NCBI RefSeq assembly: GCF_022758235.1
Contig: NZ_JALEBG010000001.1
Coordinates: forward strand, 2,232,001 to 2,296,000
Direction: 5' to 3'
DNA length: 64,000 nt
From: Pontibacter liquoris
Lineage (GTDB): Bacteria > Bacteroidota > Bacteroidia > Cytophagales > Hymenobacteraceae
The notes beneath the pieces were generated by a model, which was not told the DNA's origin, made no database searches, and saw nothing but the letters and a program-made list of their open reading frames with translations. This document shows, one piece after another, positions 1 through 64,000 of the stretch; position 1 is the stretch's first letter; every line of letters begins with the position of its first letter. The translations under genes were made by a program, and so were the position numbers.

Positions 1-38
1 CTATCGATAGATTCTCTTTTTATAACTTTATTATTTTC

Positions 39-46
39 TAGCTTTG
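39..46 (+). promoter_or_regulatory. Possible -7 promoter element (TAGCTTTG)
   Basis: TAGCTTTG matches the Bacteroidota sigma-A -7 consensus TAnnTTTG and lies 23 bp before the start codon of the HD-domain gene. I see no convincing -33 TTG at the usual distance. A 10-bp palindrome CTATCGATAG occupies positions 1-10. Confidence 0.3.
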
Positions 47-68
47 GCCAAAACAGCTGCATTACCTT

Positions 69-725
69 ATGAGTAACACTCAGGATATTATTAACGCAAC
101 AGAAGACTATGTAAAAGCCTTACTAACAGGCGAAGGATCAGGGCACGATTGGTGGCACATTTATCGCGTCTGGCACAATGCCAAAGCCATTGCAGCCCAC
201 GAGCAGGCCGATCTATTCGTTGTTGAACTGGCCGCTCTGCTGCATGACGTGGGCGATCATAAATTCCATAACGGGGATGAAACAGTGGGGCCGCGCATGG
301 CGCAACAGTGGCTCGAAAGCCTTAAAGTGGCGCCTGAAAATATTGCATCTATCTGCCTTATCATAAAAGAACTATCTTATAAAGGTGCCGGCACTTCTTC
401 GGCCATGAGCAGCCTGGAAGGCTGCATTGTGCAAGATGCCGACAGGCTGGATGCGATTGGGGCGATCGGTATTGCGCGCACATTTGCCTATGGCGGCCAC
501 AAGAACCGGGAGATGTATAATCCTGAAATCATGCCCGAACTGCACGACACGTTTGAAGCCTATAAAGCTAGTACGGCGCCTACTATAAACCATTTCTACG
601 AGAAGCTTTTACTGCTCAAAGACCGCATGCATACCCGCACAGCCAAAGAAATCGCACAGCAGCGGCACCAGTTCATGGAAAGCTTTCTGGCGCAGTTTTA
701 TGCTGAGTGGGACGCATTGCGTTGA
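69..725 (+). CDS. HD-domain phosphohydrolase (YpgQ/YedJ-like)
   Basis: A 218-aa soluble protein of the HD superfamily. Metal-binding residues are visible in order: a His-Asp-x-x-His block near residues 26-30, the diagnostic HD pair at 59-60 inside ALLHDVGDHKF, and a later acidic QDADRLDAIG segment near 123-132. The length and the spacing of these blocks fit the YpgQ/YedJ group, whose B. subtilis member is reported to hydrolyse nucleoside triphosphates to monophosphates and pyrophosphate. The precise substrate here cannot be read from sequence. The ATG at 69 is the first in frame, with a TAGCTTTG -7 element just upstream. The gene stands alone, followed by about 740 bp without a credible gene. 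Confidence 0.85.
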   Translation: MSNTQDIINATEDYVKALLTGEGSGHDWWHIYRVWHNAKAIAAHEQADLFVVELAALLHDVGDHKFHNGDETVGPRMAQQWLESLKVAPENIASICLIIKELSYKGAGTSSAMSSLEGCIVQDADRLDAIGAIGIARTFAYGGHKNREMYNPEIMPELHDTFEAYKASTAPTINHFYEKLLLLKDRMHTRTAKEIAQQRHQFMESFLAQFYAEWDALR

Positions 726-1469
726 TCTTAGTTGAAGCAATAGTTTACAAGAACTACTTTATACTATAGCTTTAAACTGACCAATGGTTCTCTGCCCCTT
801 TTAAGTGTCGGACCAGTGCCTGCTGTTTCTCTGATGGCGCCAATCTTTGGATTGGTACCTTTTATCATAATAGGTCTCTGACTGCATGAGCTCGCAGAGA
901 CCTTATATGGCGTATGGAGGGGCTTTTACACCAAGCTATGCTTTGGCCTTTGGACCAGCGGGTTACAAATTCGACACTATTCTAAAACACTGGTTTCAAA
1001 ACTGCGCCAGAGAAAGTATGAATCAGCCATGCCGCAAGTTTAGCAAGAGCGCAACTTGTGGCTGTACAGGAAGCCAGTTTGCAACTGGCGGATCATCAAA
1101 CCTTATTTTGAAAATTATTCCGCGTCCCTAATGGTAATCTTTGGACAGGACGACATATTCTCGAAGTATACTTGTGCCAGTTACAAACTGGCCTACATGC
1201 TTAACTACCAGTTCCGCTGCGCTTAAACTGGCGGCATATGCGAGCAGCAAGCAACTATTAAATAAGCTTTCAAATTCTTACTCGCAGCAGTTCTTCATCT
1301 TCTATAAAAAATTTCTGCCTCATTCTTATAGCTGCAGTGTATACTATATAAAGGTGATGCCAGAACAAGTATAAAGCGTCGCGCTGCATTCCATTGGTTG
1401 CTGATTTAGCTGTTCAGAAAATAGCTGCGTAATTTAGAGCGTATACTTCATCTGCCTCAACCGCCAGCT
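726..1469. other. Gene-poor gap with clustered inverted repeats
   Basis: This 744-bp gap contains two short open frames on the plus strand whose translations look non-protein-like (Cys-rich, no family resemblance), so I do not call genes. Positions 1031-1232 hold a cluster of inverted repeats described in a separate entry. The palindromic decamer AAGTATACTT lies at 1164-1173. No terminator is evident for the upstream gene. Confidence 0.6.
1031..1232. repeat. Cluster of GCCAGTT/AACTGGC inverted repeats (REP-like)
   Basis: Four inverted repeats lie in 200 bp. GCCGCAAGTT at 1031-1040 pairs, with one mismatch, with AACTTGTGGC at 1053-1062. GCCAGTT at 1073-1079 pairs perfectly with AACTGGC at 1083-1089 across TGC. 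GCCAGTT at 1176-1182 pairs with AACTGGC at 1186-1192 across ACA. CCAGTT at 1208-1213 pairs with AACTGG at 1226-1231. Recurrence of one palindromic unit in intergenic DNA resembles a REP/BIME-type element or a degenerate repeat remnant. No transposase-like gene is adjacent. The element type is inference; the pairing is seen directly. Confidence 0.55.
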
Positions 1470-3461
1470 ATGGAAAATAATTTACTCTCTGATGTGGTCA
1501 TCATATTGGGCCTGGCGGTGGTGGTGATCCTGCTATTTCAGCGTTTCCGCCTTCCCACCATCCTGGGTTTCCTGGCAACTGGGGTCATTGCAGGTCCGCA
1601 TGGTTTAAGCCTGATCACCGAAACAGAAGATATCGAGATTCTGGCAGATATCGGCGTTATACTACTGCTCTTTATTATTGGGATGGAGTTTTCGCTCCGC
1701 AACCTGGCCCTCATCAAGCGCACGGTACTGCTCGGCGGAACTGTACAGGTGCTGGTTACCATCGGGCTGGTGGCCCTCATTATGCTCCTTTGGGACTTTA
1801 GCCCGGGCGAGGCTATCTTTATGGGGTTTCTAATTTCGCTGAGCAGTACGGCCATTGTACTGAAACTGCTCCAGGACAAGGGCGAGATTAACAGCCCGCA
1901 AGGGCGTGTAGTGCTGGGTGTGCTTATTTTCCAGGATATTGTGGTAGTGCCGATGATGCTGCTCACGCCGCTGATGGCCGGCGGATCGCAGAATATTGGC
2001 ATGGAGCTGCTGCTGATGGTGCTGAAAGGCGCCTTTATTATCGTTTTTATGCTGATTAGCGCCCGCTACCTGGTGCCCCGCCTGCTCTACCTGGTAGCCC
2101 GCACCAAAAGCAAGGAACTATTCATTCTGTCAGTAGTGGTTATTTGCTTTGCTGTGGCCTGGCTCACTTCCAGTATGGGCCTGTCCCTGGCCTTGGGGGC
2201 GTTTATGGCTGGTCTTATCATTTCCGAATCTGAGTATAGCCACCAGGCAACGAGCAACATCCTGCCTTTCCGCGAGATTTTTACCAGCTTCTTCTTTGTT
2301 TCCATTGGCATGCTGCTCGATTTCACTTTCATGCTCCAGCACCTGCCGGTTATCCTAAGCCTTACCTTACTCGTTTTCCTGCTCAAGAGCCTGGTTGCAA
2401 CATTGGCAGCCCGCCTGCTGCAATACCCGATACGCATATCGCTTCTGGTAGGCATGGCGCTGTTTCAGGTAGGTGAGTTTGCCTTTATACTTTCCAAAAC
2501 AGGCATCACTTATGGGCTGCTCACCAATCAAATCTACCAGTATTTCTTAAGCGTTTCGCTGCTGAGTATGGCGCTTACCCCCTTTATCATATCCTATGCG
2601 CAGCTCATCGCCTCACGCCTGAGTTTGTGGTTTGGTGCCGGTAAAGATGAGCTCCCTTTTACCCCACCTACAGATGCCCCGGCAGACATTCCGGGCTTGA
2701 ACGATCATATCGTCATTATCGGCTTTGGCATTAACGGACGCAATGTGGCCAAGGCAGCCAAACAGGCCAACATCCCTTATGTGGTGCTTGAGCTTAATGC
2801 CGTAACTGTGAAGCAGGAACGCAGGAAAGGTGAACCTATACTTTATGGCGATGCCGTGCATAGCAATATACTCTACCATGTCAACATTCAGCAGGCCCGG
2901 GTAGTGGTGGTGGCCATTTCGGACCCGGAAGCAACCAAGCAGATCATTGCCAGCATCCGCCAGGTGTCGGATAAAGTCCATATTATTGTGCGCACTCGTT
3001 TTGTGCAGGAAATGGAGGAGAATTACCACCTGGGGGCCGATGAGGTGATTCCGGAAGAATTTGAAACCTCCATCGAGATCTTCACGCGCGTGCTCTCCAA
3101 GTACCTGATGCCCCGCGACCAGATAGAAGCGTTCACGCAACAGATACGGGCCGATAACTATGACATGCTCCGCAGTATGGCCGGGCGCAACAGCAGCATA
3201 GGAAACTTTGAAGTGGAGCTGCCGGATATAGAAGTGGCCAGCCTGCGGGTATATACGGGCGACAGGGAGATCCTGGAAAAACCGTTACAGGAAGTTAATA
3301 TCCGTAATAAATTTAATGTTACAGTCGTAGCCCTGAAAAGAGATGGCAACACCATGCTGAACATCAATGCTAAAACGATTCTCAAACAGGGTGATGTACT
3401 CTATGTGATCGGCAAACCCGGCGATGTGATGCGCTTTAATAACTACCTGAAGAATGACTGA
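1470..3461 (+). CDS. CPA2-family monovalent cation:proton antiporter (KefB-like) with TrkA-N and TrkA-C domains
   Basis: A 663-aa inner-membrane transporter. Residues 1-390 form about twelve hydrophobic segments typical of the Na+/H+ exchanger fold, with the conserved GEFAFIL stretch near 337. Residues about 413-530 form a TrkA-N (RCK) Rossmann domain beginning HIVIIGFGINGRN, whose glycines bind NAD(H) or another nucleotide. Residues about 580-660 form a TrkA-C ligand-binding domain. Family members exchange K+ or Na+ for protons and are gated by the cytosolic RCK domain. Cation preference cannot be set from sequence. The length is standard for KefB-type proteins. It is convergent with the DUF4136 lipoprotein gene with a 15-bp gap, and no hairpin terminator is visible between them. 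Confidence 0.9.
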   Translation: MENNLLSDVVIILGLAVVVILLFQRFRLPTILGFLATGVIAGPHGLSLITETEDIEILADIGVILLLFIIGMEFSLRNLALIKRTVLLGGTVQVLVTIGLVALIMLLWDFSPGEAIFMGFLISLSSTAIVLKLLQDKGEINSPQGRVVLGVLIFQDIVVVPMMLLTPLMAGGSQNIGMELLLMVLKGAFIIVFMLISARYLVPRLLYLVARTKSKELFILSVVVICFAVAWLTSSMGLSLALGAFMAGLIISESEYSHQATSNILPFREIFTSFFFVSIGMLLDFTFMLQHLPVILSLTLLVFLLKSLVATLAARLLQYPIRISLLVGMALFQVGEFAFILSKTGITYGLLTNQIYQYFLSVSLLSMALTPFIISYAQLIASRLSLWFGAGKDELPFTPPTDAPADIPGLNDHIVIIGFGINGRNVAKAAKQANIPYVVLELNAVTVKQERRKGEPILYGDAVHSNILYHVNIQQARVVVVAISDPEATKQIIASIRQVSDKVHIIVRTRFVQEMEENYHLGADEVIPEEFETSIEIFTRVLSKYLMPRDQIEAFTQQIRADNYDMLRSMAGRNSSIGNFEVELPDIEVASLRVYTGDREILEKPLQEVNIRNKFNVTVVALKRDGNTMLNINAKTILKQGDVLYVIGKPGDVMRFNNYLKND

Positions 3462-3476
3462 TTGCTCTCCCGGGTG

Positions 3477-4067
3477 TCAGGACAATTTGCCCAGCACCTC
3501 GGCTACGAGTTTCTTTACGCTGCCATAACCGGCCTTAAAGTTGGTCACAGCTCCCTCTGACCAGCCGCGCCATACCAGCGCGTTCGTTTTAGGATTGATC
3601 ATGTCGATGATCAGCGTTCCTTCCTTGAACAGATCTACCGGGCGGTAGCCGGGCAGCCCGCCATCGTTGTAGTGATACCGGTAGCCGGCCATGTAGGCAT
3701 AACTATAGCCAAAACCCGATGCAAAGTTCTCGGGCTTGTCTTTCTCCACCGGCACCTGCACGCTCACATCGTAAGCCAGCAACACGTCCGGGTTTTCCGT
3801 TACCGGCACCTGCTTATACCCTCTCTGCTGCAATTCTTCCATCACGGCATGCCGGATATGCTGGTCAAGGCTTGGGCTAAATCCTTTGTCATAGGTTGCC
3901 TGCGCCGGTGGCTGCTCCTGGTACCAGGCATAGGTTGTATACTTGGCCGGTTTTGCACCGGGAGCTGAAATAGCGTTTGTATGCGCGATGCCGGAGGCTA
4001 CCATGCAGGCGCTTACCAGAAAAGGCAACAACAGGTATAACCAGGCGAAAGGTATTTTTCTTTTCAT
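3477..4067 (-). CDS. DUF4136 domain-containing lipoprotein
   Basis: A 196-aa lipoprotein of the DUF4136 family. I start it at the ATG at 4067 because that places a lysine-containing n-region, a hydrophobic core and the lipobox LVSAC (Cys21) in perfect register. An earlier in-frame start at 4121 would bury the signal peptide behind 18 extra residues. The mature part shows the family pattern: a YTTYAWY-type opening, a helix followed by a YKQVP strand, then the segment from GTLIIDMINPKTNALVWRGW. The biochemical role of the family is unknown; it is presumed to be anchored in the outer or inner membrane facing the periplasm. It is convergent with the antiporter gene. Confidence 0.82.
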   Translation of the reverse strand: MKRKIPFAWLYLLLPFLVSACMVASGIAHTNAISAPGAKPAKYTTYAWYQEQPPAQATYDKGFSPSLDQHIRHAVMEELQQRGYKQVPVTENPDVLLAYDVSVQVPVEKDKPENFASGFGYSYAYMAGYRYHYNDGGLPGYRPVDLFKEGTLIIDMINPKTNALVWRGWSEGAVTNFKAGYGSVKKLVAEVLGKLS

Positions 4068-4238
4068 AGTGTTACATATCGTTTGCATATCTACGGAAGA
4101 AGCCGTGTTTTGCTGCCACAAAGGTAATAGGTTATCCGGAAGAAATGATGCTTATCATCCTTTTGCCCGGCCTTTCGGTATAACTTGCGTCCGCCAATGG
4201 CCATAAACTTTGTATTAAAATAGCAGGTATAGCATAAC

Positions 4239-5531
4239 ATGATGAACAAAAAACTACCCAACTACCATACGGCCGAAGATGCGCTGAGCATCATCAAATC
4301 CGGTGACCGCGTTTTTGTACAAGGCAGCGCTGCTACACCACAGTTCCTGATCCGGAAGCTTACCGAGCGGGCATCCGAGTTGCGGGATGTGGAAATTGTG
4401 AGCATTACGACGTACGGCGATTTCCCGCTGTCCGAAGAAAAGTACAAGGATTCGTTTTTCATCAACTCCCTTTTTGTTTCTGCCAATGTACGTGAGGCCG
4501 TAAACGGAGGGCGTGGCGATTATGTGCCCGTTTTCCTGAGCGAAATTCCCCACCTGTTCCGGTCGGACATTTTGCCAATCGATGTGGCCATTGTGCACGT
4601 TTCTCCGCCAGACAAACACGGCTTTTGCTCGCTTGGTGTTTCCGTGGATGTGGCGCGCGAAGCCGTACTGAGTGCCAAGCATGTGATCGCTCAGGTAAAT
4701 CCGCAGATGCCGCGCACCCACGGTGACGGACTGATCCAGGCTTCCCGATTCGATGTGTTGGTGGAAGTGAATGAGCCCCTGCCGGAAGTGGATTACAGCC
4801 TGCGCATGTCCAGCAAAGAGCAAACCATCGGCCGCTACATTGCCGAAATGATCGACGATGGCGCTACCCTGCAGATGGGCATCGGCGGCATACCCGATGC
4901 CGTGCTCAGCTGCCTGACCAACCATAAAGGACTGGGCATCCACACCGAAATGTTTTCGAACGGGGTAATGCCGCTGATCAAGAGCGGTGTAATCACCAAC
5001 GAGCACAAATACCGGCACCCGGGCCGCATTGCCACAGGTTTTATCGTAGGCAACCGCCAACTCTACGATTTTGTAGACGACAACCCGCTTATCCTCATGC
5101 AGCGCACTGATTACGTGAACGACGTGCGGATCATCAGCTCCAACCCGAAAGTAACTGCCATCAACAGTGCCATCGAAATTGATCTTACCGGCCAGGTTGT
5201 GTCCGATACCATTGGCACTCTGCAATACTCCGGTATTGGCGGCCAGATGGATTTTATACGGGGTGCAGCCCTCTCAAAAGGAGGTAAGCCGATCATTGCT
5301 CTGCCATCGGTGACCAACAAAGGCATTTCCCGAATCACGCCCTTCATTAACCAGGGTGCCGCGGTGACCACCACGCGCGCACACGTGCATTATGTCGTGA
5401 CCGAATTTGGGGTGGCATACCTGTACGGCAAAAACCTGCGCCAGCGGGCCCAGGCGCTGATCAATATTGCGCACCCCGATCATCGCGACCACCTGGAGGA
5501 AGAAGCCTTGAAACGCTTCCGCCATTTGTAA
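4239..5531 (+). CDS. Acetyl-CoA hydrolase/transferase family protein (4-hydroxybutyrate CoA-transferase-like)
   Basis: A 430-aa cytosolic enzyme with the two-domain architecture of family I-type CoA-transferases such as 4-hydroxybutyrate or acetate CoA-transferases. The N-terminal domain runs to about residue 190 and the acetyl-CoA hydrolase C-terminal domain covers 200-425. Visible hallmarks are the glycine-rich GIGGIPDAVL loop near 213-222 and HTEMFSNG, whose Glu237 is in position to be the glutamyl-CoA nucleophile. The VTEFGVAYLYGKNLRQRA block near the end is characteristic. It probably moves CoA between short-chain acids; the substrate is not determinable. Two adjacent ATGs (4239, 4242) are possible starts. 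A TTG and an ATAAACTTTG sequence upstream (4185-4212) are a loose promoter match. Confidence 0.86.
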   Translation: MMNKKLPNYHTAEDALSIIKSGDRVFVQGSAATPQFLIRKLTERASELRDVEIVSITTYGDFPLSEEKYKDSFFINSLFVSANVREAVNGGRGDYVPVFLSEIPHLFRSDILPIDVAIVHVSPPDKHGFCSLGVSVDVAREAVLSAKHVIAQVNPQMPRTHGDGLIQASRFDVLVEVNEPLPEVDYSLRMSSKEQTIGRYIAEMIDDGATLQMGIGGIPDAVLSCLTNHKGLGIHTEMFSNGVMPLIKSGVITNEHKYRHPGRIATGFIVGNRQLYDFVDDNPLILMQRTDYVNDVRIISSNPKVTAINSAIEIDLTGQVVSDTIGTLQYSGIGGQMDFIRGAALSKGGKPIIALPSVTNKGISRITPFINQGAAVTTTRAHVHYVVTEFGVAYLYGKNLRQRAQALINIAHPDHRDHLEEEALKRFRHL

Positions 5532-5622
5532 GCCTAGTTAGCGCAGGGCAACAACCATCTGGTGCAAAACCGGGTATGAGGGAATACTTTTAATCTGGAA
5601 GTAACTAAAACAAAAGCTAAAG

Positions 5623-6456
5623 ATGAATATTTCCGCTCATGTTCCTGCTCCACCCCCGAAATGGGTCGAGAGTTTTGCACGCTTCGGTCTCACCGCCAAA
5701 GGTGTCGTTTACTGCCTGGTAGGTATTCTGGCTTTTATGGCGGCTTTCGAGCTGGGCAATAAATCGTCGGAAGATGCTGGCAAATCGGGTGTTTTCCAGT
5801 TTATTCAGCAACAACCTTTCGGCAAAGTGCTCCTGGCCATCGTGGCCCTAGGGCTCTTCTCTTATAGTATCTGGCGCCTGATCGGCGCTATAAAGGATAC
5901 AGAAAACAAAGGAACCGGTGTAAAAGGCATTGGTGTCCGCCTGCGCTATGCCTTCAGCGGGCTGGTGTATGGTGCACTGGCGTTTCTGGCGGCAAAGATG
6001 GTGGTGGGCGCTGGAGGCAGCAGCGGCGGCGATGACTCCCGCCAGACCCTTGCCCGCGAGCTTCTGCAGCAACCCTTCGGCCAATGGCTGGTGGGCATAC
6101 TTGCTGTCGGCACAGCCATCGCCGGTGTTTACCAGATCTACCTGGGTTTATCGGATAAGTATAAAATGAAAGTACAGCAAGCTGGCTTAGCGCACCAGCA
6201 TGAACGCACCATGATCCGAGCCGGCAAAATAGGCTATGTAGCCCGGGGCATTGTGTGGCTTGTGATTGGCTATCTGTTCCTGAAAGCGGCGCTAACAGCG
6301 AATGCCAAAGAGGCGGGCGGCACTGATAATGCTTTTCAATGGCTCGAGGCCTCATCATATGGTTCTTATTTGTTGGGAGCTGTTGCCCTGGGCCTGATCT
6401 GCTACGGCGTCTTTATGTTTATGCGGGCCAAATACCAGGCGATTAACGGCGGTTAA
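5623..6456 (+). CDS. DUF1206 domain-containing membrane protein
   Basis: A 277-aa integral membrane protein built from three related two-helix repeats, the DUF1206 pattern. The repeats begin with similar phrases: FARFGLTAKGVVYCLVG near residue 15, LRYAFSGLVYGALAF near 106 and AGKIGYVARGIVWLVIG near 201. Each is followed by a QFIQQQPFG- or LLQQPFGQW-like loop and a second hydrophobic helix. Six transmembrane segments are expected. The function of the family is unknown. The gene lies 91 bp after the CoA-transferase on the same strand and could be cotranscribed. A strong hairpin terminator follows at 6489-6538. Confidence 0.85.
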   Translation: MNISAHVPAPPPKWVESFARFGLTAKGVVYCLVGILAFMAAFELGNKSSEDAGKSGVFQFIQQQPFGKVLLAIVALGLFSYSIWRLIGAIKDTENKGTGVKGIGVRLRYAFSGLVYGALAFLAAKMVVGAGGSSGGDDSRQTLARELLQQPFGQWLVGILAVGTAIAGVYQIYLGLSDKYKMKVQQAGLAHQHERTMIRAGKIGYVARGIVWLVIGYLFLKAALTANAKEAGGTDNAFQWLEASSYGSYLLGAVALGLICYGVFMFMRAKYQAINGG

Positions 6457-6488
6457 ACAGTTACCTGTTTTCCGATTTATCAAAATGT

Positions 6489-6538
6489 AACGGGCTTATA
6501 CTTGCTGAAACCAGGCAGTATAAGCCCGTTGTTTTTTT
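6489..6538 (+). terminator. Rho-independent terminator built on the AGTATAA/TTATACT word
   Basis: Perfect 14-bp arms at 6489-6502 and 6517-6530 enclose a 14-nt loop and are followed by GTTTTTTT. The inner ends of the arms are TTATACT and AGTATAA, the overrepresented word of this window in inverted orientation. Confidence 0.85.
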
Positions 6539-6744
6539 ACTGCTTCAGGCCGTCCAGGCTAAATAACCTATACCTTGTCTGTCACAGATTTATACTTGCA
6601 AAGGGATGTACCGGCTTCCTAAAGGCAAATACCCTCTTCACCTACCGGCACCCAGCCATGCACATTTATCCTTTTCAGGCACCTCACCTTGTAAAAGCAC
6701 AAAAAAAATATCATAATCATTAGAAATCATGGGTAAACCCTCCC

Positions 6745-6752
6745 TAACTTTG
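6745..6752 (+). promoter_or_regulatory. Probable -7 promoter element (TAACTTTG)
   Basis: TAACTTTG fits TAnnTTTG and lies 53 bp before the ATG of the response regulator at 6805. A -33 TTG at the expected spacing is not obvious. Confidence 0.4.
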
Positions 6753-6804
6753 GGCTAAGCAGTACCATTCATAAGTGCTGCTATACCTGCGCCCTTTAGA
6801 TTAC

Positions 6805-8163
6805 ATGAAAAACACACCCTTTAAAATTTTTATCCTGGATGATGATGTCTGGTACAGCGAATTGCTGGAATACCACCTGTCGTTAAACCCGGATTATGAG
6901 CTTAAAAAATTTCATGCTGCAAATGATTGCCTGCGGAGCATGTATGAGCGGCCTGATGTGGTGACCCTTGACTACTCGCTGCCGGATAAAAACGGAGCCG
7001 AGGTGCTTAAAAAATTAAAGGAACAGAATCCGGATACTTATGTGATCGTTATTTCGGGACAGGAAGATGTGGCAACAGCGGTGGATCTGCTTAAAAAAGG
7101 CGCTTACGACTATATTGTAAAAGACGAGGATACTCCCGAGCGGCTCTGGAATGCCATCAACAAGATCCGCGAAACCGTTTCGCTCCGCAAGGAGATCACC
7201 CAACTGCGCGAGGAGATCGGCCAGAAGTATGATTTTGGCAATGTAATCATCGGCAACAGTGAGCCGGTAAAACAGGTTTTCAGGCTTATGGAAAAGGCTT
7301 CCAAAACCAACATCACCGTTACGATCAGTGGCGAGACGGGAACCGGAAAAGAACTGGTAGCCAAAGCCATTCACTATAACAGCCCTAAAAAGAGCCGCCC
7401 ATTTGTTGCGGTAAATGTGGCCGCTATCCCCCGCGAATTGCTGGAAAGCGAGTTGTTCGGGCACGAGAAAGGGGCTTTTACAGGAGCGGTAGCCCGCAGG
7501 TTGGGCAAATTTGAAGAAGCCGATAAAGGTACTATTTTCCTGGACGAGATTGGGGAAATGGACATCAGTCTGCAGGCCAAACTCCTACGGGTACTGCAGG
7601 AAAAGGAAATCACACGCGTGGGCGGTAATGCCGTGTTGCCGGTAGAGGTCCGGATAATTGTGGCAACGCACAAGAACCTGGCCGAAGAGGTGAAAAAAGG
7701 TAACTTCCGTGAGGACCTCTATTACCGCCTGTTGGGTTTGCCCATCCAACTACCCGCGCTGCGGGAGCGGGGCGGCGACATTCTGGTGTTGGCCAAATAT
7801 TTTACAGATGCTTTTACAAAGGAAAATAAGTTGGGCAAAAAGTCCTTCTGCCCGGCTGCGCAGCAAAAGCTGCTCTCCTACTCTTATCCGGGCAATATAC
7901 GCGAGTTAAAAGCCCTGGTGGAACTGGCTGCTGTACTTTCGGATGAGGAGATCATCCAGGAACACGACATAAATTTTATGGCCAATCATGCTGATAAGGA
8001 CTTTATGGCCACAGAGCGCACCCTCAAAGCCTATACCACCGAAATCATCCAGCGCTTCCTGGATAAATACGACCACAACGTACTGTTGGTAGCTGATAAA
8101 TTAGACATTGGCAAATCCACTATTTACCGCATGATTCAAAGTAATGAGCTGCGCATCAGGTAA
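6805..8163 (+). CDS. Sigma-54-dependent response regulator (NtrC family)
   Basis: A 452-aa transcription activator. Residues 5-120 form a receiver domain with an acidic pocket (LDDD, 11-14), phosphoacceptor Asp56 in VVTLDYSLPD and a conserved Lys near 105. Residues about 145-375 form the AAA+ domain with Walker A GETGTGKE near 175, the sigma-54-contacting GAFTGA loop near 224 and Walker B TIFLDEIGEM. The C-terminus from about 415 is a Fis-type helix-turn-helix (VADKLDIGKSTIYRMI). The ATG at 6805 starts directly at the receiver, so the upstream start at 6775 is less likely. It lies 194 bp upstream of the giant hybrid kinase on the same strand, a probable cognate pair. Target promoters are not identifiable in this window. 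Confidence 0.92.
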   Translation: MKNTPFKIFILDDDVWYSELLEYHLSLNPDYELKKFHAANDCLRSMYERPDVVTLDYSLPDKNGAEVLKKLKEQNPDTYVIVISGQEDVATAVDLLKKGAYDYIVKDEDTPERLWNAINKIRETVSLRKEITQLREEIGQKYDFGNVIIGNSEPVKQVFRLMEKASKTNITVTISGETGTGKELVAKAIHYNSPKKSRPFVAVNVAAIPRELLESELFGHEKGAFTGAVARRLGKFEEADKGTIFLDEIGEMDISLQAKLLRVLQEKEITRVGGNAVLPVEVRIIVATHKNLAEEVKKGNFREDLYYRLLGLPIQLPALRERGGDILVLAKYFTDAFTKENKLGKKSFCPAAQQKLLSYSYPGNIRELKALVELAAVLSDEEIIQEHDINFMANHADKDFMATERTLKAYTTEIIQRFLDKYDHNVLLVADKLDIGKSTIYRMIQSNELRIR

Positions 8164-8234
8164 GTTCCTGCAAGTATAAAAAGCTCTAGTTGCTTCTTGG
8201 CATCCTATAGCCGGCAGGTATAAAGTAGCTGCTT

Positions 8235-8264
8235 TTGCGTCTTCAAAAGTCCTATATACGTTTG
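8235..8264 (+). promoter_or_regulatory. Bacteroidota sigma-A promoter for the hybrid kinase
   Basis: TTG at 8235-8237 (inside TTTTG) and TACGTTTG at 8257-8264 are separated by 19 bp. This is a good match to the -33 TTG / -7 TAnnTTTG consensus, about 94 bp before the kinase ATG. It suggests the kinase can be expressed independently of the response regulator. Confidence 0.55.
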
Positions 8265-8357
8265 CACTATTTTTATGAGATTTTTTAGAAATTACTGGGC
8301 TGTCAGCATATTTTAGCCACATAATTGGCTTAACTTGCCGCTGAAATTTCGATTATC

Positions 8358-11300
8358 ATGGATTTAGTACAGGAGGTCGTTCAGCTTCGGCAGCAGCTGG
8401 ACCAGGAACGTTTGGCACGGCAGGCTGCAGAGCGCCGGGCGGCGGAATATAGCAGCGCAGGGGAAGCAGCACTAACAGCACAACAAACGGCAGCAACCGC
8501 TTTTTCCCAGTTATCACCCAACTTTTTACAGGATTCTATTGCGCAGGGCTTCAGCTTTCCTTACGCCATGGCGGTAACGGATGCAGCTGGCCTTGTAATG
8601 TTCCTGAATACTCCTTTTCTGCAGGTCTTTCAATTGCCGGAGTCTCCGACGAGCTATGCAGGCCAGCCGCTGCAGTTGCTGGAAAGCACAGCGCTACGGC
8701 AACCGTACGTACCCGGCAGAACCTATACTTCTGATGCAGGCGCTTTAGTTTCAGAAATTACGCTGGCTAACGGGAAAATTCTGGCCCGCGATCAGTTTCC
8801 GTTTATACTTGCCGGTAACGCCTGCGGCCATACCTGGATTTACCGGGAGATTACTACAAAACGCCGGAACCGTAACCTGCTGGAGCATCTTTCCGAATTT
8901 CAGGAAGAGTACCCCAACCCTATCCTTCGGATCGACTACCTGGGCAAGCTATTATACACCAATGTGGCCAGTCAGCACCTGCTCATTACGCTGGGCCAGC
9001 GACGACAGGAAAGTTTCTGCCGGCTGCTACGCCGAAAGGTAAGCCAATTACCCGACCAGCAGACTCCTTCCACGCTCGAAACCTTTGTAGCAAACAATTA
9101 CTACCTGCTTTCCATGGTGCCCTTTCCCGGAAAGGGCTATATCAATATCTACATGACTGATATTACGGGCTGGCGCAAAACCGAACTGGCTTTGCAGGAA
9201 AGCCAGCGCTTTATCGGCAACATTGCGCGCACCATCCCGAGCATCACATATATCTATGATATTGAAGATGATAAATGCATCTACATAAACAGCCGCATTA
9301 GCGAAGTGCTGGGCTATACCGAGGCTGATATTGCCGCCATGGAAGGCAACTTTCTGAGTGCTGTGGTGGTACGGGAAGAGTTGCAGCACCTCTATAGCCA
9401 TATTTGCGACATGCTGCAAGCACCAGACAACCAGATGGTAGAAGTAGAATATCGGGTGCAGTGCAAGAATGGCAGCACCCGGCACCTGCTTTGCCGCGAA
9501 AGCGTCTTTAAAAGAAAGGCCGACGGTCAGGTAAAGCAAATTATCGGCGCGGCAGATGATGTGACAGCCCTGCGGCAGAAAAGCCAGGAACTGGCGCGGC
9601 AGAAGGAGTTTTACGAGAACATCCTGCACCTGATCCCCTCTGACATCGCTGTATTTGACAAGGAACTGCGTTACCGGTATGTAAACCCGGCAGCCATACA
9701 GGACCCTGACTTACGCAAATGGATAATCGGCAAAACAGAAGAAGAGTATGGTCGCTATCGGAACCTCCCGCCAGAACGCTCTGCCCATAGAGTCCGGTAT
9801 TTGCGGCAAGCGCTGGAAGAAAAAAGCTATGTTGAGTATGAAGAATCATTCCTGAGCCGTGATAGCAAAAACCTGCTTCATTTTTTACGAAGGTTAAAAC
9901 CGGGGCTCGATGCAGCCGGCAACGTCGAGCTGATCATTGGCCACGGGATGAATATAACTGACCTGCGCACGGCACAGGAGGAGATATCACGCAGCGAGGC
10001 AAAGAACCGGGCTATTCTGGCCGCTTTACCCGACCTGCTGTTTGTAGTCAGCCGTGACGGTGTTTGCCTAAATCTGAAAAACGCCACCCCGGAACACCCG
10101 CTGGTACTTAGATCAGAAGCTATCGGTAGCCCGATTGACCAGCTGCTGCCAGCCCAGTTAGCGGGTCAGATCATGCCCCTAATCCGCAGCGTTTTAATAA
10201 AAGGAACACCTGAAGTATTGCATTTCAACCTTACTAATACCAGCAGTTTATACTACTATGAATGTCGCCTGATCAAGTATAGCGAGGATGAGGTGGTTGT
10301 GATCATTCGCGACATAACGGAGGAGCACAAAGCGCAGGAGGAAGTACGCGAAAAGAATGAATTCATCCGCCTGGTCATCGAGACAAGTCCCAGCCTGATT
10401 TATGTAAAGGACGAAAAGGGGAATTTCATACTTGCCAACCAGGAAGTTGCCAGGCTTTTCAATATGTCTGTGCCAGAATTAATCGGGCTCAATACCGTTG
10501 ATGTCAGTAACAACAGGCAGGAAGCGGATGCCTTGCTGGCTAGCGATTGGAAAGTAATTAACAGCGGCAAAGAAGTAGAGGTAATTGACAGGTATACCAG
10601 GCATAATGGGGAGATAGTCTGGTTTAACACCATCAAAAGGCCGTTGATCACAAGCAATGGGCAGGTACATGTGCTGGGTATCTCGACCGACATTACCGAG
10701 CAACGCCAGGCCCGGCAGCGCCTGGAGCAAAGCGAGGAATTGCATCGTCTGCTTTCGGAAAACTCCAGGGACACGATCAGCCTGATCGACCTGGAGGGCA
10801 ATTATACTTACCTGTCTAAGGCCGCCGAGCAGATGTTCGGGTACGCCACAGAAGAGTTGCTGGCGATGCCCTCTTCCGTGCTCATCCACCCCGAAGACGT
10901 AGCTCTTGTGCAACAAAAAGGCTTTCAGCGGGCGTTAAAGGAAGGCAAAAATACGACCGTCGGGCACCGTGCAGTTAAAAAAGACGGAACTGTTATCTGG
11001 CTGGAGACAAGTATAAAGCCGCTTCGGGATGCGGACGGTAATATCGTGCAGATCCAGACGGCTGCCCGTGATATTACGCGCCGCCACACGGCTGATATGG
11101 CCCTGAAGAACAGTGAAAAGAAATACCGCGACCTGATTAACTATAGCCAAGCCTACATCTGCACGCACGACATGGAGGGCCGCATTATCTCGGTAAACAC
11201 CTACCTGCAGCAGATGCTCAACTACACGGAAGAGGAGCTGCAGGGTACGTACCTGAAAGATCTTTTCCCGGTAAAGCACCAGCAGAATTTCCCTGAATAC

Positions 11301-13028
11301 CTGGACAGGTTTAAAACGCAAAGCAACGTGGATGGGGTGCTCTCCATTTTAAACAAAGACAAGAACCTGCGCTACCTCTACTTCCGCAACTATAAAGTAG
11401 AAGAAGATACCCAAAACCCCTATATCATTGCCCTGGCTCAGGATATTACCGACCGGATGCTGGCCGAGCGCGAACTGTTTAAAGCCAAGGAAGCCGCTGA
11501 AGAATCGGCCCGGGTGAAAGAAAATTTCCTGGCTAACATGAGCCACGAGATCCGGACACCCATGAACGGCATCCTGGGCATGACGGGGCTGCTGGACAAA
11601 ACTGCGCTGACGGATGATCAGAAAAACCTCCTCGACATCATCCGTCAGTCGGCTGACAACCTGCTGGTCATCATCAACGATATCCTGGACATTGCCAAAA
11701 TAGAATCCGGCAAGCTGGAGTTGGAAGAAATCCCGTTCAACGTTCAAGACACCGTGAAGGCGGCTTTCCAGACCCTGACCTACAAAGCCGAAGAGAAAGG
11801 GATTGCTTATACCATGACGCCGCTTGCGCTTGCGCATCCGCTGTTGATAGGCGACCCGTATCGCCTGAACCAGGTGTTATTGAACCTGCTCAACAATGCC
11901 ATTAAATTTACGGAAAAGGGTAGCGTAACCTTAAGTGTGGCGGTTCAGGAAGAAGACGCACAGCAGCTTACCCTGGTATTTGTGGTAGCTGATACGGGCA
12001 TCGGTATTCCGAAAGATAAATGGGATTCCATTTTCGAGGGCTTTACCCAGGCTTACTCCAGCACTACTCGCAAGTATGGCGGCACCGGCCTTGGTCTGAC
12101 CATAAGTAAAAACCTGGTGGAAATGCAAGGTGGCCGCATTTGGGTGGAAGATAACCACGCGCAGGGAAGCATTTTCAAATGCACACTCACCTATCGTAAG
12201 TCGGACCTGCAAATGGATGAAAGCCTGCAAAAAGAGGAGATCGATTACAACAGCCTGGGTTGTGTAAAGGTGCTACTGGCCGAAGATAACGAGATCAACA
12301 TCTTTTTGGCCCAGACTGTTATGGAAAGCTGGGGCTTCCAGGTGACCGTAGCCCGGAATGGCCGTGAGGCAGTAGACCTGGCCCGCGAGCAGCTGTATGA
12401 CGTGGTGCTGATGGATATTCAGATGCCGGAACTAAGCGGCACCGACGCAGCCCAGCAGATCAGGTTGTTTACGGACAAGGAAAAAGCAGCTGTGCCCATT
12501 ATTGCGCTCACGGCAAATGCCCTGAAAGGCGATGCTGAAAGGTACCTGAGCGCGGGTATGAACGCCTACCTTTCCAAACCTTTCGAAGAAGATAAACTGT
12601 TTCAGAAAATAGCCGCCATACTTCCGGTAAAGCAGCAGCAGCAAATGCCTGTACATCCTGTAGCTGACAGCTTGCCTGCTACACCGGAAGCGCCGCTCTA
12701 TGACCTGGAACTACTTCATAAAATGAGTCGGGGCAACGAGGCTTTTATACAGAAAGCGACGCAATTGTTTATAGAAACTGTGCCTCAAACGGTGGCAGAG
12801 ATGCAACAAAAAAGCCTTCGCGAAGACTGGCCGGGTGTGAGTGCAGCTGCCCATAAACTGAAAGCCTCGATTGACACGCTTCGCATCACATCGCTGCGAG
12901 AAGTGGTGCGTGACATAGAGCAGGAAGCAAGGGACGGTGAAAACCAGCCAAAAATCCAGGCAAATATTGACCTGGTAGCTGCTGTAATCGGGAAGGTTAT
13001 TAACTTGTTAAAAGCCGGCCAAAGCTGA
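8358..13028 (+). CDS. Multi-PAS hybrid sensor histidine kinase with receiver and HPt domains
   Basis: A 1556-aa signalling protein with no clear transmembrane segment, so probably cytosolic. A short coiled coil (residues 1-40) is followed by about eight PAS-like blocks starting near 73, 176, 280, 417, 548, 672, 797 and 921, several with typical D-G-NYTYLS or D-G-RIISVN openings. The HisKA box FLANMSHEIRTPMNG carries His1063. The HATPase shows N, DTGIGI, and GGTGLGL boxes. A receiver follows with Asp1353 in VVLMDIQMPE, then an HPt domain with His1499 in AAAHKLKAS. The full H-D-H chain implies a multistep phosphorelay whose final acceptor is plausibly the adjacent sigma-54 activator. Ligands of the PAS domains cannot be inferred. 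It is unusually long for the class. A terminator follows at 13059-13093. Confidence 0.93.
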   Translation: MDLVQEVVQLRQQLDQERLARQAAERRAAEYSSAGEAALTAQQTAATAFSQLSPNFLQDSIAQGFSFPYAMAVTDAAGLVMFLNTPFLQVFQLPESPTSYAGQPLQLLESTALRQPYVPGRTYTSDAGALVSEITLANGKILARDQFPFILAGNACGHTWIYREITTKRRNRNLLEHLSEFQEEYPNPILRIDYLGKLLYTNVASQHLLITLGQRRQESFCRLLRRKVSQLPDQQTPSTLETFVANNYYLLSMVPFPGKGYINIYMTDITGWRKTELALQESQRFIGNIARTIPSITYIYDIEDDKCIYINSRISEVLGYTEADIAAMEGNFLSAVVVREELQHLYSHICDMLQAPDNQMVEVEYRVQCKNGSTRHLLCRESVFKRKADGQVKQIIGAADDVTALRQKSQELARQKEFYENILHLIPSDIAVFDKELRYRYVNPAAIQDPDLRKWIIGKTEEEYGRYRNLPPERSAHRVRYLRQALEEKSYVEYEESFLSRDSKNLLHFLRRLKPGLDAAGNVELIIGHGMNITDLRTAQEEISRSEAKNRAILAALPDLLFVVSRDGVCLNLKNATPEHPLVLRSEAIGSPIDQLLPAQLAGQIMPLIRSVLIKGTPEVLHFNLTNTSSLYYYECRLIKYSEDEVVVIIRDITEEHKAQEEVREKNEFIRLVIETSPSLIYVKDEKGNFILANQEVARLFNMSVPELIGLNTVDVSNNRQEADALLASDWKVINSGKEVEVIDRYTRHNGEIVWFNTIKRPLITSNGQVHVLGISTDITEQRQARQRLEQSEELHRLLSENSRDTISLIDLEGNYTYLSKAAEQMFGYATEELLAMPSSVLIHPEDVALVQQKGFQRALKEGKNTTVGHRAVKKDGTVIWLETSIKPLRDADGNIVQIQTAARDITRRHTADMALKNSEKKYRDLINYSQAYICTHDMEGRIISVNTYLQQMLNYTEEELQGTYLKDLFPVKHQQNFPEYLDRFKTQSNVDGVLSILNKDKNLRYLYFRNYKVEEDTQNPYIIALAQDITDRMLAERELFKAKEAAEESARVKENFLANMSHEIRTPMNGILGMTGLLDKTALTDDQKNLLDIIRQSADNLLVIINDILDIAKIESGKLELEEIPFNVQDTVKAAFQTLTYKAEEKGIAYTMTPLALAHPLLIGDPYRLNQVLLNLLNNAIKFTEKGSVTLSVAVQEEDAQQLTLVFVVADTGIGIPKDKWDSIFEGFTQAYSSTTRKYGGTGLGLTISKNLVEMQGGRIWVEDNHAQGSIFKCTLTYRKSDLQMDESLQKEEIDYNSLGCVKVLLAEDNEINIFLAQTVMESWGFQVTVARNGREAVDLAREQLYDVVLMDIQMPELSGTDAAQQIRLFTDKEKAAVPIIALTANALKGDAERYLSAGMNAYLSKPFEEDKLFQKIAAILPVKQQQQMPVHPVADSLPATPEAPLYDLELLHKMSRGNEAFIQKATQLFIETVPQTVAEMQQKSLREDWPGVSAAAHKLKASIDTLRITSLREVVRDIEQEARDGENQPKIQANIDLVAAVIGKVINLLKAGQS

Positions 13029-13058
13029 TCAGGAACGGCGGCTGTTTTCTCACTCTAG

Positions 13059-13093
13059 AAGCTGTACTCCCGCCAAGGGAGTACAGCTTTTTT
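13059..13093 (+). terminator. Terminator of the hybrid kinase gene
   Basis: Perfect 13-bp arms at 13059-13071 and 13077-13089 with a 5-nt loop (GCCAA), followed by a T run. Confidence 0.85.
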
Positions 13094-13144
13094 ATGAACT
13101 AGAATACCCGGCATAACTGCGGAAATTTATACGTCTGCGCTCCC

Positions 13145-13570
13145 TCAGGAAGCATTGTAAATAGAAAAGGTTTTATCGGTATAGAACAGGATGATCTGGG
13201 CTACTTCCTTCCCGGGTGGGTTGCTTGGAGGCAACTGATCTGCAGGTTTGCTTTCTTGTATTTTATCAGGAGGGGGCGGTAGCTTCTCCTCCACTTCCAG
13301 GCTTTTTACCGTGTTTTCAGGTGCCGACCCAGCGGTTTGTGTGCTTTTGGCTGCTGCTAAGGAAGTTAGCATATCCCCTTCTCCCAATAACAACCAGTTC
13401 AGTTGAATGTCGCGGTACGTCTGGATGATCTTGAGCATCACATCCAGACTTGGCTTGTTACGGCCACTCAGTATATGACTGATCACTGCCCGCGGAACCT
13501 CTACTTCATCAGCAAACTGGGTGGAGCTCAGGTTTTTGTAGTGCATCACCTGTCGTATTCTCTCGATCAT
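13145..13570 (-). CDS. XRE-family (Cro/CI-like) transcriptional regulator
   Basis: A 141-aa DNA-binding protein. Residues 1-60 form the helix-turn-helix domain, with FADEVEVPRAVISHILSGRNKPS as recognisable helices 2-4, and a following NWLLLGEGDML segment common in Bacteroidota XRE proteins. The remaining 70 residues are Pro/Glu-rich, low in complexity, and show no peptidase S24 or ligand domain. The ATG at 13570 is supported by a promoter 23 bp upstream (13593-13624). A 42-bp palindrome lies 159 bp upstream and could be its own operator, although this is inference. It is convergent with the hybrid kinase. I see no phage or plasmid genes nearby, so it is probably a chromosomal regulator. Confidence 0.85.
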   Translation of the reverse strand: MIERIRQVMHYKNLSSTQFADEVEVPRAVISHILSGRNKPSLDVMLKIIQTYRDIQLNWLLLGEGDMLTSLAAAKSTQTAGSAPENTVKSLEVEEKLPPPPDKIQESKPADQLPPSNPPGKEVAQIILFYTDKTFSIYNAS

Positions 13571-13592
13571 AAGTATAGCCCTTGGTCTTTAA

Positions 13593-13624
13593 CAAATGTA
13601 ACCGCAGTTCAGCATATCTCCAAA
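13593..13624 (-). promoter_or_regulatory. Promoter of the XRE regulator gene
   Basis: Read on the minus strand, TTTG (13624-13621) precedes TACATTTG (13600-13593) with a 20-bp spacer. This matches the -33/-7 consensus and sits 23 bp before the start codon. Confidence 0.55.
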
Positions 13625-13728
13625 CAAGATCCTTTGTGATGCATAAATTTGCTTTACTTATACCTTAAGATCAATACCATTATTTGATTAATTATTAGAC
13701 ACTTGAGTGGGTCATTCCAAAACATAAT

Positions 13729-13770
13729 TACTACTGTTTACAATTGTATATACATTTGTAAACAGTAGTA
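13729..13770. promoter_or_regulatory. Large palindrome, candidate operator
   Basis: Perfect 15-bp arms TACTACTGTTTACAA (13729-13743) and TTGTAAACAGTAGTA (13756-13770) flank TTGTATATACAT. Inside there are nested half-sites TTTACAA-TTGTA and TACA-TTTGTAAA, as expected for a dimeric or cooperatively bound repressor. The plus strand also contains TACATTTG at 13751-13758, a -7-like element that such a repressor would cover. The XRE protein encoded next door is the obvious candidate ligand, by inference only. Confidence 0.55.
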
Positions 13771-13893
13771 GAATTGACTTTTCACAGCTGTAAATGCGCG
13801 ACTTACTTACTGCTTTTTAGAATTTCGTAACTTCTCCTCCCTCCGGATCACCAGTCGCGCTAAACGCTGGCTGCCACAATGACATACCTTTTA

Positions 13894-13933
13894 GAAGCAT
13901 TTGTGGATAAGTCGAGTTATCCACAAATGCTTC
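13894..13933. promoter_or_regulatory. Hairpin of two inverted consensus DnaA boxes
   Basis: Perfect 17-bp arms at 13894-13910 and 13917-13933 flank the 6-nt centre GTCGAG. Each arm contains a consensus DnaA box: TGTGGATAA at 13902-13910 and TTATCCACA at 13917-13925, arranged head to head. No dnaA, dnaN or box array is present in the window, so I do not call an origin. A DnaA-binding or titration site is plausible, and a plain terminator or structured RNA is the alternative. Confidence 0.5.
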
Positions 13934-14117
13934 ATCTGCATGCTTTTAGGGTAACTTGTCAAAAGGAAAAGATGGAGGGCGCCCTGCTATTTTAGCATGC
14001 CATGCTAGCTGCTTTGAGCATTTTATAGTTGCGGTCAGTGGGTTAGCTCTAATGAGCCACGGGATTATACTTTGGCAGGAATGCCCCGACCTATGGAGCC
14101 ACCCAGAGAGCAAATAA

Positions 14118-14149
14118 AAAAGGAACTGCCCGTTAAGGCAGCTCCTTTT
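14118..14149. terminator. Bidirectional terminator after the azurin-like gene
   Basis: Arms at 14118-14130 and 14137-14149 (AAAAGGAACTGCC / GGCAGCTCCTTTT) pair with one mismatch around CGTTAA. A-rich and T-rich flanks allow function on either strand. It lies just after the stop of the minus-strand cupredoxin gene. Confidence 0.75.
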
Positions 14150-14168
14150 CACATAGTAGCAGATACAC

Positions 14169-14714
14169 TTATTTTACTTTAAATACACCATGCATGCGCC
14201 GCCAATGTTCCGGATAGGTACAAACAAATTCATAGTTGCCCGGCTTAAGGGGAGCCGTAAACTCTACCTCAACCGTTTGCCCCGGCAGGGCTATAGGCGA
14301 CGACGCGATGACGGTGGTCGTATCGGGTACATAATTTCCGGAAGCCCCGAGCTGCTCGCCTGCCAGCGCTACCATTTTATACTTGCCGGGAGCCGTAAAC
14401 ACCACATTATGTACCATCGTCATATCTTCGGCTTCGTTAATGAGCTTAAGCTTGATCAGCGCGCCTGCCTTTGCTTCCAACGTGTCCTGATCATAGCGCA
14501 TCTCTTCCAGGCTGTTTCCGGAAGCAGTAAGGGTTAAATGCACCACAGCCTGCAGGATAGTATCAGCTGCGGCTGCCTCAGGAGCTCCGGCGGCAATGGA
14601 GGCGGTATCTTTTTCTGCCTGGCGGATGTTTCCTGTTTCAGTTGTTTCCGTATCCGTGTTACAGCCCGGCAGCAGCATTACAGCCGCGATGCAGAGCATC
14701 CAGTATCGTTTCAT
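14169..14714 (-). CDS. Azurin-like cupredoxin lipoprotein
   Basis: A 181-aa periplasmic-facing lipoprotein with lipobox LLPGC (Cys18), a linker rich in Ala, Thr and Glu (residues 20-52), and a C-terminal type I blue-copper domain. All four azurin ligands are present: His102 in TMVHNVVF, then Cys165, His170 and Met174 in FVCTYPEHWRRMHG. The Cys-x4-His-x3-Met spacing is identical to azurin. It is expected to carry electrons among periplasmic redox partners; the partner is unknown. The start codon is 43 bp after the L,D-transpeptidase stop on the same strand, so the two may be cotranscribed. A terminator follows at 14118-14149. Confidence 0.9.
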   Translation of the reverse strand: MKRYWMLCIAAVMLLPGCNTDTETTETGNIRQAEKDTASIAAGAPEAAAADTILQAVVHLTLTASGNSLEEMRYDQDTLEAKAGALIKLKLINEAEDMTMVHNVVFTAPGKYKMVALAGEQLGASGNYVPDTTTVIASSPIALPGQTVEVEFTAPLKPGNYEFVCTYPEHWRRMHGVFKVK

Positions 14715-14757
14715 CTTTATTTCTGTTTTGCCTGTTTAGCAGAACGCTCCGAGGGGC

Positions 14758-16518
14758 TTATCCAAAGTATTCCTTCGCGAGCTCTTTGTCGTGGCCATAG
14801 ATGTCGTTGCGGAAGTGCTCCTCGCCATTCTCATCTACCCAAGCCGTGAAGTATACAATGTATACCTGTATCTTCTTAGGCAATGTTACCCAGGTTTCCT
14901 CGCCGGTATCGATCGTATCGCGGATGCGCTGCTCATCCCACTCGGGCATATCCTGTAACACATACTTGGCTAGTTCCAGGGGTTTCTCCAGCCGAACGCA
15001 ACCATGGCTGAAATCACGCTGTGTCTGGCTGAAAAGGGAGCCGGCAGGCGTATCGTGCAGGTATACTGCGTACTGGTTCGGGAACAGGAACTTAAGCGAC
15101 CCAAGGGAGTTCTTCGGGCCAGGTCGCTGGCGCACCATGTACTCAAAATTCTTCTCCGTTACGTCCGCCCAGTTAATGGAAGAAGGCGAAACCGGTTGCG
15201 GCTCTTTTTCCTTAGTCACTATTTCCATGTCCTGCGTATCGAGCCAGTTGATGTTGGAGAGCATATGGGGCTTTATTTCCTTCTCCACAATGCTGTTGGG
15301 CACATTCCAGTAAGGCGCGAGCACCACATACTCCATTTTATCACTGAAGATCGGGGTGGAATGCAGGGTCTTACCCACGATCACGCGCATCTCCATTTTC
15401 TTCTGGTATTCCCGTTCAGCTTCCGGATCGTTTTGGGGGTCTTCGTATACATAGAGTTTATACTCCGGTATATTAACCCAAATGTATTTCTGATCCAGGC
15501 TTTTAGGCACCATGCGTTTCGGGATCCAGCGCCAGCGCTCCATATTGATCACGATCTGCCGGATACGGTCATCCAGGGGCACATTCAGGGCTTTCAAGGT
15601 ATTTCCGCCTACTACACCGTCCTGGTCCAGGCCGTTCAACATCTGAAAATGCTTTACCTGGGCCACCAGCTTCTCATCGTACGTGCGCAGGTTTTTATCG
15701 TTCGTATTCAGGGGCTGACCGGGGTTCAGGCGTTGGCGCAGGGCCAGCACAGCAGCGGCCGTATCGCCTTTTACCAGAGATTTACGGGAAGCCAAGTCAA
15801 TTTTAGGCCAGCCACCTTTTGCCTGTAGGTCGCGGTATTGCTGCAACTTGTCGCGCAGCCTTCTGTAGCCGGCATGCAGGGCTTCGAACTCGTAGTAGGG
15901 ATAGGTGCTTTCGCGTTCTTTCAGAATGGTCTGCAGGGCTTTATCCAGCTTGATCTTATTCTTTTTCACATCCCAGCTCACTGTGGTAACATCATCCGGA
16001 TTTACCCGACCCCGGTAAAAATCGGAAGCGAAGTTGAAGTAGGAAGCCGTAAGGGCCACATCTATTTGCTGCTGTAGTTGCTGCCGGCTCGGGTCATCAG
16101 AGGCTTTCGCGTCATACGCTTCCAGCAGCTTGTTAACGTCCACAATTTTATAATTCTTTGGGTCTAAGCCCTCTTTAGAAGCATGATCTATCGCCTGCAT
16201 CAGTTTCTGCATCTGCGGCACTGGTTTATTCTCCCGGAACCAGGCCAGGCGGTAGTCCCGCGCACGGTAAAAATCGAACATGAGGTCTTCGTGTTCTTTG
16301 AACTCAGGTTGTTTCTGTAAGTACTTCTCTACAAACAGGCTATCGGTTTTGACCTGCGGCTGGGTGTTTTTCCCGAACATACCTTTCAGGCCATCTGCTG
16401 AGGAATTGTCATCTGTTTTGGTTTTATTGCAACCTGTGGCCAGGCCCAGGCATAAGACAGCAGCAAACGGTAGTATGGCACGCTTTAACAGGACATGCTT
16501 TAGATTAGAAGGGCTCAT
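14758..16518 (-). CDS. L,D-transpeptidase lipoprotein (YcbB/LdtD-like)
   Basis: A protein of about 586 aa that forms 3-3 peptide cross-links in peptidoglycan or attaches proteins to it. I start at the ATG at 16518, which gives a compact signal peptide ending in the lipobox LATGC (Cys30); an in-frame ATG at 16593 would add 25 residues. Next come the helical scaffold domain typical of YcbB (to about residue 235), a peptidoglycan-binding helix bundle (LRQRLNPG ... VKHFQMLNGLDQDGVVGGNTLKAL, about 245-310) and the YkuD catalytic domain with YAVYLHDTP and SHGCVRL, whose Cys is the nucleophile. Being lipid-anchored is somewhat unusual for YcbB homologues. The azurin-like gene follows directly. Confidence 0.9.
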   Translation of the reverse strand: MSPSNLKHVLLKRAILPFAAVLCLGLATGCNKTKTDDNSSADGLKGMFGKNTQPQVKTDSLFVEKYLQKQPEFKEHEDLMFDFYRARDYRLAWFRENKPVPQMQKLMQAIDHASKEGLDPKNYKIVDVNKLLEAYDAKASDDPSRQQLQQQIDVALTASYFNFASDFYRGRVNPDDVTTVSWDVKKNKIKLDKALQTILKERESTYPYYEFEALHAGYRRLRDKLQQYRDLQAKGGWPKIDLASRKSLVKGDTAAAVLALRQRLNPGQPLNTNDKNLRTYDEKLVAQVKHFQMLNGLDQDGVVGGNTLKALNVPLDDRIRQIVINMERWRWIPKRMVPKSLDQKYIWVNIPEYKLYVYEDPQNDPEAEREYQKKMEMRVIVGKTLHSTPIFSDKMEYVVLAPYWNVPNSIVEKEIKPHMLSNINWLDTQDMEIVTKEKEPQPVSPSSINWADVTEKNFEYMVRQRPGPKNSLGSLKFLFPNQYAVYLHDTPAGSLFSQTQRDFSHGCVRLEKPLELAKYVLQDMPEWDEQRIRDTIDTGEETWVTLPKKIQVYIVYFTAWVDENGEEHFRNDIYGHDKELAKEYFG

Positions 16519-16928
16519 TTTTAAATGTTTAGTATGATTTATCAGTTGCTGGTTCAGGGGCTTACCTTTGAAGGGTTTTAGCACAGGCTTCATCTTGTTT
16601 TAATACAACAACAATGCGCACTCACCCTGCTATACAGCTAGTTGCCTTTATGTACTCCTACTTTAGCTAAAATGTTATTCAGCCGCAAGCGTCTTTCCGC
16701 TCCTTAGTTCCTGCCGCTTTCACCTGCTACCGCTTACCGGTAAACGGGGGAAAGGCATTTTAAGACCAGCACCGGACCTGCGGCATATTTCTCATCATAG
16801 CGAATGTATAACCCTCCCTGTCCTGAAAACTTATAGGCCATGGCCCTCGTTGCTTCAAGGGATAAAAAGTCCTGCGAGCGTATACGCAAGCTGACCGCCA
16901 CAACACAACCTGACTTAAAGCACAACCT
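16519..16928. other. Intergenic region between divergent genes
   Basis: About 410 bp separating the L,D-transpeptidase and M1 aminopeptidase genes, which are transcribed away from each other. I find no terminator, no clear TAnnTTTG promoter and no RNA gene. A partial palindrome around TTACCGGTAA sits near 16735. Confidence 0.4.
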
Positions 16929-18731
16929 ATGAAGATGAGTGAACAAACAACGGGCCATACTGCTACTGACGTACACAGCTACGCCCGGCCGACTGAGGCC
17001 GTAGCCCGGCACCTGGACCTGGATATTACCGTCGATTTTGACACCCAAACCCTTCACGGCACGGCTACCTATACTATCGAGAACCTTACCGGCACAGATC
17101 ACATCATTTTTGACACACGCCAGCTGGCCATCGAAAAAGTGTACGAAGGCTCCGATATGCAGGAGACAACCTTCTCGCTTGGGCTGGAAGACCCTGTGCT
17201 AGGCCAGCCGCTGATCATTGCCGTGCAACCTGCCACTACCCGCCTCACCATAAAATACCGCACCTTGCCCGGCGCAGCAGCTGTGCAGTGGCTGCCCCCG
17301 CAGCAAACGGCAGGCAAAGTCCTTCCTTTTCTTTTCACGCAGTCGCAGGCCATCCTTGCCCGCACCTGGATTCCGATACAGGACAGCCCCGGCATCCGGA
17401 TCACATACAATGCGCGCGTAAAAGTACCTCCTGTGCTACTGGCTGTGATGAGTGCGGAGAACCCGCAGGAAAAAAACAACACCGGCGAATACACCTTCCG
17501 CATGCAGCAACCCATTCCCTCTTACCTGATGGCCCTGGCTGTGGGCGACCTGCAGTTCCGCTCCCTGGGGCCAAAGACGGGAATTTACGCTGAGCCTGCT
17601 ACCCTGGATGCTGCTGCGTATGAATTTGCAGAAATGAGCCAGATGCTGACGGCGGCTGAAAAAATATATGGCACGTACCGTTGGGATCGCTATGATTTGC
17701 TGGTGTTGCCTCCTGCGTTCCCATTCGGAGGGATGGAAAACCCGCGCCTGACGTTTGTTACGCCTACCGTGCTGGCCTCCGACCGCTCCCTCACCAGCCT
17801 GATAGCGCATGAGTTGGCCCATAGCTGGAGCGGCAACCTGGTAACCAATGGCACCTGGAACGATTTCTGGCTCAACGAAGGCTTTACCGTATACTTTGAG
17901 CGCCGCATTATGGAGGAACTTTATGGCAAGGACTACGCCGATATGCTGGAAGTACTGGGCTACCAGGATCTGCAGCACACGATACAGGAACTTGGCCCCG
18001 CCAGCGAGGACACCTGCCTGAAACTCGATCTGGTAGGACGCGACCCGGACGAGGGACTAACTGAAATTGCTTATGAAAAAGGAAACTTCTTTCTTCTTCA
18101 TATCGAGCAGGCGGTTGGCCGGGAGCAGTTTGATGCCTTTGTAAACAAATACTTCAACACATTTGCCTTCCAAAGCACCACAACTGATCTATTCCTGAAT
18201 TTCCTGGAGAAAGAACTGATCAAATGGGATAAAGAGCTGGCCACCCAAATCAATGTTGACGGGTGGATTTTTTCGCCGGGCTTACCGGCTGATGTTATAA
18301 AACCTACTTCCAGCCGCTTTGCAAGCGTAGAAAAAACGTTCAGGGAGTGGAACGCCGGCAAACCCGCTTCGCAGCTGAACACCGGCTCCTGGTCGAGCCA
18401 CGAGTGGCTGCATTTCCTGCGGATGTTACCAGACACCATGTCGCCGCAGCAAATGGCCGAACTGGACGCTGCTTTCCAGTTTACCAGCTCCAAAAATTCA
18501 GAAGTGCTTGCTGCCTGGCTCCTGCATGCCATCCATAACAAGTATACTTCAGCGCAGGAGGCCCTGGAAACCTTCCTGGTCAACGTGGGGCGGCGCAAGT
18601 TCCTGGTACCGATCTACAAGGCGCTGCTCGCCACGCCCGAAGGCAAGGAAAGAGCGCTGGCTATTTATGCCCAGGCCAGGCCCCATTATCATGCTGTAGC
18701 CTCTGTTACGCTGGATGAACTGGTAAAATAG
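16929..18731 (+). CDS. M1-family zinc aminopeptidase (leukotriene A4 hydrolase-like)
   Basis: A 600-aa metallopeptidase. It has an N-terminal beta-sheet domain with the TATYTIENLTG pattern, the exopeptidase motif GGMENP near residue 268, and the zinc site HELAH at 294-298 followed by Glu317 after 18 residues (WLNEGF). A conserved Tyr lies within ITEIAYEKGNFFL-type sequence. The C-terminal helical domain and total length match LTA4H/cold-active aminopeptidase types rather than the larger PepN. It removes N-terminal residues from peptides. No signal peptide is visible, so a cytosolic location is likely. Two nearby start codons (16929, 16935) exist. It ends at a strong terminator at 18770-18815. 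Confidence 0.92.
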   Translation: MKMSEQTTGHTATDVHSYARPTEAVARHLDLDITVDFDTQTLHGTATYTIENLTGTDHIIFDTRQLAIEKVYEGSDMQETTFSLGLEDPVLGQPLIIAVQPATTRLTIKYRTLPGAAAVQWLPPQQTAGKVLPFLFTQSQAILARTWIPIQDSPGIRITYNARVKVPPVLLAVMSAENPQEKNNTGEYTFRMQQPIPSYLMALAVGDLQFRSLGPKTGIYAEPATLDAAAYEFAEMSQMLTAAEKIYGTYRWDRYDLLVLPPAFPFGGMENPRLTFVTPTVLASDRSLTSLIAHELAHSWSGNLVTNGTWNDFWLNEGFTVYFERRIMEELYGKDYADMLEVLGYQDLQHTIQELGPASEDTCLKLDLVGRDPDEGLTEIAYEKGNFFLLHIEQAVGREQFDAFVNKYFNTFAFQSTTTDLFLNFLEKELIKWDKELATQINVDGWIFSPGLPADVIKPTSSRFASVEKTFREWNAGKPASQLNTGSWSSHEWLHFLRMLPDTMSPQQMAELDAAFQFTSSKNSEVLAAWLLHAIHNKYTSAQEALETFLVNVGRRKFLVPIYKALLATPEGKERALAIYAQARPHYHAVASVTLDELVK

Positions 18732-18769
18732 ACGTACCAAGCTGCGATAGGTAAAGCCTAGAAAGAAAC

Positions 18770-18815
18770 AAGAGCCGGCGCTTAGTTGGATGAACGAAGC
18801 GCCGGCTCTTGTTTT
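18770..18815 (+). terminator. Terminator of the M1 aminopeptidase gene
   Basis: Perfect 14-bp GC-rich arms at 18770-18783 and 18797-18810, a 13-nt loop, then GTTTTAT. Confidence 0.85.
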
Positions 18816-18824
18816 ATAAAAACG

Positions 18825-18882
18825 AAAAACTCTGTCACCTTCATACCTGCTGGTGAGAGCCAGGCGAAAGTACAGAGTTTTT
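18825..18882 (-). terminator. Terminator of the ferritin-like gene
   Basis: Arms AAAAACTCTGT (18825-18835) and ACAGAGTTTTT (18872-18882) pair perfectly around a 36-nt centre that itself contains CACC...GGTG. On the minus strand the stem is followed by a T-rich run. It serves the gene ending at 18907. Confidence 0.65.
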
Positions 18883-18906
18883 TCCGTATGTCGTTTAAGC
18901 CTTTTA

Positions 18907-19398
18907 CTACCTTTCGGCTCTGATGTTTATTGTCTCTTCTGCAATCATGGTCAGGCGCTGGTCGGTTGCTTTTTCTTCATCCAACGTCATCAGCAACTGG
19001 TTCATCACGTCTGTCATATTCAACTGCTTGGCATACGTACAAACCGTGCCATAGGCTGCAATCTCATAGTGCTCTACCCGCTGGGCGCAGCCAATAAGGG
19101 CCGCATCCATCACACTTTTATCTGCTCGTTCGCTCATCATCGACTCGCATTCCTTTATGATGCCCTCCATGGCTTTGCAGTGTTCCGATTGGGCTTTCAT
19201 ACCCAGCATGTCGAACACATTGTCCAGGCGCTCGATCTGCATTTTGGTTACCTGCAGGTGATCCTGGAAAGCAGCCCGTAATTTTTCGGAAGAACAGGCT
19301 TCCATCATTTTAGGTAATGCTTTGGTGATCTGATGCTCGGCACTGTAAATATCTTTGAGCTCGTGGATCATGAGGTCTTTTAAATTATTAAGTTTCAT
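18907..19398 (-). CDS. Ferritin-like DUF892 protein (YciE/YciF type)
   Basis: A 163-aa four-helix-bundle protein of the YciE/YciF family. The opening LKDLMIHELKDIYSAEHQITKALPKM is diagnostic, with metal-ligand-type Glu and His in the DIYSAEHQ helix and later in RVEHYEIAAYGT. Family members are linked to stress responses, and structures show a di-metal ferroxidase-like centre, but the physiological reaction is not established. It is cytosolic and has no signal peptide. The ATG at 19398 places the first helix at the N-terminus as usual. It stands alone with its own terminator. Confidence 0.88.
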   Translation of the reverse strand: MKLNNLKDLMIHELKDIYSAEHQITKALPKMMEACSSEKLRAAFQDHLQVTKMQIERLDNVFDMLGMKAQSEHCKAMEGIIKECESMMSERADKSVMDAALIGCAQRVEHYEIAAYGTVCTYAKQLNMTDVMNQLLMTLDEEKATDQRLTMIAEETINIRAER

Positions 19399-19732
19399 AG
19401 CTTGGAAAGGTTACGTGTATACTTTAACATCTGTCTGTGGACTTTCTATACGGCCGCTATCAAAAGGGGTTAGGCAAAATATTATTCTTTTCATACCAAT
19501 AGCGTAATTTTACACCCAAACACATGCTGTATATAATATTATACATATACATGATATTAATAGCGCTATATTTGCCCGGCAGCCACCGAACAGGGCCAGC
19601 TGACAGAACATTCTTGAAACGATTTCTGCCAAAACAGGTAATTTAAGGAGGTCTGCTCTTGCAGGTATACTGCAAGGAACTGGCACCTGCTTTGCAGCAG
19701 CATCTAAACCATACATCAAAACAAGAGATTAC
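19399..19732. other. AT-rich intergenic region upstream of cyanophycinase
   Basis: It contains a TATACTT word near 19424, an AT-rich block at 19525-19570 and a -7-like element at 19567-19574. No gene is supported; a minus-strand open frame at 19510-19719 lacks coding character. Confidence 0.45.
19567..19574 (+). promoter_or_regulatory. Possible -7 promoter element (TATATTTG)
   Basis: TATATTTG fits TAnnTTTG within the AT-rich block. It is 159 bp before the cyanophycinase start, so a long leader would be implied. No -33 TTG is seen. Confidence 0.3.
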
Positions 19733-20626
19733 GTGAATACACCCAAAGGAAAACTAATAGCAGTAGGCGGAAATGAAGACAAAGGCACATACCCTAATCC
19801 GGTATCGCGAAAAAAATATTACCTTGATTTTTTCGAGCTGGGCATCCTTAAACGTTTCCTCAAAGAGATACCAGCTAAAAACCCTCGTATAGAAGTGATT
19901 ACAACAGCCTCGATGATCCCGGAAGAGGTAGGTGAACGCTACTGCAGCGCCTTTGGCATTTTGGGTGTTGATACGGTTAATCTCATGCACATCCGCGAGG
20001 AAGCCGATGCTTTAAATCCGGAATACCTGGCGCGCATCCGAAAGGCCGATGGCATCATGTTTAGTGGCGGCGACCAGTCCCGTATTACGCGTATGTTTCT
20101 GAACACCGAAATGCTCGACATTCTGAAGCAGCGTTACCAGAACGAGAACTTTGTGATTGCCGGCACCAGTGCAGGCGCAATGGCCATGTCGAAGATCATG
20201 ATAAAGGGCGGCAATGCGAAGGAGTCACTGCTGCGGGGTTCAGTCAAATTCGGGCATGGGCTCGATCTGATCAGCAGTGTGCTCATTGACACGCACTTTG
20301 TGGCGCGCGGGCGTTTCGGGCGCTTACTCGAATCGGTGGCCACGCACCCGAAAACGATCGGCATCGGACTGGGCGAAGACACCGGCGTGCTGATCACTGA
20401 CGGGCACCTGCTCGAAACTATTGGCTCAAACTTGGTGGTGATTGCCGACGGGCACAACATGGGCTATACCAATGCCACGGAAGTAGACAAAGGCCATCCG
20501 ATTGCCATTGAGAACATGTTGATGCATGTAATGGCGAAAGGCAACATTTACGATATCGAAAACCGCCTGTTCTTTAAAGACATCGAAACCTATACCCTGG
20601 CGCGCATCCAGCAGGAAGCGGAGTAA
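19733..20626 (+). CDS. cphB: Cyanophycinase (peptidase S51)
   Basis: A 297-aa serine exopeptidase. Family signatures are GKLIAVGGNEDKG at the N-terminus, GIMFSGGDQSRIT near residue 110 and the nucleophile elbow AGTSAGAMAMS with Ser146. A TIGIGLGEDTGVLI block near 220 follows. Cyanophycinases release beta-Asp-Arg dipeptides from the storage polymer cyanophycin. No signal peptide is visible, implying an intracellular enzyme. The start is a GTG at 19733, as no in-frame ATG lies nearby upstream. It converges with the isoaspartyl peptidase gene (15-bp gap), the enzyme for the next step. No cyanophycin synthetase is in the window. Confidence 0.9.
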   Translation: MNTPKGKLIAVGGNEDKGTYPNPVSRKKYYLDFFELGILKRFLKEIPAKNPRIEVITTASMIPEEVGERYCSAFGILGVDTVNLMHIREEADALNPEYLARIRKADGIMFSGGDQSRITRMFLNTEMLDILKQRYQNENFVIAGTSAGAMAMSKIMIKGGNAKESLLRGSVKFGHGLDLISSVLIDTHFVARGRFGRLLESVATHPKTIGIGLGEDTGVLITDGHLLETIGSNLVVIADGHNMGYTNATEVDKGHPIAIENMLMHVMAKGNIYDIENRLFFKDIETYTLARIQQEAE

Positions 20627-20641
20627 CGCCCGTTTCCGTGC

Positions 20642-21577
20642 TTACATCTCTTTATAGATGCCAACCTGGGCAGCGTCATTATTTTTTTTGAAGGCCCTGT
20701 ACATCCCCTCGGTATTAAAAGGCAGGGCAATGTCGCCGGCCGCCGAGACGGCGATCAGGCCTCCTTCGCCGCCAAGTTTTACCAGTTTCTGCATCACCAC
20801 CTCGTCGCAGGCCTGTTGCAAAGTATAGCCTTTGTAGGCCATCAGGCACGACACGTCGTGAGCTACCACCGCGCGCATAAAGAACTCGCCATGGCCGGTG
20901 CATGAGATGGCGCAGGTCGCGTTATTGGCATAGGTGCCCGCCCCGATCAGTGGCGAATCGCCGATGCGGTTGTAGTTCTTGTTGGTCATCCCGCCCGTGG
21001 AGGTGGCAGCAGCAATATCCCCGTTCATATCAACAGCTACCGCACCAACGGTACCGAATTTTTCATCAATCTTTTTCGTATGGTCCAGCAGAAAAATGTT
21101 GGAATCGCGCACCTCCGCCCATTGCTTGTAGCGAAATGAGTTGAAAAAGTATTCTTCCGATTCGAAGGCCAGCTGGTAGGTACGCGCAAACTCTTCGGCG
21201 CCATAGCCACTGAGCAGCACATGGTCCGAATGTTCCAGCACAGTACGGGCTAGTTTAATCGGGTTGCGGATGCTTCTGACACCGGCTACGGCGCCGGCTT
21301 CGAGTGTTTTGCCGCACATTATGGCCGCATCCATCTCATGTTTGCCTTCTTTTGTAAAAACGGCTCCTTTGCCGGCGTTAAACAGCGGCGAGTCTTCCAG
21401 GTTGGTCACGGCATGTTCCACTGCTTCCAGGGCCGTGCCGCCTCCGGCCAGCACCTGGTGGCCGGCTTCCACGGCTTCCTTTAAAGCGGCCCGGTACGCT
21501 TTGTCCTGGGCGGCTGTCAGGGTGGCTTCTGTTATGGTTCCGGCTCCGCCATGTATGGCAATGGCTATGTTTCTCAT
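20642..21577 (-). CDS. iaaA: Isoaspartyl peptidase / plant-type L-asparaginase
   Basis: A 311-aa Ntn-hydrolase precursor. The opening AIAIHGGAGT is family-diagnostic. The autoproteolysis site is Gly175-Thr176 in FGTVGAVAVD, where Thr176 becomes the N-terminal nucleophile of the beta subunit. Further hallmarks are TSTGGMTNK, the RIGDSPLIGAG loop and TGHGE. The enzyme hydrolyses beta-aspartyl dipeptides and L-asparagine. Placed tail to tail with cyanophycinase, it is well suited to finish degradation of beta-Asp-Arg dipeptides. The first ATG begins directly at the conserved sequence, so the protein is cytosolic. Confidence 0.93.
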   Translation of the reverse strand: MRNIAIAIHGGAGTITEATLTAAQDKAYRAALKEAVEAGHQVLAGGGTALEAVEHAVTNLEDSPLFNAGKGAVFTKEGKHEMDAAIMCGKTLEAGAVAGVRSIRNPIKLARTVLEHSDHVLLSGYGAEEFARTYQLAFESEEYFFNSFRYKQWAEVRDSNIFLLDHTKKIDEKFGTVGAVAVDMNGDIAAATSTGGMTNKNYNRIGDSPLIGAGTYANNATCAISCTGHGEFFMRAVVAHDVSCLMAYKGYTLQQACDEVVMQKLVKLGGEGGLIAVSAAGDIALPFNTEGMYRAFKKNNDAAQVGIYKEM

Positions 21578-21712
21578 AGGGTATAAGGCTTACAGTTTTA
21601 ATTCAGCTAGGCTGTACGTAGGCACAGCTTTAGCCGTTAAAAGAACAGAAAATATCCGGCATTTTTATACTTTATCGCTTCCAAAACAAGGCCGGTTTTG
21701 CTGAAAATTCGT

Positions 21713-21720
21713 TATCTTTG
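21713..21720 (+). promoter_or_regulatory. Probable -7 promoter element (TATCTTTG)
   Basis: TATCTTTG matches TAnnTTTG and lies 36 bp before the ATG of the DUF3127 gene. A TTTTG sits only 12 bp upstream, which is shorter than usual for a -33 element. Confidence 0.45.
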
Positions 21721-21756
21721 TTCTTATTAAAATAACCTCTTTTTATTTGATTGATT

Positions 21757-22134
21757 ATGTCGTTTGATATCCAAGGAAAACTGTACGAAGCTTTTGATGA
21801 GCAACAGGTAAGTGACAAGTTTAAAAAGCGCGAGTTTGTGCTGGAAATACCCGATGGTTCGTACACACAATACGTGAAGTTTCAGCTGACACAGGACAAG
21901 TGCAGCCTGCTGGATGCCTTTAAAAGTGGCGATGAAATAAAAGTAACCTTCAACCTGACAGGGAAGCCTTTTACAAAGAACGGCACGACTATGTACTTCA
22001 CCAACCTGCAGGCCTGGCGCGTGGAACCGGCGGCAGCAGGCGGTGGCAACTTTGGCGGTCCGTCAGGAGCTCCTGCCCAGAACGACGCTCCTACGTTTTA
22101 TAGCAGCGACGCCGATAACGACCTCCCTTTCTAA
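21757..22134 (+). CDS. DUF3127 OB-fold-like protein with SSB-like C-terminal tail
   Basis: A 125-aa Bacteroidota-specific DUF3127 protein. Residues 1-88 form a compact beta-rich domain (FDIQGKLYEAF, KREFVLEI, YVKFQLTQDK, GDEIKVTFNLTGKPF) resembling a small OB fold. Residues 90-118 are a Gly/Ala/Pro-rich disordered linker, and the end is DADNDLPF. That acidic tip ending in Pro-Phe closely resembles the SSB tail through which single-strand binding protein recruits repair and replication enzymes. A nucleic-acid role is therefore inferred, not proven. The start is the ATG at 21757. A promoter element lies at 21713-21720 and a terminator at 22159-22188. Confidence 0.82.
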   Translation: MSFDIQGKLYEAFDEQQVSDKFKKREFVLEIPDGSYTQYVKFQLTQDKCSLLDAFKSGDEIKVTFNLTGKPFTKNGTTMYFTNLQAWRVEPAAAGGGNFGGPSGAPAQNDAPTFYSSDADNDLPF

Positions 22135-22158
22135 GCCATTAGCCAGAATTGACATACC

Positions 22159-22188
22159 AAAGAAGCGGGCCCTACGGTTCGCTTCTTT
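22159..22188 (+). terminator. Terminator of the DUF3127 gene
   Basis: Perfect 9-bp arms AAAGAAGCG (22159-22167) and CGCTTCTTT (22180-22188) around a 12-nt loop, followed by TATTTT. Confidence 0.65.
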
Positions 22189-22339
22189 TATTTTAAGCTC
22201 AAACAAGCGCCTTGGCTGCAAACTGTTTCCGGCAAAGCAGAACCTTTTATACTTTCTATCGAAAAAAGAAAGAAGCCTGCTGGCTATTCAGGGAGGCACC
22301 CGTATCACGACCTCCTGAACCCGCTGGCTCCTTTATACT

Positions 22340-22960
22340 ATGGAAGAACTGGAACGCCTGATCCTACAAGGCGAAAACGACACCCTGGACTTTAAACAAC
22401 GGGTTACCCAGCCCGAAAAGATAGCCCGCACCCTGGTTTCCTTTGCCAATACCCGCGGCGGCCGCATCCTGATCGGGGTAAAAGACAACGGCACCATATC
22501 AGGCATTGATCCGGAGGAGGAAAAACATACCCTGCAACAGGCTGCCGACTTTTACTGCGACCCGCCGGTGCTGGTACATTACGAGGAAATCGAGATCGAT
22601 GACCGGATGGTGCTGGTGGTACTAGTGCCCGAGAGCTCCCAGAAACCGCATTATGCAAAAGTAAAAGAAGACGACTGGCGGGGCTATGTGCGCGTGCAGG
22701 ACACAAGTGTGCAAACAAGCAAAATGGTGAACAAAGTCCTGCGGGAAGAAGCACCGGCTTTCGAGCAAATTCCGCTGGACCGCCACGAGCTGGCCGTGCT
22801 GGACTACCTCCGCCTAAGCCCGCGCATTACGCTGCGGCAGTTTATGAAGCTGGCAAACCTGGGCGAACGGCGAGCTTACCGCATCCTGGTAAAGCTGGTC
22901 ATCCACGGCTACCTGCGCCTCCACGACAAAGAAGTGGAAGAATATTATACCCTGAGCTAA
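22340..22960 (+). CDS. AlbA_2 (Schlafen-type) DNA-binding domain protein
   Basis: A 206-aa protein. Residues 1-120 match the AlbA_2 domain: ENDTLDFKQRVTQPEKIARTLVSFANT, then GGRILIGVKDNGTISGI, and a VLVVLVPESSQKPHY strand. Such domains bind nucleic acids or nucleotides in many bacterial regulators, often with a helix-turn-helix. Here residues 145-206 look like a winged helix (LDYLRLSPRITLRQFMKLANLGERRAYRILVKLVIHGYL). Probably a transcription regulator; targets are unknown. The gene is monocistronic by spacing. Confidence 0.8.
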   Translation: MEELERLILQGENDTLDFKQRVTQPEKIARTLVSFANTRGGRILIGVKDNGTISGIDPEEEKHTLQQAADFYCDPPVLVHYEEIEIDDRMVLVVLVPESSQKPHYAKVKEDDWRGYVRVQDTSVQTSKMVNKVLREEAPAFEQIPLDRHELAVLDYLRLSPRITLRQFMKLANLGERRAYRILVKLVIHGYLRLHDKEVEEYYTLS

Positions 22961-23075
22961 GTATAAATTACTCCATAACGCACTGATATACTACTGCTAA
23001 GCAGCTTACACCTGGAGGCTTTCTTATACTTAGCATCTCTACTATACTCCCACTTCAAGCTAAGGTGGTAGGTTT

Positions 23076-23549
23076 CTATTCTCCGGGGCTTTCCGCTTTT
23101 CGCCTGATCAGATGGCCGTTTTCATAGAGCTCGGTATGCGTGTAGTTACCCTGTTTGTCATATACCTGCCAGGGTCCAGTCCAGTAATAATGATCCATGG
23201 TAGTGGTGCTCACCTGCACGGCTTTGCCTGTGCGGGCCAGTTTGCCGTTTTCGTGGTACCTGCTTACGGCCACTTCGGGGCTGTGCCGGCTATACTTCTC
23301 TATCATGTACAGTGTACCGTCGGGGTAATAATACTTCCAGGTTCCTACTTCGCGTCCATGCCGGAAGCGCCCGTTCCGGATCACGACCTGCTCCTTCCCT
23401 TCTCCCAGGTATAATTTCCAGCGGCCCGTATACCTGCCCGCTTTATCGGTGCGGTTTACCTGGAAAGGCCAAATCCTGTGTTTCCCGGGTTGGGCTGTAC
23501 CTAAAAGCGGGAGCAGCAGTAACAGGCAGCACAAAAGAAAATGCTTCAT
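23076..23549 (-). CDS. Secreted YwqK/MORN-repeat protein
   Basis: A 157-aa protein with an N-terminal signal peptide (leucine-rich residues 4-18). The mature part is made of short repeats with the YwqK/MORN_2 phrasing: YTGRWKLYLGEGK, HGREVGTWKYYYPDGTLYMIEKY, YHENGKLARTGKA, WTGPWQVYDKQGNYTHTELYENGHLI. Many database entries label such proteins toxin-antitoxin system YwqK family antitoxin, but nothing next to this gene looks like a toxin, so I treat that as a name only. Function is unknown. The predicted promoter (23602-23609) is next to an 18-bp palindrome. Confidence 0.8.
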   Translation of the reverse strand: MKHFLLCCLLLLLPLLGTAQPGKHRIWPFQVNRTDKAGRYTGRWKLYLGEGKEQVVIRNGRFRHGREVGTWKYYYPDGTLYMIEKYSRHSPEVAVSRYHENGKLARTGKAVQVSTTTMDHYYWTGPWQVYDKQGNYTHTELYENGHLIRRKAESPGE

Positions 23550-23601
23550 GGTAATATGCTTTTAGAGATCTGCGGCCGGCTGGGCTGCCGGTAGCGACTT
23601 A

Positions 23602-23609
23602 CAAAAGTA
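23602..23609 (-). promoter_or_regulatory. Probable -7 element of the YwqK-like gene
   Basis: Minus-strand TACTTTTG (plus CAAAAGTA) matches TAnnTTTG, 53 bp before the start codon at 23549. Confidence 0.4.
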
Positions 23610-23617
23610 TTACTATA

Positions 23618-23635
23618 TAACTAAACATTTAGTTA
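23618..23635. promoter_or_regulatory. 18-bp palindrome, candidate operator
   Basis: TAACTAAA (23618-23625) and TTTAGTTA (23628-23635) are perfect inverted half-sites around CA. The element lies immediately upstream of the minus-strand -7 element, the normal position of a repressor site. The cognate regulator is unknown. Confidence 0.45.
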
Positions 23636-23849
23636 CAAAACAACACCCTTCTAACTAATTGTCTTTCAAGCGCATACTTTTGAATAGGCGATTACTGAAA
23701 TATGAACTGTGTTAAACCTCGAAAAATGGCCGGCACTGGGATAGCCGCGCAAAAAAATATCCCGTAAAAAGCTCTAATTGCAAGAGGCTAAACCACCGGC
23801 CACGGCAGGAGACTACCTGTACACACCGTATCACCTATAGCCATACCGT

Positions 23850-25280
23850 ATGCTCAAACCCAGCAAAACACCAGCGGCATCTTCCCAGATCAAAACCAAA
23901 CCAACACCCGCCTCCAAGGCAAAAAAAAGCAAACCAACCCCCGACGCCCTTGTGCCGAATCCCAAAGCCATTAAGGTTTTTGTATTGGATACCTCCGTTA
24001 TACTATATGACCACAGCGCGATCCAGAACTTTCAGGAGCATGATGTGGCCATTCCGATCACGGTGCTCGAGGAGTTGGATAACTTTAAAAAGGGCAACGA
24101 CATTAAGAACTTTGAAGCGCGGGAGTTTATCCGCTTCATCGACAAGCTTTCTGCCGAGCACAAGCTGCAGGAGTGGCTGCCGCTCAATGGCAAGAACAAA
24201 GGCAAGTTCAAGGTGCTGATGCATACCCCTTCCGCGCTGGATGCCGTGGAGATCTTCGGCGACAAGAACGACCACCACATTCTGAACTCCGCCCTGCAAA
24301 TGCAACGCGAGCGGCCCGACAACAAAGTAGTGCTGGTAACCAAGGACATTAACCTGCGCCTGAAAGCCCGTGCCTTAAACCTGGTGTCGGAAGATTATGA
24401 AACAGGCAAGATCCAGGATGTGGCTGGGCTGTATACCGGCAACGACACGCTGGAAGAGGTACCGGCAGAGCTCGTGAATGACTTATATGAGAAAGGTCAT
24501 TGCGAACCGGGAAAAGTGTTGGAAGCCGTTCCGAAGGACAACCATTACTTCGTGCTTAAGAGCTTTAAAAGTTCAGTACTAGCCTATTATAATTCGGCGG
24601 AGCAATTGCTGGAGCGGGTAGATAAAATCACCGCTTTCGGCGTTAAACCCCGCAATGCCGAGCAGGCCTTTGCGCTGCATGCACTCACCAACCCCAGCAT
24701 TAAACTGGTATCAATTCAAGGAGTGGCGGGCACGGGCAAAACGCTACTGGCCCTGGCCAGCGCCCTGGAGCAGCGCCGGGAGTATAAGCAGATCTACCTG
24801 GCCAGGCCTGTGGTGCCCCTGAGCAATAAAGATATCGGTTATCTGCCCGGCGATATTAAATCGAAGCTGAACCCTTACATGGAGCCGCTTTGGGATAACC
24901 TGAAGTATATACAGAACCAGTTTGCCGAAAGCAGCAAGGAATTCCAGAAGATCCGGGACATGGTGGACCTGGAAAAGCTGGTCATCACGCCGCTGGCCTA
25001 CATCCGGGGCCGCAGTTTATCGAACATCATCTTTATTGTGGACGAGGCCCAGAACCTAACGCCGCATGAAGTGAAGACGATTATTTCGCGTGCCGGCGAA
25101 AATACCAAGATCATCTTTACCGGCGACATTTACCAGATCGACACCCCCTACCTCGATTCGCAAAGCAACGGCCTTTCTTACCTGATCGACCGGGCAAAGA
25201 ACCACCCGCTCTATGCACACATCACGCTGCTGAAAGGGGAACGCTCCGAACTGGCAAACCTGGCAAACGAACTACTGTAA
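23850..25280 (+). CDS. PIN domain-PhoH ATPase fusion protein (PhoH2/YlaK type)
   Basis: A 476-aa cytosolic protein combining a PIN ribonuclease domain and a PhoH ATPase. A Lys/Pro/Thr-rich N-terminus (1-32) precedes the PIN domain (about 33-170), with acidic residues in FVLDTSVILYD, the VLEELDNFK strand and LVTKDINLRLKARAL. The PhoH domain (about 270-476) shows Walker A GVAGTGKTLL, LARPVVPLSNKDIGYLPGD and Walker B FIVDEAQNLTP. PIN-PhoH proteins (PhoH2) are reported RNA helicase-nucleases. The order and length are standard. A terminator with AAGTATAA stems follows at 25297-25340. Confidence 0.9.
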   Translation: MLKPSKTPAASSQIKTKPTPASKAKKSKPTPDALVPNPKAIKVFVLDTSVILYDHSAIQNFQEHDVAIPITVLEELDNFKKGNDIKNFEAREFIRFIDKLSAEHKLQEWLPLNGKNKGKFKVLMHTPSALDAVEIFGDKNDHHILNSALQMQRERPDNKVVLVTKDINLRLKARALNLVSEDYETGKIQDVAGLYTGNDTLEEVPAELVNDLYEKGHCEPGKVLEAVPKDNHYFVLKSFKSSVLAYYNSAEQLLERVDKITAFGVKPRNAEQAFALHALTNPSIKLVSIQGVAGTGKTLLALASALEQRREYKQIYLARPVVPLSNKDIGYLPGDIKSKLNPYMEPLWDNLKYIQNQFAESSKEFQKIRDMVDLEKLVITPLAYIRGRSLSNIIFIVDEAQNLTPHEVKTIISRAGENTKIIFTGDIYQIDTPYLDSQSNGLSYLIDRAKNHPLYAHITLLKGERSELANLANELL

Positions 25281-25587
25281 CCTAAAATTAAAATGTAAAA
25301 AGCCTCTGCAAGTATAAGTTTATACTTACAGAGGCTTTTTGCATGTCGTCAGGACATTATACAAACGATCGGCTATGCTTTTAGAAGTATAGTGCTGATT
25401 TGCTGCCACGCATAGGTATGAAAAGCGCCTGACGGAGGTATTACTGTAAAAAGAGGAAGCTGGTTTATGCGATTAATGGGATACTAGAAATTCAGCTCAG
25501 GTATGTATAAGCATCCCGAAGAAACCTTTTAGTTACACCCTTAATTGGCCGGCTATACTTAGGTGCTTATACTTGTGCTGCTATACT
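25281..25587. other. Intergenic region with word-rich DNA
   Basis: A terminator occupies 25297-25340 and a phased triplet of TATACTT lies at 25554-25588. Another AAGTATA occurs near 25386. No gene is supported. Confidence 0.55.
25297..25340. terminator. Terminator with AAGTATAA/TTATACTT stem
   Basis: AAAAAGCCTCTG (25297-25308) pairs with CAGAGGCTTTTT (25329-25340). Inside, AAGTATAA (25310-25317) pairs with TTATACTT (25320-25327) around GT; one C/A mismatch separates the two stems. The overrepresented word forms the upper stem. Confidence 0.85.
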
Positions 25588-25588
25588 T
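25554..25588. repeat. Three TATACTT words phased at 14 bp
   Basis: TATACTT starts at 25554, 25568 and 25582, exactly 14 bp apart, ending at the stop codon region of the DinB gene. It is a local concentration of the window-wide word. Confidence 0.7.
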
Positions 25589-26121
25589 TAGTCTTTGCGC
25601 TTAAGGTAGCGGGTTTGCAGTATGTTGATATGATGCATTTCGTGTGCCGCCAGCACATGGATGATCACGCGTACAGACATGCGGTTGCCATTGCAGATAC
25701 CGGTCTGATCCAGCATCTCGGTGGTGAAGCTCCTGAAGAGTAGCAGATTTGCCCGGCGCACCTGTTCATACTCCTCCAGTATGTTGGGCAGCAGCCTGAT
25801 GTTGGCAAGGGAGTTATAGGCGTACATGTTCTCGTCAAAACCGGGAAGTTCCTGCCGCTCGCCCCGGGCAATGCACAGAGCCCGGTAACTGAAGATGCGC
25901 TCGGCATCGATCAGGTGCTGCAGCAGCTCTTTCATCGTCCATTTACCGGGGGCATAACTTTCTTCTGCCCGCGTATCAGAGATGTTGCTAAACATGTGGC
26001 GCAGGTCGGTGCTATGTTTTTCCAGCAGGTATAACACATCGCCTTCGGGCAACAGGCTCATGTAAGGCTGGTATACTTCCGGAAACTCATCGGCGGCAGG
26101 TCGGATAATGGAGGTCGGCAT
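25588..26121 (-). CDS. DinB family protein
   Basis: A 177-aa DinB-like four-helix protein. The usual metal-binding histidines are visible: one in LLQHLIDAERIFSYRALCIARGE near residue 66, and a pair near the C-terminus in VIHVLAAHEMHHINIL. The metal site is shared by thiol-dependent transferases of the bacillithiol type and by many uncharacterised stress proteins, so the reaction is unknown. It lies 10 bp downstream of the SRPBCC gene on the same strand, suggesting a two-gene operon. Confidence 0.85.
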   Translation of the reverse strand: MPTSIIRPAADEFPEVYQPYMSLLPEGDVLYLLEKHSTDLRHMFSNISDTRAEESYAPGKWTMKELLQHLIDAERIFSYRALCIARGERQELPGFDENMYAYNSLANIRLLPNILEEYEQVRRANLLLFRSFTTEMLDQTGICNGNRMSVRVIIHVLAAHEMHHINILQTRYLKRKD

Positions 26122-26131
26122 AGCTGTTTTT

Positions 26132-26686
26132 TTATCTGGCTGCTCTTCTCTTACTGTTATCCTGCAGTAAGGTTTTTAGTCCTGCCAGCCCCTGCTCCAC
26201 CTCCTGCTGCTTTTTATAGGTGTGGTATAGCCCTTTGTAGCGATCGAGCGGGTTGGTGCCTATCGCCGAGGTCTGGCGCCAGGTCAGCGCTGTGCCTTCT
26301 TTGGTGGGCTCAAGGTTAAACTCCCCGAACACGCTGTCCGGCATGCCCGATTCGCTCTGCACATAAGCCAGGGTGCTCGGGCTGGTGCTTTCGGTCAGCT
26401 GCAGTTTGCCTTCTCCCGATTTATCGCCACTCCATTGCATGCGCGCGCCCACTCCTGCCATAGGGCCTCCATAAAGGTAGATGATGGTGGGGTCTGCTGC
26501 TTTGTTCAGACTGCTCCACTTGGGCCATTCCATGGGGTTGTTCAGGTAGGGGTATACCTGCTCGGGGCTCACCCCCAGCTCCACCCGGTGCTCGACCAGC
26601 ATCTGGGCCGGCAACCGGTACGAAACGCCATATAGGGCTGCCGCTATTACAGGAAGCGGCAAAACCAGTTTCCAAATCAGCTTCAT
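26132..26686 (-). CDS. SRPBCC (START-like) domain protein with N-terminal membrane anchor
   Basis: A 184-aa protein from the ATG at 26686, chosen because it directly precedes a hydrophobic segment (residues 2-24); an in-frame ATG at 26740 would add 18 residues. The rest is a polyketide-cyclase/SRPBCC fold: VEHRVELGVSPEQVYPYLNNPMEWPKWS, GARMQWSGDKSGEGKLQLTES and a central FGEFNLEPTKEGTALTWRQT strand pair. Such domains bind hydrophobic ligands in a cavity; the ligand is unknown. The gene is the first of a probable operon with dinB. Confidence 0.8.
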   Translation of the reverse strand: MKLIWKLVLPLPVIAAALYGVSYRLPAQMLVEHRVELGVSPEQVYPYLNNPMEWPKWSSLNKAADPTIIYLYGGPMAGVGARMQWSGDKSGEGKLQLTESTSPSTLAYVQSESGMPDSVFGEFNLEPTKEGTALTWRQTSAIGTNPLDRYKGLYHTYKKQQEVEQGLAGLKTLLQDNSKRRAAR

Positions 26687-26882
26687 AGGAACCGGTAAAA
26701 AGTAATTGTTAGGACAGAACGTTTGGCTGTTAAAGTACACTAATTTACACGATGATTTGGGTAGGAATCAAGTGCCGCTCCATAAATATTTTTACCTTAC
26801 TCCCCCTTGCAAACAAAACACGCCAGACGCGTAAAGCCTTTTGGGCCCTTGCGCCGTATGATGCTCTAAAGAGACAACTGTT

Positions 26883-27329
26883 ATGCTAAACGACTGGATT
26901 CAAAAAGGACTTGTCTACTCACAAAACCCGGCTTTCCGGAAGTATATGGGCAAAGCCAGCGGGCTGCTGGCCAAACCAGTAAAGCTGGGCATCCTGCTCA
27001 CCACGGCCTATGGCAAACTGGTGGACAGCAACAGCCCCAAAGGCAGCTTTGAACAGATAAAGGAGATCATGCAGACGTTCATACGCCTGGTGCGCGCCTA
27101 TGTGAGCGGCGATTACCGCCATGTAGCTAAAAAATCGATTCTGATCGGGGTAGCCGTCCTGTTATACCTGGTTACGCCCTTAGACATTATCCCGGACTTT
27201 ATACCGGGCATTGGCCTGCTCGATGACCTGAGTCTGATGGCCTGGTTTGTTACCTCCTTTCAGAGAGAGATCGAAAACTTCCGGGCCTGGGAAGCCGACA
27301 CGAGCTACGCCCACATCGGCTCATTCTGA
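26883..27329 (+). CDS. YkvA family protein (DUF1232)
   Basis: A 148-aa protein with the DUF1232 core at about residues 80-120: a hydrophobic helix (ILIGVAVLLYLVTPLDIIPDFIPGIGLLDDLSLMAW region) carrying the family-typical Pro-Leu-Asp and Asp-Pro-containing turns. The N-terminal part contains amphipathic helices. Function is unknown; membrane association is likely. Terminated by a strong hairpin at 27374-27407. Confidence 0.85.
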   Translation: MLNDWIQKGLVYSQNPAFRKYMGKASGLLAKPVKLGILLTTAYGKLVDSNSPKGSFEQIKEIMQTFIRLVRAYVSGDYRHVAKKSILIGVAVLLYLVTPLDIIPDFIPGIGLLDDLSLMAWFVTSFQREIENFRAWEADTSYAHIGSF

Positions 27330-27373
27330 TTCAAGGATTTCCTGGCCGCTGCGGTGGCTTCTATTACTGCATC

Positions 27374-27412
27374 AGAAGGGCAGCCCCTGGTTAGGGGCTG
27401 CCCTTCTGTTAT
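27374..27412 (+). terminator. Terminator of the YkvA gene
   Basis: Perfect 14-bp arms at 27374-27387 and 27394-27407 around TGGTTA, followed by GTTATTTAT. Confidence 0.8.
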
Positions 27413-27506
27413 TTATACTTCCCTGGTCTACTGAACTAGCTACCAATTCCATCCGAAAAAAGCAGCCGGTTAGCAAATTTCAGGTATTCCTTGCCCCATT
27501 CTCCCC

Positions 27507-27533
27507 TTTGGCCCTGATTTTTGCTTAATTTTG
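27507..27533 (+). promoter_or_regulatory. Probable promoter of the S46 peptidase gene
   Basis: TTTG at 27507-27510 and TAATTTTG at 27526-27533 (15-bp spacer, slightly short) resemble -33 and -7 elements, 35 bp before the start codon. Confidence 0.4.
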
Positions 27534-27567
27534 TTAGATACAATTATTTCTCACAAGTTAACTGATC

Positions 27568-29856
27568 ATGATCCGTAAACATTTAATAGCCCTCTTTGCC
27601 GCTACCTGCCTGAGCCTGAGCTCTACCGTAGCGCGCCCGGATGAGGGAATGTGGCTGCCGATGCTCTTAAAGCAGCTCAACGAATCGGAGATGCAGAAAA
27701 AAGGCATGCGCCTTACTGCAGACGATATCTATAGTGTAAACCAGTCCAGCCTAAAAGATGCCATTGTGTCTTTTGGCGGCTTTTGTACCGGAGAGATGAT
27801 CTCCTCCGAAGGCTTGCTGCTTACCAACCACCACTGCGGCTATGGCTCCGTGCAGGAACACAGCTCGGTGGAACACGACTACCTAACCAATGGCTTCTGG
27901 GCCATGGACAAGGCGCAGGAACTTCCGAACCCGGGGCTTACCGCCACGTTCATCGTGCGGATGGAAGACGTGACCAAGCAGCTACTGGCCGGCACTGCCA
28001 ACGCGAAAACCGAAGCGGAACGCGAAGCCATTGTGCAGCGCAACATGGCTCAGGTGCGTAAGGCAGCCACGGCCGGCACACACTATGAGGCCGTGATCAA
28101 ACCCTACTACTATGGCAACGAATACTACATGTATATCACTGAAACGTTTAAGGACGTGCGCCTGGTGGGAGCGCCACCATCTTCTATCGGTAAGTTCGGG
28201 GGCGATACTGACAACTGGATGTGGCCGCGCCACACCGGTGACTTCTCGCTCTTCCGGGTATATGCCGGCCCTGACAATGCACCTGCCGAGTATTCACCCT
28301 CGAACAAGCCTTACAAGCCCCGCCACCACCTGCCTATCTCGCTGAGCGGCATCAAAGAAGGTGACTTTACGCTGATCTTCGGTTTCCCGGGACGCACCAA
28401 CGAGTACCTTACCTCCCAGGCCGTAAAGGAGATCTACGAGGTATCGAACCCGGCCAAGATCAAGATACGCGAAACAAAGCTCAACATCCTGGACAAGGAC
28501 ATGAAAGCTTCTGACGCTATCCGCATCCAGTATGCAGCCAAGTATGCTAGCATCGCCAACTACTGGAAAAAGTGGATCGGCGAAAACCGCGGCATTAAAA
28601 AAGCTAAGGCCATTGCCACCAAGCAGCAACTGGAAGAGCAGTTTGCCCGCTGGATAGCAGCCGATCCGGCGCGTCAGCAGCCGTATGGCAGCCTGCTAGC
28701 CGACTTTGCCAAAAATTATAATGCCCTGAACGGCATCACGATCTCCCGCGACTATTATACTGAAGCGGCCAATGGCATCGAGCTACTTAAGTTTGCCAAC
28801 ACGTTTATCGGCCTGCAGGAACTGCTGGAGGCAAAAGCCCCGCAACAGGACATTAACGCCATGGCCGACAAACTGGAGAAAAGCGCCCCTGCTTTCTACA
28901 AGGATTACAGCGCCCCAACTGACCAGAAAGTATTTGCCGCCTTGCTGGACCTCTACTACACCGGGCTGGACAAGCAATGGCATCCTGCTGCATTGGACGC
29001 CGCTCACGACACCTACAAAGGCGACTTTGGCAAGTATGCCGCAGCTGTTTACAGTAAATCGCTGTTTACCTCCGAAGCGGGCGTTAAAAAAGCGCTGTCA
29101 GCGATAAGAGCCGGCAAAAAGGATGTGCTTGCAAAAGACCCGGCCTACCAGCTGTCCAGCAACATTACAACCCATTACCGTAACAGTGTGCTGCCAACCT
29201 ACAACCAGGTGAACGAGAACCTGAACCTACTTTACCGCACGTATATGGCAGGCCTGCGGGAGATGCAAAAGGACAAAACCTTTTACCCGGATGCAAACTC
29301 TACCCTGCGCGTAGCTTACGGACTGGTAGAACCTTTTGAACCGGTGGATGGCGTGCAGTATAAATATTACACTACGCTGGAAGGTATTATCGAGAAAGCA
29401 GAAACAGGGGCAGCCGAAGATTACGCCATCCCGGCTAAGCTGAAAGAGCTATACCTCAAAAAGGACTATGGCCCTTATGGCGTGAATGGCCAAATGCCGG
29501 TAGCCTTCATTGCATCTAACCATACAACCGGTGGCAACTCTGGCTCTCCGGTGATCAATGCCAACGGGCAGCTGATCGGCACGAACTTCGACCGCAACTG
29601 GGAAGGCACTATGAGCGATATCGTGTATAACCCCGACCAGGTTCGTAACATTGCCGTTGATGCGCGGTACATGCTCTTTATCGTTGACAAGTTTGCTGGC
29701 GCCGGGCACCTGGTGAAAGAAATGACCTTGATAACCGACGACACCTCGGGCCTGCCGCAGGTAGATGCCCGCCGTGAAGGGGAGAAAAAAGCACCTGCCA
29801 AAAAGAAAAAGCAGAAAGCTAAGAAAAAGAACAAAGCAGTGGCTGAAGTACAATAA
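27568..29856 (+). CDS. S46 family dipeptidyl-peptidase, DPP11-like
   Basis: A 762-aa exported serine peptidase. A signal peptide covers residues 1-22, and RPDEGMWLP is the usual mature start. The catalytic triad is visible as His89 (LLTNHHCGYG), Asp225 (RHTGDFSLF) and Ser658 (GGNSGSP). Eighteen residues after the Ser is Arg676 in NFDRNWEG, the position where DPP11 enzymes have Arg and DPP7 enzymes Gly; this predicts release of dipeptides with Asp or Glu at P1. The last 25 residues are an unusual Lys-rich tail. S46 enzymes work in the periplasm to feed peptide-based nutrition. A 23-bp-stem terminator follows. Confidence 0.93.
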   Translation: MIRKHLIALFAATCLSLSSTVARPDEGMWLPMLLKQLNESEMQKKGMRLTADDIYSVNQSSLKDAIVSFGGFCTGEMISSEGLLLTNHHCGYGSVQEHSSVEHDYLTNGFWAMDKAQELPNPGLTATFIVRMEDVTKQLLAGTANAKTEAEREAIVQRNMAQVRKAATAGTHYEAVIKPYYYGNEYYMYITETFKDVRLVGAPPSSIGKFGGDTDNWMWPRHTGDFSLFRVYAGPDNAPAEYSPSNKPYKPRHHLPISLSGIKEGDFTLIFGFPGRTNEYLTSQAVKEIYEVSNPAKIKIRETKLNILDKDMKASDAIRIQYAAKYASIANYWKKWIGENRGIKKAKAIATKQQLEEQFARWIAADPARQQPYGSLLADFAKNYNALNGITISRDYYTEAANGIELLKFANTFIGLQELLEAKAPQQDINAMADKLEKSAPAFYKDYSAPTDQKVFAALLDLYYTGLDKQWHPAALDAAHDTYKGDFGKYAAAVYSKSLFTSEAGVKKALSAIRAGKKDVLAKDPAYQLSSNITTHYRNSVLPTYNQVNENLNLLYRTYMAGLREMQKDKTFYPDANSTLRVAYGLVEPFEPVDGVQYKYYTTLEGIIEKAETGAAEDYAIPAKLKELYLKKDYGPYGVNGQMPVAFIASNHTTGGNSGSPVINANGQLIGTNFDRNWEGTMSDIVYNPDQVRNIAVDARYMLFIVDKFAGAGHLVKEMTLITDDTSGLPQVDARREGEKKAPAKKKKQKAKKKNKAVAEVQ

Positions 29857-29879
29857 GTGAGCCCTATACTTTGCCGTAT

Positions 29880-29930
29880 CTTAAAACAGAATGCCCCGCC
29901 TGCTATACAGGCGGGGCATTCTGTTTTAAG
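29880..29930. terminator. Bidirectional terminator with 23-bp perfect stem
   Basis: Arms at 29880-29902 and 29908-29930 are perfectly complementary around CTATA. The GC-rich core is flanked by AAAACAG and CTGTTTT, so it can end transcription from both the S46 gene and the converging gltD. Confidence 0.9.
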
Positions 29931-29981
29931 TATGGCCAGTTGAAAAGATATGTTGCTAAGAAAGGCACAGCAGCGCTGCCA

Positions 29982-31448
29982 TTATGCCATCAGATCTAGT
30001 ACCGACAAATTTTTAGAAGGCAACGAGGACGTTCCCATCAGGTATTCGTCTACGGCGCGGGCCGCTTCTCTCCCTTCTGAGATGGCCCATACAACCAGCG
30101 ATTGCCCGCGGTGCGCGTCTCCTGCCGTAAAGACCTTGGCTACATTGGTCTGAAAGCGTTGATCGGCCTCTATGCTGCCGTTAGGATCAAAGGCTATTCC
30201 CAACTGCGTCAGCAATCCTTTGGGTTGCGGCGCGGCAAAACCAATGGCGATCAGGGCCAGGTCGCAGGGCAGTTCGCGCTCGGTACCTTCTATTTCTTCG
30301 TAAATGGTTCCTTCCGCTCCTTCCAGGCAGCGCAGATCCGCCACCAGCAACCCTTTGACATGCCCCTTCTCATCCCCCACAAACGCTTTGGTCAGCAGGG
30401 CCCAGGAACGGGTGCAGCCTTCTTCGTGCGAGCTGGAGGTTTGCATGATCAGGGGGGCTTGTGGCCAGGGATTGTTGTCGGGGCGTTGCTGCGGGGGCTC
30501 ATACATACGGGCGATCTGCGTCACGGAAGCTGCTTGCTGCCTGTTCGCTGTCCCCACGCAATCGGAACCCGTATCGCCGCTGCCTACCACCACCACATGC
30601 TTGCCGGTGGCAAGTATGGCTTCCTGCTGCACTTCCAGGCCCCGCACGCGACGGTTTTGCTGTACCAGGTAATCCATGGCATAGTGGATACCCTGCAGAT
30701 CATGGCCTTTCAACGGCAGCGCTTTGGGCACCTCGGCTCCACAGCAAAGCACCACGGCATCAAAGCTGGCCAGCAGCGCTTCAGCCGTTATCGTAATGCC
30801 CACCTCTACGTTGGTCTTAAACGTAATACCTTCCGCTTCCAGCAACTGCACTCTGCGCTCGATCACCCATTTTTCCAGCTTAAAGTCAGGTATGCCGTAG
30901 GCCAGCAAGCCGCCAATCACATCCTGCTTCTCAAAAACCGTTACCCAGTGCCCCGCCAGGTTCAATTGCGTGGCAGCAGCCAGGCCTGCCGGCCCCGAAC
31001 CAACCACTGCTACCTGCTTACCGGTGCGCACAAGAGGCTGCTGGGGTTTGATCAGGCCTAACTCGAACGCTTTTTCGGCAATCGTCTTCTCAATAAACTC
31101 AATGGCCACCGGCGCTTTGTTTATACTTAGCACACAGGACGACTCGCATGGTGCCGGGCAGATGCGCCCGGTAAACTCCGGAAAGTTGTTGGTGCTGCTC
31201 AGTATTTCAAAGGCCTGCGCCCAGTTGTTTTTGTAAACGGCATCGTTAAAGTCTGGAATTTTATTTCCGAGCGGGCAGCCGCTGTGGCAGAAAGGCACAC
31301 CACAATCCATGCAGCGGGTGGCTTGCTGGGTAGCCAGCTCGTAGCCCGACTCCAGGTATATCTCCTTAAAATCACGGATGCGCTCTTCCGGCTCTCGGAC
31401 AGGCGGCAACGTTCTATCCAGCTCTATAAATCCTCTTTCTTTTCCCAT
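29982..31448 (-). CDS. gltD: Glutamate synthase (NADPH) small subunit
   Basis: A 488-aa FAD-dependent subunit that passes electrons from NADPH to the large subunit. N-terminal cysteines for the 4Fe-4S clusters appear in CMDCGVPFCHSGCPLGNKIP and in CPAPCESSC. The FAD Rossmann motif is VVGSGPAGLAAA near residue 148 and the NADPH motif VVVGSGDTGSDC near 287. The C-terminal VFTAGDAHRGQSLVVWAISEGREAA closes the FAD site. It starts 8 bp after the gltB stop, so the two are translationally close in one operon. Length and order are standard. Confidence 0.95.
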   Translation of the reverse strand: MGKERGFIELDRTLPPVREPEERIRDFKEIYLESGYELATQQATRCMDCGVPFCHSGCPLGNKIPDFNDAVYKNNWAQAFEILSSTNNFPEFTGRICPAPCESSCVLSINKAPVAIEFIEKTIAEKAFELGLIKPQQPLVRTGKQVAVVGSGPAGLAAATQLNLAGHWVTVFEKQDVIGGLLAYGIPDFKLEKWVIERRVQLLEAEGITFKTNVEVGITITAEALLASFDAVVLCCGAEVPKALPLKGHDLQGIHYAMDYLVQQNRRVRGLEVQQEAILATGKHVVVVGSGDTGSDCVGTANRQQAASVTQIARMYEPPQQRPDNNPWPQAPLIMQTSSSHEEGCTRSWALLTKAFVGDEKGHVKGLLVADLRCLEGAEGTIYEEIEGTERELPCDLALIAIGFAAPQPKGLLTQLGIAFDPNGSIEADQRFQTNVAKVFTAGDAHRGQSLVVWAISEGREAARAVDEYLMGTSSLPSKNLSVLDLMA

Positions 31449-31456
31449 GGTTGGTC

Positions 31457-34400
31457 TTACATAGCGTTTCGCAAGGTTTCTTTATTTTGAGAGAGTACCG
31501 CTTTATACTCCTGCGGGATCACTTTCATGAAGTTCCGGATAGCTTGGTCCCAGCGCTCCAGGATGCCGGCGGCCAGACGGCTGCCGGTATACTGGACATG
31601 GCGCTCGAGCAGCTGGCGTAGCATCAGGTGCTCTTCATAGGCTACCGGGTCCAGGTCCACCATCTCAAGATTGCATTGCCCGGGCAATTGCTGTCCCGGG
31701 TCATATACAAAGGCCAGCCCGCCGCTCATGCCGGCGGCAAAGTTGCGGCCCGTAGCCCCCAGGATAACCACTACGCCCCCTGTCATATATTCGCAGGCAT
31801 GGTCGCCTACTCCTTCCACCACAGCCCGGGCACCGGAGTTACGTACGGCAAAGCGCTCGCCGGCCATGCCGTTGATGTATACTTCGCCGGAGGTGGCGCC
31901 ATACAGGGCCACGTTACCGATAATGATATTTTCCGCCGGATTATACTTACTTGTTCTGTCGGGGTATACAACCAGGTGTGCACCCGATAATCCTTTGCCA
32001 AAGTAATCGTTGGCTTCGCCTTCCAGCTCCAGGTGCAGCCCGGGTGCCCCAAAGGCCCCAAAGCTCTGCCCGGCAGAACCCCGGAAGTTGAAATGAATGG
32101 TTTTTTCGGGTAAGCCCGCTTTTTTATACTTTTTTGAAATTTCGTTCGAAAGCAGGGTGCCGACCGATCGGTCGATGTTCTTCAGGGGGAAAGAGGCCCG
32201 GACAGGCTTACCGTCGTCGATTGCCTCCTTTGCTGCTGCCAGCAAGTGCCAGTCTAGCACGTCGTCCAGTTGATGATCCTGCGCTATTTGCTTGTAAAGC
32301 CCCACCTCCGGACCTGCTGCTTGCTTGTAGAGCAGCTTGCTCAGATCGAGCGCCTTTAATTTCCAGAAACCTGCATTCTCCCGCACTTTCAGCACATCGG
32401 CTTGCCCTACCATCTCATTGATGGTGCGGAAGCCAAGCGCAGCCATATGCTCGCGCAGGTCCTCGGCCAGGAAAAGGAACAAATTGACGACGTCCTCTGG
32501 TTTGCCCGTAAACAAAGCCCGCAGCTCCGGGTCTTGGGTAGCTACCCCTACCGGGCAGGTATTCTGATGGCATTTGCGCATCATAATGCAGCCCGCCACA
32601 ATTAGGGCTGCCGTGGCAACGCCCCATTCTTCGGCACCCAGCAAAGTAGCAATAGCCAGGTCGCGACCCGTGCGGATCTGCCCGTCTGTCTGCAGCACCA
32701 CCCGGCTGCGGAGGTTGTTTTTCACCAAGGTCTGGTGTGCTTCCGCAAGCCCCAGTTCCCAGGGCGTACCGGCATGGCGGATGGAGCTAAGCGGTGAGGC
32801 GCCGGTACCCCCATCATGGCCCGAGATCAAAACTACGTCGGCCTTTGCTTTGGCTACACCGGCTGCCACCGTGCCCACGCCTGCTTCCGCCACAAGCTTC
32901 ACGTTGATGCGGGCAGCACGGTTCGCATTTTTCAAATCGAAGATGAGTTGAGCCAGGTCTTCAATCGAATAAATATCGTGGTGCGGGGGCGGCGAGATCA
33001 GCCCCACGCCCGGGGTCGAGTGCCGTACGCGCGCGATCCAGTCGTCTACCTTATGGCCGGGCAGCTGGCCGCCCTCGCCGGGCTTGGCGCCCTGCGCGAT
33101 CTTGATCTGCAGTTCATCGGCATTGGCCAGGTAATAACTCGTCACACCAAAACGGCCGGACGCCACCTGTTTGATAGACGATCGCTCCGAATCCCCATTG
33201 GGCTTCAACTCGAAACGCACCTCATCCTCCCCGCCTTCCCCGCTGTTGCTTCTGGCCCCGATGCGGTTCATGGCAATAGCCAGTGTGCTGTGCGCCTCAT
33301 ACGAAATAGACCCGAAGGACATGGCGCCTGTCGCAAATCGCTTAAGTATACTTTCCACCGGCTCTACTTCTGCCAGCGGCACTGGCTGACGCTCCCGGAA
33401 GTCGAGCAGGCTGCGCAACGTGATAGCCTGTTGTTGCTGGTCGTTTACCAGCTGCGCATACTTTTTGTACAGCCCGTAATCGTTACGGCGGGTGGCATGC
33501 TGCAAAAGATGGATCGTTTCAGGGTTCATGAGGTGGCGTTCGCCATCGCGCTTCCACTGGAAAAATCCCCCTTCAGGCAATCGTGGGCTCAGATGGTGCG
33601 CGTATACATAGGCATGCCGCACCAGCACTTCTTTGGCAATACCATCGAAGTCAATGCCGCCGATTGTAGAAACCGTACCTTCAAAGCATTTGTCGATCAC
33701 CTCCGGGCTGAGCCCCAGGCATTCAAATATCTGCGAGCCCTGGTAAGCCTGCAGCGTTGAAATGCCCATTTTAGAAAGGATCTTGAGTAAGCCATTACCT
33801 ATTGCTTTCACATAGTTCTGCACCACCTCCTCTTCCGGTAAGCGCTGTGGCAGCTCCTGTTGTTTATTTAGCGAGAGGATGGTTTCAAAAGCAAGATAAG
33901 GGTGCACGGCGCTGGCGCCATACCCGATCAGGGTAGCGAAATGGTGCGTTTCCCAAACATCCCCGGCTTCTACCACCATGCTGGCTTTGGTGCGTAGCCT
34001 CTTCCGGATCAGGTGGTGTTGCAAAGCGCCCGTTGCCAGCAAAGACGGGATGGGGGCATGCGCCGCATCCACCGCCCTGTCTGAAAGCACCAGCACATTA
34101 TAGCCTGCCGCAATGGCCGCTTCCGCATCGGCACACACCCGGTCAATTGCCTCTGTTAGCCGCTGCGGCTGTCCATCGGCATTAAAAACCAGCGCTATTT
34201 CCTTGTGCCTGTAGCCATGTTGGTCCAACTGCTTTAGCGTAATGATATTCTCGTACGTGAGCACAGGTTGCGAAATATGCACTTGGCTGCAATGTTTGGG
34301 TGATTCGGATAAGATGTTCTGCCCGGAGCCCACCCGCGTGAAGAGTGACATCACCATCCGCTCGCGGATAGGATCAATGGGCGGGTTGCTGACTTGTGCA

Positions 34401-35971
34401 AAGTGCTGCTTAAAATAATGGGACAGGTGCTGGCTCTGGTTCGAAAGTATGGCCAGTGGCGTGTCCGCTCCCATCGAGCCGAGGGGCTCTTTTCCGCTCG
34501 CTGCCATGGGGGCCAGGATCATTTTCAGGTCTTCTGAAGTATAGCCATAGACCTGCTGCCGTTGCCGCAGCGTATCTTCCTGTAGCACAAACGCTGGCAC
34601 CCGGGGCGGAAGCATCTCGCGAAGTTTAAGCCGGTTATGGCGCACCCATTCCATATAGGGCCGGCGGCAGGCAACTTTCTCTTTTATCTCCTCATCTTCC
34701 AGGATGCGGCCCTGTTCTAAATCAACTATAAACATCTTGCCCGGCTGCAGGCGCCCTTTCCGTATCACTTTCGCCGGGTCTACGGGCAAGGCACCGGCTT
34801 CGGAGGCCATAATCACGGTGCCGTCGGAGGTGACGCAATAGCGCGAGGGGCGCAGGCCGTTCCGGTCGAGCATGGCGCCAACCATTTTGCCGTCCGTAAA
34901 GCAAATTGCCGCCGGTCCGTCCCAAGGCTCCATCAGCGAGGCGTGGAACCTATAAAAATCTTTCTTTACCGGCGACATCTGCTCATTATGTTCCCAGGCT
35001 TCGGGCACCATCATCATCAGAGCATGCGGCAGCGAGCGGCCCGCCAGCACCAGCAGTTCGGCCAGGTTGTCGAAGTTAGCAGAATCGGATTGGCTGGCAT
35101 CGCAAATAGGCAATAACAGGTTCAGCTCCTCTTTTGTGAACAGCTCGGATTCCATCAGGACTTCTTTGGTCTTCATCTTGTTCACATTGCCCCGGATGGT
35201 GTTTATCTCCCCATTGTGGGCAATAAAGCGAAAGGGTTGCGCCAGCTTCCACTTCGGGAACGTGTTGGTCGAGAACCGGGAATGCACCAGGGCAATGGCC
35301 GAAACAAGGCGTTCATCCTGCAGATCGGTATAATATTGCTTTACCTGGTCGGTGCGCAGCTGGCCTTTGTACACGATCACCCTGCCTGAAAGACTTGCAA
35401 AGTAGAACTCGCCATGGTTGCCTTCTACCAGGCGGTTGATGGTATGGGTACTATAGTTACGAAACACGTATAGCTTCCGCTCCAGGGCATCGGCTTGCAG
35501 GCTCTCATCAACCGGTTTTATAAACAGCTGTTCAATGGCGGGCTCATGGGCAAGTGCCGTAGCCCCGATACCTGTCCGGTTAACAGGCACAACCCGGTAA
35601 CCAAGTATAAGGAGGCCCAGCTTGGCGGCGGCTTCTTCCAAAAGCTGCCTGCATTGTTGCTGCAGCGCAGCCTGCACCGGGAAGAACACCATCCCCACGC
35701 CATACTTGCCGGGTGAAGGCAGCTCGAAACCGAGTGGACGGCATGCTGCTGCTAAAAAGTCGTGGGGTAGCTGGAAGAGAATGCCGGCACCATCGCCTGT
35801 TTCCGGCTCGCAGCCACAGCCTCCCCTGTGCTCCATATTTTCCAGCATGACCAACGCGTCTGCCAGGGTAGCATGCGTCTTCTTTCCGGCCAGGTTGGTC
35901 ACAAAGCCGATACCACATGAGTCGTGCTCCGCTTGCGGGAGATAAAGGGAATTATCAGTTTCTTTTGTCAT
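31457..35971 (-). CDS. gltB: Glutamate synthase (NADPH) large subunit
   Basis: About 1504 aa, making two glutamates from glutamine and 2-oxoglutarate. From the ATG at 35971 the protein has an 18-residue propeptide and then Cys19 (HDSCGIGF), the class II amidotransferase nucleophile. This argues against the longer start at 36001. The central and FMN domains follow, with GEGGEDEVRF, PGEGGQLPGHKV and SGHDGGTGASPL, then the 3Fe-4S cysteines in CIMMRKCHQNTCPVGVATQ, and a GXGXG-type beta-helix at the C-terminus (GAFGAPGLHLELEGEANDY). It precedes gltD by 8 bp. A small leader hairpin lies 22 bp upstream (35993-36012). Confidence 0.95.
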   Translation of the reverse strand: MTKETDNSLYLPQAEHDSCGIGFVTNLAGKKTHATLADALVMLENMEHRGGCGCEPETGDGAGILFQLPHDFLAAACRPLGFELPSPGKYGVGMVFFPVQAALQQQCRQLLEEAAAKLGLLILGYRVVPVNRTGIGATALAHEPAIEQLFIKPVDESLQADALERKLYVFRNYSTHTINRLVEGNHGEFYFASLSGRVIVYKGQLRTDQVKQYYTDLQDERLVSAIALVHSRFSTNTFPKWKLAQPFRFIAHNGEINTIRGNVNKMKTKEVLMESELFTKEELNLLLPICDASQSDSANFDNLAELLVLAGRSLPHALMMMVPEAWEHNEQMSPVKKDFYRFHASLMEPWDGPAAICFTDGKMVGAMLDRNGLRPSRYCVTSDGTVIMASEAGALPVDPAKVIRKGRLQPGKMFIVDLEQGRILEDEEIKEKVACRRPYMEWVRHNRLKLREMLPPRVPAFVLQEDTLRQRQQVYGYTSEDLKMILAPMAASGKEPLGSMGADTPLAILSNQSQHLSHYFKQHFAQVSNPPIDPIRERMVMSLFTRVGSGQNILSESPKHCSQVHISQPVLTYENIITLKQLDQHGYRHKEIALVFNADGQPQRLTEAIDRVCADAEAAIAAGYNVLVLSDRAVDAAHAPIPSLLATGALQHHLIRKRLRTKASMVVEAGDVWETHHFATLIGYGASAVHPYLAFETILSLNKQQELPQRLPEEEVVQNYVKAIGNGLLKILSKMGISTLQAYQGSQIFECLGLSPEVIDKCFEGTVSTIGGIDFDGIAKEVLVRHAYVYAHHLSPRLPEGGFFQWKRDGERHLMNPETIHLLQHATRRNDYGLYKKYAQLVNDQQQQAITLRSLLDFRERQPVPLAEVEPVESILKRFATGAMSFGSISYEAHSTLAIAMNRIGARSNSGEGGEDEVRFELKPNGDSERSSIKQVASGRFGVTSYYLANADELQIKIAQGAKPGEGGQLPGHKVDDWIARVRHSTPGVGLISPPPHHDIYSIEDLAQLIFDLKNANRAARINVKLVAEAGVGTVAAGVAKAKADVVLISGHDGGTGASPLSSIRHAGTPWELGLAEAHQTLVKNNLRSRVVLQTDGQIRTGRDLAIATLLGAEEWGVATAALIVAGCIMMRKCHQNTCPVGVATQDPELRALFTGKPEDVVNLFLFLAEDLREHMAALGFRTINEMVGQADVLKVRENAGFWKLKALDLSKLLYKQAAGPEVGLYKQIAQDHQLDDVLDWHLLAAAKEAIDDGKPVRASFPLKNIDRSVGTLLSNEISKKYKKAGLPEKTIHFNFRGSAGQSFGAFGAPGLHLELEGEANDYFGKGLSGAHLVVYPDRTSKYNPAENIIIGNVALYGATSGEVYINGMAGERFAVRNSGARAVVEGVGDHACEYMTGGVVVILGATGRNFAAGMSGGLAFVYDPGQQLPGQCNLEMVDLDPVAYEEHLMLRQLLERHVQYTGSRLAAGILERWDQAIRNFMKVIPQEYKAVLSQNKETLRNAM

Positions 35972-35992
35972 GGTCTGCACAAGGGTAAGTAT

Positions 35993-36012
35993 CCTCAGCA
36001 ATAAAGCTGAGG
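35993..36012 (-). promoter_or_regulatory. Leader hairpin upstream of gltB
   Basis: CCTCAGC (35993-35999) and GCTGAGG (36006-36012) pair perfectly around AATAAA, 22 bp before the gltB ATG. It could be an operator or an mRNA structure affecting initiation; there is no direct evidence for either. Confidence 0.35.
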
Positions 36013-36563
36013 GGCATCAAACGAAATAAATGGAAGTTGATCAGGAAAAGCGGCTATCGGGAATGATCATGCAGGATACAACACCTGAAGAAATGTTTGT
36101 GCAGCAAAGAACCGGGAAGGAGACTAGTAAAATAAAGAACCATTCTTCAATTTTTTAATAATAAAAGAGATGCATAATCAGCATTACATCAACAATATAT
36201 GGCCTATTTTACGAATATGAAAATTTATGTTCATAAAACTACTGATTTTTTTAGGCAGGTAAAAAGATCGCCTCTGATGTGGAAAGGGTTTTTACATCCG
36301 GCAATAAAGCTACCTAACAGGTATAAAAAAGAGCATTTCAGCCACGCATGCGACCTTTACCTGCCCCACACGCTGCCAATTCTGGTAACTAAATAATAGT
36401 AGCCATTGCCCCCTGTTTTTCGCATTTTTTTCTTCCCTGCGGCTGCGTGCACTTCATCTGAAATAAATGGTTTTAAGCCGGTGAATAGCTGCTGTCTGGC
36501 GGCCACAAAAGCAAACCAAGTAGGTATTTTTCTAACTTCCTGCCGCTGGAATAGCACTTTCCG

Positions 36564-36595
36564 TTGCCCGGTAGATAAAAAATCAATTACCTTTG
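36564..36595 (+). promoter_or_regulatory. Promoter of the tetR-efflux locus
   Basis: TTG at 36564-36566 and TACCTTTG at 36588-36595 with a 21-bp spacer fit the -33/-7 consensus, 32 bp before the TetR ATG. Confidence 0.55.
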
Positions 36596-36600
36596 CTACC

Positions 36601-36612
36601 GAATGAACATTC
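36601..36612. promoter_or_regulatory. Palindrome GAATGAACATTC, candidate TetR operator
   Basis: GAATG and CATTC are perfect inverted half-sites around AA. The palindrome starts 5 bp after the -7 element, at the expected transcription start, and 15 bp before the tetR ATG. Position and size fit an autoregulatory TetR-family operator. Confidence 0.55.
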
Positions 36613-36627
36613 AATAGACTGGAGCTA

Positions 36628-37212
36628 ATGGAGAATGTTGCCGATAAGAAGCGCGCTATTTTCAAGAGCATGCTGGCCCTGGTAAAGGAAAATGGCTTCC
36701 ATGGCACACCCATGAGTATGGTGGCGCGGCATGCCGGCGTAGCAGCCGGTACCATTTACCATTATTTCGAAAGCAAAGAGAAGCTGATCTGTGAGCTCTT
36801 CGGCTATATCCGAAAGCAGATGATAGCAGCGGTAGCGAAAGGCGATGCCGAGCCTCTCTCGTACAAAGACCGCTTTTATTCTATCTGGATGAACCTTTAC
36901 CGGTTTTATGAGGCGAACCCGGACATGCTATGGTACATCGAACAGTTTGTGAATTCGCCGTATAATACGAGGAAACCCGAAGCCGGTCCCGATGCCTTTC
37001 ATTCCCAGCTCTTCAGCTTTTTCAGTAGGGGTGTAACGGAAGGCTATTTAAAAGACATGAACCCCGAGATCCTTGGAATTTTAGCCCATGTAAACATTAT
37101 CATGACCGCTAAAATGCAGGGCAAAGGCCAGGTTGTAATTTCAGACCCTGAATTACAGCAGATCGCCCAGTTGCTGTGGGATGGCATGTGCCGCCACCCC
37201 GGCACCTCCTGA
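36628..37212 (+). CDS. TetR/AcrR family transcriptional repressor
   Basis: A 194-aa dimeric regulator. The helix-turn-helix at about residues 25-50 reads MSMVARHAGVAAGTIYHYFESKEKLICELF, a standard TetR motif. The remaining helical domain (60-190) is the ligand-binding and dimerisation part and is not conserved. It is the first gene of a plus-strand run with the TolC, adaptor and RND pump genes 78 bp downstream, so it probably represses that efflux system and itself through the palindrome at 36601-36612, releasing in response to a pump substrate. The ligand is unknown. Confidence 0.88.
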   Translation: MENVADKKRAIFKSMLALVKENGFHGTPMSMVARHAGVAAGTIYHYFESKEKLICELFGYIRKQMIAAVAKGDAEPLSYKDRFYSIWMNLYRFYEANPDMLWYIEQFVNSPYNTRKPEAGPDAFHSQLFSFFSRGVTEGYLKDMNPEILGILAHVNIIMTAKMQGKGQVVISDPELQQIAQLLWDGMCRHPGTS

Positions 37213-37289
37213 ACCGGCAACTCACCTGCCCTAGGCAGGTGACTGGCAGCAACATACAAGACCGAATCCTAACGTGCAAAATAGAATAC

Positions 37290-38624
37290 ATGAAATTAAT
37301 TAACTGTTTTAAGCCATTGCTGCTGGGGATGCTGCTGTTCCCCTCCGCCCGGCTGCTGGCACAAACAAAACCGGCCACCCCAGCGCAGCAAACGCTGACC
37401 CTGGAGCAATGCGTGGCATACGCCTTAAAGAACAGGGCTGCCGTGGAGCAGGCTTTGCTGGATGAGGAAATCGGGCAGCACGAGATCAAAGCGAACTTAT
37501 CGGGCTGGTTACCCCAGATTTCGGCCAACTATGGTGGCACCCATCTTTTTAAGTTACAGCAACAGCCTTTTGGCGGCGAAGTGCGCACCATTGGGCAGAA
37601 GTATACTTCCAATATTTTGCTGCAGGCCACGCAAACGCTCTATAGCTCGGAGCTGCTGCTTGCTTCTAAAGCATCCCGTTATACCCGTCAGCAACTAGCC
37701 CTCGATATCCAGAACAATAAAATAAATACGGTGGTGGATGTGAGCAAGGCCTTCTATGACATCCTCTTCACGCAGGAGCAGCTCCGCATCCTGGACGAAA
37801 ACGTAGCCCGCCAGGAAAAGCAGTATAACGATGCCCGCAGCCGTTTTGATGTAGGCCTGGTAGATAAGACCGACTACCAGCGGGCGGCCATTACGCTGGC
37901 CAACATCCGCAGCGACCGCAACCGAGCGCAGGCAAGTATAAAAGCCAAGGTTGCCCTGCTCAAGCAACTCATGGGCTACCCCGTAGCATCCGACCTGGAC
38001 CTAAGCTATGATTATAACCTGATGCAGCAGGCCGTACTCCTGGATACCACTGAAGTGATAAACTTTGCCAACCGCATCGAGCTGCAGCAACTCCAGACCC
38101 AGCAGCAGTTGCAGCAGCTCAACACGGCTTATTATAAATGGAGCTTCCTGCCCACTGTTTCCTCCTACATCAACTATAACTGGCTCTATTTTAACGATAC
38201 CTTTTCGGGGCTTTACAGCCAGTCCTACCCTACTTCGGGCGTGGGCCTGCAGGTGTCGCTCCCTATTTTCCAGGGTACCCGCCGCCTGCAGAACCTGAAG
38301 ATCGCCCAGTTGCAGGAGCAGCGCCTGGAGCTGGAAACCGAAAATACCCGCAAGGCCATCAACACCGAATACCAGGCTGCTCTGGCCCGTTACAAAAGCG
38401 ATTACTACGAGTGGACGACCCTGCGCGATAATGTGACGCTGGCCAGGGAAGTATATGACGTGATCAAACTGCAGTATGACGAAGGCATCAAAGCCTATGT
38501 AGACCTGGTAGTGGCTGAAACCGACCTGCGCACGGCGCAGCTGAACTACTACAACGCCCTCTACAATGTGCTGGCCAGCAAACTCGATTACCAGCGCGCG
38601 CTGGGTACCATAAACATCCAATAA
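37290..38624 (+). CDS. TolC-family outer membrane efflux protein
   Basis: A 444-aa outer-membrane channel subunit. The ATG at 37290 gives a signal peptide ending near ARLLAQ; a longer in-frame start at 37176 would overlap the tetR end and is unlikely. Two OEP repeats follow: LTLEQCVAYALKNRAAVEQA opens the first, and VGLQVSLPIFQGTRRLQNLKIAQLQ opens the second, each with long Gln/Leu-rich coiled-coil helices. Together with the adaptor (18 bp downstream) and the RND pump it forms a tripartite exporter spanning both membranes. Length is typical. Confidence 0.92.
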   Translation: MKLINCFKPLLLGMLLFPSARLLAQTKPATPAQQTLTLEQCVAYALKNRAAVEQALLDEEIGQHEIKANLSGWLPQISANYGGTHLFKLQQQPFGGEVRTIGQKYTSNILLQATQTLYSSELLLASKASRYTRQQLALDIQNNKINTVVDVSKAFYDILFTQEQLRILDENVARQEKQYNDARSRFDVGLVDKTDYQRAAITLANIRSDRNRAQASIKAKVALLKQLMGYPVASDLDLSYDYNLMQQAVLLDTTEVINFANRIELQQLQTQQQLQQLNTAYYKWSFLPTVSSYINYNWLYFNDTFSGLYSQSYPTSGVGLQVSLPIFQGTRRLQNLKIAQLQEQRLELETENTRKAINTEYQAALARYKSDYYEWTTLRDNVTLAREVYDVIKLQYDEGIKAYVDLVVAETDLRTAQLNYYNALYNVLASKLDYQRALGTINIQ

Positions 38625-38642
38625 TATAAGCCCATAAAACGA

Positions 38643-39788
38643 ATGAGAATCACATACGCATGGTTGCTGGCAGCCATAATGAGCCCGGCTATACTTGCCT
38701 CCTGCGGCGGGAAAGAAGATGTAAAGCAGCAGAACCCGGCCGCCATGGCGGTGCCGGTTACCGCTTATCCTGTAAAAAAACAAGCCGTGACCGGCACCGA
38801 CACCTATCCGGGCAACATTGTATCACTACAGGAAGTGGAGCTGCGGCCCCAGGTATCGGGCTATATCACCAACATTTTTGTGCAGGACGGACAGCGGGTT
38901 ACCAAAGGACAGAAACTTTACGAAATAGACCGCACCCGCTACCAGGCGGCCTACCAGCAGGCAAAAGCCAACCTGCAATCGGCACAGGCAAACCTGGAGC
39001 GCAACCAGAAGGATCTTCAGCGCTACGAAACCCTGGAAGCCCGTGAAGCAATTGCCAAACAGCAGGTAGATTATGCCCGCACCAACGTGCAGACTGCCCA
39101 GGCCCAGGTTGCCGCGGCCCGCGCGCAGGTAAGCAGCGCAGCCAATGAGCTGAGCTATGCCATAATCACAGCGCCTTTCGACGGGGTAATCGGTATTTCG
39201 AATGTCCGGGTCGGGGCGCAGGTATCGCCGGGGCAGCCACTCCTGAACACCATTTACAGCATGGCGCCTATCGCTGCGGATTTTGTTATTAACGAGCAAG
39301 AAGTACCGCGTTTTGCCAATTATATGAGCAATCCCAAGGCGCAGCCGGATTCTCTGTTCACCATTGCCCTGAACAACGGCCAGGTATACCCACATGTAGG
39401 AAAACTCATTACCGTAGATCGTTCCATCGGGCGTCAGTCGGGCACCACCACCGTGCGGGTGGAGTTTCCGAACCCCGAGCGCCAGCTTATACCCGGCATG
39501 ACAGTTGATGTGCGCGTGCTGAACCAGGATATCGGCCAGCAGGTGGTGATTCCTTACAAAGCCGTGACAGAGCAGCTGGGCGAGTATTTTGTGTATGTGA
39601 TCCAGGGCGATTCGGTGCACCAGCAGAATGTGCAGCTGGGTACCCGCTTTAACGGCAACGTGGTGGTGCGCGAGGGGCTGGCGGCCGATCAGAACATCGT
39701 GCTGGAAGGCATTCAGAAGCTGCGCGAGGGCGCCAAAGTACAGGTGGGCGACGCGGCAGCGCAGCAACAGGCCCCGGCCAAACGCTAA
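38643..39788 (+). CDS. RND efflux periplasmic adaptor (membrane fusion protein), lipoprotein
   Basis: A 381-aa AcrA/MexA-type adaptor. Lipobox LASC places Cys21 as the lipidated residue. The barrel-sandwich lipoyl half-motifs VELRPQVSGYITNIFVQDGQRVTKGQ (near 59-85) and ITAPFDGVIGISNVRVGAQVSPGQPL (near 177-203) flank a Gln/Ala-rich helical hairpin. The beta-barrel and membrane-proximal domains follow (LIPGMTVDVRVLNQ, QVVIPYKAVTEQLGEYFVYVIQ). It links the RND pump to the TolC channel. Gaps to neighbours are 18 and 30 bp, so cotranscription is nearly certain. Confidence 0.94.
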   Translation: MRITYAWLLAAIMSPAILASCGGKEDVKQQNPAAMAVPVTAYPVKKQAVTGTDTYPGNIVSLQEVELRPQVSGYITNIFVQDGQRVTKGQKLYEIDRTRYQAAYQQAKANLQSAQANLERNQKDLQRYETLEAREAIAKQQVDYARTNVQTAQAQVAAARAQVSSAANELSYAIITAPFDGVIGISNVRVGAQVSPGQPLLNTIYSMAPIAADFVINEQEVPRFANYMSNPKAQPDSLFTIALNNGQVYPHVGKLITVDRSIGRQSGTTTVRVEFPNPERQLIPGMTVDVRVLNQDIGQQVVIPYKAVTEQLGEYFVYVIQGDSVHQQNVQLGTRFNGNVVVREGLAADQNIVLEGIQKLREGAKVQVGDAAAQQQAPAKR

Positions 39789-39818
39789 GAAGAAGTATAG
39801 GTAATTATCCCGAGCAAC

Positions 39819-42800
39819 ATGATTTCAGATGTATTTATAAGAAGACCCGTCACCTCCATCGTCATTTCCATTGTGATCGTGCTGGTGGGTGTGCTGTCGA
39901 TGATGAACCTGCCGATTACCCAATACCCCGACATCTCTCCGCCAGTAGTATCGGTTTCGGCCAACTATACCGGGGCGGATGCCCAGACGGTAGAGCAAAC
40001 GGTTGCCACGCCCATCGAAACACAGATCAACGGTACGCCCGGTATGGCTTACATCACGTCTACCAATACCAGCACCGGCCAGATGAACATGGCGGTGACC
40101 TTTGAAGTAGGCACCGATATTGACATTGCCACGCTCGACGTACAGAACCGGGCAAGTATAGCCTCCCCCAGCCTGCCCGAAGAAGTACGCCGCCTGGGCG
40201 TGATCGTGCGCAAGCGTAACCCGAGTATCATGATGGTAATTGGTATTTATTCGCCAAAAGGGACCCATGATATTCAGTACCTGGACAACTATACCAACAT
40301 CTTTGTGCGCGAGGCCTTGCTGCGGGTACCGGGCGTGGGCGATATCAACGCGCTGGGCCAGGATTTCAGTATGCGTATCTGGCTCAAACCCGATAAGCTG
40401 GCCCAGTATGGCATTAGCGCTAACGAAATTACAGGGGCCATTCAGGAACAGAACATGCAGGTGGCCGCCGGTACGGTAGGTGCCAAGCCGCAGTATGACA
40501 ACCTGGCGTTTCAGTACCCGATCACCGTAACGGGCCGCCTGCAAACGCAGGAAGAGTTCGGCAACATCATTGTGCGCACCAATCCTGAAAACGGCTCGCT
40601 GGTATACCTGCGGGATGTGGCCCGCATAGAGTTCGGCCGCTTTGATTATGGCCGCGCCGCCACCATCAACCGCAAGCCCTCCGCTATCCTGCTCCTTTAC
40701 CAGGCGCCGGGAAGCAATGCCCTGGAAACTGCGGATGGCGTGTATGCTGCCCTGGATCAGCTGAAAAAGTCCTTCCCTGCCGATGTAGACTATGTCGTTT
40801 CCTTCGAAACAGTATCGGTGGTACAGGTATCCATCAACGAGGTGGTGCATACGCTGGTCGAGGCGCTTATACTTGTGATTATCGTCGTGTTCCTGTTCCT
40901 GCAAAGCTGGCGGGCCACGCTCATCCCGGTGCTGGCTATTCCGGTTTCCATTATCGGAACGTTCATCTTCTTTATCCCGCTTGGTTTCACCATCAACACG
41001 CTTACTTTGTTCGGCTTTGTGCTGGCCATTGGTATTGTGGTAGATGATGCCATTGTGGTAGTGGAAGCCGTGCAGCACTACATGGATACCCAGGGGATTT
41101 CGGCCAGGGAGGCTACGCGCAAAGCCATGAAGGATATTACCGCGCCGGTAATTGCCATTGCGCTCATACTGGCCGCTGTGTTTATCCCCGTGGGCTTTAT
41201 ACCCGGCATTGTAGGCCGCCTCTACCAGCAGTTCGCCATCACCATTGCCATCTCGGTGCTGATCTCGGCTTTTGTAGCCCTTACGCTCACCCCGGCGCTC
41301 TGCTCACTCATGCTTAAACCCATGAACGTGAACAAAGACTCTAAAGGGCTGAATAAATTCTTCTACAAATTCAACAACTGGTTTGAACGAACCACGAACT
41401 CCTACTCGCGCGGCGTGCGCAAAAGTATAAAAGCCACCCCGCTCGTACTCATCCTGCTGGTGTGCGTGTATGTCGGCACAGTGGGCTTGTTTGCGACCAA
41501 ACCAACCGGCTTTATACCTACCGAGGATGAAGGGCGCTTGTTTGTGTCCATCGAGTTGCCGGAAGGCTCCTCGGCTAGCAGAACGGAAGCGCAGCTGGCC
41601 CGCATGGGCGAGATACTGGCCGACATCCCGGCCGTTAAAACCTATACAGCCATCGGTGGCCTGAATGCCATTAACTTCTCGTTTAAATCTAACAGCGGTA
41701 CCATCTTTTTACAATTGCAGCCCTGGGACCAACGCAAGGAAGAATCGCAACAGCTGCAGGGCGTCATGGCTACGCTGAACCAGCGGTTTGCCGCTCTCAA
41801 AGAAGCCAATGTGATTGTAGTAGCTCCGCCGGCTATTCCGGGCCTGGGTAGTTCGGGCGGCTTTAGCTTTATGCTGGAGCAGCGCGCAGGTGGCGGCGAT
41901 CTGAAGCAGTTTGAGGGCGTGCTGGGCCAGTTTCTGGGCGCTGTGAACCAGCGGCCGGAGATTGCGATGGCCTACAGTTTCTTTAACACCCGCACGCCTG
42001 GGTACCATGTCACCATCAACCGCGAAAAAGCCAAGCAGCTGGGCGTTTCGATTGCTGATGTGTATGCCACGATGTCGTCCTACATGGGAAGCCGCTACAT
42101 CAACGACTTTACCCGCTACGGACGTAATTTCAGGGTGGTAGCGCAGGCCGATACGTCTTACCGCATGGATATTGAAAGCCTGAAGCAGTTCTACGTGCTC
42201 AACCGGCAGGGAGAATCGGTGCCGCTGAGTGCGCTGGTTACCTCGACAGTGGAAGAAAATGCATCCGTTATCTCTCACTACAACCTGTTCCGCTCGGCCG
42301 AGGTGATGGGAAGTGCCGCCCCAGGTTACAGTAGCGGCCAGGCCTTGCAGGCGCTGCAGGAAGTAGCCACACAAGCCTTGCCTGCCGGCTATGGGTATGA
42401 TTTCTCGGGCATCAGCCGCGAGGAACTCACCGCCGGTAACAGCACCATCTATATTTTCTCGCTCTCGATCATACTTGTATTGCTGCTGCTGGCTGCCCTG
42501 TATGAAAGCTGGTCGGTGCCGTTCTCTATCCTTTTTGCTATCCCGCTGGGCATGTTCGGGGCTATTCTGGCGCTTACGCTACTACCCCGCCTGGATAATA
42601 ACGTGTATGCCCAGATCGGTATGATCACTTTGATCGGACTAGCTGCTAAAAATGCCATCCTGATCGTAGAGTTTGCCAAAGAACGGGTAGACCGGGGTAT
42701 GGAGCTTATAGAAGCGACCATTGAAGCCGTAAAGCTACGCCTGCGCCCTATTCTGATGACGTCGGCTGCCTTTATACTTGGCGTGGTGCCGCTGGCTACT

Positions 42801-43019
42801 GCGTCGGGTGCGGGTGCCGTGTCGCGCCAGACGATTGGTTGGGTGGTGATCGGTGGTATGCTAGCGGCTACGTTGCTGGCCATATTTGTGGTGCCGGTGC
42901 TGTTCGTAGTAATTACGCGGCTGGCTTATGGCAAACGCGGATTGGCCGAGCTCCGCGAAAAGCAGGCCGCCACAGCGGACGATGGCGGCGATCCGGCTTA
43001 CGTGAACCCGCACCACTAA
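39819..43019 (+). CDS. RND multidrug efflux permease (AcrB/HAE1 family)
   Basis: A 1066-aa inner-membrane drug:proton antiporter. Twelve transmembrane helices flank two large periplasmic loops (about residues 35-335 and 570-880). The proton-relay residues are visible: Asp409-Asp410 in GIVVDDAIVVVEAV of TM4, and Lys944 in GLAAKNAILIVEFAKE of TM10, matching AcrB Asp407/Asp408/Lys940. The N-terminus FIRRPVTSIVISIVIVLVG is typical. This is the HAE1 hydrophobe/amphiphile class rather than heavy-metal CusA. Substrates are not predictable. It is the last gene of the efflux operon and is followed by a 25-bp-stem terminator. Confidence 0.96.
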   Translation: MISDVFIRRPVTSIVISIVIVLVGVLSMMNLPITQYPDISPPVVSVSANYTGADAQTVEQTVATPIETQINGTPGMAYITSTNTSTGQMNMAVTFEVGTDIDIATLDVQNRASIASPSLPEEVRRLGVIVRKRNPSIMMVIGIYSPKGTHDIQYLDNYTNIFVREALLRVPGVGDINALGQDFSMRIWLKPDKLAQYGISANEITGAIQEQNMQVAAGTVGAKPQYDNLAFQYPITVTGRLQTQEEFGNIIVRTNPENGSLVYLRDVARIEFGRFDYGRAATINRKPSAILLLYQAPGSNALETADGVYAALDQLKKSFPADVDYVVSFETVSVVQVSINEVVHTLVEALILVIIVVFLFLQSWRATLIPVLAIPVSIIGTFIFFIPLGFTINTLTLFGFVLAIGIVVDDAIVVVEAVQHYMDTQGISAREATRKAMKDITAPVIAIALILAAVFIPVGFIPGIVGRLYQQFAITIAISVLISAFVALTLTPALCSLMLKPMNVNKDSKGLNKFFYKFNNWFERTTNSYSRGVRKSIKATPLVLILLVCVYVGTVGLFATKPTGFIPTEDEGRLFVSIELPEGSSASRTEAQLARMGEILADIPAVKTYTAIGGLNAINFSFKSNSGTIFLQLQPWDQRKEESQQLQGVMATLNQRFAALKEANVIVVAPPAIPGLGSSGGFSFMLEQRAGGGDLKQFEGVLGQFLGAVNQRPEIAMAYSFFNTRTPGYHVTINREKAKQLGVSIADVYATMSSYMGSRYINDFTRYGRNFRVVAQADTSYRMDIESLKQFYVLNRQGESVPLSALVTSTVEENASVISHYNLFRSAEVMGSAAPGYSSGQALQALQEVATQALPAGYGYDFSGISREELTAGNSTIYIFSLSIILVLLLLAALYESWSVPFSILFAIPLGMFGAILALTLLPRLDNNVYAQIGMITLIGLAAKNAILIVEFAKERVDRGMELIEATIEAVKLRLRPILMTSAAFILGVVPLATASGAGAVSRQTIGWVVIGGMLAATLLAIFVVPVLFVVITRLAYGKRGLAELREKQAATADDGGDPAYVNPHH

Positions 43020-43035
43020 ACACGGTTACATTATA

Positions 43036-43089
43036 CTTTTTAAACCAAAACACCCGGTTCTGAGGAACCGGGTGTTTTGGTTTAAAAAG
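43036..43089. terminator. Terminator with 25-bp perfect stem after the efflux operon
   Basis: Arms at 43036-43060 and 43065-43089 are perfectly complementary around the tetraloop TGAG. The core CACCCGGTTC is flanked by long A and T tracts, making it symmetrical and usable on both strands. Confidence 0.9.
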
Positions 43090-43300
43090 GAGGATACAAT
43101 TAGCATGGATGCTAGGCTGAGCAGGAGAGGCAAGTATAACAGCGGCAAGAATCCCTGCTACTAATTTAGGTTGCCGCCCTCCGCCTGCGTCTTTGTTTTG
43201 GCAGCTGTAGTCGGGCAAATCCCGCTCCTGGTCTAAAAACTGCACGGGTATGCAGGGCTTTGTTTATCTTGTCAGCTGCGACTGCTTGCTCCTCCAAACG

Positions 43301-43915
43301 ATGAACTTCAAGAACTTCACTCTCAATGGCATCAGTGTTTTCCTAGGCCTGATTTTCTTTACTGCCGGTATGGGCAAGCTGTTTTTTGAGCACAGGTACC
43401 CGGGCCTGATTGGGCCGGTATGGCTGGAGGAACGGCTTGCTACCTTCTGGCTGGGCCTGTTTGCCCGCTTTATTGCCTATACGCAAGTGCTGGTGGGGTT
43501 TGTGCTCCTCACGCTCCGTTACCGCACACTTGGCGCTATCATGCTGCTGCCTCTGCTGCTCAATATCCTGGTGGTCACCATATCGCTTCACTGGCGGGGC
43601 ACGCCCTACGTGCTGGCCTTTTTGCTGGGGCTGAACCTGGTATTGCTTTTGGCGGAGGCTCCCAAGCTCCTGCACCTGCTGGGCTTCCGCACGGCTTATC
43701 GACCACCGGTAGCGGCACCCTCGCCTGCTACTTACGGGCTGGTATGGCTGGCAGGACTGGCCGTAATGCTAGCCAGTATACCGGTGTCCGCTTACCTGCC
43801 GGCAGCAGGTTACCTGCTCAGTATACTAGGCCCGGGCATCGGGCTGGCGACCTACCTGAAAGGAGGCCGCGCCGGAGAGCAGCCAGCAAGTCCGGCAACG
43901 CCATCTCCCATATAA
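43301..43915 (+). CDS. DoxX-like membrane protein
   Basis: About 204 aa from the ATG at 43301; an in-frame start at 43250 would add a poorly conserved leader. The first helix contains LGLIFFTAGMGKLFFE, the DoxX-like signature, and at least five hydrophobic segments follow (to about residue 180). The polar C-terminus is short. DoxX-like proteins are poorly characterised, with roles proposed in redox or thiol balance. The gene is monocistronic, and nothing around it suggests a partner. Confidence 0.6.
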   Translation: MNFKNFTLNGISVFLGLIFFTAGMGKLFFEHRYPGLIGPVWLEERLATFWLGLFARFIAYTQVLVGFVLLTLRYRTLGAIMLLPLLLNILVVTISLHWRGTPYVLAFLLGLNLVLLLAEAPKLLHLLGFRTAYRPPVAAPSPATYGLVWLAGLAVMLASIPVSAYLPAAGYLLSILGPGIGLATYLKGGRAGEQPASPATPSPI

Positions 43916-43991
43916 AAAGCACATCAGCAATAAGTTACGATCTTAATATCAAAGTATAACACCAGAAATCTCATTACCTGCAAAGTATACT

Positions 43992-44867
43992 TTACTGACC
44001 TTTGCCGCGCATCTGTTTTTCCATGGCATCCCACATTTCTTGCGGGATCTGGTCGAAGCTGTTGAACTCGCCGGCCCCGTAAAGCCACTCGCCGCCGTCT
44101 ATGGTCACTACCTCGCCGTTCACAAAAGAAGCATAATCCGATACCAGGTAGGCTGCCAGGTTGGCCAGTTCCTGGTGTTCGCCAAACCGGCCCACTGGAA
44201 TGCGCCTCAGCGGATCCAGTTTATCGGCCAGTTGCTTCGGAAAAAGGCGCGTCCAGGCTCCTTCCGTCGGGAAAGGTCCGGGAGCGATGGCGTTGGAGCG
44301 GATGCCATACTTAGCCCATTCCGACGCAAGCGAACGCGTAAGGGCCAGCACGCCTGCCTTGGCCGTAGCAGAGGGCACTACATAGCCGGAGCCCGTCCAG
44401 GCATAGGTGGTCACAATGTTCAGGATGGCGGCTTCCTGCTTTTGCTCGATCCAGTGCTTGCCCAGAGCCAGCGTGCAGTTATAGCTGCCTTTCAGCACAA
44501 TGTCCACCACCACATCAAAGGCCTTGTGGCTCAGGCGTTCGGTAGGGCTCACAAAGTTACCCGCAGCATTGTTCACCAGCACATCCACGCGGCCGAATCT
44601 GTCCAACGTGGCCTGCAGCATGGCTTCCACCTCGTTATACTTGCGCACATCGCAGGCAAAGGGCAGTACCTGCCCGCCGGTTTCCTGCGCCAGCTCTTTA
44701 GCGGTCTGCTCGAGCACGTCGAGTTTGCGGCTGCAGATCACGGCATTGGCGCCCAGTTCTAAAAAGTATTTCACCATGGAGCGGCCCAACCCGGTACCGC
44801 CGCCGGTTACCACGATGGTTTTCCCTTTTAGGGCGCCCTCTTTTAACATGGGTTCTGCTTTTATCAT
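43992..44867 (-). CDS. SDR-family oxidoreductase, 2,4-dienoyl-CoA reductase-like
   Basis: A 291-aa NADP(H)-dependent short-chain dehydrogenase. The cofactor motif is VVTGGGTGLGRSM (residues 20-32) and NNAAGNF is the NAG-type motif. The segment TTYAWTGSGYVVPSATAKAGV and the following SLASEWAKYGIRSNAIAPGP closely follow mitochondrial/peroxisomal 2,4-dienoyl-CoA reductases (DECR), including the ending GGEWLYGAGEFN. Such enzymes reduce dienoyl-CoAs during beta-oxidation of unsaturated fatty acids. The stop codon overlaps an AAGTATACTT palindrome at 43983-43992. Confidence 0.88.
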   Translation of the reverse strand: MIKAEPMLKEGALKGKTIVVTGGGTGLGRSMVKYFLELGANAVICSRKLDVLEQTAKELAQETGGQVLPFACDVRKYNEVEAMLQATLDRFGRVDVLVNNAAGNFVSPTERLSHKAFDVVVDIVLKGSYNCTLALGKHWIEQKQEAAILNIVTTYAWTGSGYVVPSATAKAGVLALTRSLASEWAKYGIRSNAIAPGPFPTEGAWTRLFPKQLADKLDPLRRIPVGRFGEHQELANLAAYLVSDYASFVNGEVVTIDGGEWLYGAGEFNSFDQIPQEMWDAMEKQMRGKGQ

Positions 44868-44970
44868 CGTTCTCTCGTATTAAGATTTCAGCGGCCATTT
44901 TTGGCAGCACATTACCTAAAGATAAGAAGCGATTTGGATTGACACCTATAAACCATTTCAATTAAAACAC

Positions 44971-45399
44971 ATGGGCACCATAATGAACAAAGAAGAAATC
45001 CAAAACGCATTGGCCCGGGCAACAGACGGCCTGCTGATGCACAGCGAAATAGAGGCCCCTTTTGAAGTTGTTTTCCACTCTCTGCGCCCAGGCCAGCAAT
45101 TTGGCCCCGAGGCGGTAGCGGAATGGGCCGGGAAACCGTCAGGCATGGCCGTGGAAACAAAGGAGTTGGAGCAGTTTATGGACGAAATGAAAGGCATCAG
45201 CACCGACGCACGCCAGGAGGGCAGTATGGCATACCGTTACCAGAAACTGGTGCAAACGCTACATCAGCTGCTACGCGATGTGAAAGTATACTGCATCACC
45301 CAGATTGGCACCGAAGTATTTATTCTGGGCAAGACAGAAGCAGGCGACTACGCCGGCCTGCGCACCATGGTGGTGCACGACCAGGCTACGATTAATTGA
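44971..45399 (+). CDS. Nuclease A inhibitor (NuiA) family protein
   Basis: A 142-aa soluble protein resembling Anabaena NuiA. Shared features along the length are the ATDGLLMHSEIEAPFEVV opening, a central FMDEMKG helix, YQKLVQTLHQLLRDVKVYCI, and the closing IGTEVFILGKTEAGDYAGLRTMVV. NuiA binds the DNA/RNA non-specific nuclease NucA and blocks its active site. No nuclease of that type lies in this window, so its target here is unknown. A second ATG at 44983 is possible. It converges with the CrtISO-like gene, stop codons nearly touching. Confidence 0.8.
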   Translation: MGTIMNKEEIQNALARATDGLLMHSEIEAPFEVVFHSLRPGQQFGPEAVAEWAGKPSGMAVETKELEQFMDEMKGISTDARQEGSMAYRYQKLVQTLHQLLRDVKVYCITQIGTEVFILGKTEAGDYAGLRTMVVHDQATIN

Positions 45400-45400
45400 G

Positions 45401-46852
45401 TTAAAAATGATCCTGCCATAACTTGTTAGCAGCAATAATGCCGCTCAGGCAGACACCTGGAATCCCCTGGCCGGGATAAACGGTATCGCCGCAGAGGTAA
45501 GCGCCACGATGGTCGAGGCGGGCATCTTTCATTTGCCAGGGTTTAATGTGCCGGTACTGCGGGTAGCCTCCTACTGCGCCATAAGCCCGCTTTGTCCAGA
45601 AGAGCCAGGCACCCGGCGTGGCCGCCTGCATATACTTGATTTTTTGCGGATCGATCAGCCCGCGCGTGGCCAGCGCCTCCAGTATCGCCGCTGCTATGGC
45701 CTCCTTGTCTTCGATGTACCTGGCTACCGGATCGGCGAGATGGGTACTGATGCTGGCCACTACCTCTCCGGCCGGCGCCCGCAGCTTATCCTCCTTATGG
45801 CTGAAACTGACAAAAATACTTTTGCTTCCCACCAGCGGTATCCCACCGGGAATATGCACCTGGTGATGGAGTATCTCGGGTTGCTCCTGCTGTAGTACGA
45901 CACTCATCGTAAAAGCTCCCCAAAGTTTTTCGGATGGCAATGTATACTTGCTGAGCTTTTGCTGCAGGGGCTTGTCTGTAAACAGTTCCCGGGTATTGTT
46001 CAGGGGCATGCCGCTGATCACAAAGCGGCTCTCCAGTTCCGTTTTCCCCGTGCTGATCCGGTACCCCGTTGCTGTGGGCGTTACGGCTTTTACCTGCTGC
46101 CCATACATGATCTGATTGCCCTTGCTGGTTAGGTATGCCTCCAAGGGCTTTACCAGGTTGATCATGCCTCCGGGCACGTAATAGTTGCCATACAAAGTAT
46201 AACACAACGCTGTCGCCCGGAAGAGTGCATTCACCTCCGGCAGGTAATTCTGGGCCGTGATGAGCAACTGTTCGTTTACAAAGGCCACAAACAACTCGTT
46301 TTGTAGCAGCTTATACTTGCTCAGCAACTGTTCCATCGTTTGGAAAGCAGCGGGCAGCAGCCTGAGGTGCATTGGTCGTACCCGCGCAGCCGAGAGCAGC
46401 AGATCTTTGGTATTAGAAGCAGGGAAGCTCTGCTGCTGCAGCGAGGTGCGCCATACCTGCTGGCTCAACGTATAGCAATGCTCCCAGAAAGGCCGTTGGT
46501 TATACTTCCCGAAAACCCGTTCAGCTTCTGCTATCCAGTCTTCCAGTTGCGGGTAGCGCGTCAGCAGCTGTCCGTCGGGCAGGTGCACCTGCATGGGTGT
46601 TTGCAGCCGCAGAACGGGCAGCCGGATGCCTGTTTCAGCCAGCAGGTAATGTAGCGGCATGTGCGCATCCAATCCTACCAGTGTGGTAGCGCCAGTCTCG
46701 AACCAGTAGCCTTTGCGCCTGTAACTGGCCGAACAACCCCCGGGGTATTTGGCCTGCTCCAGCACGCAGACCTGCAGCCCGCGTCTGGCCAGCAGCGCTG
46801 CAGCTGTTAAAGATCCGAACCCGGCGCCGATCACCACGACATCATACTTCAT
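45401..46852 (-). CDS. FAD-dependent phytoene desaturase/carotenoid isomerase-like oxidoreductase
   Basis: About 483 aa from the ATG at 46852, which begins MKYDVVVIGAGFGSLTAAALL, the dinucleotide-binding motif; an ATG at 46933 would add 27 residues. LEQAKYPGGCSASYRRKGYWFETGATTL and the C-terminal CGDTVYPGQGIPGVCLSGI are characteristic of the CrtI/CrtISO/CrtD superfamily. The overall phrasing is closer to CrtISO-like all-trans-retinol saturase/carotene isomerase homologues than to CrtI. No other carotenoid genes are in the window, so the substrate is uncertain. It is divergent from the YeeZ-like gene by 94 bp. Confidence 0.82.
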   Translation of the reverse strand: MKYDVVVIGAGFGSLTAAALLARRGLQVCVLEQAKYPGGCSASYRRKGYWFETGATTLVGLDAHMPLHYLLAETGIRLPVLRLQTPMQVHLPDGQLLTRYPQLEDWIAEAERVFGKYNQRPFWEHCYTLSQQVWRTSLQQQSFPASNTKDLLLSAARVRPMHLRLLPAAFQTMEQLLSKYKLLQNELFVAFVNEQLLITAQNYLPEVNALFRATALCYTLYGNYYVPGGMINLVKPLEAYLTSKGNQIMYGQQVKAVTPTATGYRISTGKTELESRFVISGMPLNNTRELFTDKPLQQKLSKYTLPSEKLWGAFTMSVVLQQEQPEILHHQVHIPGGIPLVGSKSIFVSFSHKEDKLRAPAGEVVASISTHLADPVARYIEDKEAIAAAILEALATRGLIDPQKIKYMQAATPGAWLFWTKRAYGAVGGYPQYRHIKPWQMKDARLDHRGAYLCGDTVYPGQGIPGVCLSGIIAANKLWQDHF

Positions 46853-46946
46853 TTTTGCGTTATTTGCTGTAGTTTTATACCCGGTAGCTAAACACAAAAG
46901 CCAAGTCTTTGTTGGCACCCGGCACAAAATCACACCTACAATCTAT

Positions 46947-47777
46947 ATGGCGGAAAAAGCAGATATCAGTATAATGGGATGCGGCTGGCTCGGATTGCCC
47001 CTGGCCGGCAACCTGGTGCAGGCTGGCTACCGCGTAAATGGCTCTACCACCTCCCCTGCCAAGCTACCTGTGCTGGGGCAAATGGGCATTACCCCATTCC
47101 TGATCAACTTGCAGGAAACAACGCCGGGACAGGAAATACTGCACGACTTCCTCAATGCGAAGGTGCTGGTGCTTAATATTCCGCCCTTGCTGCGCGCTGA
47201 TGGTGGCGAAAGTTACCTGCAGCAAATGCACCTGCTGCTGAAAGCATTGCTCACCTCCCCGGTCAACCGCATTCTTTTTGTGTCCTCCACATCCGTTTAC
47301 CAGGACCTAAACCGGCTCGTAACCGAAGAAGACATTGTATTTACTGACGAGCAGGAACCGGGCAATATGCTGCGCAGGGCAGAGAAACTGATTTCCGGGC
47401 GGGAAGAATGGCTGACGACCATCGTGCGTTTTGGCGGATTGGTGGGCGGCAGCCGGCAGCCAGGCCGGTTTTTGGCTGGCAAGCAAAACGTGCCACAGGG
47501 CGATGCGCCCGTTAACCTCATCCACTTGGAGGATTGCTTGGCGATCCTGCAGCGGATCATAGAACAGGAAAAATGGGGGCAGACTTTTAACGCCTGTGCC
47601 GGGGAGCACCCGCTGCGTCGGGAGTTTTATACCAAAGCAGCCGAAGCGTTAGGCCTCACGCCTCCGCAGTTTGCCGACATGGACAAGACAAGCTTCAAGC
47701 TCATCAAAAGTCAGAAACTACAGGACGAGTTGGCTTATACCTTCATGCATCCCAACCCGATGACATTCTTTTCCTGA
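46947..47777 (+). CDS. NAD(P)-dependent epimerase/reductase (YeeZ-like)
   Basis: A protein of about 276 aa that begins with the Rossmann motif ISIMGCGWLGLPLAGNL. VLVLNIPPLLR, ILFVSSTSVYQDLN and TTIVRFGGLVGGSRQPGRFL are extended-SDR segments, the last two carrying the Ser and Tyr positions of the catalytic strand. E. coli YeeZ and atypical extended SDRs share this compact form. The substrate is unknown. The ATG at 46947 is chosen because it leads straight into the nucleotide-binding strand. Its stop lies 3 bp from the converging APC permease gene. Confidence 0.8.
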   Translation: MAEKADISIMGCGWLGLPLAGNLVQAGYRVNGSTTSPAKLPVLGQMGITPFLINLQETTPGQEILHDFLNAKVLVLNIPPLLRADGGESYLQQMHLLLKALLTSPVNRILFVSSTSVYQDLNRLVTEEDIVFTDEQEPGNMLRRAEKLISGREEWLTTIVRFGGLVGGSRQPGRFLAGKQNVPQGDAPVNLIHLEDCLAILQRIIEQEKWGQTFNACAGEHPLRREFYTKAAEALGLTPPQFADMDKTSFKLIKSQKLQDELAYTFMHPNPMTFFS

Positions 47778-47780
47778 TCC

Positions 47781-49547
47781 TCAGATCACCAGCCTCACCC
47801 CACCAAGTTCCTCCAGCCCATACAGAAAGCGGTTGCCGGGAGAGCCAATAAACATGAAATTTTTCGGTATTTTCCATTCTTCAGAGAGCAGTTCGATCAG
47901 CTCCGGTCCGAAATGGCCATGGATCGTAACAAAGTCCACGTCTATATCGGGGTACGCCCTGTCCAGCACACCAATATCCTCGATGAGCTTGTGTGGCGGT
48001 TCTTCCCCGTCTTTCAGCACGTTAACAATTTTGATCTTGTTTGTCTGTTCATTCTCCTCCACATAGCGCATCACCTGGTTGATGTTGGCAATGTTATCGC
48101 CCCGGGTAAAGAACACGAACTCCTGCGACTGGATCTCATTGATCAGGCGCTTAAGGGAATACGATTTAAGCGGGATAAGCTTTCTGAGTGGTTTGGCCAG
48201 GTGCTGCAGCACGTACGTAAACAGGCGCAGCAGCCGGATACGGTACAGCATGATCAGCACCAGCGAGAGCGTGGGCAGAAAGTATTTGAGGAAGACAAGG
48301 ATATACGCCGGGTTCAGGAGGGCGTTCCCGACCAGAGCAGCCAACACCGCAGCTATGGCTATAAACAACGAAAGTCCCGAAGCCTGCACCGGCCGGGGCA
48401 GCCGGTTACGCCGTATTTTCAGGAGGATGTTTCCTAAACCGAACAAGACCATCACCGATAAAAAGGAGATCGTATACACACCGGCCAAAGCGCCCAGGTC
48501 ACCAGCCGTGATCAGGAGGATAGAAACGCAAAGCAGGAAGAAAGTAATCATGATTAGGTAGGCCGATCCTCTTTTGTTGGTGATCAGCAGAAATTGGGGC
48601 AGGCAGCGGTCCAGCGTCATGCGGTGCACTAAACCCGTTACCCCGACATACGACGTCAGGACGGCGCCACTTAACACCAGCGCCGCATCTACCGAGACAA
48701 GGATAGACAGCCACTTGCCACCGGCTATGCCGCCAAGGTAGGCCAGCAAGGCATTTTCATGCCCCGCTACCTCTCCCATCGGAATGATGGCCAGCACTAA
48801 AAAAGCCGTCAGTGGGTTGAAAATCGACACAGCCAGCCACATGTTGCGCAGCGTTTTAGGAAACACACCCTGGGCCTGTTCTTCTACAAAGTTAGCTGAG
48901 CTCTCAAACCCCGAAATGCCCAGCATGGCTGCCGCAAAGCCAAAGAACAACGCCCGCCAGATGCCCCCCTCCACGGGTTGACTAAAATTAAATTGCATGA
49001 TACTGAGCCCGTGGGTGACCAGGTACGTACCGCCCACCACAATTAAAAGCGTGAGCGTAAGCATGTGCGTCAGAAAGATAAGGACCGCTACAATCGATGA
49101 CTCGCCTATGCCCATAATGGTGAGCCCCATAAAGATGGCCAGCAGCACGATGGTGGCATAGATGACCGGAAGCCCTTCCCAGAGGTGGTGCACATAATGC
49201 ATGGCCTCGTTGGCCGAGATCACGGCTGTAGCCATATAGGAAAGTAGTGTGAGGCAGGCGGCCATAGAGGCCGTTTGCTTGCTGGTGGTGTTGAGCAGCG
49301 CATTATACGCGCCGCCATTCAGGGGCAGCGCGCCTACCACTTCGCCATAGATGTTCCGGAAAAGAAACAATACACCACTCACCATCAGAAGCGATACCCA
49401 GGCATATTGCCCGGCATAAATAATAGCTAGTGCCGAGACATACAAACAGGAAGACGTGATATCGTTGCCGCAAATGGCCGTTGCGGCCAACTCCTGAAGT
49501 TTTGGCGCGTGCGGCGGGGAAAGCGCAGCATTTAAGTTTTTTTCCAT
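47781..49547 (-). CDS. APC-superfamily amino-acid permease with cytosolic C-terminal domain
   Basis: About 588 aa from the ATG at 49547, which precedes a short cytosolic N-terminus and ATAICGNDITSSCLYVSALA, the opening APC helix with its unwound Gly-x-Gly-like region. Twelve or so transmembrane segments extend to about residue 455, including FGFAAAMLGISGFESSANFVEEQ, the conserved TM6. The last 120 residues form a soluble alpha/beta domain (FVFFTRGDNIANINQVMRYV ... IGSPGNRFLYGLEEL) that may sense ligands or energy status. The transported substrate is not predictable. Confidence 0.88.
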   Translation of the reverse strand: MEKNLNAALSPPHAPKLQELAATAICGNDITSSCLYVSALAIIYAGQYAWVSLLMVSGVLFLFRNIYGEVVGALPLNGGAYNALLNTTSKQTASMAACLTLLSYMATAVISANEAMHYVHHLWEGLPVIYATIVLLAIFMGLTIMGIGESSIVAVLIFLTHMLTLTLLIVVGGTYLVTHGLSIMQFNFSQPVEGGIWRALFFGFAAAMLGISGFESSANFVEEQAQGVFPKTLRNMWLAVSIFNPLTAFLVLAIIPMGEVAGHENALLAYLGGIAGGKWLSILVSVDAALVLSGAVLTSYVGVTGLVHRMTLDRCLPQFLLITNKRGSAYLIMITFFLLCVSILLITAGDLGALAGVYTISFLSVMVLFGLGNILLKIRRNRLPRPVQASGLSLFIAIAAVLAALVGNALLNPAYILVFLKYFLPTLSLVLIMLYRIRLLRLFTYVLQHLAKPLRKLIPLKSYSLKRLINEIQSQEFVFFTRGDNIANINQVMRYVEENEQTNKIKIVNVLKDGEEPPHKLIEDIGVLDRAYPDIDVDFVTIHGHFGPELIELLSEEWKIPKNFMFIGSPGNRFLYGLEELGGVRLVI

Positions 49548-49876
49548 GAGGTAGAGCTGGCAAAGGATACGCCTGTGCTGAAGGTATATATGCAGATTGG
49601 GGCCAAAAGTTTCAAGATGAGCGGGTATGCTCCGGTATAACTGCTGCCCCATAAGTATAAAAAACGCTTAAAAAACTCGCTTTGCCCTTACGGATGCTGC
49701 TACTCTCCGGCGCGGGCAGCTATGCCGGCACAGCAATGAGCGTCGTTCAGACGAGCGTTTTGCCCGAAAAGTGCTTAAATAGGTTGTCTGAACGACTTTG
49801 CAGGCATTCAGCTACTGCTGGTTGCGCTAAAACAGCTACCTTTGTACTCTTTTACATTTTTTAGGCAACAAATAAC
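49548..49876. other. Divergent intergenic region with inverted repeat
   Basis: A 329-bp region between the APC permease and the BaiN-like gene. GTCGTTCAGAC (49742-49752) and GTCTGAACGAC (49786-49796) form an 11-bp inverted repeat with a 33-nt centre. AAGTATAAA lies near 49652. A -7 element for the plus-strand gene is at 49837-49844. Confidence 0.5.
49837..49844 (+). promoter_or_regulatory. Probable -7 promoter element (TACCTTTG)
   Basis: TACCTTTG fits TAnnTTTG and is 32 bp before the ATG at 49877. A TTG lies only 12 bp upstream, so the -33 assignment is weak. Confidence 0.4.
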
Positions 49877-51112
49877 ATGCAGGTAGTAGTGATTGGCGGC
49901 GGTGCGGCAGGTTTTTTCGGGGCCATTGCCTGTGCGCAGGCAAACCCGAAGGCACAAGTTATGCTGCTGGAAAAGTCAAATAAATTGCTGGCAAAGGTGC
50001 GCGTATCGGGTGGCGGCCGCTGCAACGTAACGCACCACTGCTTTGAACCCGCTGCCTTCGCTAATTTTTACCCACGTGGAGCACGGCAACTGAAAGAAGC
50101 TTTCAAACGCTTCGGCGCAGCCGACACCATCACCTGGTTTGAGCAGCGTGGTGTAAAACTGAAGGCAGAAGCAGACGGGCGCATGTTCCCGTTAACTGAT
50201 AATTCGGAAACGATCATCCACTGCCTGCTGCACGAAGCAAAACGGACAGGCGTGCAGGTGCGCACAAATACGGGCGTAACCGGCATCGAGCCGATAACAG
50301 GCGGTTCGCAACAGAAGTATACGCTGCACCTGAGCTCGGGCCAGAGTATAACCGCTGACAAAGTACTCGTATGCACGGGAGGCAATCCTAAAACCACAGG
50401 CTACGACTGGCTGCGTGCCTTAGGTCATCCCATTCAGGAGCCTGTGCCTTCATTGTTCACCTTTAACGTCCCCGGCTCACCTTTTAAAGAGTTGCAGGGG
50501 GTGTCGGTACCCAGTGCACGCGTACGCGTGGCCGGCCAGAAACTGGCCTATGAAGGACCGCTGCTCATCACCCACTGGGGCTATAGCGGTCCGGCGGTTC
50601 TAAAGCTTTCGGCCTGGGGAGCACGCCTTTTTCATGACCAGCAGTATCAATTCACCATCCTGATCAACTGGATACCAACCTTAACCGAAGAAACCCTGCG
50701 GGAGCACCTGCAACAATACCGGCAGGCGCATCCGCAAAAAGTGGTTGCCACTAACCCGCTGTTCGGCCTGCCGCAACGCCTCTGGAAAGCGCTGGCACAC
50801 CTGGCCGACATACCGGCCGAGACTAAATGGGCCGAGCTGCCTGGCAAAAACACGAACAAACTGGTGGAGGCGCTGCACCGGGCCCCCTTTGAGGTAAAGG
50901 GGAAAACTACTTTTAAGGAAGAATTTGTGACCTGCGGCGGCGTTGACCTAAGCCAGGTAAACATGCGCACCATGGAAAGCCGCCTGCAACCCGGTTTATA
51001 CTTTGCCGGGGAGGTGCTGGATATCGATGGCATAACCGGCGGATTTAACTTTCAGGCTGCCTGGACGACCGGCTACCTGGCCGGCTTGGCGATGGCTGCT
51101 GCTGCGGACTGA
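49877..51112 (+). CDS. BaiN/HI0933-family NAD(P)/FAD-dependent oxidoreductase
   Basis: A 411-aa flavoprotein. The N-terminus VVVIGGGAAGFFGAIACAQ is the FAD-binding motif, and KSNKLLAKVRVSGGGRCNVTHH is diagnostic of the HI0933/BaiN family. It is followed by NFYPRGARQLKEAFKRFGAADTITWFEQRGV and the C-terminal FAGEVLDIDGITGGFNFQAAWTTGYLAG. BaiN of gut clostridia takes part in bile-acid dehydroxylation, but homologues are widespread and their general reaction is unclear. Cytosolic. The gene is followed 81 bp later by the DUF2383 gene on the same strand. Confidence 0.9.
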   Translation: MQVVVIGGGAAGFFGAIACAQANPKAQVMLLEKSNKLLAKVRVSGGGRCNVTHHCFEPAAFANFYPRGARQLKEAFKRFGAADTITWFEQRGVKLKAEADGRMFPLTDNSETIIHCLLHEAKRTGVQVRTNTGVTGIEPITGGSQQKYTLHLSSGQSITADKVLVCTGGNPKTTGYDWLRALGHPIQEPVPSLFTFNVPGSPFKELQGVSVPSARVRVAGQKLAYEGPLLITHWGYSGPAVLKLSAWGARLFHDQQYQFTILINWIPTLTEETLREHLQQYRQAHPQKVVATNPLFGLPQRLWKALAHLADIPAETKWAELPGKNTNKLVEALHRAPFEVKGKTTFKEEFVTCGGVDLSQVNMRTMESRLQPGLYFAGEVLDIDGITGGFNFQAAWTTGYLAGLAMAAAAD

Positions 51113-51193
51113 GGGCGGCTGCGTGGCTGCGGTGGCAACAAAAAGACTTTAATATCAGTATTACTGCATGTTAGATCACTTAAAAGTAAAACT

Positions 51194-51646
51194 ATGACGA
51201 TAAATAAAGAACTATACTCTACGGTTCATCATCTTATCGAAAGATGCAAGGATGGCTCCAAAGGGTATAAAACAGCCGCTGAAGATATTGAAGACCAGGA
51301 TCTGAAAGAACTCTTCCTTAAGTATGCCGTGCAGCGCGACAGCATGATCACTGAACTGCAAGACCAGTTAACAAAAATGGGCCATGCCGATGACGAGTCC
51401 AGCTCCCTGGAAGGTACTGTGCACCGGGCGTGGATCGATCTTAAATCGGCCCTTTCTTCCAAAGACCGTGTTCGGGTGCTGGAAGAGTGTGAGCGTGGCG
51501 AGGATTATGCGGTAAAAGCCTACGAGGAAGCCCTCAAAAAGGAATTGCCTGGTCCGTTGCATCAGATTGTGGAGCAGCAGTTCCGCGATGTAAAGAACGC
51601 CCACGATCATATCCGTTCTCTGCGCAATGCCGCCAGAGAGGCTTAA
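51194..51646 (+). CDS. PA2169-family four-helix-bundle protein (DUF2383)
   Basis: A 150-aa all-helical protein. The sequence KELYSTVHHLIERCKDGSKGYKTAAEDI at the N-terminus and EECERGEDYAVKAYEEALKK in the third helix are the DUF2383 pattern, including acidic and His residues that could hold metals in ferritin-like proteins. Function is unknown; such genes often accompany general stress functions. A terminator with a TTCG loop follows at 51673-51694. Confidence 0.85.
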   Translation: MTINKELYSTVHHLIERCKDGSKGYKTAAEDIEDQDLKELFLKYAVQRDSMITELQDQLTKMGHADDESSSLEGTVHRAWIDLKSALSSKDRVRVLEECERGEDYAVKAYEEALKKELPGPLHQIVEQQFRDVKNAHDHIRSLRNAAREA

Positions 51647-51672
51647 TTCTTTTGAGATCAAAGTCAAATATT

Positions 51673-51697
51673 AAAAAGGGCTTCGGCCCTTTTTTGT
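51673..51697 (+). terminator. Terminator with TTCG tetraloop
   Basis: AAAAAGGGC (51673-51681) and GCCCTTTTT (51686-51694) pair perfectly around TTCG, followed by more T residues. Confidence 0.85.
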
Positions 51698-51794
51698 TTT
51701 CTTACGATAAAGGAAAGCTGCTGCAAGACTGGTGTTTACCAATAGCATCTTGGGGCAACGCAACAGGCGTTTCTACCTAAAAAGTGGAAAAACA

Positions 51795-51823
51795 AAAAGG
51801 CCGACGTTTCAAGTCGGCCTTTT
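51795..51823. terminator. Terminator of the DEAD-box helicase gene
   Basis: AAAAGGCCGAC (51795-51805) pairs perfectly with GTCGGCCTTTT (51813-51823) around a 7-nt loop. T-rich flanks occur on both strands; on the minus strand it ends the helicase transcript. Confidence 0.8.
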
Positions 51824-51898
51824 CTAACAGTTTCAGAAGTTTTTATACTTCAAACGCTGTATAAGTAAGTATACGAAAGCGCTACTCGGGAGTTACGC

Positions 51899-53725
51899 TT
51901 AGAATCTTTTTTTACGGAATCCGCCACGGTCACCGCCGCGATCGCCGCCACGGTTTCTGTCGCCGCCACCAAAACGGTCGCCACCGCCGAAGCGATCACC
52001 ACCACCGCCACTACGGCGGTCACGGAAAGAGCCTCCGCCACGGTTTCTGTCACCGCCACGACCTTCGCCGCCGGAACGGTTAAAGCCAAAGTCTTCGCCA
52101 CCGCGCTCGCTGCGGCCACCTTCGCGTTCTGTTCCTTTTTTATCGGATTTCTCTACGATCACCATGCGGCCATCCACTTCGATACGGCCTACCCGCTTGA
52201 GGATATCGGCCGTATACTCGGTCGGCACTTCCACAAAGCTGAACTTGTCGTAGAGGTCGATGTCGCCTACACGTGAAGCAGGAATATCACTGTTCTGGCT
52301 CAGCAGATCGATGATGTCACGCGGGTGTACGCGGTCTTTCTTGCCGATTGTGATAAAGAGGCGGTCCATACCTTCTTTGGCAGCACCCAGTCCTTTTTCT
52401 ACTTCAGCACCTTTCTCTTTTACTTTGGCCTCTTTCATGCTCATTTTGAGCAAAGCAGCCGCTACATCAAGTGGCGTGATGCCGTCGGATTCATTTACAA
52501 AGCGCTCAATGCGGGCCACGTGCTTGGCAAGATGTCCTTTCTCCAGCACTTCCTTCACTTTCTCGAAGTATAACGTGGTGCGAATCTCGTTCACATCTTC
52601 CACAGACGGCACTTGCTGCAGCACGATCTTGGCTTTTGTGAAACGCATAATATCCTTGATCTTGTAGCCATCGGTACGGCCACCTACAAACGAGAATGCT
52701 TTACCAGACTTGCCGGCACGGCCGGTACGGCCAATGCGGTGCACGTAGGATTCTTCATCCTGCGGCAGATCGTAGTTAAATACTGCTTCCACATTCTCCA
52801 CGTCCAGGCCACGGGCAGCCACATCAGTCGCTACCAGAATCTCCAGGGTGCCGTTGCGGAACTTGCCCATCACGTTAGAGCGCTGGTTCTGGTTCATGTC
52901 GCCATGCAAGCCATCGGCAAAATAGCCACGGGCCTGCAGGTTCGATACCAGCTCGTCCACCATCCGCTTGGTATTACAGAAGATGATCGTAGATTTCAGG
53001 TTATACATGTCCAGCAAGCGTGACAGCACTTCCATTTTCAGGCCGCTGCGCACTTCAAAGTATACCTGGTCAATATTAGTTACGGTGAGTTCCTGGTGCA
53101 CCACCTTCACAATCACCGGATCGGTCTGATAACGCTTGGTCATCTCCATGATCGGCTTGGACATGGTGGCCGAGAAGAAGATCGTCTGGCGGTCTTCCGG
53201 GATGCGCTCCAGTACATACTCAATATCCTCGCGGAAGCCCATGTCGAGCATCTCGTCGGCTTCGTCCAGGATGATTTTCTTTACATTATCAAGCACCAGC
53301 GTTCCGCGCTCGATGTGGTCCATCACACGTCCCGGGGTACCGATCACGATCTGTACGCCCTGCTTTAAGGCGCGCAGCTGGCGATCGTAGGGCTGGCCGC
53401 CGTAAATAGGCACCACGCTGATGCCCTGCTTATACTTGGCCAGTTTCTGAATCTCGCCGGAAACCTGGATAGCCAGTTCACGCGTCGGGCACAGAATAAG
53501 GGCCTGTACGCTGCGGTCGTTCTGATCAATGCCTTCGATAGTCGGGATGCCAAAAGCAGCTGTTTTACCGGTACCCGTCTGGGCCTGGCCAATAATGTCT
53601 CTGCCTTCTAAAACAACCGGGATAGCTTGCGTTTGGATAGGGGAAGCTTCTTCGAAGCCCATGTCTGCGATGGCTCGCTGAACTTCCTGCGAAAGCGGAA
53701 GCTCGTCAAATCTGATTTTGTTCAT
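51899..53725 (-). CDS. DEAD-box RNA helicase with Gly/Arg-rich tail
   Basis: A 608-aa ATP-dependent RNA helicase of the CshA/DeaD type. Motifs in order are the Q motif (ASPIQTQAIP), Walker A AQTGTGKT, PTRELAIQ, TPGRVMDH, DEAD within IILDEADEMLDMGF, SAT in FFSATM, ATDVAARGLD and HRIGRTGRAG. Residues about 465-535 are a DbpA/CsdA-type RNA-binding domain (DRLFITIGKKDRVHPRDIIDLL). The last 70 residues are an RGG-rich low-complexity tail ending in KKRF that should raise RNA affinity. It likely aids ribosome assembly or cold adaptation. A leader with two hairpin repeats lies upstream. Confidence 0.93.
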   Translation of the reverse strand: MNKIRFDELPLSQEVQRAIADMGFEEASPIQTQAIPVVLEGRDIIGQAQTGTGKTAAFGIPTIEGIDQNDRSVQALILCPTRELAIQVSGEIQKLAKYKQGISVVPIYGGQPYDRQLRALKQGVQIVIGTPGRVMDHIERGTLVLDNVKKIILDEADEMLDMGFREDIEYVLERIPEDRQTIFFSATMSKPIMEMTKRYQTDPVIVKVVHQELTVTNIDQVYFEVRSGLKMEVLSRLLDMYNLKSTIIFCNTKRMVDELVSNLQARGYFADGLHGDMNQNQRSNVMGKFRNGTLEILVATDVAARGLDVENVEAVFNYDLPQDEESYVHRIGRTGRAGKSGKAFSFVGGRTDGYKIKDIMRFTKAKIVLQQVPSVEDVNEIRTTLYFEKVKEVLEKGHLAKHVARIERFVNESDGITPLDVAAALLKMSMKEAKVKEKGAEVEKGLGAAKEGMDRLFITIGKKDRVHPRDIIDLLSQNSDIPASRVGDIDLYDKFSFVEVPTEYTADILKRVGRIEVDGRMVIVEKSDKKGTEREGGRSERGGEDFGFNRSGGEGRGGDRNRGGGSFRDRRSGGGGDRFGGGDRFGGGDRNRGGDRGGDRGGFRKKRF

Positions 53726-53778
53726 CTAATTTACTTAATAACCTAACTTATGACACATCTGGAGGCAGCCTGCCTTTC

Positions 53779-53831
53779 AACCTTTCTCTACTGAGAGAGC
53801 GACTTAACCTTTCTCTACTTAAGAGAGCGAC
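53779..53831 (-). repeat. Two tandem hairpin repeats in the helicase leader
   Basis: Units at 53779-53803 and 53806-53831 are nearly identical (differences in the loop only: ACTG versus ACTTA). Each holds TCTCT and AGAGA, which pair as a small hairpin, and ends GCGAC. They lie 54-106 bp upstream of the helicase start, within its predicted 5-prime leader. A role in post-transcriptional control of the helicase is possible but unproven. Confidence 0.5.
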
Positions 53832-53914
53832 ACGAAAAACTAAAAACAACTAGGGCACGCCTACAGAGGGACTTTCCAGTTATGCAGTAAATCAGACTGA
53901 TTCCAAATCGGGTG

Positions 53915-53922
53915 CAAAAATA
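53915..53922 (-). promoter_or_regulatory. Possible -7 element of the helicase gene
   Basis: Plus-strand CAAAAATA reads TATTTTTG on the minus strand, matching TAnnTTTG, about 190 bp before the start codon. No -33 element is clear. Confidence 0.35.
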
Positions 53923-54299
53923 CAAAATATTTACCAGCTAAACTAGTTAAAGGTCCATTATAAAAAATTGCACTTCATTTACCCCCTAAAGTATGCGCCT
54001 CACCCAAGGTTTAAGCGAAGTCACGTACAATTAACTCCATTTTACCATTTATTCTGGTATTATTTATTTATATCATTTATATTACCTTAATAATTCATAA
54101 AAAATATTGGCTAAAGGAAACTATTATACTTGCTGCCCGTAAATGCCGCATATTAACACAAGAAAAACAGGCATTTACAATAAGTTAGGCCAGGAGTGTT
54201 ATTGCAAAAAAATATCTCACGTAGATACAAAACGCGCTCCGGATTAGTATCTGTACCAGTAGCTGAAACCTAAACAAACCATTACCCGCTCCTCTTACT

Positions 54300-54317
54300 C
54301 CATAGATCGATCTACGG
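54300..54317. promoter_or_regulatory. 18-bp palindrome upstream of an unknown gene
   Basis: A perfect 12-bp core TAGATCGATCTA (54303-54314) is extended by CC and GG with one unpaired position on each side. It is 106 bp before the start at 54423 and is a candidate operator. Confidence 0.4.
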
Positions 54318-54422
54318 TCTAACTGCTCTTAAGCTGTTTATAACAAACCATTTAACAATAGCTTACCTGCAGATAAATGTGTAAAATCATTCATAAAGTA
54401 TAAACCCTCAAGCTCTCAAATT

Positions 54423-54962
54423 ATGTTACATTTTTCTAAAATTTCAGCAAAAGGCAAGGATTTTAACCTGATCGCCTCCGGTGCACTGGCGTTTAAGATT
54501 CATAACAAGATCCTCAAGGATGAGTCTTTAACACAGGGTACCAAAATCAGTAGAAACATGCTGCTTAACGGCATCCCTGTTTCGGAAAACACCGGGCAAA
54601 AGAAGGTTTACTTCGTCATTATTTCCGATCTCGACAAAACCAATGTAGAGGCGCTGTGTGCCACCATCGCGGCCGAGCGGGCAAAAGGCAGCTACGCCGT
54701 TTGCCAGGTTATACCTGTTTTCTACAACGAGCCTTCTTTTAAAGCCCTGAAAATGCTTCGCCAGAACTTTGATGAAGTGGTGGAACTGAACAAATTTAAC
54801 CTGGGTGGCAGCAAAGCGCTTTCGCATGCCGAGCAGCAACAGTGCCTCATTACAGAGTACTCCCTATCTATGGCGCGCATCATGTACCATGTTTGTGTAA
54901 AGGATTTCGCTCCGAGCTATCCCAAAACAGAACAGCGCGTTCCCGTGCAAGCCTATGCTTAA
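54423..54962 (+). CDS. Protein of unknown function, 179 aa
   Basis: I do not recognise this family. The protein is soluble, with no signal peptide or transmembrane segment. It has alternating strands and helices (KKVYFVIISDLDKTNVEALCATIAAERAKGSYAVCQVIPVFY) in an alpha/beta arrangement, a basic N-terminal third and a C-terminal segment SLSMARIMYHVCVKDF. Codon usage looks like its neighbours and a proper terminator follows (54991-55024), so I consider it a real gene. It has a long upstream region with a palindrome, suggesting specific regulation. It may be lineage-restricted. Confidence 0.75.
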   Translation: MLHFSKISAKGKDFNLIASGALAFKIHNKILKDESLTQGTKISRNMLLNGIPVSENTGQKKVYFVIISDLDKTNVEALCATIAAERAKGSYAVCQVIPVFYNEPSFKALKMLRQNFDEVVELNKFNLGGSKALSHAEQQQCLITEYSLSMARIMYHVCVKDFAPSYPKTEQRVPVQAYA

Positions 54963-54990
54963 ACCTTTACGCTTATGGTCAAGATCTTAT

Positions 54991-55024
54991 AGCCCCCGCC
55001 ATCTACACATAGCGGGGGCTTTTT
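54991..55024 (+). terminator. Terminator of the unknown 179-aa gene
   Basis: AGCCCCCGC (54991-54999) and GCGGGGGCT (55012-55020) pair perfectly around a 12-nt loop, followed by TTTT. Confidence 0.85.
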
Positions 55025-55123
55025 AAGACAAAGACTTAGAGGCGCTTATGCCCTGCTCCGAAATCTTTTTGCAGCAAACTTGTCTTTCGGGCTTGCTTCG
55101 GTGTATCTTTAAGTATAGAACCG

Positions 55124-58100
55124 ATGCTTATGCCTTCACTCTTCAAGATATATTCCTCCTCTGCCGGTTCCGGCAAAACCTATCATCTCACAAAGGAATA
55201 CCTGAAGCTGGCCCTGCATACCGCTGATCCGGATTACTACCGCGCCATTCTGGCCATTACGTTTACCAACGACGCCGCTGCCGAAATGAAGGAGCGCATC
55301 ATGGGCGCTTTGCGTGGCTTTAATGATCCAACTCAATCCGAAAAAGCAAAAGCCCGCAGCGAGGAACTGCTCCAAAGTATAACTGCCGACCTGCAGCAGG
55401 AATACCCCGAAGAGAATCTGGACATCACCGAAATCAGAAGCCGGGCGGCCAAACTCTTCAGCCAGATCCTCTACAACTACAGTGATTTTTCGGTTAGCAC
55501 CATCGATAGCTTTGTGAATAAGATTGTGCAGGCCTTTACACGGGAGCTCAACATTCCGCATAATTTTGAAGTGGACCTGGACTCGCAGACGTTGGTGAAC
55601 ACGGCCGTGCAGCTGCTGCTGGACAAAGTATCGGACAACAAAGACGACCTGCTATCTGAAACGTTGGAGCAGTATGCACTAGAAAAAGCCCGCGAAGGCC
55701 GCAGCTGGAACTCCCTGCCCGAAGACCTGGCCGATTTTGCAAAAAACCTGCTCAATGAGCAAGTATACGAAGCTGTTACGGACCTGCAGACGCTTACGCT
55801 CGAGGATTTTAAACATATCCGTACGCAGTTAAAAGAATTGCAAAAGGGAATAGAAGAAGCCCTGCACGAAGACGCTGCCCAGGCACTTGCAGCCATCGAG
55901 CAGGCCGGCCTCGCTCCTGCTGATTTCTTCCAGGGGAACCGCGGCATCTGGGGCTATTTTTATAAATTTTCTCGGGAAGCTGACCTGAACTACGGCAACA
56001 ACTATGCCCGCCAGAGTATAGAAGACGATAAATGGTATGCCGGCAAAGCCAGCACGGCTACTAAAAACCAGATCGATCATATAAAGCAGCAACTCACCGA
56101 TTTATACTTCCACATCGAGGAAATCAAGCAGGAATATGCGGCCACTTCCACCCTCATCAACGCCATTGTACCGCATCTTTATAAAGTCTCGGTGCTCAAC
56201 GAGCTGGAAAAGTGCCTGCAGGAGATTAAGCTGGACAAAAATACGGTGCACATCTCCGAGTTTAACAAGCGCATCATTGATATAGTACTCAAAGAACCGG
56301 TGCCCTTTATTTATGAGCGCCTGGGCGAGAAGTATAACCACATCCTCATCGATGAGTTTCAGGACACCTCGGTGCTGCAGTGGAACAACCTGCTTCCGCT
56401 GGTAGATAATGCCCTGGCTTCGGGGCACTTCAGCATGGTGGTGGGCGATGCCAAACAGGCCATTTACCGCTGGCGGGGCGGCGAAATGGAGCAGATATTA
56501 CATCTGTATAAAAAGAACACGGCCAAACTCTACCAGAACCGCCGCCACGGAAGTATGATCCGCGAACGCTACGAATCGGTGGATCATGCCCTGCGGCCCG
56601 ACGAGCTGAACACCAACTATCGCAGCCGCGCAGAGATCATCTCCTTTAACAACGAGCTGTTTACTTTTATCAGCCAAGGGCACGAAAACTTCGGGATGTT
56701 CGCCTCTATTTACGACGAGAAATTTGTGCAAAGCGTGCCCGAAGGCAGCGACAAAAGTGGCGGACATGTGCAGATCATGTTCACGCACCCCGAGGACGAA
56801 AACTACAAGTATGACCTGGATGGTTGCTCCCGCACCGAAGAACTGTACGACAGCTATACCCACCCGGTTATCCTGAGCTACGACGAGAGCATGCTCAACA
56901 TGGTGCTGCAACTGGTCAACCACGGGCTGGCCGAAGGTTATACTTTAAAAGATATGGCCATCCTTTGCCGCACCAACAGCAAGAGCAAGCTCATTGCCAA
57001 CTTCTTAAAAGAGCGCCGCTTTGATATCATTTCGCAGGATTCGCTTTCGCTGCAGTTTGCCGAGGTCATCAACCTGATCATTGCCCTGTTCCGTGTCTTT
57101 AACCGGCCCAACGATACCCTGGCAAAATCAGAGGCCTTGTACCTGGTGTGCGCCGTAGCTCTGGAAACCATACCCGATACCGGCATGACGCAGCGCATCG
57201 CCCAGATTGCCAACACCCCGGATCCGCAGCCTTTGTTCGACCAACTGCGCGTGTTTGGCTTTGATGTGAAAGAGCGGGAAACGGGCAACCTGTCTATCTA
57301 TGAATTGACCGAACAGCTGATCCGAATCTTCGGCCTGCTGGACAAAAATAATGAGAGCGAATACCTGTTCCGCTTCCTGGACCTGGTACTGGAGTATAGC
57401 CTGAAAAACAGCAATAACCTGAACAACTTTCTGGCTTACTGGGAAGTGCAGAAGGAAAAGCTGAGCATCAACACGCCCAAAGACCGGAATGCCATCACTA
57501 TCACCAGCATCCACAAGTCCAAAGGCCTCGCCTACCCGATCGTGATCATACCGTTTGCCGATTGGAGTACCGAGCCCATGAACCGGGCCTTGATGTGGAG
57601 CCAGCTGCCCGATGAGATAACCGTAACAGGCAAGCTGCGCAGCGTGGCAGTTAACATAAGTTCTAAACTGGAGACAACCATCCTGGGGGAGCAATACAGC
57701 AACGAGGTGGAGAAAACCTTTATCGAGAACCTGAACATGCTCTATGTGGCCCTCACCCGCCCCATCGACCGGCTTTACCTGATCGGCAACAGCAAAGATC
57801 TGCTGGACGATAAAAAAGCCGCTAGGGCGCTGGATGGCAATGCTAAAAATGTAAGCCATTTGCTTTACCGCTACCTGGTGCACAAAGGCCTGTGGCAGCC
57901 GGGGCAGTTCTGCTACCAGCTGCACAAAGGGGGCTCGGGGCAGCACCATACCACCATCTCGTCTGATAAAACATACTTTCTTGAGCACCTGGTCACCACC
58001 GATTGGGCCCAACGGCTGCAACTTAAACAGCACGCCAATAACGTGTTCGACTTTGAAACCCAGACGCTGCAGCGTGCCGTGAACAAGAAACTGCATTATG

Positions 58101-58528
58101 CCCTGTCGCGGGTGCTGGAAGCCTCCCAGTTAGATGCGGTCCTACGGCAGATGGTTAACCAGGGCATCATCAGCGAACGCGAAAAACCGGAGCTGGTTAC
58201 CCGCCTGCAAGGAGTGCTGAACCATCCCAAACTGCGGCATTATTTCTCGGATAAGGTAGTGGTAGAGCATGAAAAAGAGCTCCTGGATGCCCGTGCCTAC
58301 CTGTATAAGCCCGACCGCGTGGTGTTTGACGGCGAACAGGTGGTGGTGCTCGAATTCAAGTTGCCGCCACCCGAGCCCGAGCACCGCAATAAACTGGACC
58401 ATTATGCCGTACGCTTTAAGCAGCTGGGCTATGCTAAGGTAAAATGCCTGCTTTATTACTTTGATACCGGGCAAGTGCAGGAGTGGCAGTATGGCGGCAA
58501 AAGTATGCAAATTGGGCTAGCTTTGTGA
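55124..58528 (+). CDS. addA: AddA-like UvrD-family helicase-nuclease
   Basis: A 1134-aa superfamily 1 helicase acting with an AddB-like partner in double-strand-break processing. Motifs: Walker A SSAGSGKT near residue 12, DEFQDT near 410, VVGDAKQAIYRWRGG near 441, NYRSRAE, TSIHKSKGLAYP near 795 and LYVALTRP near 873. The C-terminus contains PDRVVFDGEQVVVLEFK (near 1065-1080), matching a RecB-type PD-(D/E)xK site with an E-x-K core, so nuclease activity is plausible. ATGs at 55124 and 55130 are both possible. The AddB-like gene follows after an intervening VOC gene. Confidence 0.88.
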   Translation: MLMPSLFKIYSSSAGSGKTYHLTKEYLKLALHTADPDYYRAILAITFTNDAAAEMKERIMGALRGFNDPTQSEKAKARSEELLQSITADLQQEYPEENLDITEIRSRAAKLFSQILYNYSDFSVSTIDSFVNKIVQAFTRELNIPHNFEVDLDSQTLVNTAVQLLLDKVSDNKDDLLSETLEQYALEKAREGRSWNSLPEDLADFAKNLLNEQVYEAVTDLQTLTLEDFKHIRTQLKELQKGIEEALHEDAAQALAAIEQAGLAPADFFQGNRGIWGYFYKFSREADLNYGNNYARQSIEDDKWYAGKASTATKNQIDHIKQQLTDLYFHIEEIKQEYAATSTLINAIVPHLYKVSVLNELEKCLQEIKLDKNTVHISEFNKRIIDIVLKEPVPFIYERLGEKYNHILIDEFQDTSVLQWNNLLPLVDNALASGHFSMVVGDAKQAIYRWRGGEMEQILHLYKKNTAKLYQNRRHGSMIRERYESVDHALRPDELNTNYRSRAEIISFNNELFTFISQGHENFGMFASIYDEKFVQSVPEGSDKSGGHVQIMFTHPEDENYKYDLDGCSRTEELYDSYTHPVILSYDESMLNMVLQLVNHGLAEGYTLKDMAILCRTNSKSKLIANFLKERRFDIISQDSLSLQFAEVINLIIALFRVFNRPNDTLAKSEALYLVCAVALETIPDTGMTQRIAQIANTPDPQPLFDQLRVFGFDVKERETGNLSIYELTEQLIRIFGLLDKNNESEYLFRFLDLVLEYSLKNSNNLNNFLAYWEVQKEKLSINTPKDRNAITITSIHKSKGLAYPIVIIPFADWSTEPMNRALMWSQLPDEITVTGKLRSVAVNISSKLETTILGEQYSNEVEKTFIENLNMLYVALTRPIDRLYLIGNSKDLLDDKKAARALDGNAKNVSHLLYRYLVHKGLWQPGQFCYQLHKGGSGQHHTTISSDKTYFLEHLVTTDWAQRLQLKQHANNVFDFETQTLQRAVNKKLHYALSRVLEASQLDAVLRQMVNQGIISEREKPELVTRLQGVLNHPKLRHYFSDKVVVEHEKELLDARAYLYKPDRVVFDGEQVVVLEFKLPPPEPEHRNKLDHYAVRFKQLGYAKVKCLLYYFDTGQVQEWQYGGKSMQIGLAL

Positions 58529-58765
58529 CGATCCTCTACTGAGAACAGAATTAGCGCCTGTTCTTCCTTCTGATGAAAGTATAAAGGCTATAATTGAGCT
58601 TTTTGGTGCTTCCACCAAAATCCTTTCAGGATGACAGGTAAGAGAAAAAAAGGAAGTACGAATCAATAACAAGTAAAACGCCCATCCTTTGTTAAGGAAG
58701 GGTCAGGGATGGTTGGACTACGACAAACCACCATCCTTAATCATACAGAAATAAAATACCATTAT

Positions 58766-59194
58766 ATGGAACAACGCATTACGATTATTACCCTTGGCGT
58801 TAAAAACCTGCAGCGCTCGAAGGATTTTTATCAGAACATACTGGGTTGGCAGCCCCTGGACAGCAGCTCGGAAGGCATTGTGTTCTTTCAGCTGAACGGC
58901 ATACAACTGGCGCTCTTCCCGCAGGAATCGCTAGCCGATGATGCCGGCTTACCGGCCGATGGCAAGGGATTCCGCGGCTTCTCGTTAGCGCATAACGTGG
59001 GCTCCGAAAAAGAAGTGGACGCGCTGGTAGCGTCGCTGGAAGAAAAAGGCGTGCGGGTGTTAAAGCAGCCTGAAAAAGTTTTCTGGGGCGGATACAGCAG
59101 CTACATCGCCGATCCGGACGACAACCTCTGGGAGATCGCCTACAATCCGTTTCTGCCCCTGGATGAGAAAGGAAATACCGCCAGCATACATTAG
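58766..59194 (+). CDS. VOC-family (glyoxalase/bleomycin-resistance-like) protein
   Basis: About 142 aa. I start at the ATG at 58766, giving MEQRITIITLGVKNLQRSKDFY, the standard opening of a VOC domain; an in-frame ATG at 58709 adds 19 non-conserved residues. Two beta-alpha-beta-beta-beta modules follow, with DSSSEGIVFFQLNGIQLALFP and the closing GGYSSYIADPDDNLWEIAYNP, whose Glu is a typical metal ligand. Reactions in this superfamily vary widely, so no substrate is assigned. It sits between the two halves of the Add system, which looks incidental. Confidence 0.85.
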   Translation: MEQRITIITLGVKNLQRSKDFYQNILGWQPLDSSSEGIVFFQLNGIQLALFPQESLADDAGLPADGKGFRGFSLAHNVGSEKEVDALVASLEEKGVRVLKQPEKVFWGGYSSYIADPDDNLWEIAYNPFLPLDEKGNTASIH

Positions 59195-59367
59195 GCTATT
59201 GGCAGTAGCCAGTTTGTTTTAGCCGGCCACACCGCATTTGTCCTCCTGAATAGATCTTAGTTGCCAGCGGGTGTAGCGCATACTACTATAAAGCAGTTAA
59301 AGAGGCTCTCATACAAGATCCTTTCAGGAGAACAAAGTCTTCAATTGAGTACTTTACCTCCGGGTAT

Positions 59368-62310
59368 ATGCATTCAGTTATTCAATCATTCAGTCATTCA
59401 AAATTACCCGTGCAGACTTTCCTCGAGCTCACCGCCAAGTACGTTTACGAGAAGTATAAAGAGAACATCAGCGAGCTGTGCATCATTCTGCCCTCCCGCC
59501 GCGCCAGCTTTTTCTTTAAAAATGCGTTGGCACAGGCTGCACCGGAGCCGATCTGGTCGCCGGAGGTAGCGGGCATGGAAGATTTTATTACGCGCCTGGC
59601 CCAGACCGATGTGCTGGAACCAATCAACCTGCAACTCGAGCTCTTTGACTTGATGCGCGAGCAGGACCCGCTGCTCGACTTCGACCAGTTTGTAACCTGG
59701 GGCGGCACGCTGCTGGATGATTTCAGCCGCATCGACCAGAACCTGGTGGATGTGAGCAAGCTGTTCGAGTACCTCTCGGAAGCAAAGGCGCTGGAACGCT
59801 GGGATCCCAAGTTCCTGGGCAAGGCCATCTCCCCGACCATGAAGAAATACTTCAGCCTCTGGGACAACATTGAGAAAACGTATCATAACCTGCAAAAGCG
59901 CCTGCTCCGCAACAAGCAGGCGTACACCGGCATGGCTTTCCGGAAAGTGGCCGAAAACATCAACCGCATTGCCAAAGAATCGAGCTGTAAGCAGTACATT
60001 TTTATTGGCCTCAATGCCCTGACAGCTTCCGAAGAAGTGATCATTAAAGCCCTGCTCAAGCACGACAAGGCCGAAGTGCTGTTCGACTCGGATAACTTTT
60101 ACATGGAGGAAAGTACCCCCAACCGGGCCGGCACATTTCTGCGCAAGTATAAAAGCACCTGGAAACTGCCCGAGTGGCGCTGGCAGCAAAACCTCTTGCT
60201 GACCGACGACAAGGAGATCAGCGTGATCGGGGTAGCCAATGCCAGCATGCAGGGCAAACTGGCCGGGCAGCTTTTACAACAGATCCGGCAGCAGGACAAG
60301 CACGCGCAAACGGCCATCATCCTACCCGACGAAACCCTGCTTTTGCCGGTGCTGCACTCCATCCCCGACGAGGTGCCCAACTATAACGTCACCATGGGCC
60401 TGAGCTTTAAAGGCACCCCTCTGTTCAACCTTATCGACCTGCTGTTTGAAGTGCACCTGACCGGCGTAACCCAGCTGCAGGAATCGGGCTACAAAGTATA
60501 CCAGTACCACCACCTGTCGGTTACCAAACTGCTCACGCACCCTTTTATCCGCAGGTATGAAGTATACCTCAACGAACAGCCCGGGCAGGTTAAACACCAT
60601 GGCCTCATCCAGCAGGTTATCGATAAAATAGTGGCCGATAATCGGGTGTTGGTATCAGCGCAGGACCTGCTGCACATGGGCCGGCAACACCCACTTTTCG
60701 AGACACTCTTTAAAACCTGGCGCGATTGCGATGATATTATCGCGGCCATGTATAATCTCATCGAGCTGCTGCGCGAAGTATACAGCCACCAGCCCAACAC
60801 CATTGAAACCGAGTATCTCTACATCTTTTATACCCTGGTAAAGCGGCTCGACACCATTTTCGATTGCCGCGAGCACAAGATCGGGGTGCGCAGCTTCCGT
60901 AAGTTTCTGTACGAGCTGATCTCGGCCACCCGATTGCCCTTCAGCGGCGAGCCGATCTCCGAAGTACAAATTATGGGTATGCTGGAAACGCGGGCGCTTG
61001 ATTTTGAGAACGTCATCATTCTGTCAGTAAACGAGAACACCTTACCGGCGCCAAAGCGTCACGAATCGCTGATGCCGTATGATGTGCTGCGTGAGTTTGG
61101 CCTGCCCACTTATTCGGAGACGGAAGGCGCGATGGCGTATAATTTTTACCGCTTGCTGCAGCGCGCCAAACGCGTGCATTTACTTTATGTGCTTCCCTCC
61201 GATACCTATGGCTCGGGCGAGAAAAGCCGGTTTATCCTGCAACTGCAGCATGACCTGGCCTTGCGCAACCCGGGCATCACGTTCCGGGATCTGACAGCGG
61301 CCGTAGAGCAGCAGCAAACAAAGAATTATGACGAGGACATCCTGATTGAAAAAGATGCGCAGACGCTCACGCAGCTGAAAAAAGAGCTGGAAAAGGGCCT
61401 CTACCCCTCGCACCTTAACATGTACATCAACTGTTCGTTGCAGTATTATTTCAGCCGCATTGCCAAAATACAGGAGATGGACGAGGTGGAAGAGCAGTTG
61501 GGCACCGATAAATTTGGGACGCTGGTGCACCAGGTGCTGGAAGATTTTTTCCGCCCATTTGAGCAGAGCGGCAAGCCGATTTTAGCAGCAGATGTGGCCC
61601 TGATGTTGCAGCAACTGCCCGGGCAGGTAAAAGAAGAATTCCGGAAAACCACCCGCGGTGCTTCGCCGGAGCGGGGCATGAATTATCTGCTGTTTAAGGT
61701 AGCGGTGCAGGTGCTGGAAAAATACCTGGAAAAACTAAGAGACTCCGACGAACTGCCGCTTTATGTGCTGCGCCTGGAAGACACGCTGGCCGCTATACTT
61801 CCCGTAGCAGTAGGCGGCGAGGTGATTCCGGTGCGCATTGCCGGCAAAGCCGACCGCATTGACCTGACCGGCAATGCACTGCGCGTGATCGATTATAAAA
61901 CCGGCAGGGTGGAGAAAAGCCAACTACAGGTGAAGCCCGAAGATATGGCGTTGCACTTTACCAGCGACCGCAAATTTGACAAAGCCCGCCAGCTCTGGCT
62001 CTACCAGTATGTGCTGCAACGTAACCTGCAGGAGCAACCGGACATCATCCTGAAAAATGCCCGGCATATGGAGGCGCACCACATTGTTCCCAGGTCCGGC
62101 ATTCTGTCGTTTCGCAACCTGGAAGACGGCGTGCTGGTGGCCGAGCTCCCTTTCGGAAAAGAAGCGGAAAACACCAATTTTATATCGGCCTCAGAGCAGC
62201 TGCTGACCGATTTTGTAAAACATATGCTGGACCCCGAAGAGCCAATCCGCAAAACCAATGACCTGGAAGTTTGCCAATGGTGCCCGTACCGGGGTATCTG
62301 CGCGCGCTAG
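59368..62310 (+). CDS. addB: AddB-like PD-(D/E)xK nuclease subunit
   Basis: A protein of up to 980 aa, the partner of the AddA-like helicase. ENISELCIILPSRRASFFFKNAL near the N-terminus corresponds to the degenerate Walker region of Bacteroidota AddB. The nuclease core is AGKADRID (Asp829) with VIDYKTG (Asp842, Lys844). Four cysteines for a 4Fe-4S cluster are Cys689 and Cys969, Cys972, Cys978 (CQWCPYRGIC). The ATG at 59368 begins with residues encoded by ATTCA-type simple repeats; a GTG at 59410 giving VQTFLELTAKYV may be the real start. Confidence 0.88.
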   Translation: MHSVIQSFSHSKLPVQTFLELTAKYVYEKYKENISELCIILPSRRASFFFKNALAQAAPEPIWSPEVAGMEDFITRLAQTDVLEPINLQLELFDLMREQDPLLDFDQFVTWGGTLLDDFSRIDQNLVDVSKLFEYLSEAKALERWDPKFLGKAISPTMKKYFSLWDNIEKTYHNLQKRLLRNKQAYTGMAFRKVAENINRIAKESSCKQYIFIGLNALTASEEVIIKALLKHDKAEVLFDSDNFYMEESTPNRAGTFLRKYKSTWKLPEWRWQQNLLLTDDKEISVIGVANASMQGKLAGQLLQQIRQQDKHAQTAIILPDETLLLPVLHSIPDEVPNYNVTMGLSFKGTPLFNLIDLLFEVHLTGVTQLQESGYKVYQYHHLSVTKLLTHPFIRRYEVYLNEQPGQVKHHGLIQQVIDKIVADNRVLVSAQDLLHMGRQHPLFETLFKTWRDCDDIIAAMYNLIELLREVYSHQPNTIETEYLYIFYTLVKRLDTIFDCREHKIGVRSFRKFLYELISATRLPFSGEPISEVQIMGMLETRALDFENVIILSVNENTLPAPKRHESLMPYDVLREFGLPTYSETEGAMAYNFYRLLQRAKRVHLLYVLPSDTYGSGEKSRFILQLQHDLALRNPGITFRDLTAAVEQQQTKNYDEDILIEKDAQTLTQLKKELEKGLYPSHLNMYINCSLQYYFSRIAKIQEMDEVEEQLGTDKFGTLVHQVLEDFFRPFEQSGKPILAADVALMLQQLPGQVKEEFRKTTRGASPERGMNYLLFKVAVQVLEKYLEKLRDSDELPLYVLRLEDTLAAILPVAVGGEVIPVRIAGKADRIDLTGNALRVIDYKTGRVEKSQLQVKPEDMALHFTSDRKFDKARQLWLYQYVLQRNLQEQPDIILKNARHMEAHHIVPRSGILSFRNLEDGVLVAELPFGKEAENTNFISASEQLLTDFVKHMLDPEEPIRKTNDLEVCQWCPYRGICAR

Positions 62311-62666
62311 CAGCAGCATTCCCAAACGCTTAGTATCATACTTCTTTAAGCGTCAGGCGGCTAACGAGCGTTGGCTGCCTGACGCTTTTATTTGCCGGCA
62401 CCCGCACGCGCCGTTATATCTGAACAGCTTGCCTCTTTCCGCCAGAGCTCCCCGTTAACAAAAGACGTACCCAGCCTAGAAATCTAAATATTATACTATT
62501 TACATATAGTATATCCTAAAGACCTTATTGCTGTTTACCTAACATAACTTTATAAAAATGCCCACGTTTAGATGTATCGGTTGGTTGAAAGGCTAAGAAC
62601 CCGAAACAATCATACTAAATATTATACAATTTAATTATTATTAAAATTTTAGCTCACGTTACTAAT
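62311..62666. other. AT-rich intergenic region with direct repeats
   Basis: A terminator at 62348-62387 is followed by AT-rich DNA. CTAAATATTATAC occurs twice, at 62484-62496 and 62615-62627. ATACTAT (62493-62499) and ATAGTAT (62506-62512) form an inverted repeat. No gene is supported. Confidence 0.5.
62348..62392 (+). terminator. Terminator of the AddB-like gene
   Basis: AAGCGTCAGGC (62348-62358) and GCCTGACGCTT (62377-62387) pair perfectly around an 18-nt centre, followed by TTATTT. Confidence 0.75.
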
Positions 62667-63077
62667 ATGAAAAAACTGAACTGGCTTTTCGCGCTTTTGT
62701 TTGTCCTTGCTTTTACTGCTTGTGATGACGACGATAATGATGTCACACTTGACACCACTGCGCCTGTAATAACGATTACTTCCCCTACTGCCAATGCCTC
62801 GTATGCTGCAGGCGCGCAGGTGCCGTTCAAAGCGACGGTGACAGACAACGAAGGACTTGATAAATTGACGGTATCCGTTACAGATGCCGGTGGTACTGTC
62901 CGGCAGGTTGATGATCAGAAGATCAGAGACTTCCTGAACGATAACACTAAAAAGGACTTAGAGCTTAATATCGGACTGGACGCCAATGCGGCAGCCGGCT
63001 CTTATACGATCATTGTAACAGCTACTGATAAGCAGGGCAATAATGCCTCGCAGTCCATTGGTTTTACCGTGATGTAA
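62667..63077 (+). CDS. Lipoprotein with an Ig-like domain
   Basis: A 136-aa secreted lipoprotein. The signal peptide ends in lipobox AFTAC (Cys19), followed by an acidic stretch DDDDND that in Bacteroidota lipoproteins can favour surface export. Residues 30-136 form one immunoglobulin-like beta-sandwich: TAPVITITSPTANASYAAGAQVPFKATVTDNEGLDKLTVSV, then a helix-like insertion, and SYTIIVTATDKQGNNASQSIGFTV. It resembles DUF4625-type domains. Function is unknown; probably a cell-surface protein. A terminator follows at 63122-63148. Confidence 0.8.
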   Translation: MKKLNWLFALLFVLAFTACDDDDNDVTLDTTAPVITITSPTANASYAAGAQVPFKATVTDNEGLDKLTVSVTDAGGTVRQVDDQKIRDFLNDNTKKDLELNIGLDANAAAGSYTIIVTATDKQGNNASQSIGFTVM

Positions 63078-63121
63078 GCCCCTCTGTTTAAACGGCTAAT
63101 TCGTTTAAAAGCATTTAAAAT

Positions 63122-63148
63122 GCCCTGCCACTGATGCAGGGCTTTTTT
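63122..63148 (+). terminator. Terminator of the Ig-like lipoprotein gene
   Basis: GCCCTGC (63122-63128) and GCAGGGC (63136-63142) pair perfectly around a 7-nt loop, followed by seven T residues. A second small hairpin (TTTAAACG/CGTTTAAA) precedes it near 63087-63109. Confidence 0.85.
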
Positions 63149-63349
63149 TATGGCTCTATGAGGGCGCACTTTCGGATTTACATAATATAGCAGCCCATAC
63201 TTGCCCTATACTATTTATCAGGAGTTAGCAGTATAAACCAGCTTCAACCGCTTTGGAAATAGTTTCGGTAAATCCTTTCCCTCTCACGTACTTTATAATG
63301 AACAGGTCTAGTTACAAGTAACAGGCGGCATGATTTTGCAACGTACTTT

Positions 63350-64000
63350 ATGAAACGATTCGTCACCTCCGACAGCCACGGCGGCTACAGAGCACTGGTA
63401 CAATGCCTGGCGCGCTGCGGCTTCGACAAGAAAAACGACCAGTTGTTTTTCCTGGGCGATGTGGTGGATGGCTGGTCCGAAACAAAGGAAAGTATAGAGC
63501 TGCTTTTATCGCTCAGGCACCTGCTTTTTTTGCTGGGCAACCACGATCAATGGGCGCTGGCTTATTATTCCCACCAAAATGGCAGGAAGGCGGCCTCTGA
63601 CAGCTGGCAGAGCCAGGGCGGTCGTGCTACCGTAAAATCTTATGGGGCTGCAATGCCGCCGGCACACCTGGCGCTGCTGCAAAAAGCCCGGCTATACCAT
63701 ATCACTTCTGATAACATCCTTTTTGTGCATGCGGGTTTCGATGAGTGCATACCCATAGAAGAGAACGACGCCTATACCCTTCTCTGGAGCCGCGATTTTG
63801 TGGAAGAGCACTACAGCCACTACAAGCAGCACAAGCCCGATCGCATCAGCCCCTACAAGGAAGTATACATTGGCCATACCCCCACCATTGCGCTTGACAG
63901 GAAGCAAACCTCGCCCCTGCATATGGAAAACCTGACCCTGATCGATACCGGGGCTGCTTTTACCGGTTGCCTCTCTATCATGGATCTGGATAGTAAACAG
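63350..64000 (+). CDS. Calcineurin-like metallophosphoesterase (3-prime partial)
   Basis: The ATG at 63350 opens a frame that runs through the window end without a stop (217 codons visible). The translation shows all metallophosphoesterase blocks in order: SDSHGG, FLGDVVDG, LLGNHDQW, VHAGFDE and IGHTPT, which supply the dinuclear metal ligands. The final block LTLIDTGAAFTGCLSIMD is typical of the end of the bacterial serine/threonine phosphatase-like or ApaH-like group, so little sequence is missing. Cytosolic. The substrate (phosphoprotein, dinucleotide or other) is undetermined. Confidence 0.88.
   Translation, partial: MKRFVTSDSHGGYRALVQCLARCGFDKKNDQLFFLGDVVDGWSETKESIELLLSLRHLLFLLGNHDQWALAYYSHQNGRKAASDSWQSQGGRATVKSYGAAMPPAHLALLQKARLYHITSDNILFVHAGFDECIPIEENDAYTLLWSRDFVEEHYSHYKQHKPDRISPYKEVYIGHTPTIALDRKQTSPLHMENLTLIDTGAAFTGCLSIMDLDSKQ

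Follow-up and report, generated by a model that had tools for sequence, protein, structure and literature searches.

A perfect palindrome holding two head-to-head DnaA boxes, found in a 64-kb stretch of Pontibacter DNA (here called the window), is by sequence comparison a conserved element of the genus. It may well be a DnaA-binding cis-regulatory element of the neighboring gene for an XRE (Cro/CI-type helix-turn-helix) regulator, a reading in which we place about even confidence. That the element occurs where the XRE gene occurs points to gene control. DnaA boxes in control regions are a known class; the make-up of this composite element is new. The features are collected in Table 1. Downstream of the XRE gene, and convergent with it, lies a gene for a 1,556-amino-acid hybrid histidine kinase (window positions 8358 to 13028) that carries multiple PAS domains as well as receiver and Hpt domains.

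Table 1. Features of the XRE upstream region and its neighbors, in window coordinates
Feature	Position	Strand	Evidence or remark
XRE (Cro/CI-type HTH) regulator gene, 141 aa	13145..13570	-	Pfam HTH_3 5.6e-08, Phage_CI_repr 8.2e-07
Degenerate half of second operator-like site	13589..13600	.	Inverted repeat, ~20 bp upstream of XRE start
AT-rich palindrome, core TTTACAATTGTATATACATTTGTAAA at 13737-13762	13729..13770	.	23/50 genus genomes
TGNCA-N3-TGNCA palindrome TGCCACAATGACA	13872..13884	.	22/23 aligned regions
Perfect palindrome, both DnaA boxes inside	13894..13933	.	17-bp arms, 6-bp center GTCGAG
DnaA box TTATCCACA (reads TGTGGATAA on +)	13902..13910	-	Exact match
DnaA box TTATCCACA	13917..13925	+	Exact match
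Predicted intrinsic terminator of upstream cupredoxin-like gene	14117..14150	-	Terminator scan
Cupredoxin-like (plastocyanin/azurin family) gene	14169..14714	-	Pfam Copper-bind 1.5e-09
L,D-transpeptidase gene, beside XRE in other genera too	14758..16593	-	Pfam YkuD 3.1e-22

The initial annotation described the site correctly: both DnaA boxes are exact, they stand head to head 6 bp apart, and they lie symmetrically within the palindrome, which reads GAAGCATTTGTGGATAA-GTCGAG-TTATCCACAAATGCTTC. The flanking genes are 598 bp apart as claimed (13571-14168), and the AT-rich stretch reported 130 to 250 bp away is real and contains a second conserved palindrome, which the initial annotation had missed. 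These two are the only exact DnaA boxes in the window, where boxes with up to one mismatch were not enriched (8 versus a shuffle mean of 10.8). Paired boxes with up to three mismatches occurred once in the window, whereas only 2 of 100 shuffles contained such a pair (mean, 0.02); those with up to two mismatches occurred at a single place in the 4.92-Mb genome. The number of exact pairs expected genome-wide is about 5e-5 (a first-order estimate from window composition). Genome-wide, TTATCCACA is commoner than its own reversed form (49 versus 16). Chance is excluded above all because the pair is conserved in 23 genomes.

Conservation was assessed by searching 50 genomes of the genus for TGTGGATAA-N6-TTATCCACA with up to two mismatches, using the reversed pattern as a control. 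The pair was found in 36 genomes, and the control gave no match in any genome. At the locus of the window, between the XRE gene and the cupredoxin-like and L,D-transpeptidase genes, 23 of the 36 carry the pair (22 exact, and G006 with one mismatch). The remaining 13 have it elsewhere; in 11 of these it is at, or close to, another conserved locus, to which we return below. Outside the genus, the exact pair occurred in 2 of 154 genomes of the family. Conservation in related genomes, proposed in the initial annotation as a check, is thus borne out for the boxes in 23 genus genomes; of the two circumstances that were jointly to speak against a functional site, an origin elsewhere and boxes not conserved in relatives, only the first was found.

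We then compared where the pair and the XRE gene occur. With a profile of 16 XRE proteins, an ortholog was identified in 24 of the 50 genus genomes, always at the locus of the window (E value of 8.9e-37 or better); the best profile match in the other 26 was 5.7e-10 or worse. The box pair lies upstream of the gene in 23 of the 24 XRE-bearing genomes and is found at the locus in none of the 26 genomes without an ortholog, where 1.5 kb read on each side of the cupredoxin-like gene held no XRE gene. G002 keeps the XRE gene and the putative operator described below and has no box pair, and G001 keeps the XRE gene and the box pair and has no operator match. Together with the 26 relatives that lack gene and site, these two genomes would provide natural controls for the control reading. 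Since XRE presence is clustered on a tree of the transpeptidase (56 rows), the split of 24 to 26 does not represent 50 independent events; the tree needs five changes of XRE presence, and its well-supported branches force only one.

The aligned upstream regions of the 23 genomes, selected for having the box pair (G002 was left out of the counts), share three blocks, namely the AT-rich palindrome, the TGNCA-N3-TGNCA palindrome and the box pair, and the spacer is otherwise little conserved. The TGNCA block has the strict form TGMCA-N3-TGKCA in 19 of the regions, and its center is there 34.5 to 36.5 bp away from that of the box pair. The AT-rich palindrome was also searched for independently of the box pair (TTTACAWWTGTATATACAWWTGTAAA, up to three mismatches, 50 genus genomes) and was found in 23 genomes, at one locus each, with no match to the reversed-pattern controls. 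All but one of these 23 genomes also have the box pair, at a center distance of 156 to 180 bp (22 values). The helical phasing of these distances (resultant of 0.58 at 10.5 bp) is suggestive only, because the 22 values are not independent. In G004, G008, G043, and G059, a full second copy of the AT palindrome stands just upstream of the XRE start, 158 to 160 bp further on than the first. We infer that the AT-rich palindrome is probably an operator of the XRE protein. The palindrome looks dif-like; a dif site was set aside, as the palindrome recurs at the XRE start and its half-sites precede the XRE gene in other genera. The distance from the XRE start to the box pair itself is about 330 bp, which puts the pair farther upstream than the putative operator and not over a recognized promoter.

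We also searched 21 genomes from other genera. An XRE ortholog (E value of 5e-24 or better) is present in 18 of them, close to the transpeptidase gene; the three without one all belong to a single genus. The regions upstream of the XRE gene in 13 of these 18 loci hold 26 operator half-sites, compared to 0.1 in shuffles. TGMCA-N3-TGKCA occurs in 2 of the 18 regions and an exact DnaA box in none of them. As the XRE gene occurs there with half-sites and without boxes, the gene and its candidate operators look old and the box pair looks like a later addition. A recent mobile origin of the XRE gene was considered and set aside as improbable, given that plasmids and phages yielded only distant relatives (29 to 34% identity; three plasmid and three phage records) and that the XRE-transpeptidase neighborhood is common to other genera of the family. 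In two loci of g19 genomes (L373 and L375), the operator palindromes upstream of the XRE gene are lengthened and nearly perfect, about 59 bp by eye, and the letters of their arms differ between the two genomes.

In the arrangement that we propose, DnaA would bind the two inverted boxes as a pair, and the XRE protein would bind its own operator palindromes, one of them 156 to 180 bp nearer the gene than the boxes and often another just upstream of the start, and in this way control itself. A third protein may bind the TGNCA palindrome. All bound proteins could then assemble upstream of the gene into a single nucleoprotein complex, with DnaA raising or lowering XRE transcription. Over the cell cycle, the XRE regulator might in this way follow either DnaA activity or the fork as it passes near the terminus. 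We infer DnaA binding, XRE binding, the sign of regulation, looping, and cell cycle coupling from the layout of the sites. The DnaA of this genome has an ordinary DNA-binding domain, with RDHSTV within Bac_DnaA_C. The RDHSTV motif of DnaA reads the DnaA box. A DnaA-bound control element would explain the exact boxes, the near-fixed spacing to the operator, and the joint presence with the XRE gene; it leaves the complementarity of the palindrome arms (see below) and the distance of about 330 bp unexplained. The two exceptions, G002 and G001, the box-free XRE orthologs of other genera, and the clustering of XRE presence on the tree also weigh against it.

Self-controlled repressor genes of the Cro/CI type (XRE) are a known class. 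Like them, the Pontibacter gene has repeated palindromes at and upstream of its own start; unlike them, it adds a DnaA-box pair and the TGNCA palindrome upstream. In Escherichia coli, dnaA and mioC have DnaA-controlled promoters, as stated in excerpts of PMC4585315. These promoters share with the Pontibacter region consensus DnaA boxes upstream of a gene (a feature conserved here in 23 of the 24 XRE-bearing genus genomes), from which transcription control would follow in our case. The Pontibacter pair differs in being perfectly head to head, about 330 bp upstream, and beside operator-like palindromes of the XRE protein. If the control reading is true, the region offers, in Bacteroidota, a compact candidate for control of a regulator by DnaA. 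We found no open-license full text treating Pontibacter together with DnaA and none joining DARS, datA, DnaA, and Bacteroidetes.

It is unlikely that a protein other than DnaA recognizes the conserved 24-bp palindrome and that the resemblance to DnaA boxes is accidental. Such a site would fit the conserved center of the pair (nnCGAG in 18 of 23 regions), which independent 9-bp boxes do not require, and the adjacent palindromes, which would belong to other proteins too. However, both halves are full 9-bp DnaA-box matches in 22 of 23 regions, and the box sequence is over-represented in the genome.

The remaining alternatives depend in part on where the locus lies on the chromosome, for which we sampled GC skew across the main contig. 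The origins indicated by skew lie away from the locus in G054, G057, and G022, contrary to the earlier suggestion, made along with a call for this analysis, that the site might belong to an origin region. Over the 100 kb read in G054, cumulative skew is lowest near 3.3205 Mb; the terminus sign change of this genome is near 0.99 Mb, close to the site (1.1735 Mb). In G057, skew turns from negative to positive between 2.78 and 3.31 Mb. Its other sign change falls between 0.02 and 0.28 Mb, near the site (0.545 Mb). The locus in the window's own genome (contig partly sampled) is in negative skew, 0.1 to 0.4 Mb past a positive-to-negative change located between about 1.83 and 2.07 Mb. As an origin marker we used the gene within 2 kb of the G054 skew minimum, presumably GldJ-like. 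With main contigs taken as circles (four of the seven assemblies have a second contig), the distance from locus to marker as a fraction of the main contig was 0.494 in G054, 0.518 in G001, 0.451 in G057, 0.454 in G002, 0.557 in G020, 0.519 in G021, and 0.507 in G022. The last three genomes are complete and have neither the XRE gene nor the site, yet the same locus is terminus proximal in them. The terminus-proximal position therefore belongs to the neighborhood and not to the box pair itself.

The palindrome is not a replication origin: no GC skew minimum was found at the locus in G054 or G057, and there are two exact boxes instead of a cluster of several. Clustering of boxes near the locus, for which the initial annotation had proposed a search, was likewise absent, the nearest boxes with one mismatch being at least 0.8 kb away. 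The dnaA gene lies away from this locus and also from the skew origin (about 0.7 Mb from it in G054, at G054:C1:4007344, and well away from it in G057, at G057:C1:3796878), so dnaA is no origin marker here. Low-GC islands with strong negative skew were seen on one flank of the site, at a distance of 14 to 60 kb, in the window's genome and in G054 alike (G000:C1:2212001-2232000, 0.388; G054:C1:1113517-1153516, 0.347 to 0.390).

We consider it quite unlikely that the palindrome is a chromosomal DnaA-activity site like DARS or datA, at which a head-to-head DnaA dimer would exchange or hydrolyze nucleotide and set initiation timing, with the XRE gene merely adjacent or its protein an accessory factor. 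Such a site would fit the occurrence of one copy in each genome, at a nearly constant position close to the terminus, and the fixed spacing of the accessory palindromes. According to excerpts of PMC8682772 and PMC4585315, DARS cores have three DnaA boxes, two of them opposed, and datA has five; the opposed boxes in DARS are taken to support head-to-head DnaA contact (excerpts of PMC8682772). Judged by these excerpts, the Pontibacter element resembles DARS1 and DARS2 of E. coli in its opposed consensus boxes, its non-coding chromosomal place, and the further protein sites beside it. In contrast to their core of three boxes, it has two, with no third exact or one-mismatch box within 800 bp in the window, and the five boxes that go with an IHF site in datA are likewise reduced to two here. 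Its presence also follows the XRE gene, with which it is absent from 26 of 50 congeners, and the terminus-proximal position, seen at the same locus in three complete genomes without the gene and site, may be inherited from the neighborhood. The earlier proposal of a DnaA titration or regulatory site is therefore upheld in part: a regulatory site is the option best supported by the comparisons made here, whereas the box numbers of datA and DARS are unmatched.

That the hairpin acts as such, in RNA or in DNA that is extruded or single-stranded (an XRE leader hairpin, for instance, or an A-site-like structure), seems similarly improbable. The hairpin is stable in both forms: as single-stranded DNA, it folds at -17.4 kcal/mol with 17 pairs in a folding computation, compared to a mean of -2.56 kcal/mol for 200 shuffles, none of which equaled it, and as RNA it also folds far better than shuffles. 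The arms beside the boxes differ between genomes and are complementary within each genome, at 138 of 184 positions compared to 116 in the best of 20,000 permutations; two protein sites would not require this much complementarity. Nevertheless, three or fewer paired bases adjoin the boxes at 7 of the 23 sites, which speaks against a strict need for a hairpin, and nothing in the window matched an Rfam family at its gathering score. The arm complementarity may reflect selection for a hairpin or the perfecting of a quasipalindrome by template switching; quasipalindromes tend to be perfected in this way, as far as the excerpted literature goes, and such arms can then arise without selection. The A-site of the ABC primosome is, in excerpts of PMC6127211, a single-stranded DNA hairpin that contains a DnaA box and loads DnaB. 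As there, the stem contains the duplex of one DnaA box, here within 17 bp. Unlike the A-site, the Pontibacter site is in chromosomal duplex DNA near the terminus, and its outer arms pair poorly in 7 of 23 cases. The likeness to an A-site is so far one of form only.

One extension of the control reading is that the region serves as a terminus-proximal sensor of replication progress, with DnaA on the pair and the XRE protein on its operators in one complex and with the arrival of the fork or the nucleotide state of DnaA switching the XRE gene. We rate this as rather a long shot. If true, a DARS-like or checkpoint-like device would have arisen within one genus.

Although a perfect intergenic hairpin with AT-rich DNA nearby can resemble a terminator or part of an origin, an accident of either kind is extremely improbable, because the boxes are kept in 23 genomes with no control matches while the outer arms change, skew origins lie elsewhere, the hairpin lacks the T-run that follows the G+C-rich stem of an intrinsic terminator, and it is missing from the four sites of the terminator scan, which place the terminator of the upstream gene elsewhere (Table 1).

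DnaA-box pairs were also observed in other settings. The second Pontibacter locus (L049, L051, L060, L062, L063, L064, L066, L067, and L071, at 1501-1524) has GCTAAAAATGTTAG followed by TGTGGATAA-N6-TTATCCACA (or TTATTAACA, or a longer spacer), with the center GCnnnn. It lies downstream of a lamin-tail-like gene; in G020, G021, and G022, the origin marker is about 370 to 400 kb away. The pair is missing there in 10 of 11 XRE-bearing genomes (among 30 loci read). We rejected the idea that it is the same element relocated and kept it apart because its flanking motifs and its position differ. The 24-bp geometry of the box pair occurs in unrelated bacteria as well, in at least 120 stretches; a DnaA homolog was within the stretch in 4 of the 120 matches listed. 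Geometry alone names no family, because the contexts examined among the listed matches differ. A few members of the genus Hymenobacter or of g18 have the same pair, TGTGGATAACTATCATTATCCACA, found in Hymenobacter psychrophilus (L157) and in two g18 genomes (L333 and L334), the latter two with a further TGTGGATAA close behind it. Finally, three exact DnaA boxes lie within 47 bp at G000:C1:3105146-3105192 (L116), heading a cell-wall and division gene cluster. The gene just downstream is presumably mraZ (protein MraZ), and we rejected these boxes as oriC on account of that position and their location in negative skew.
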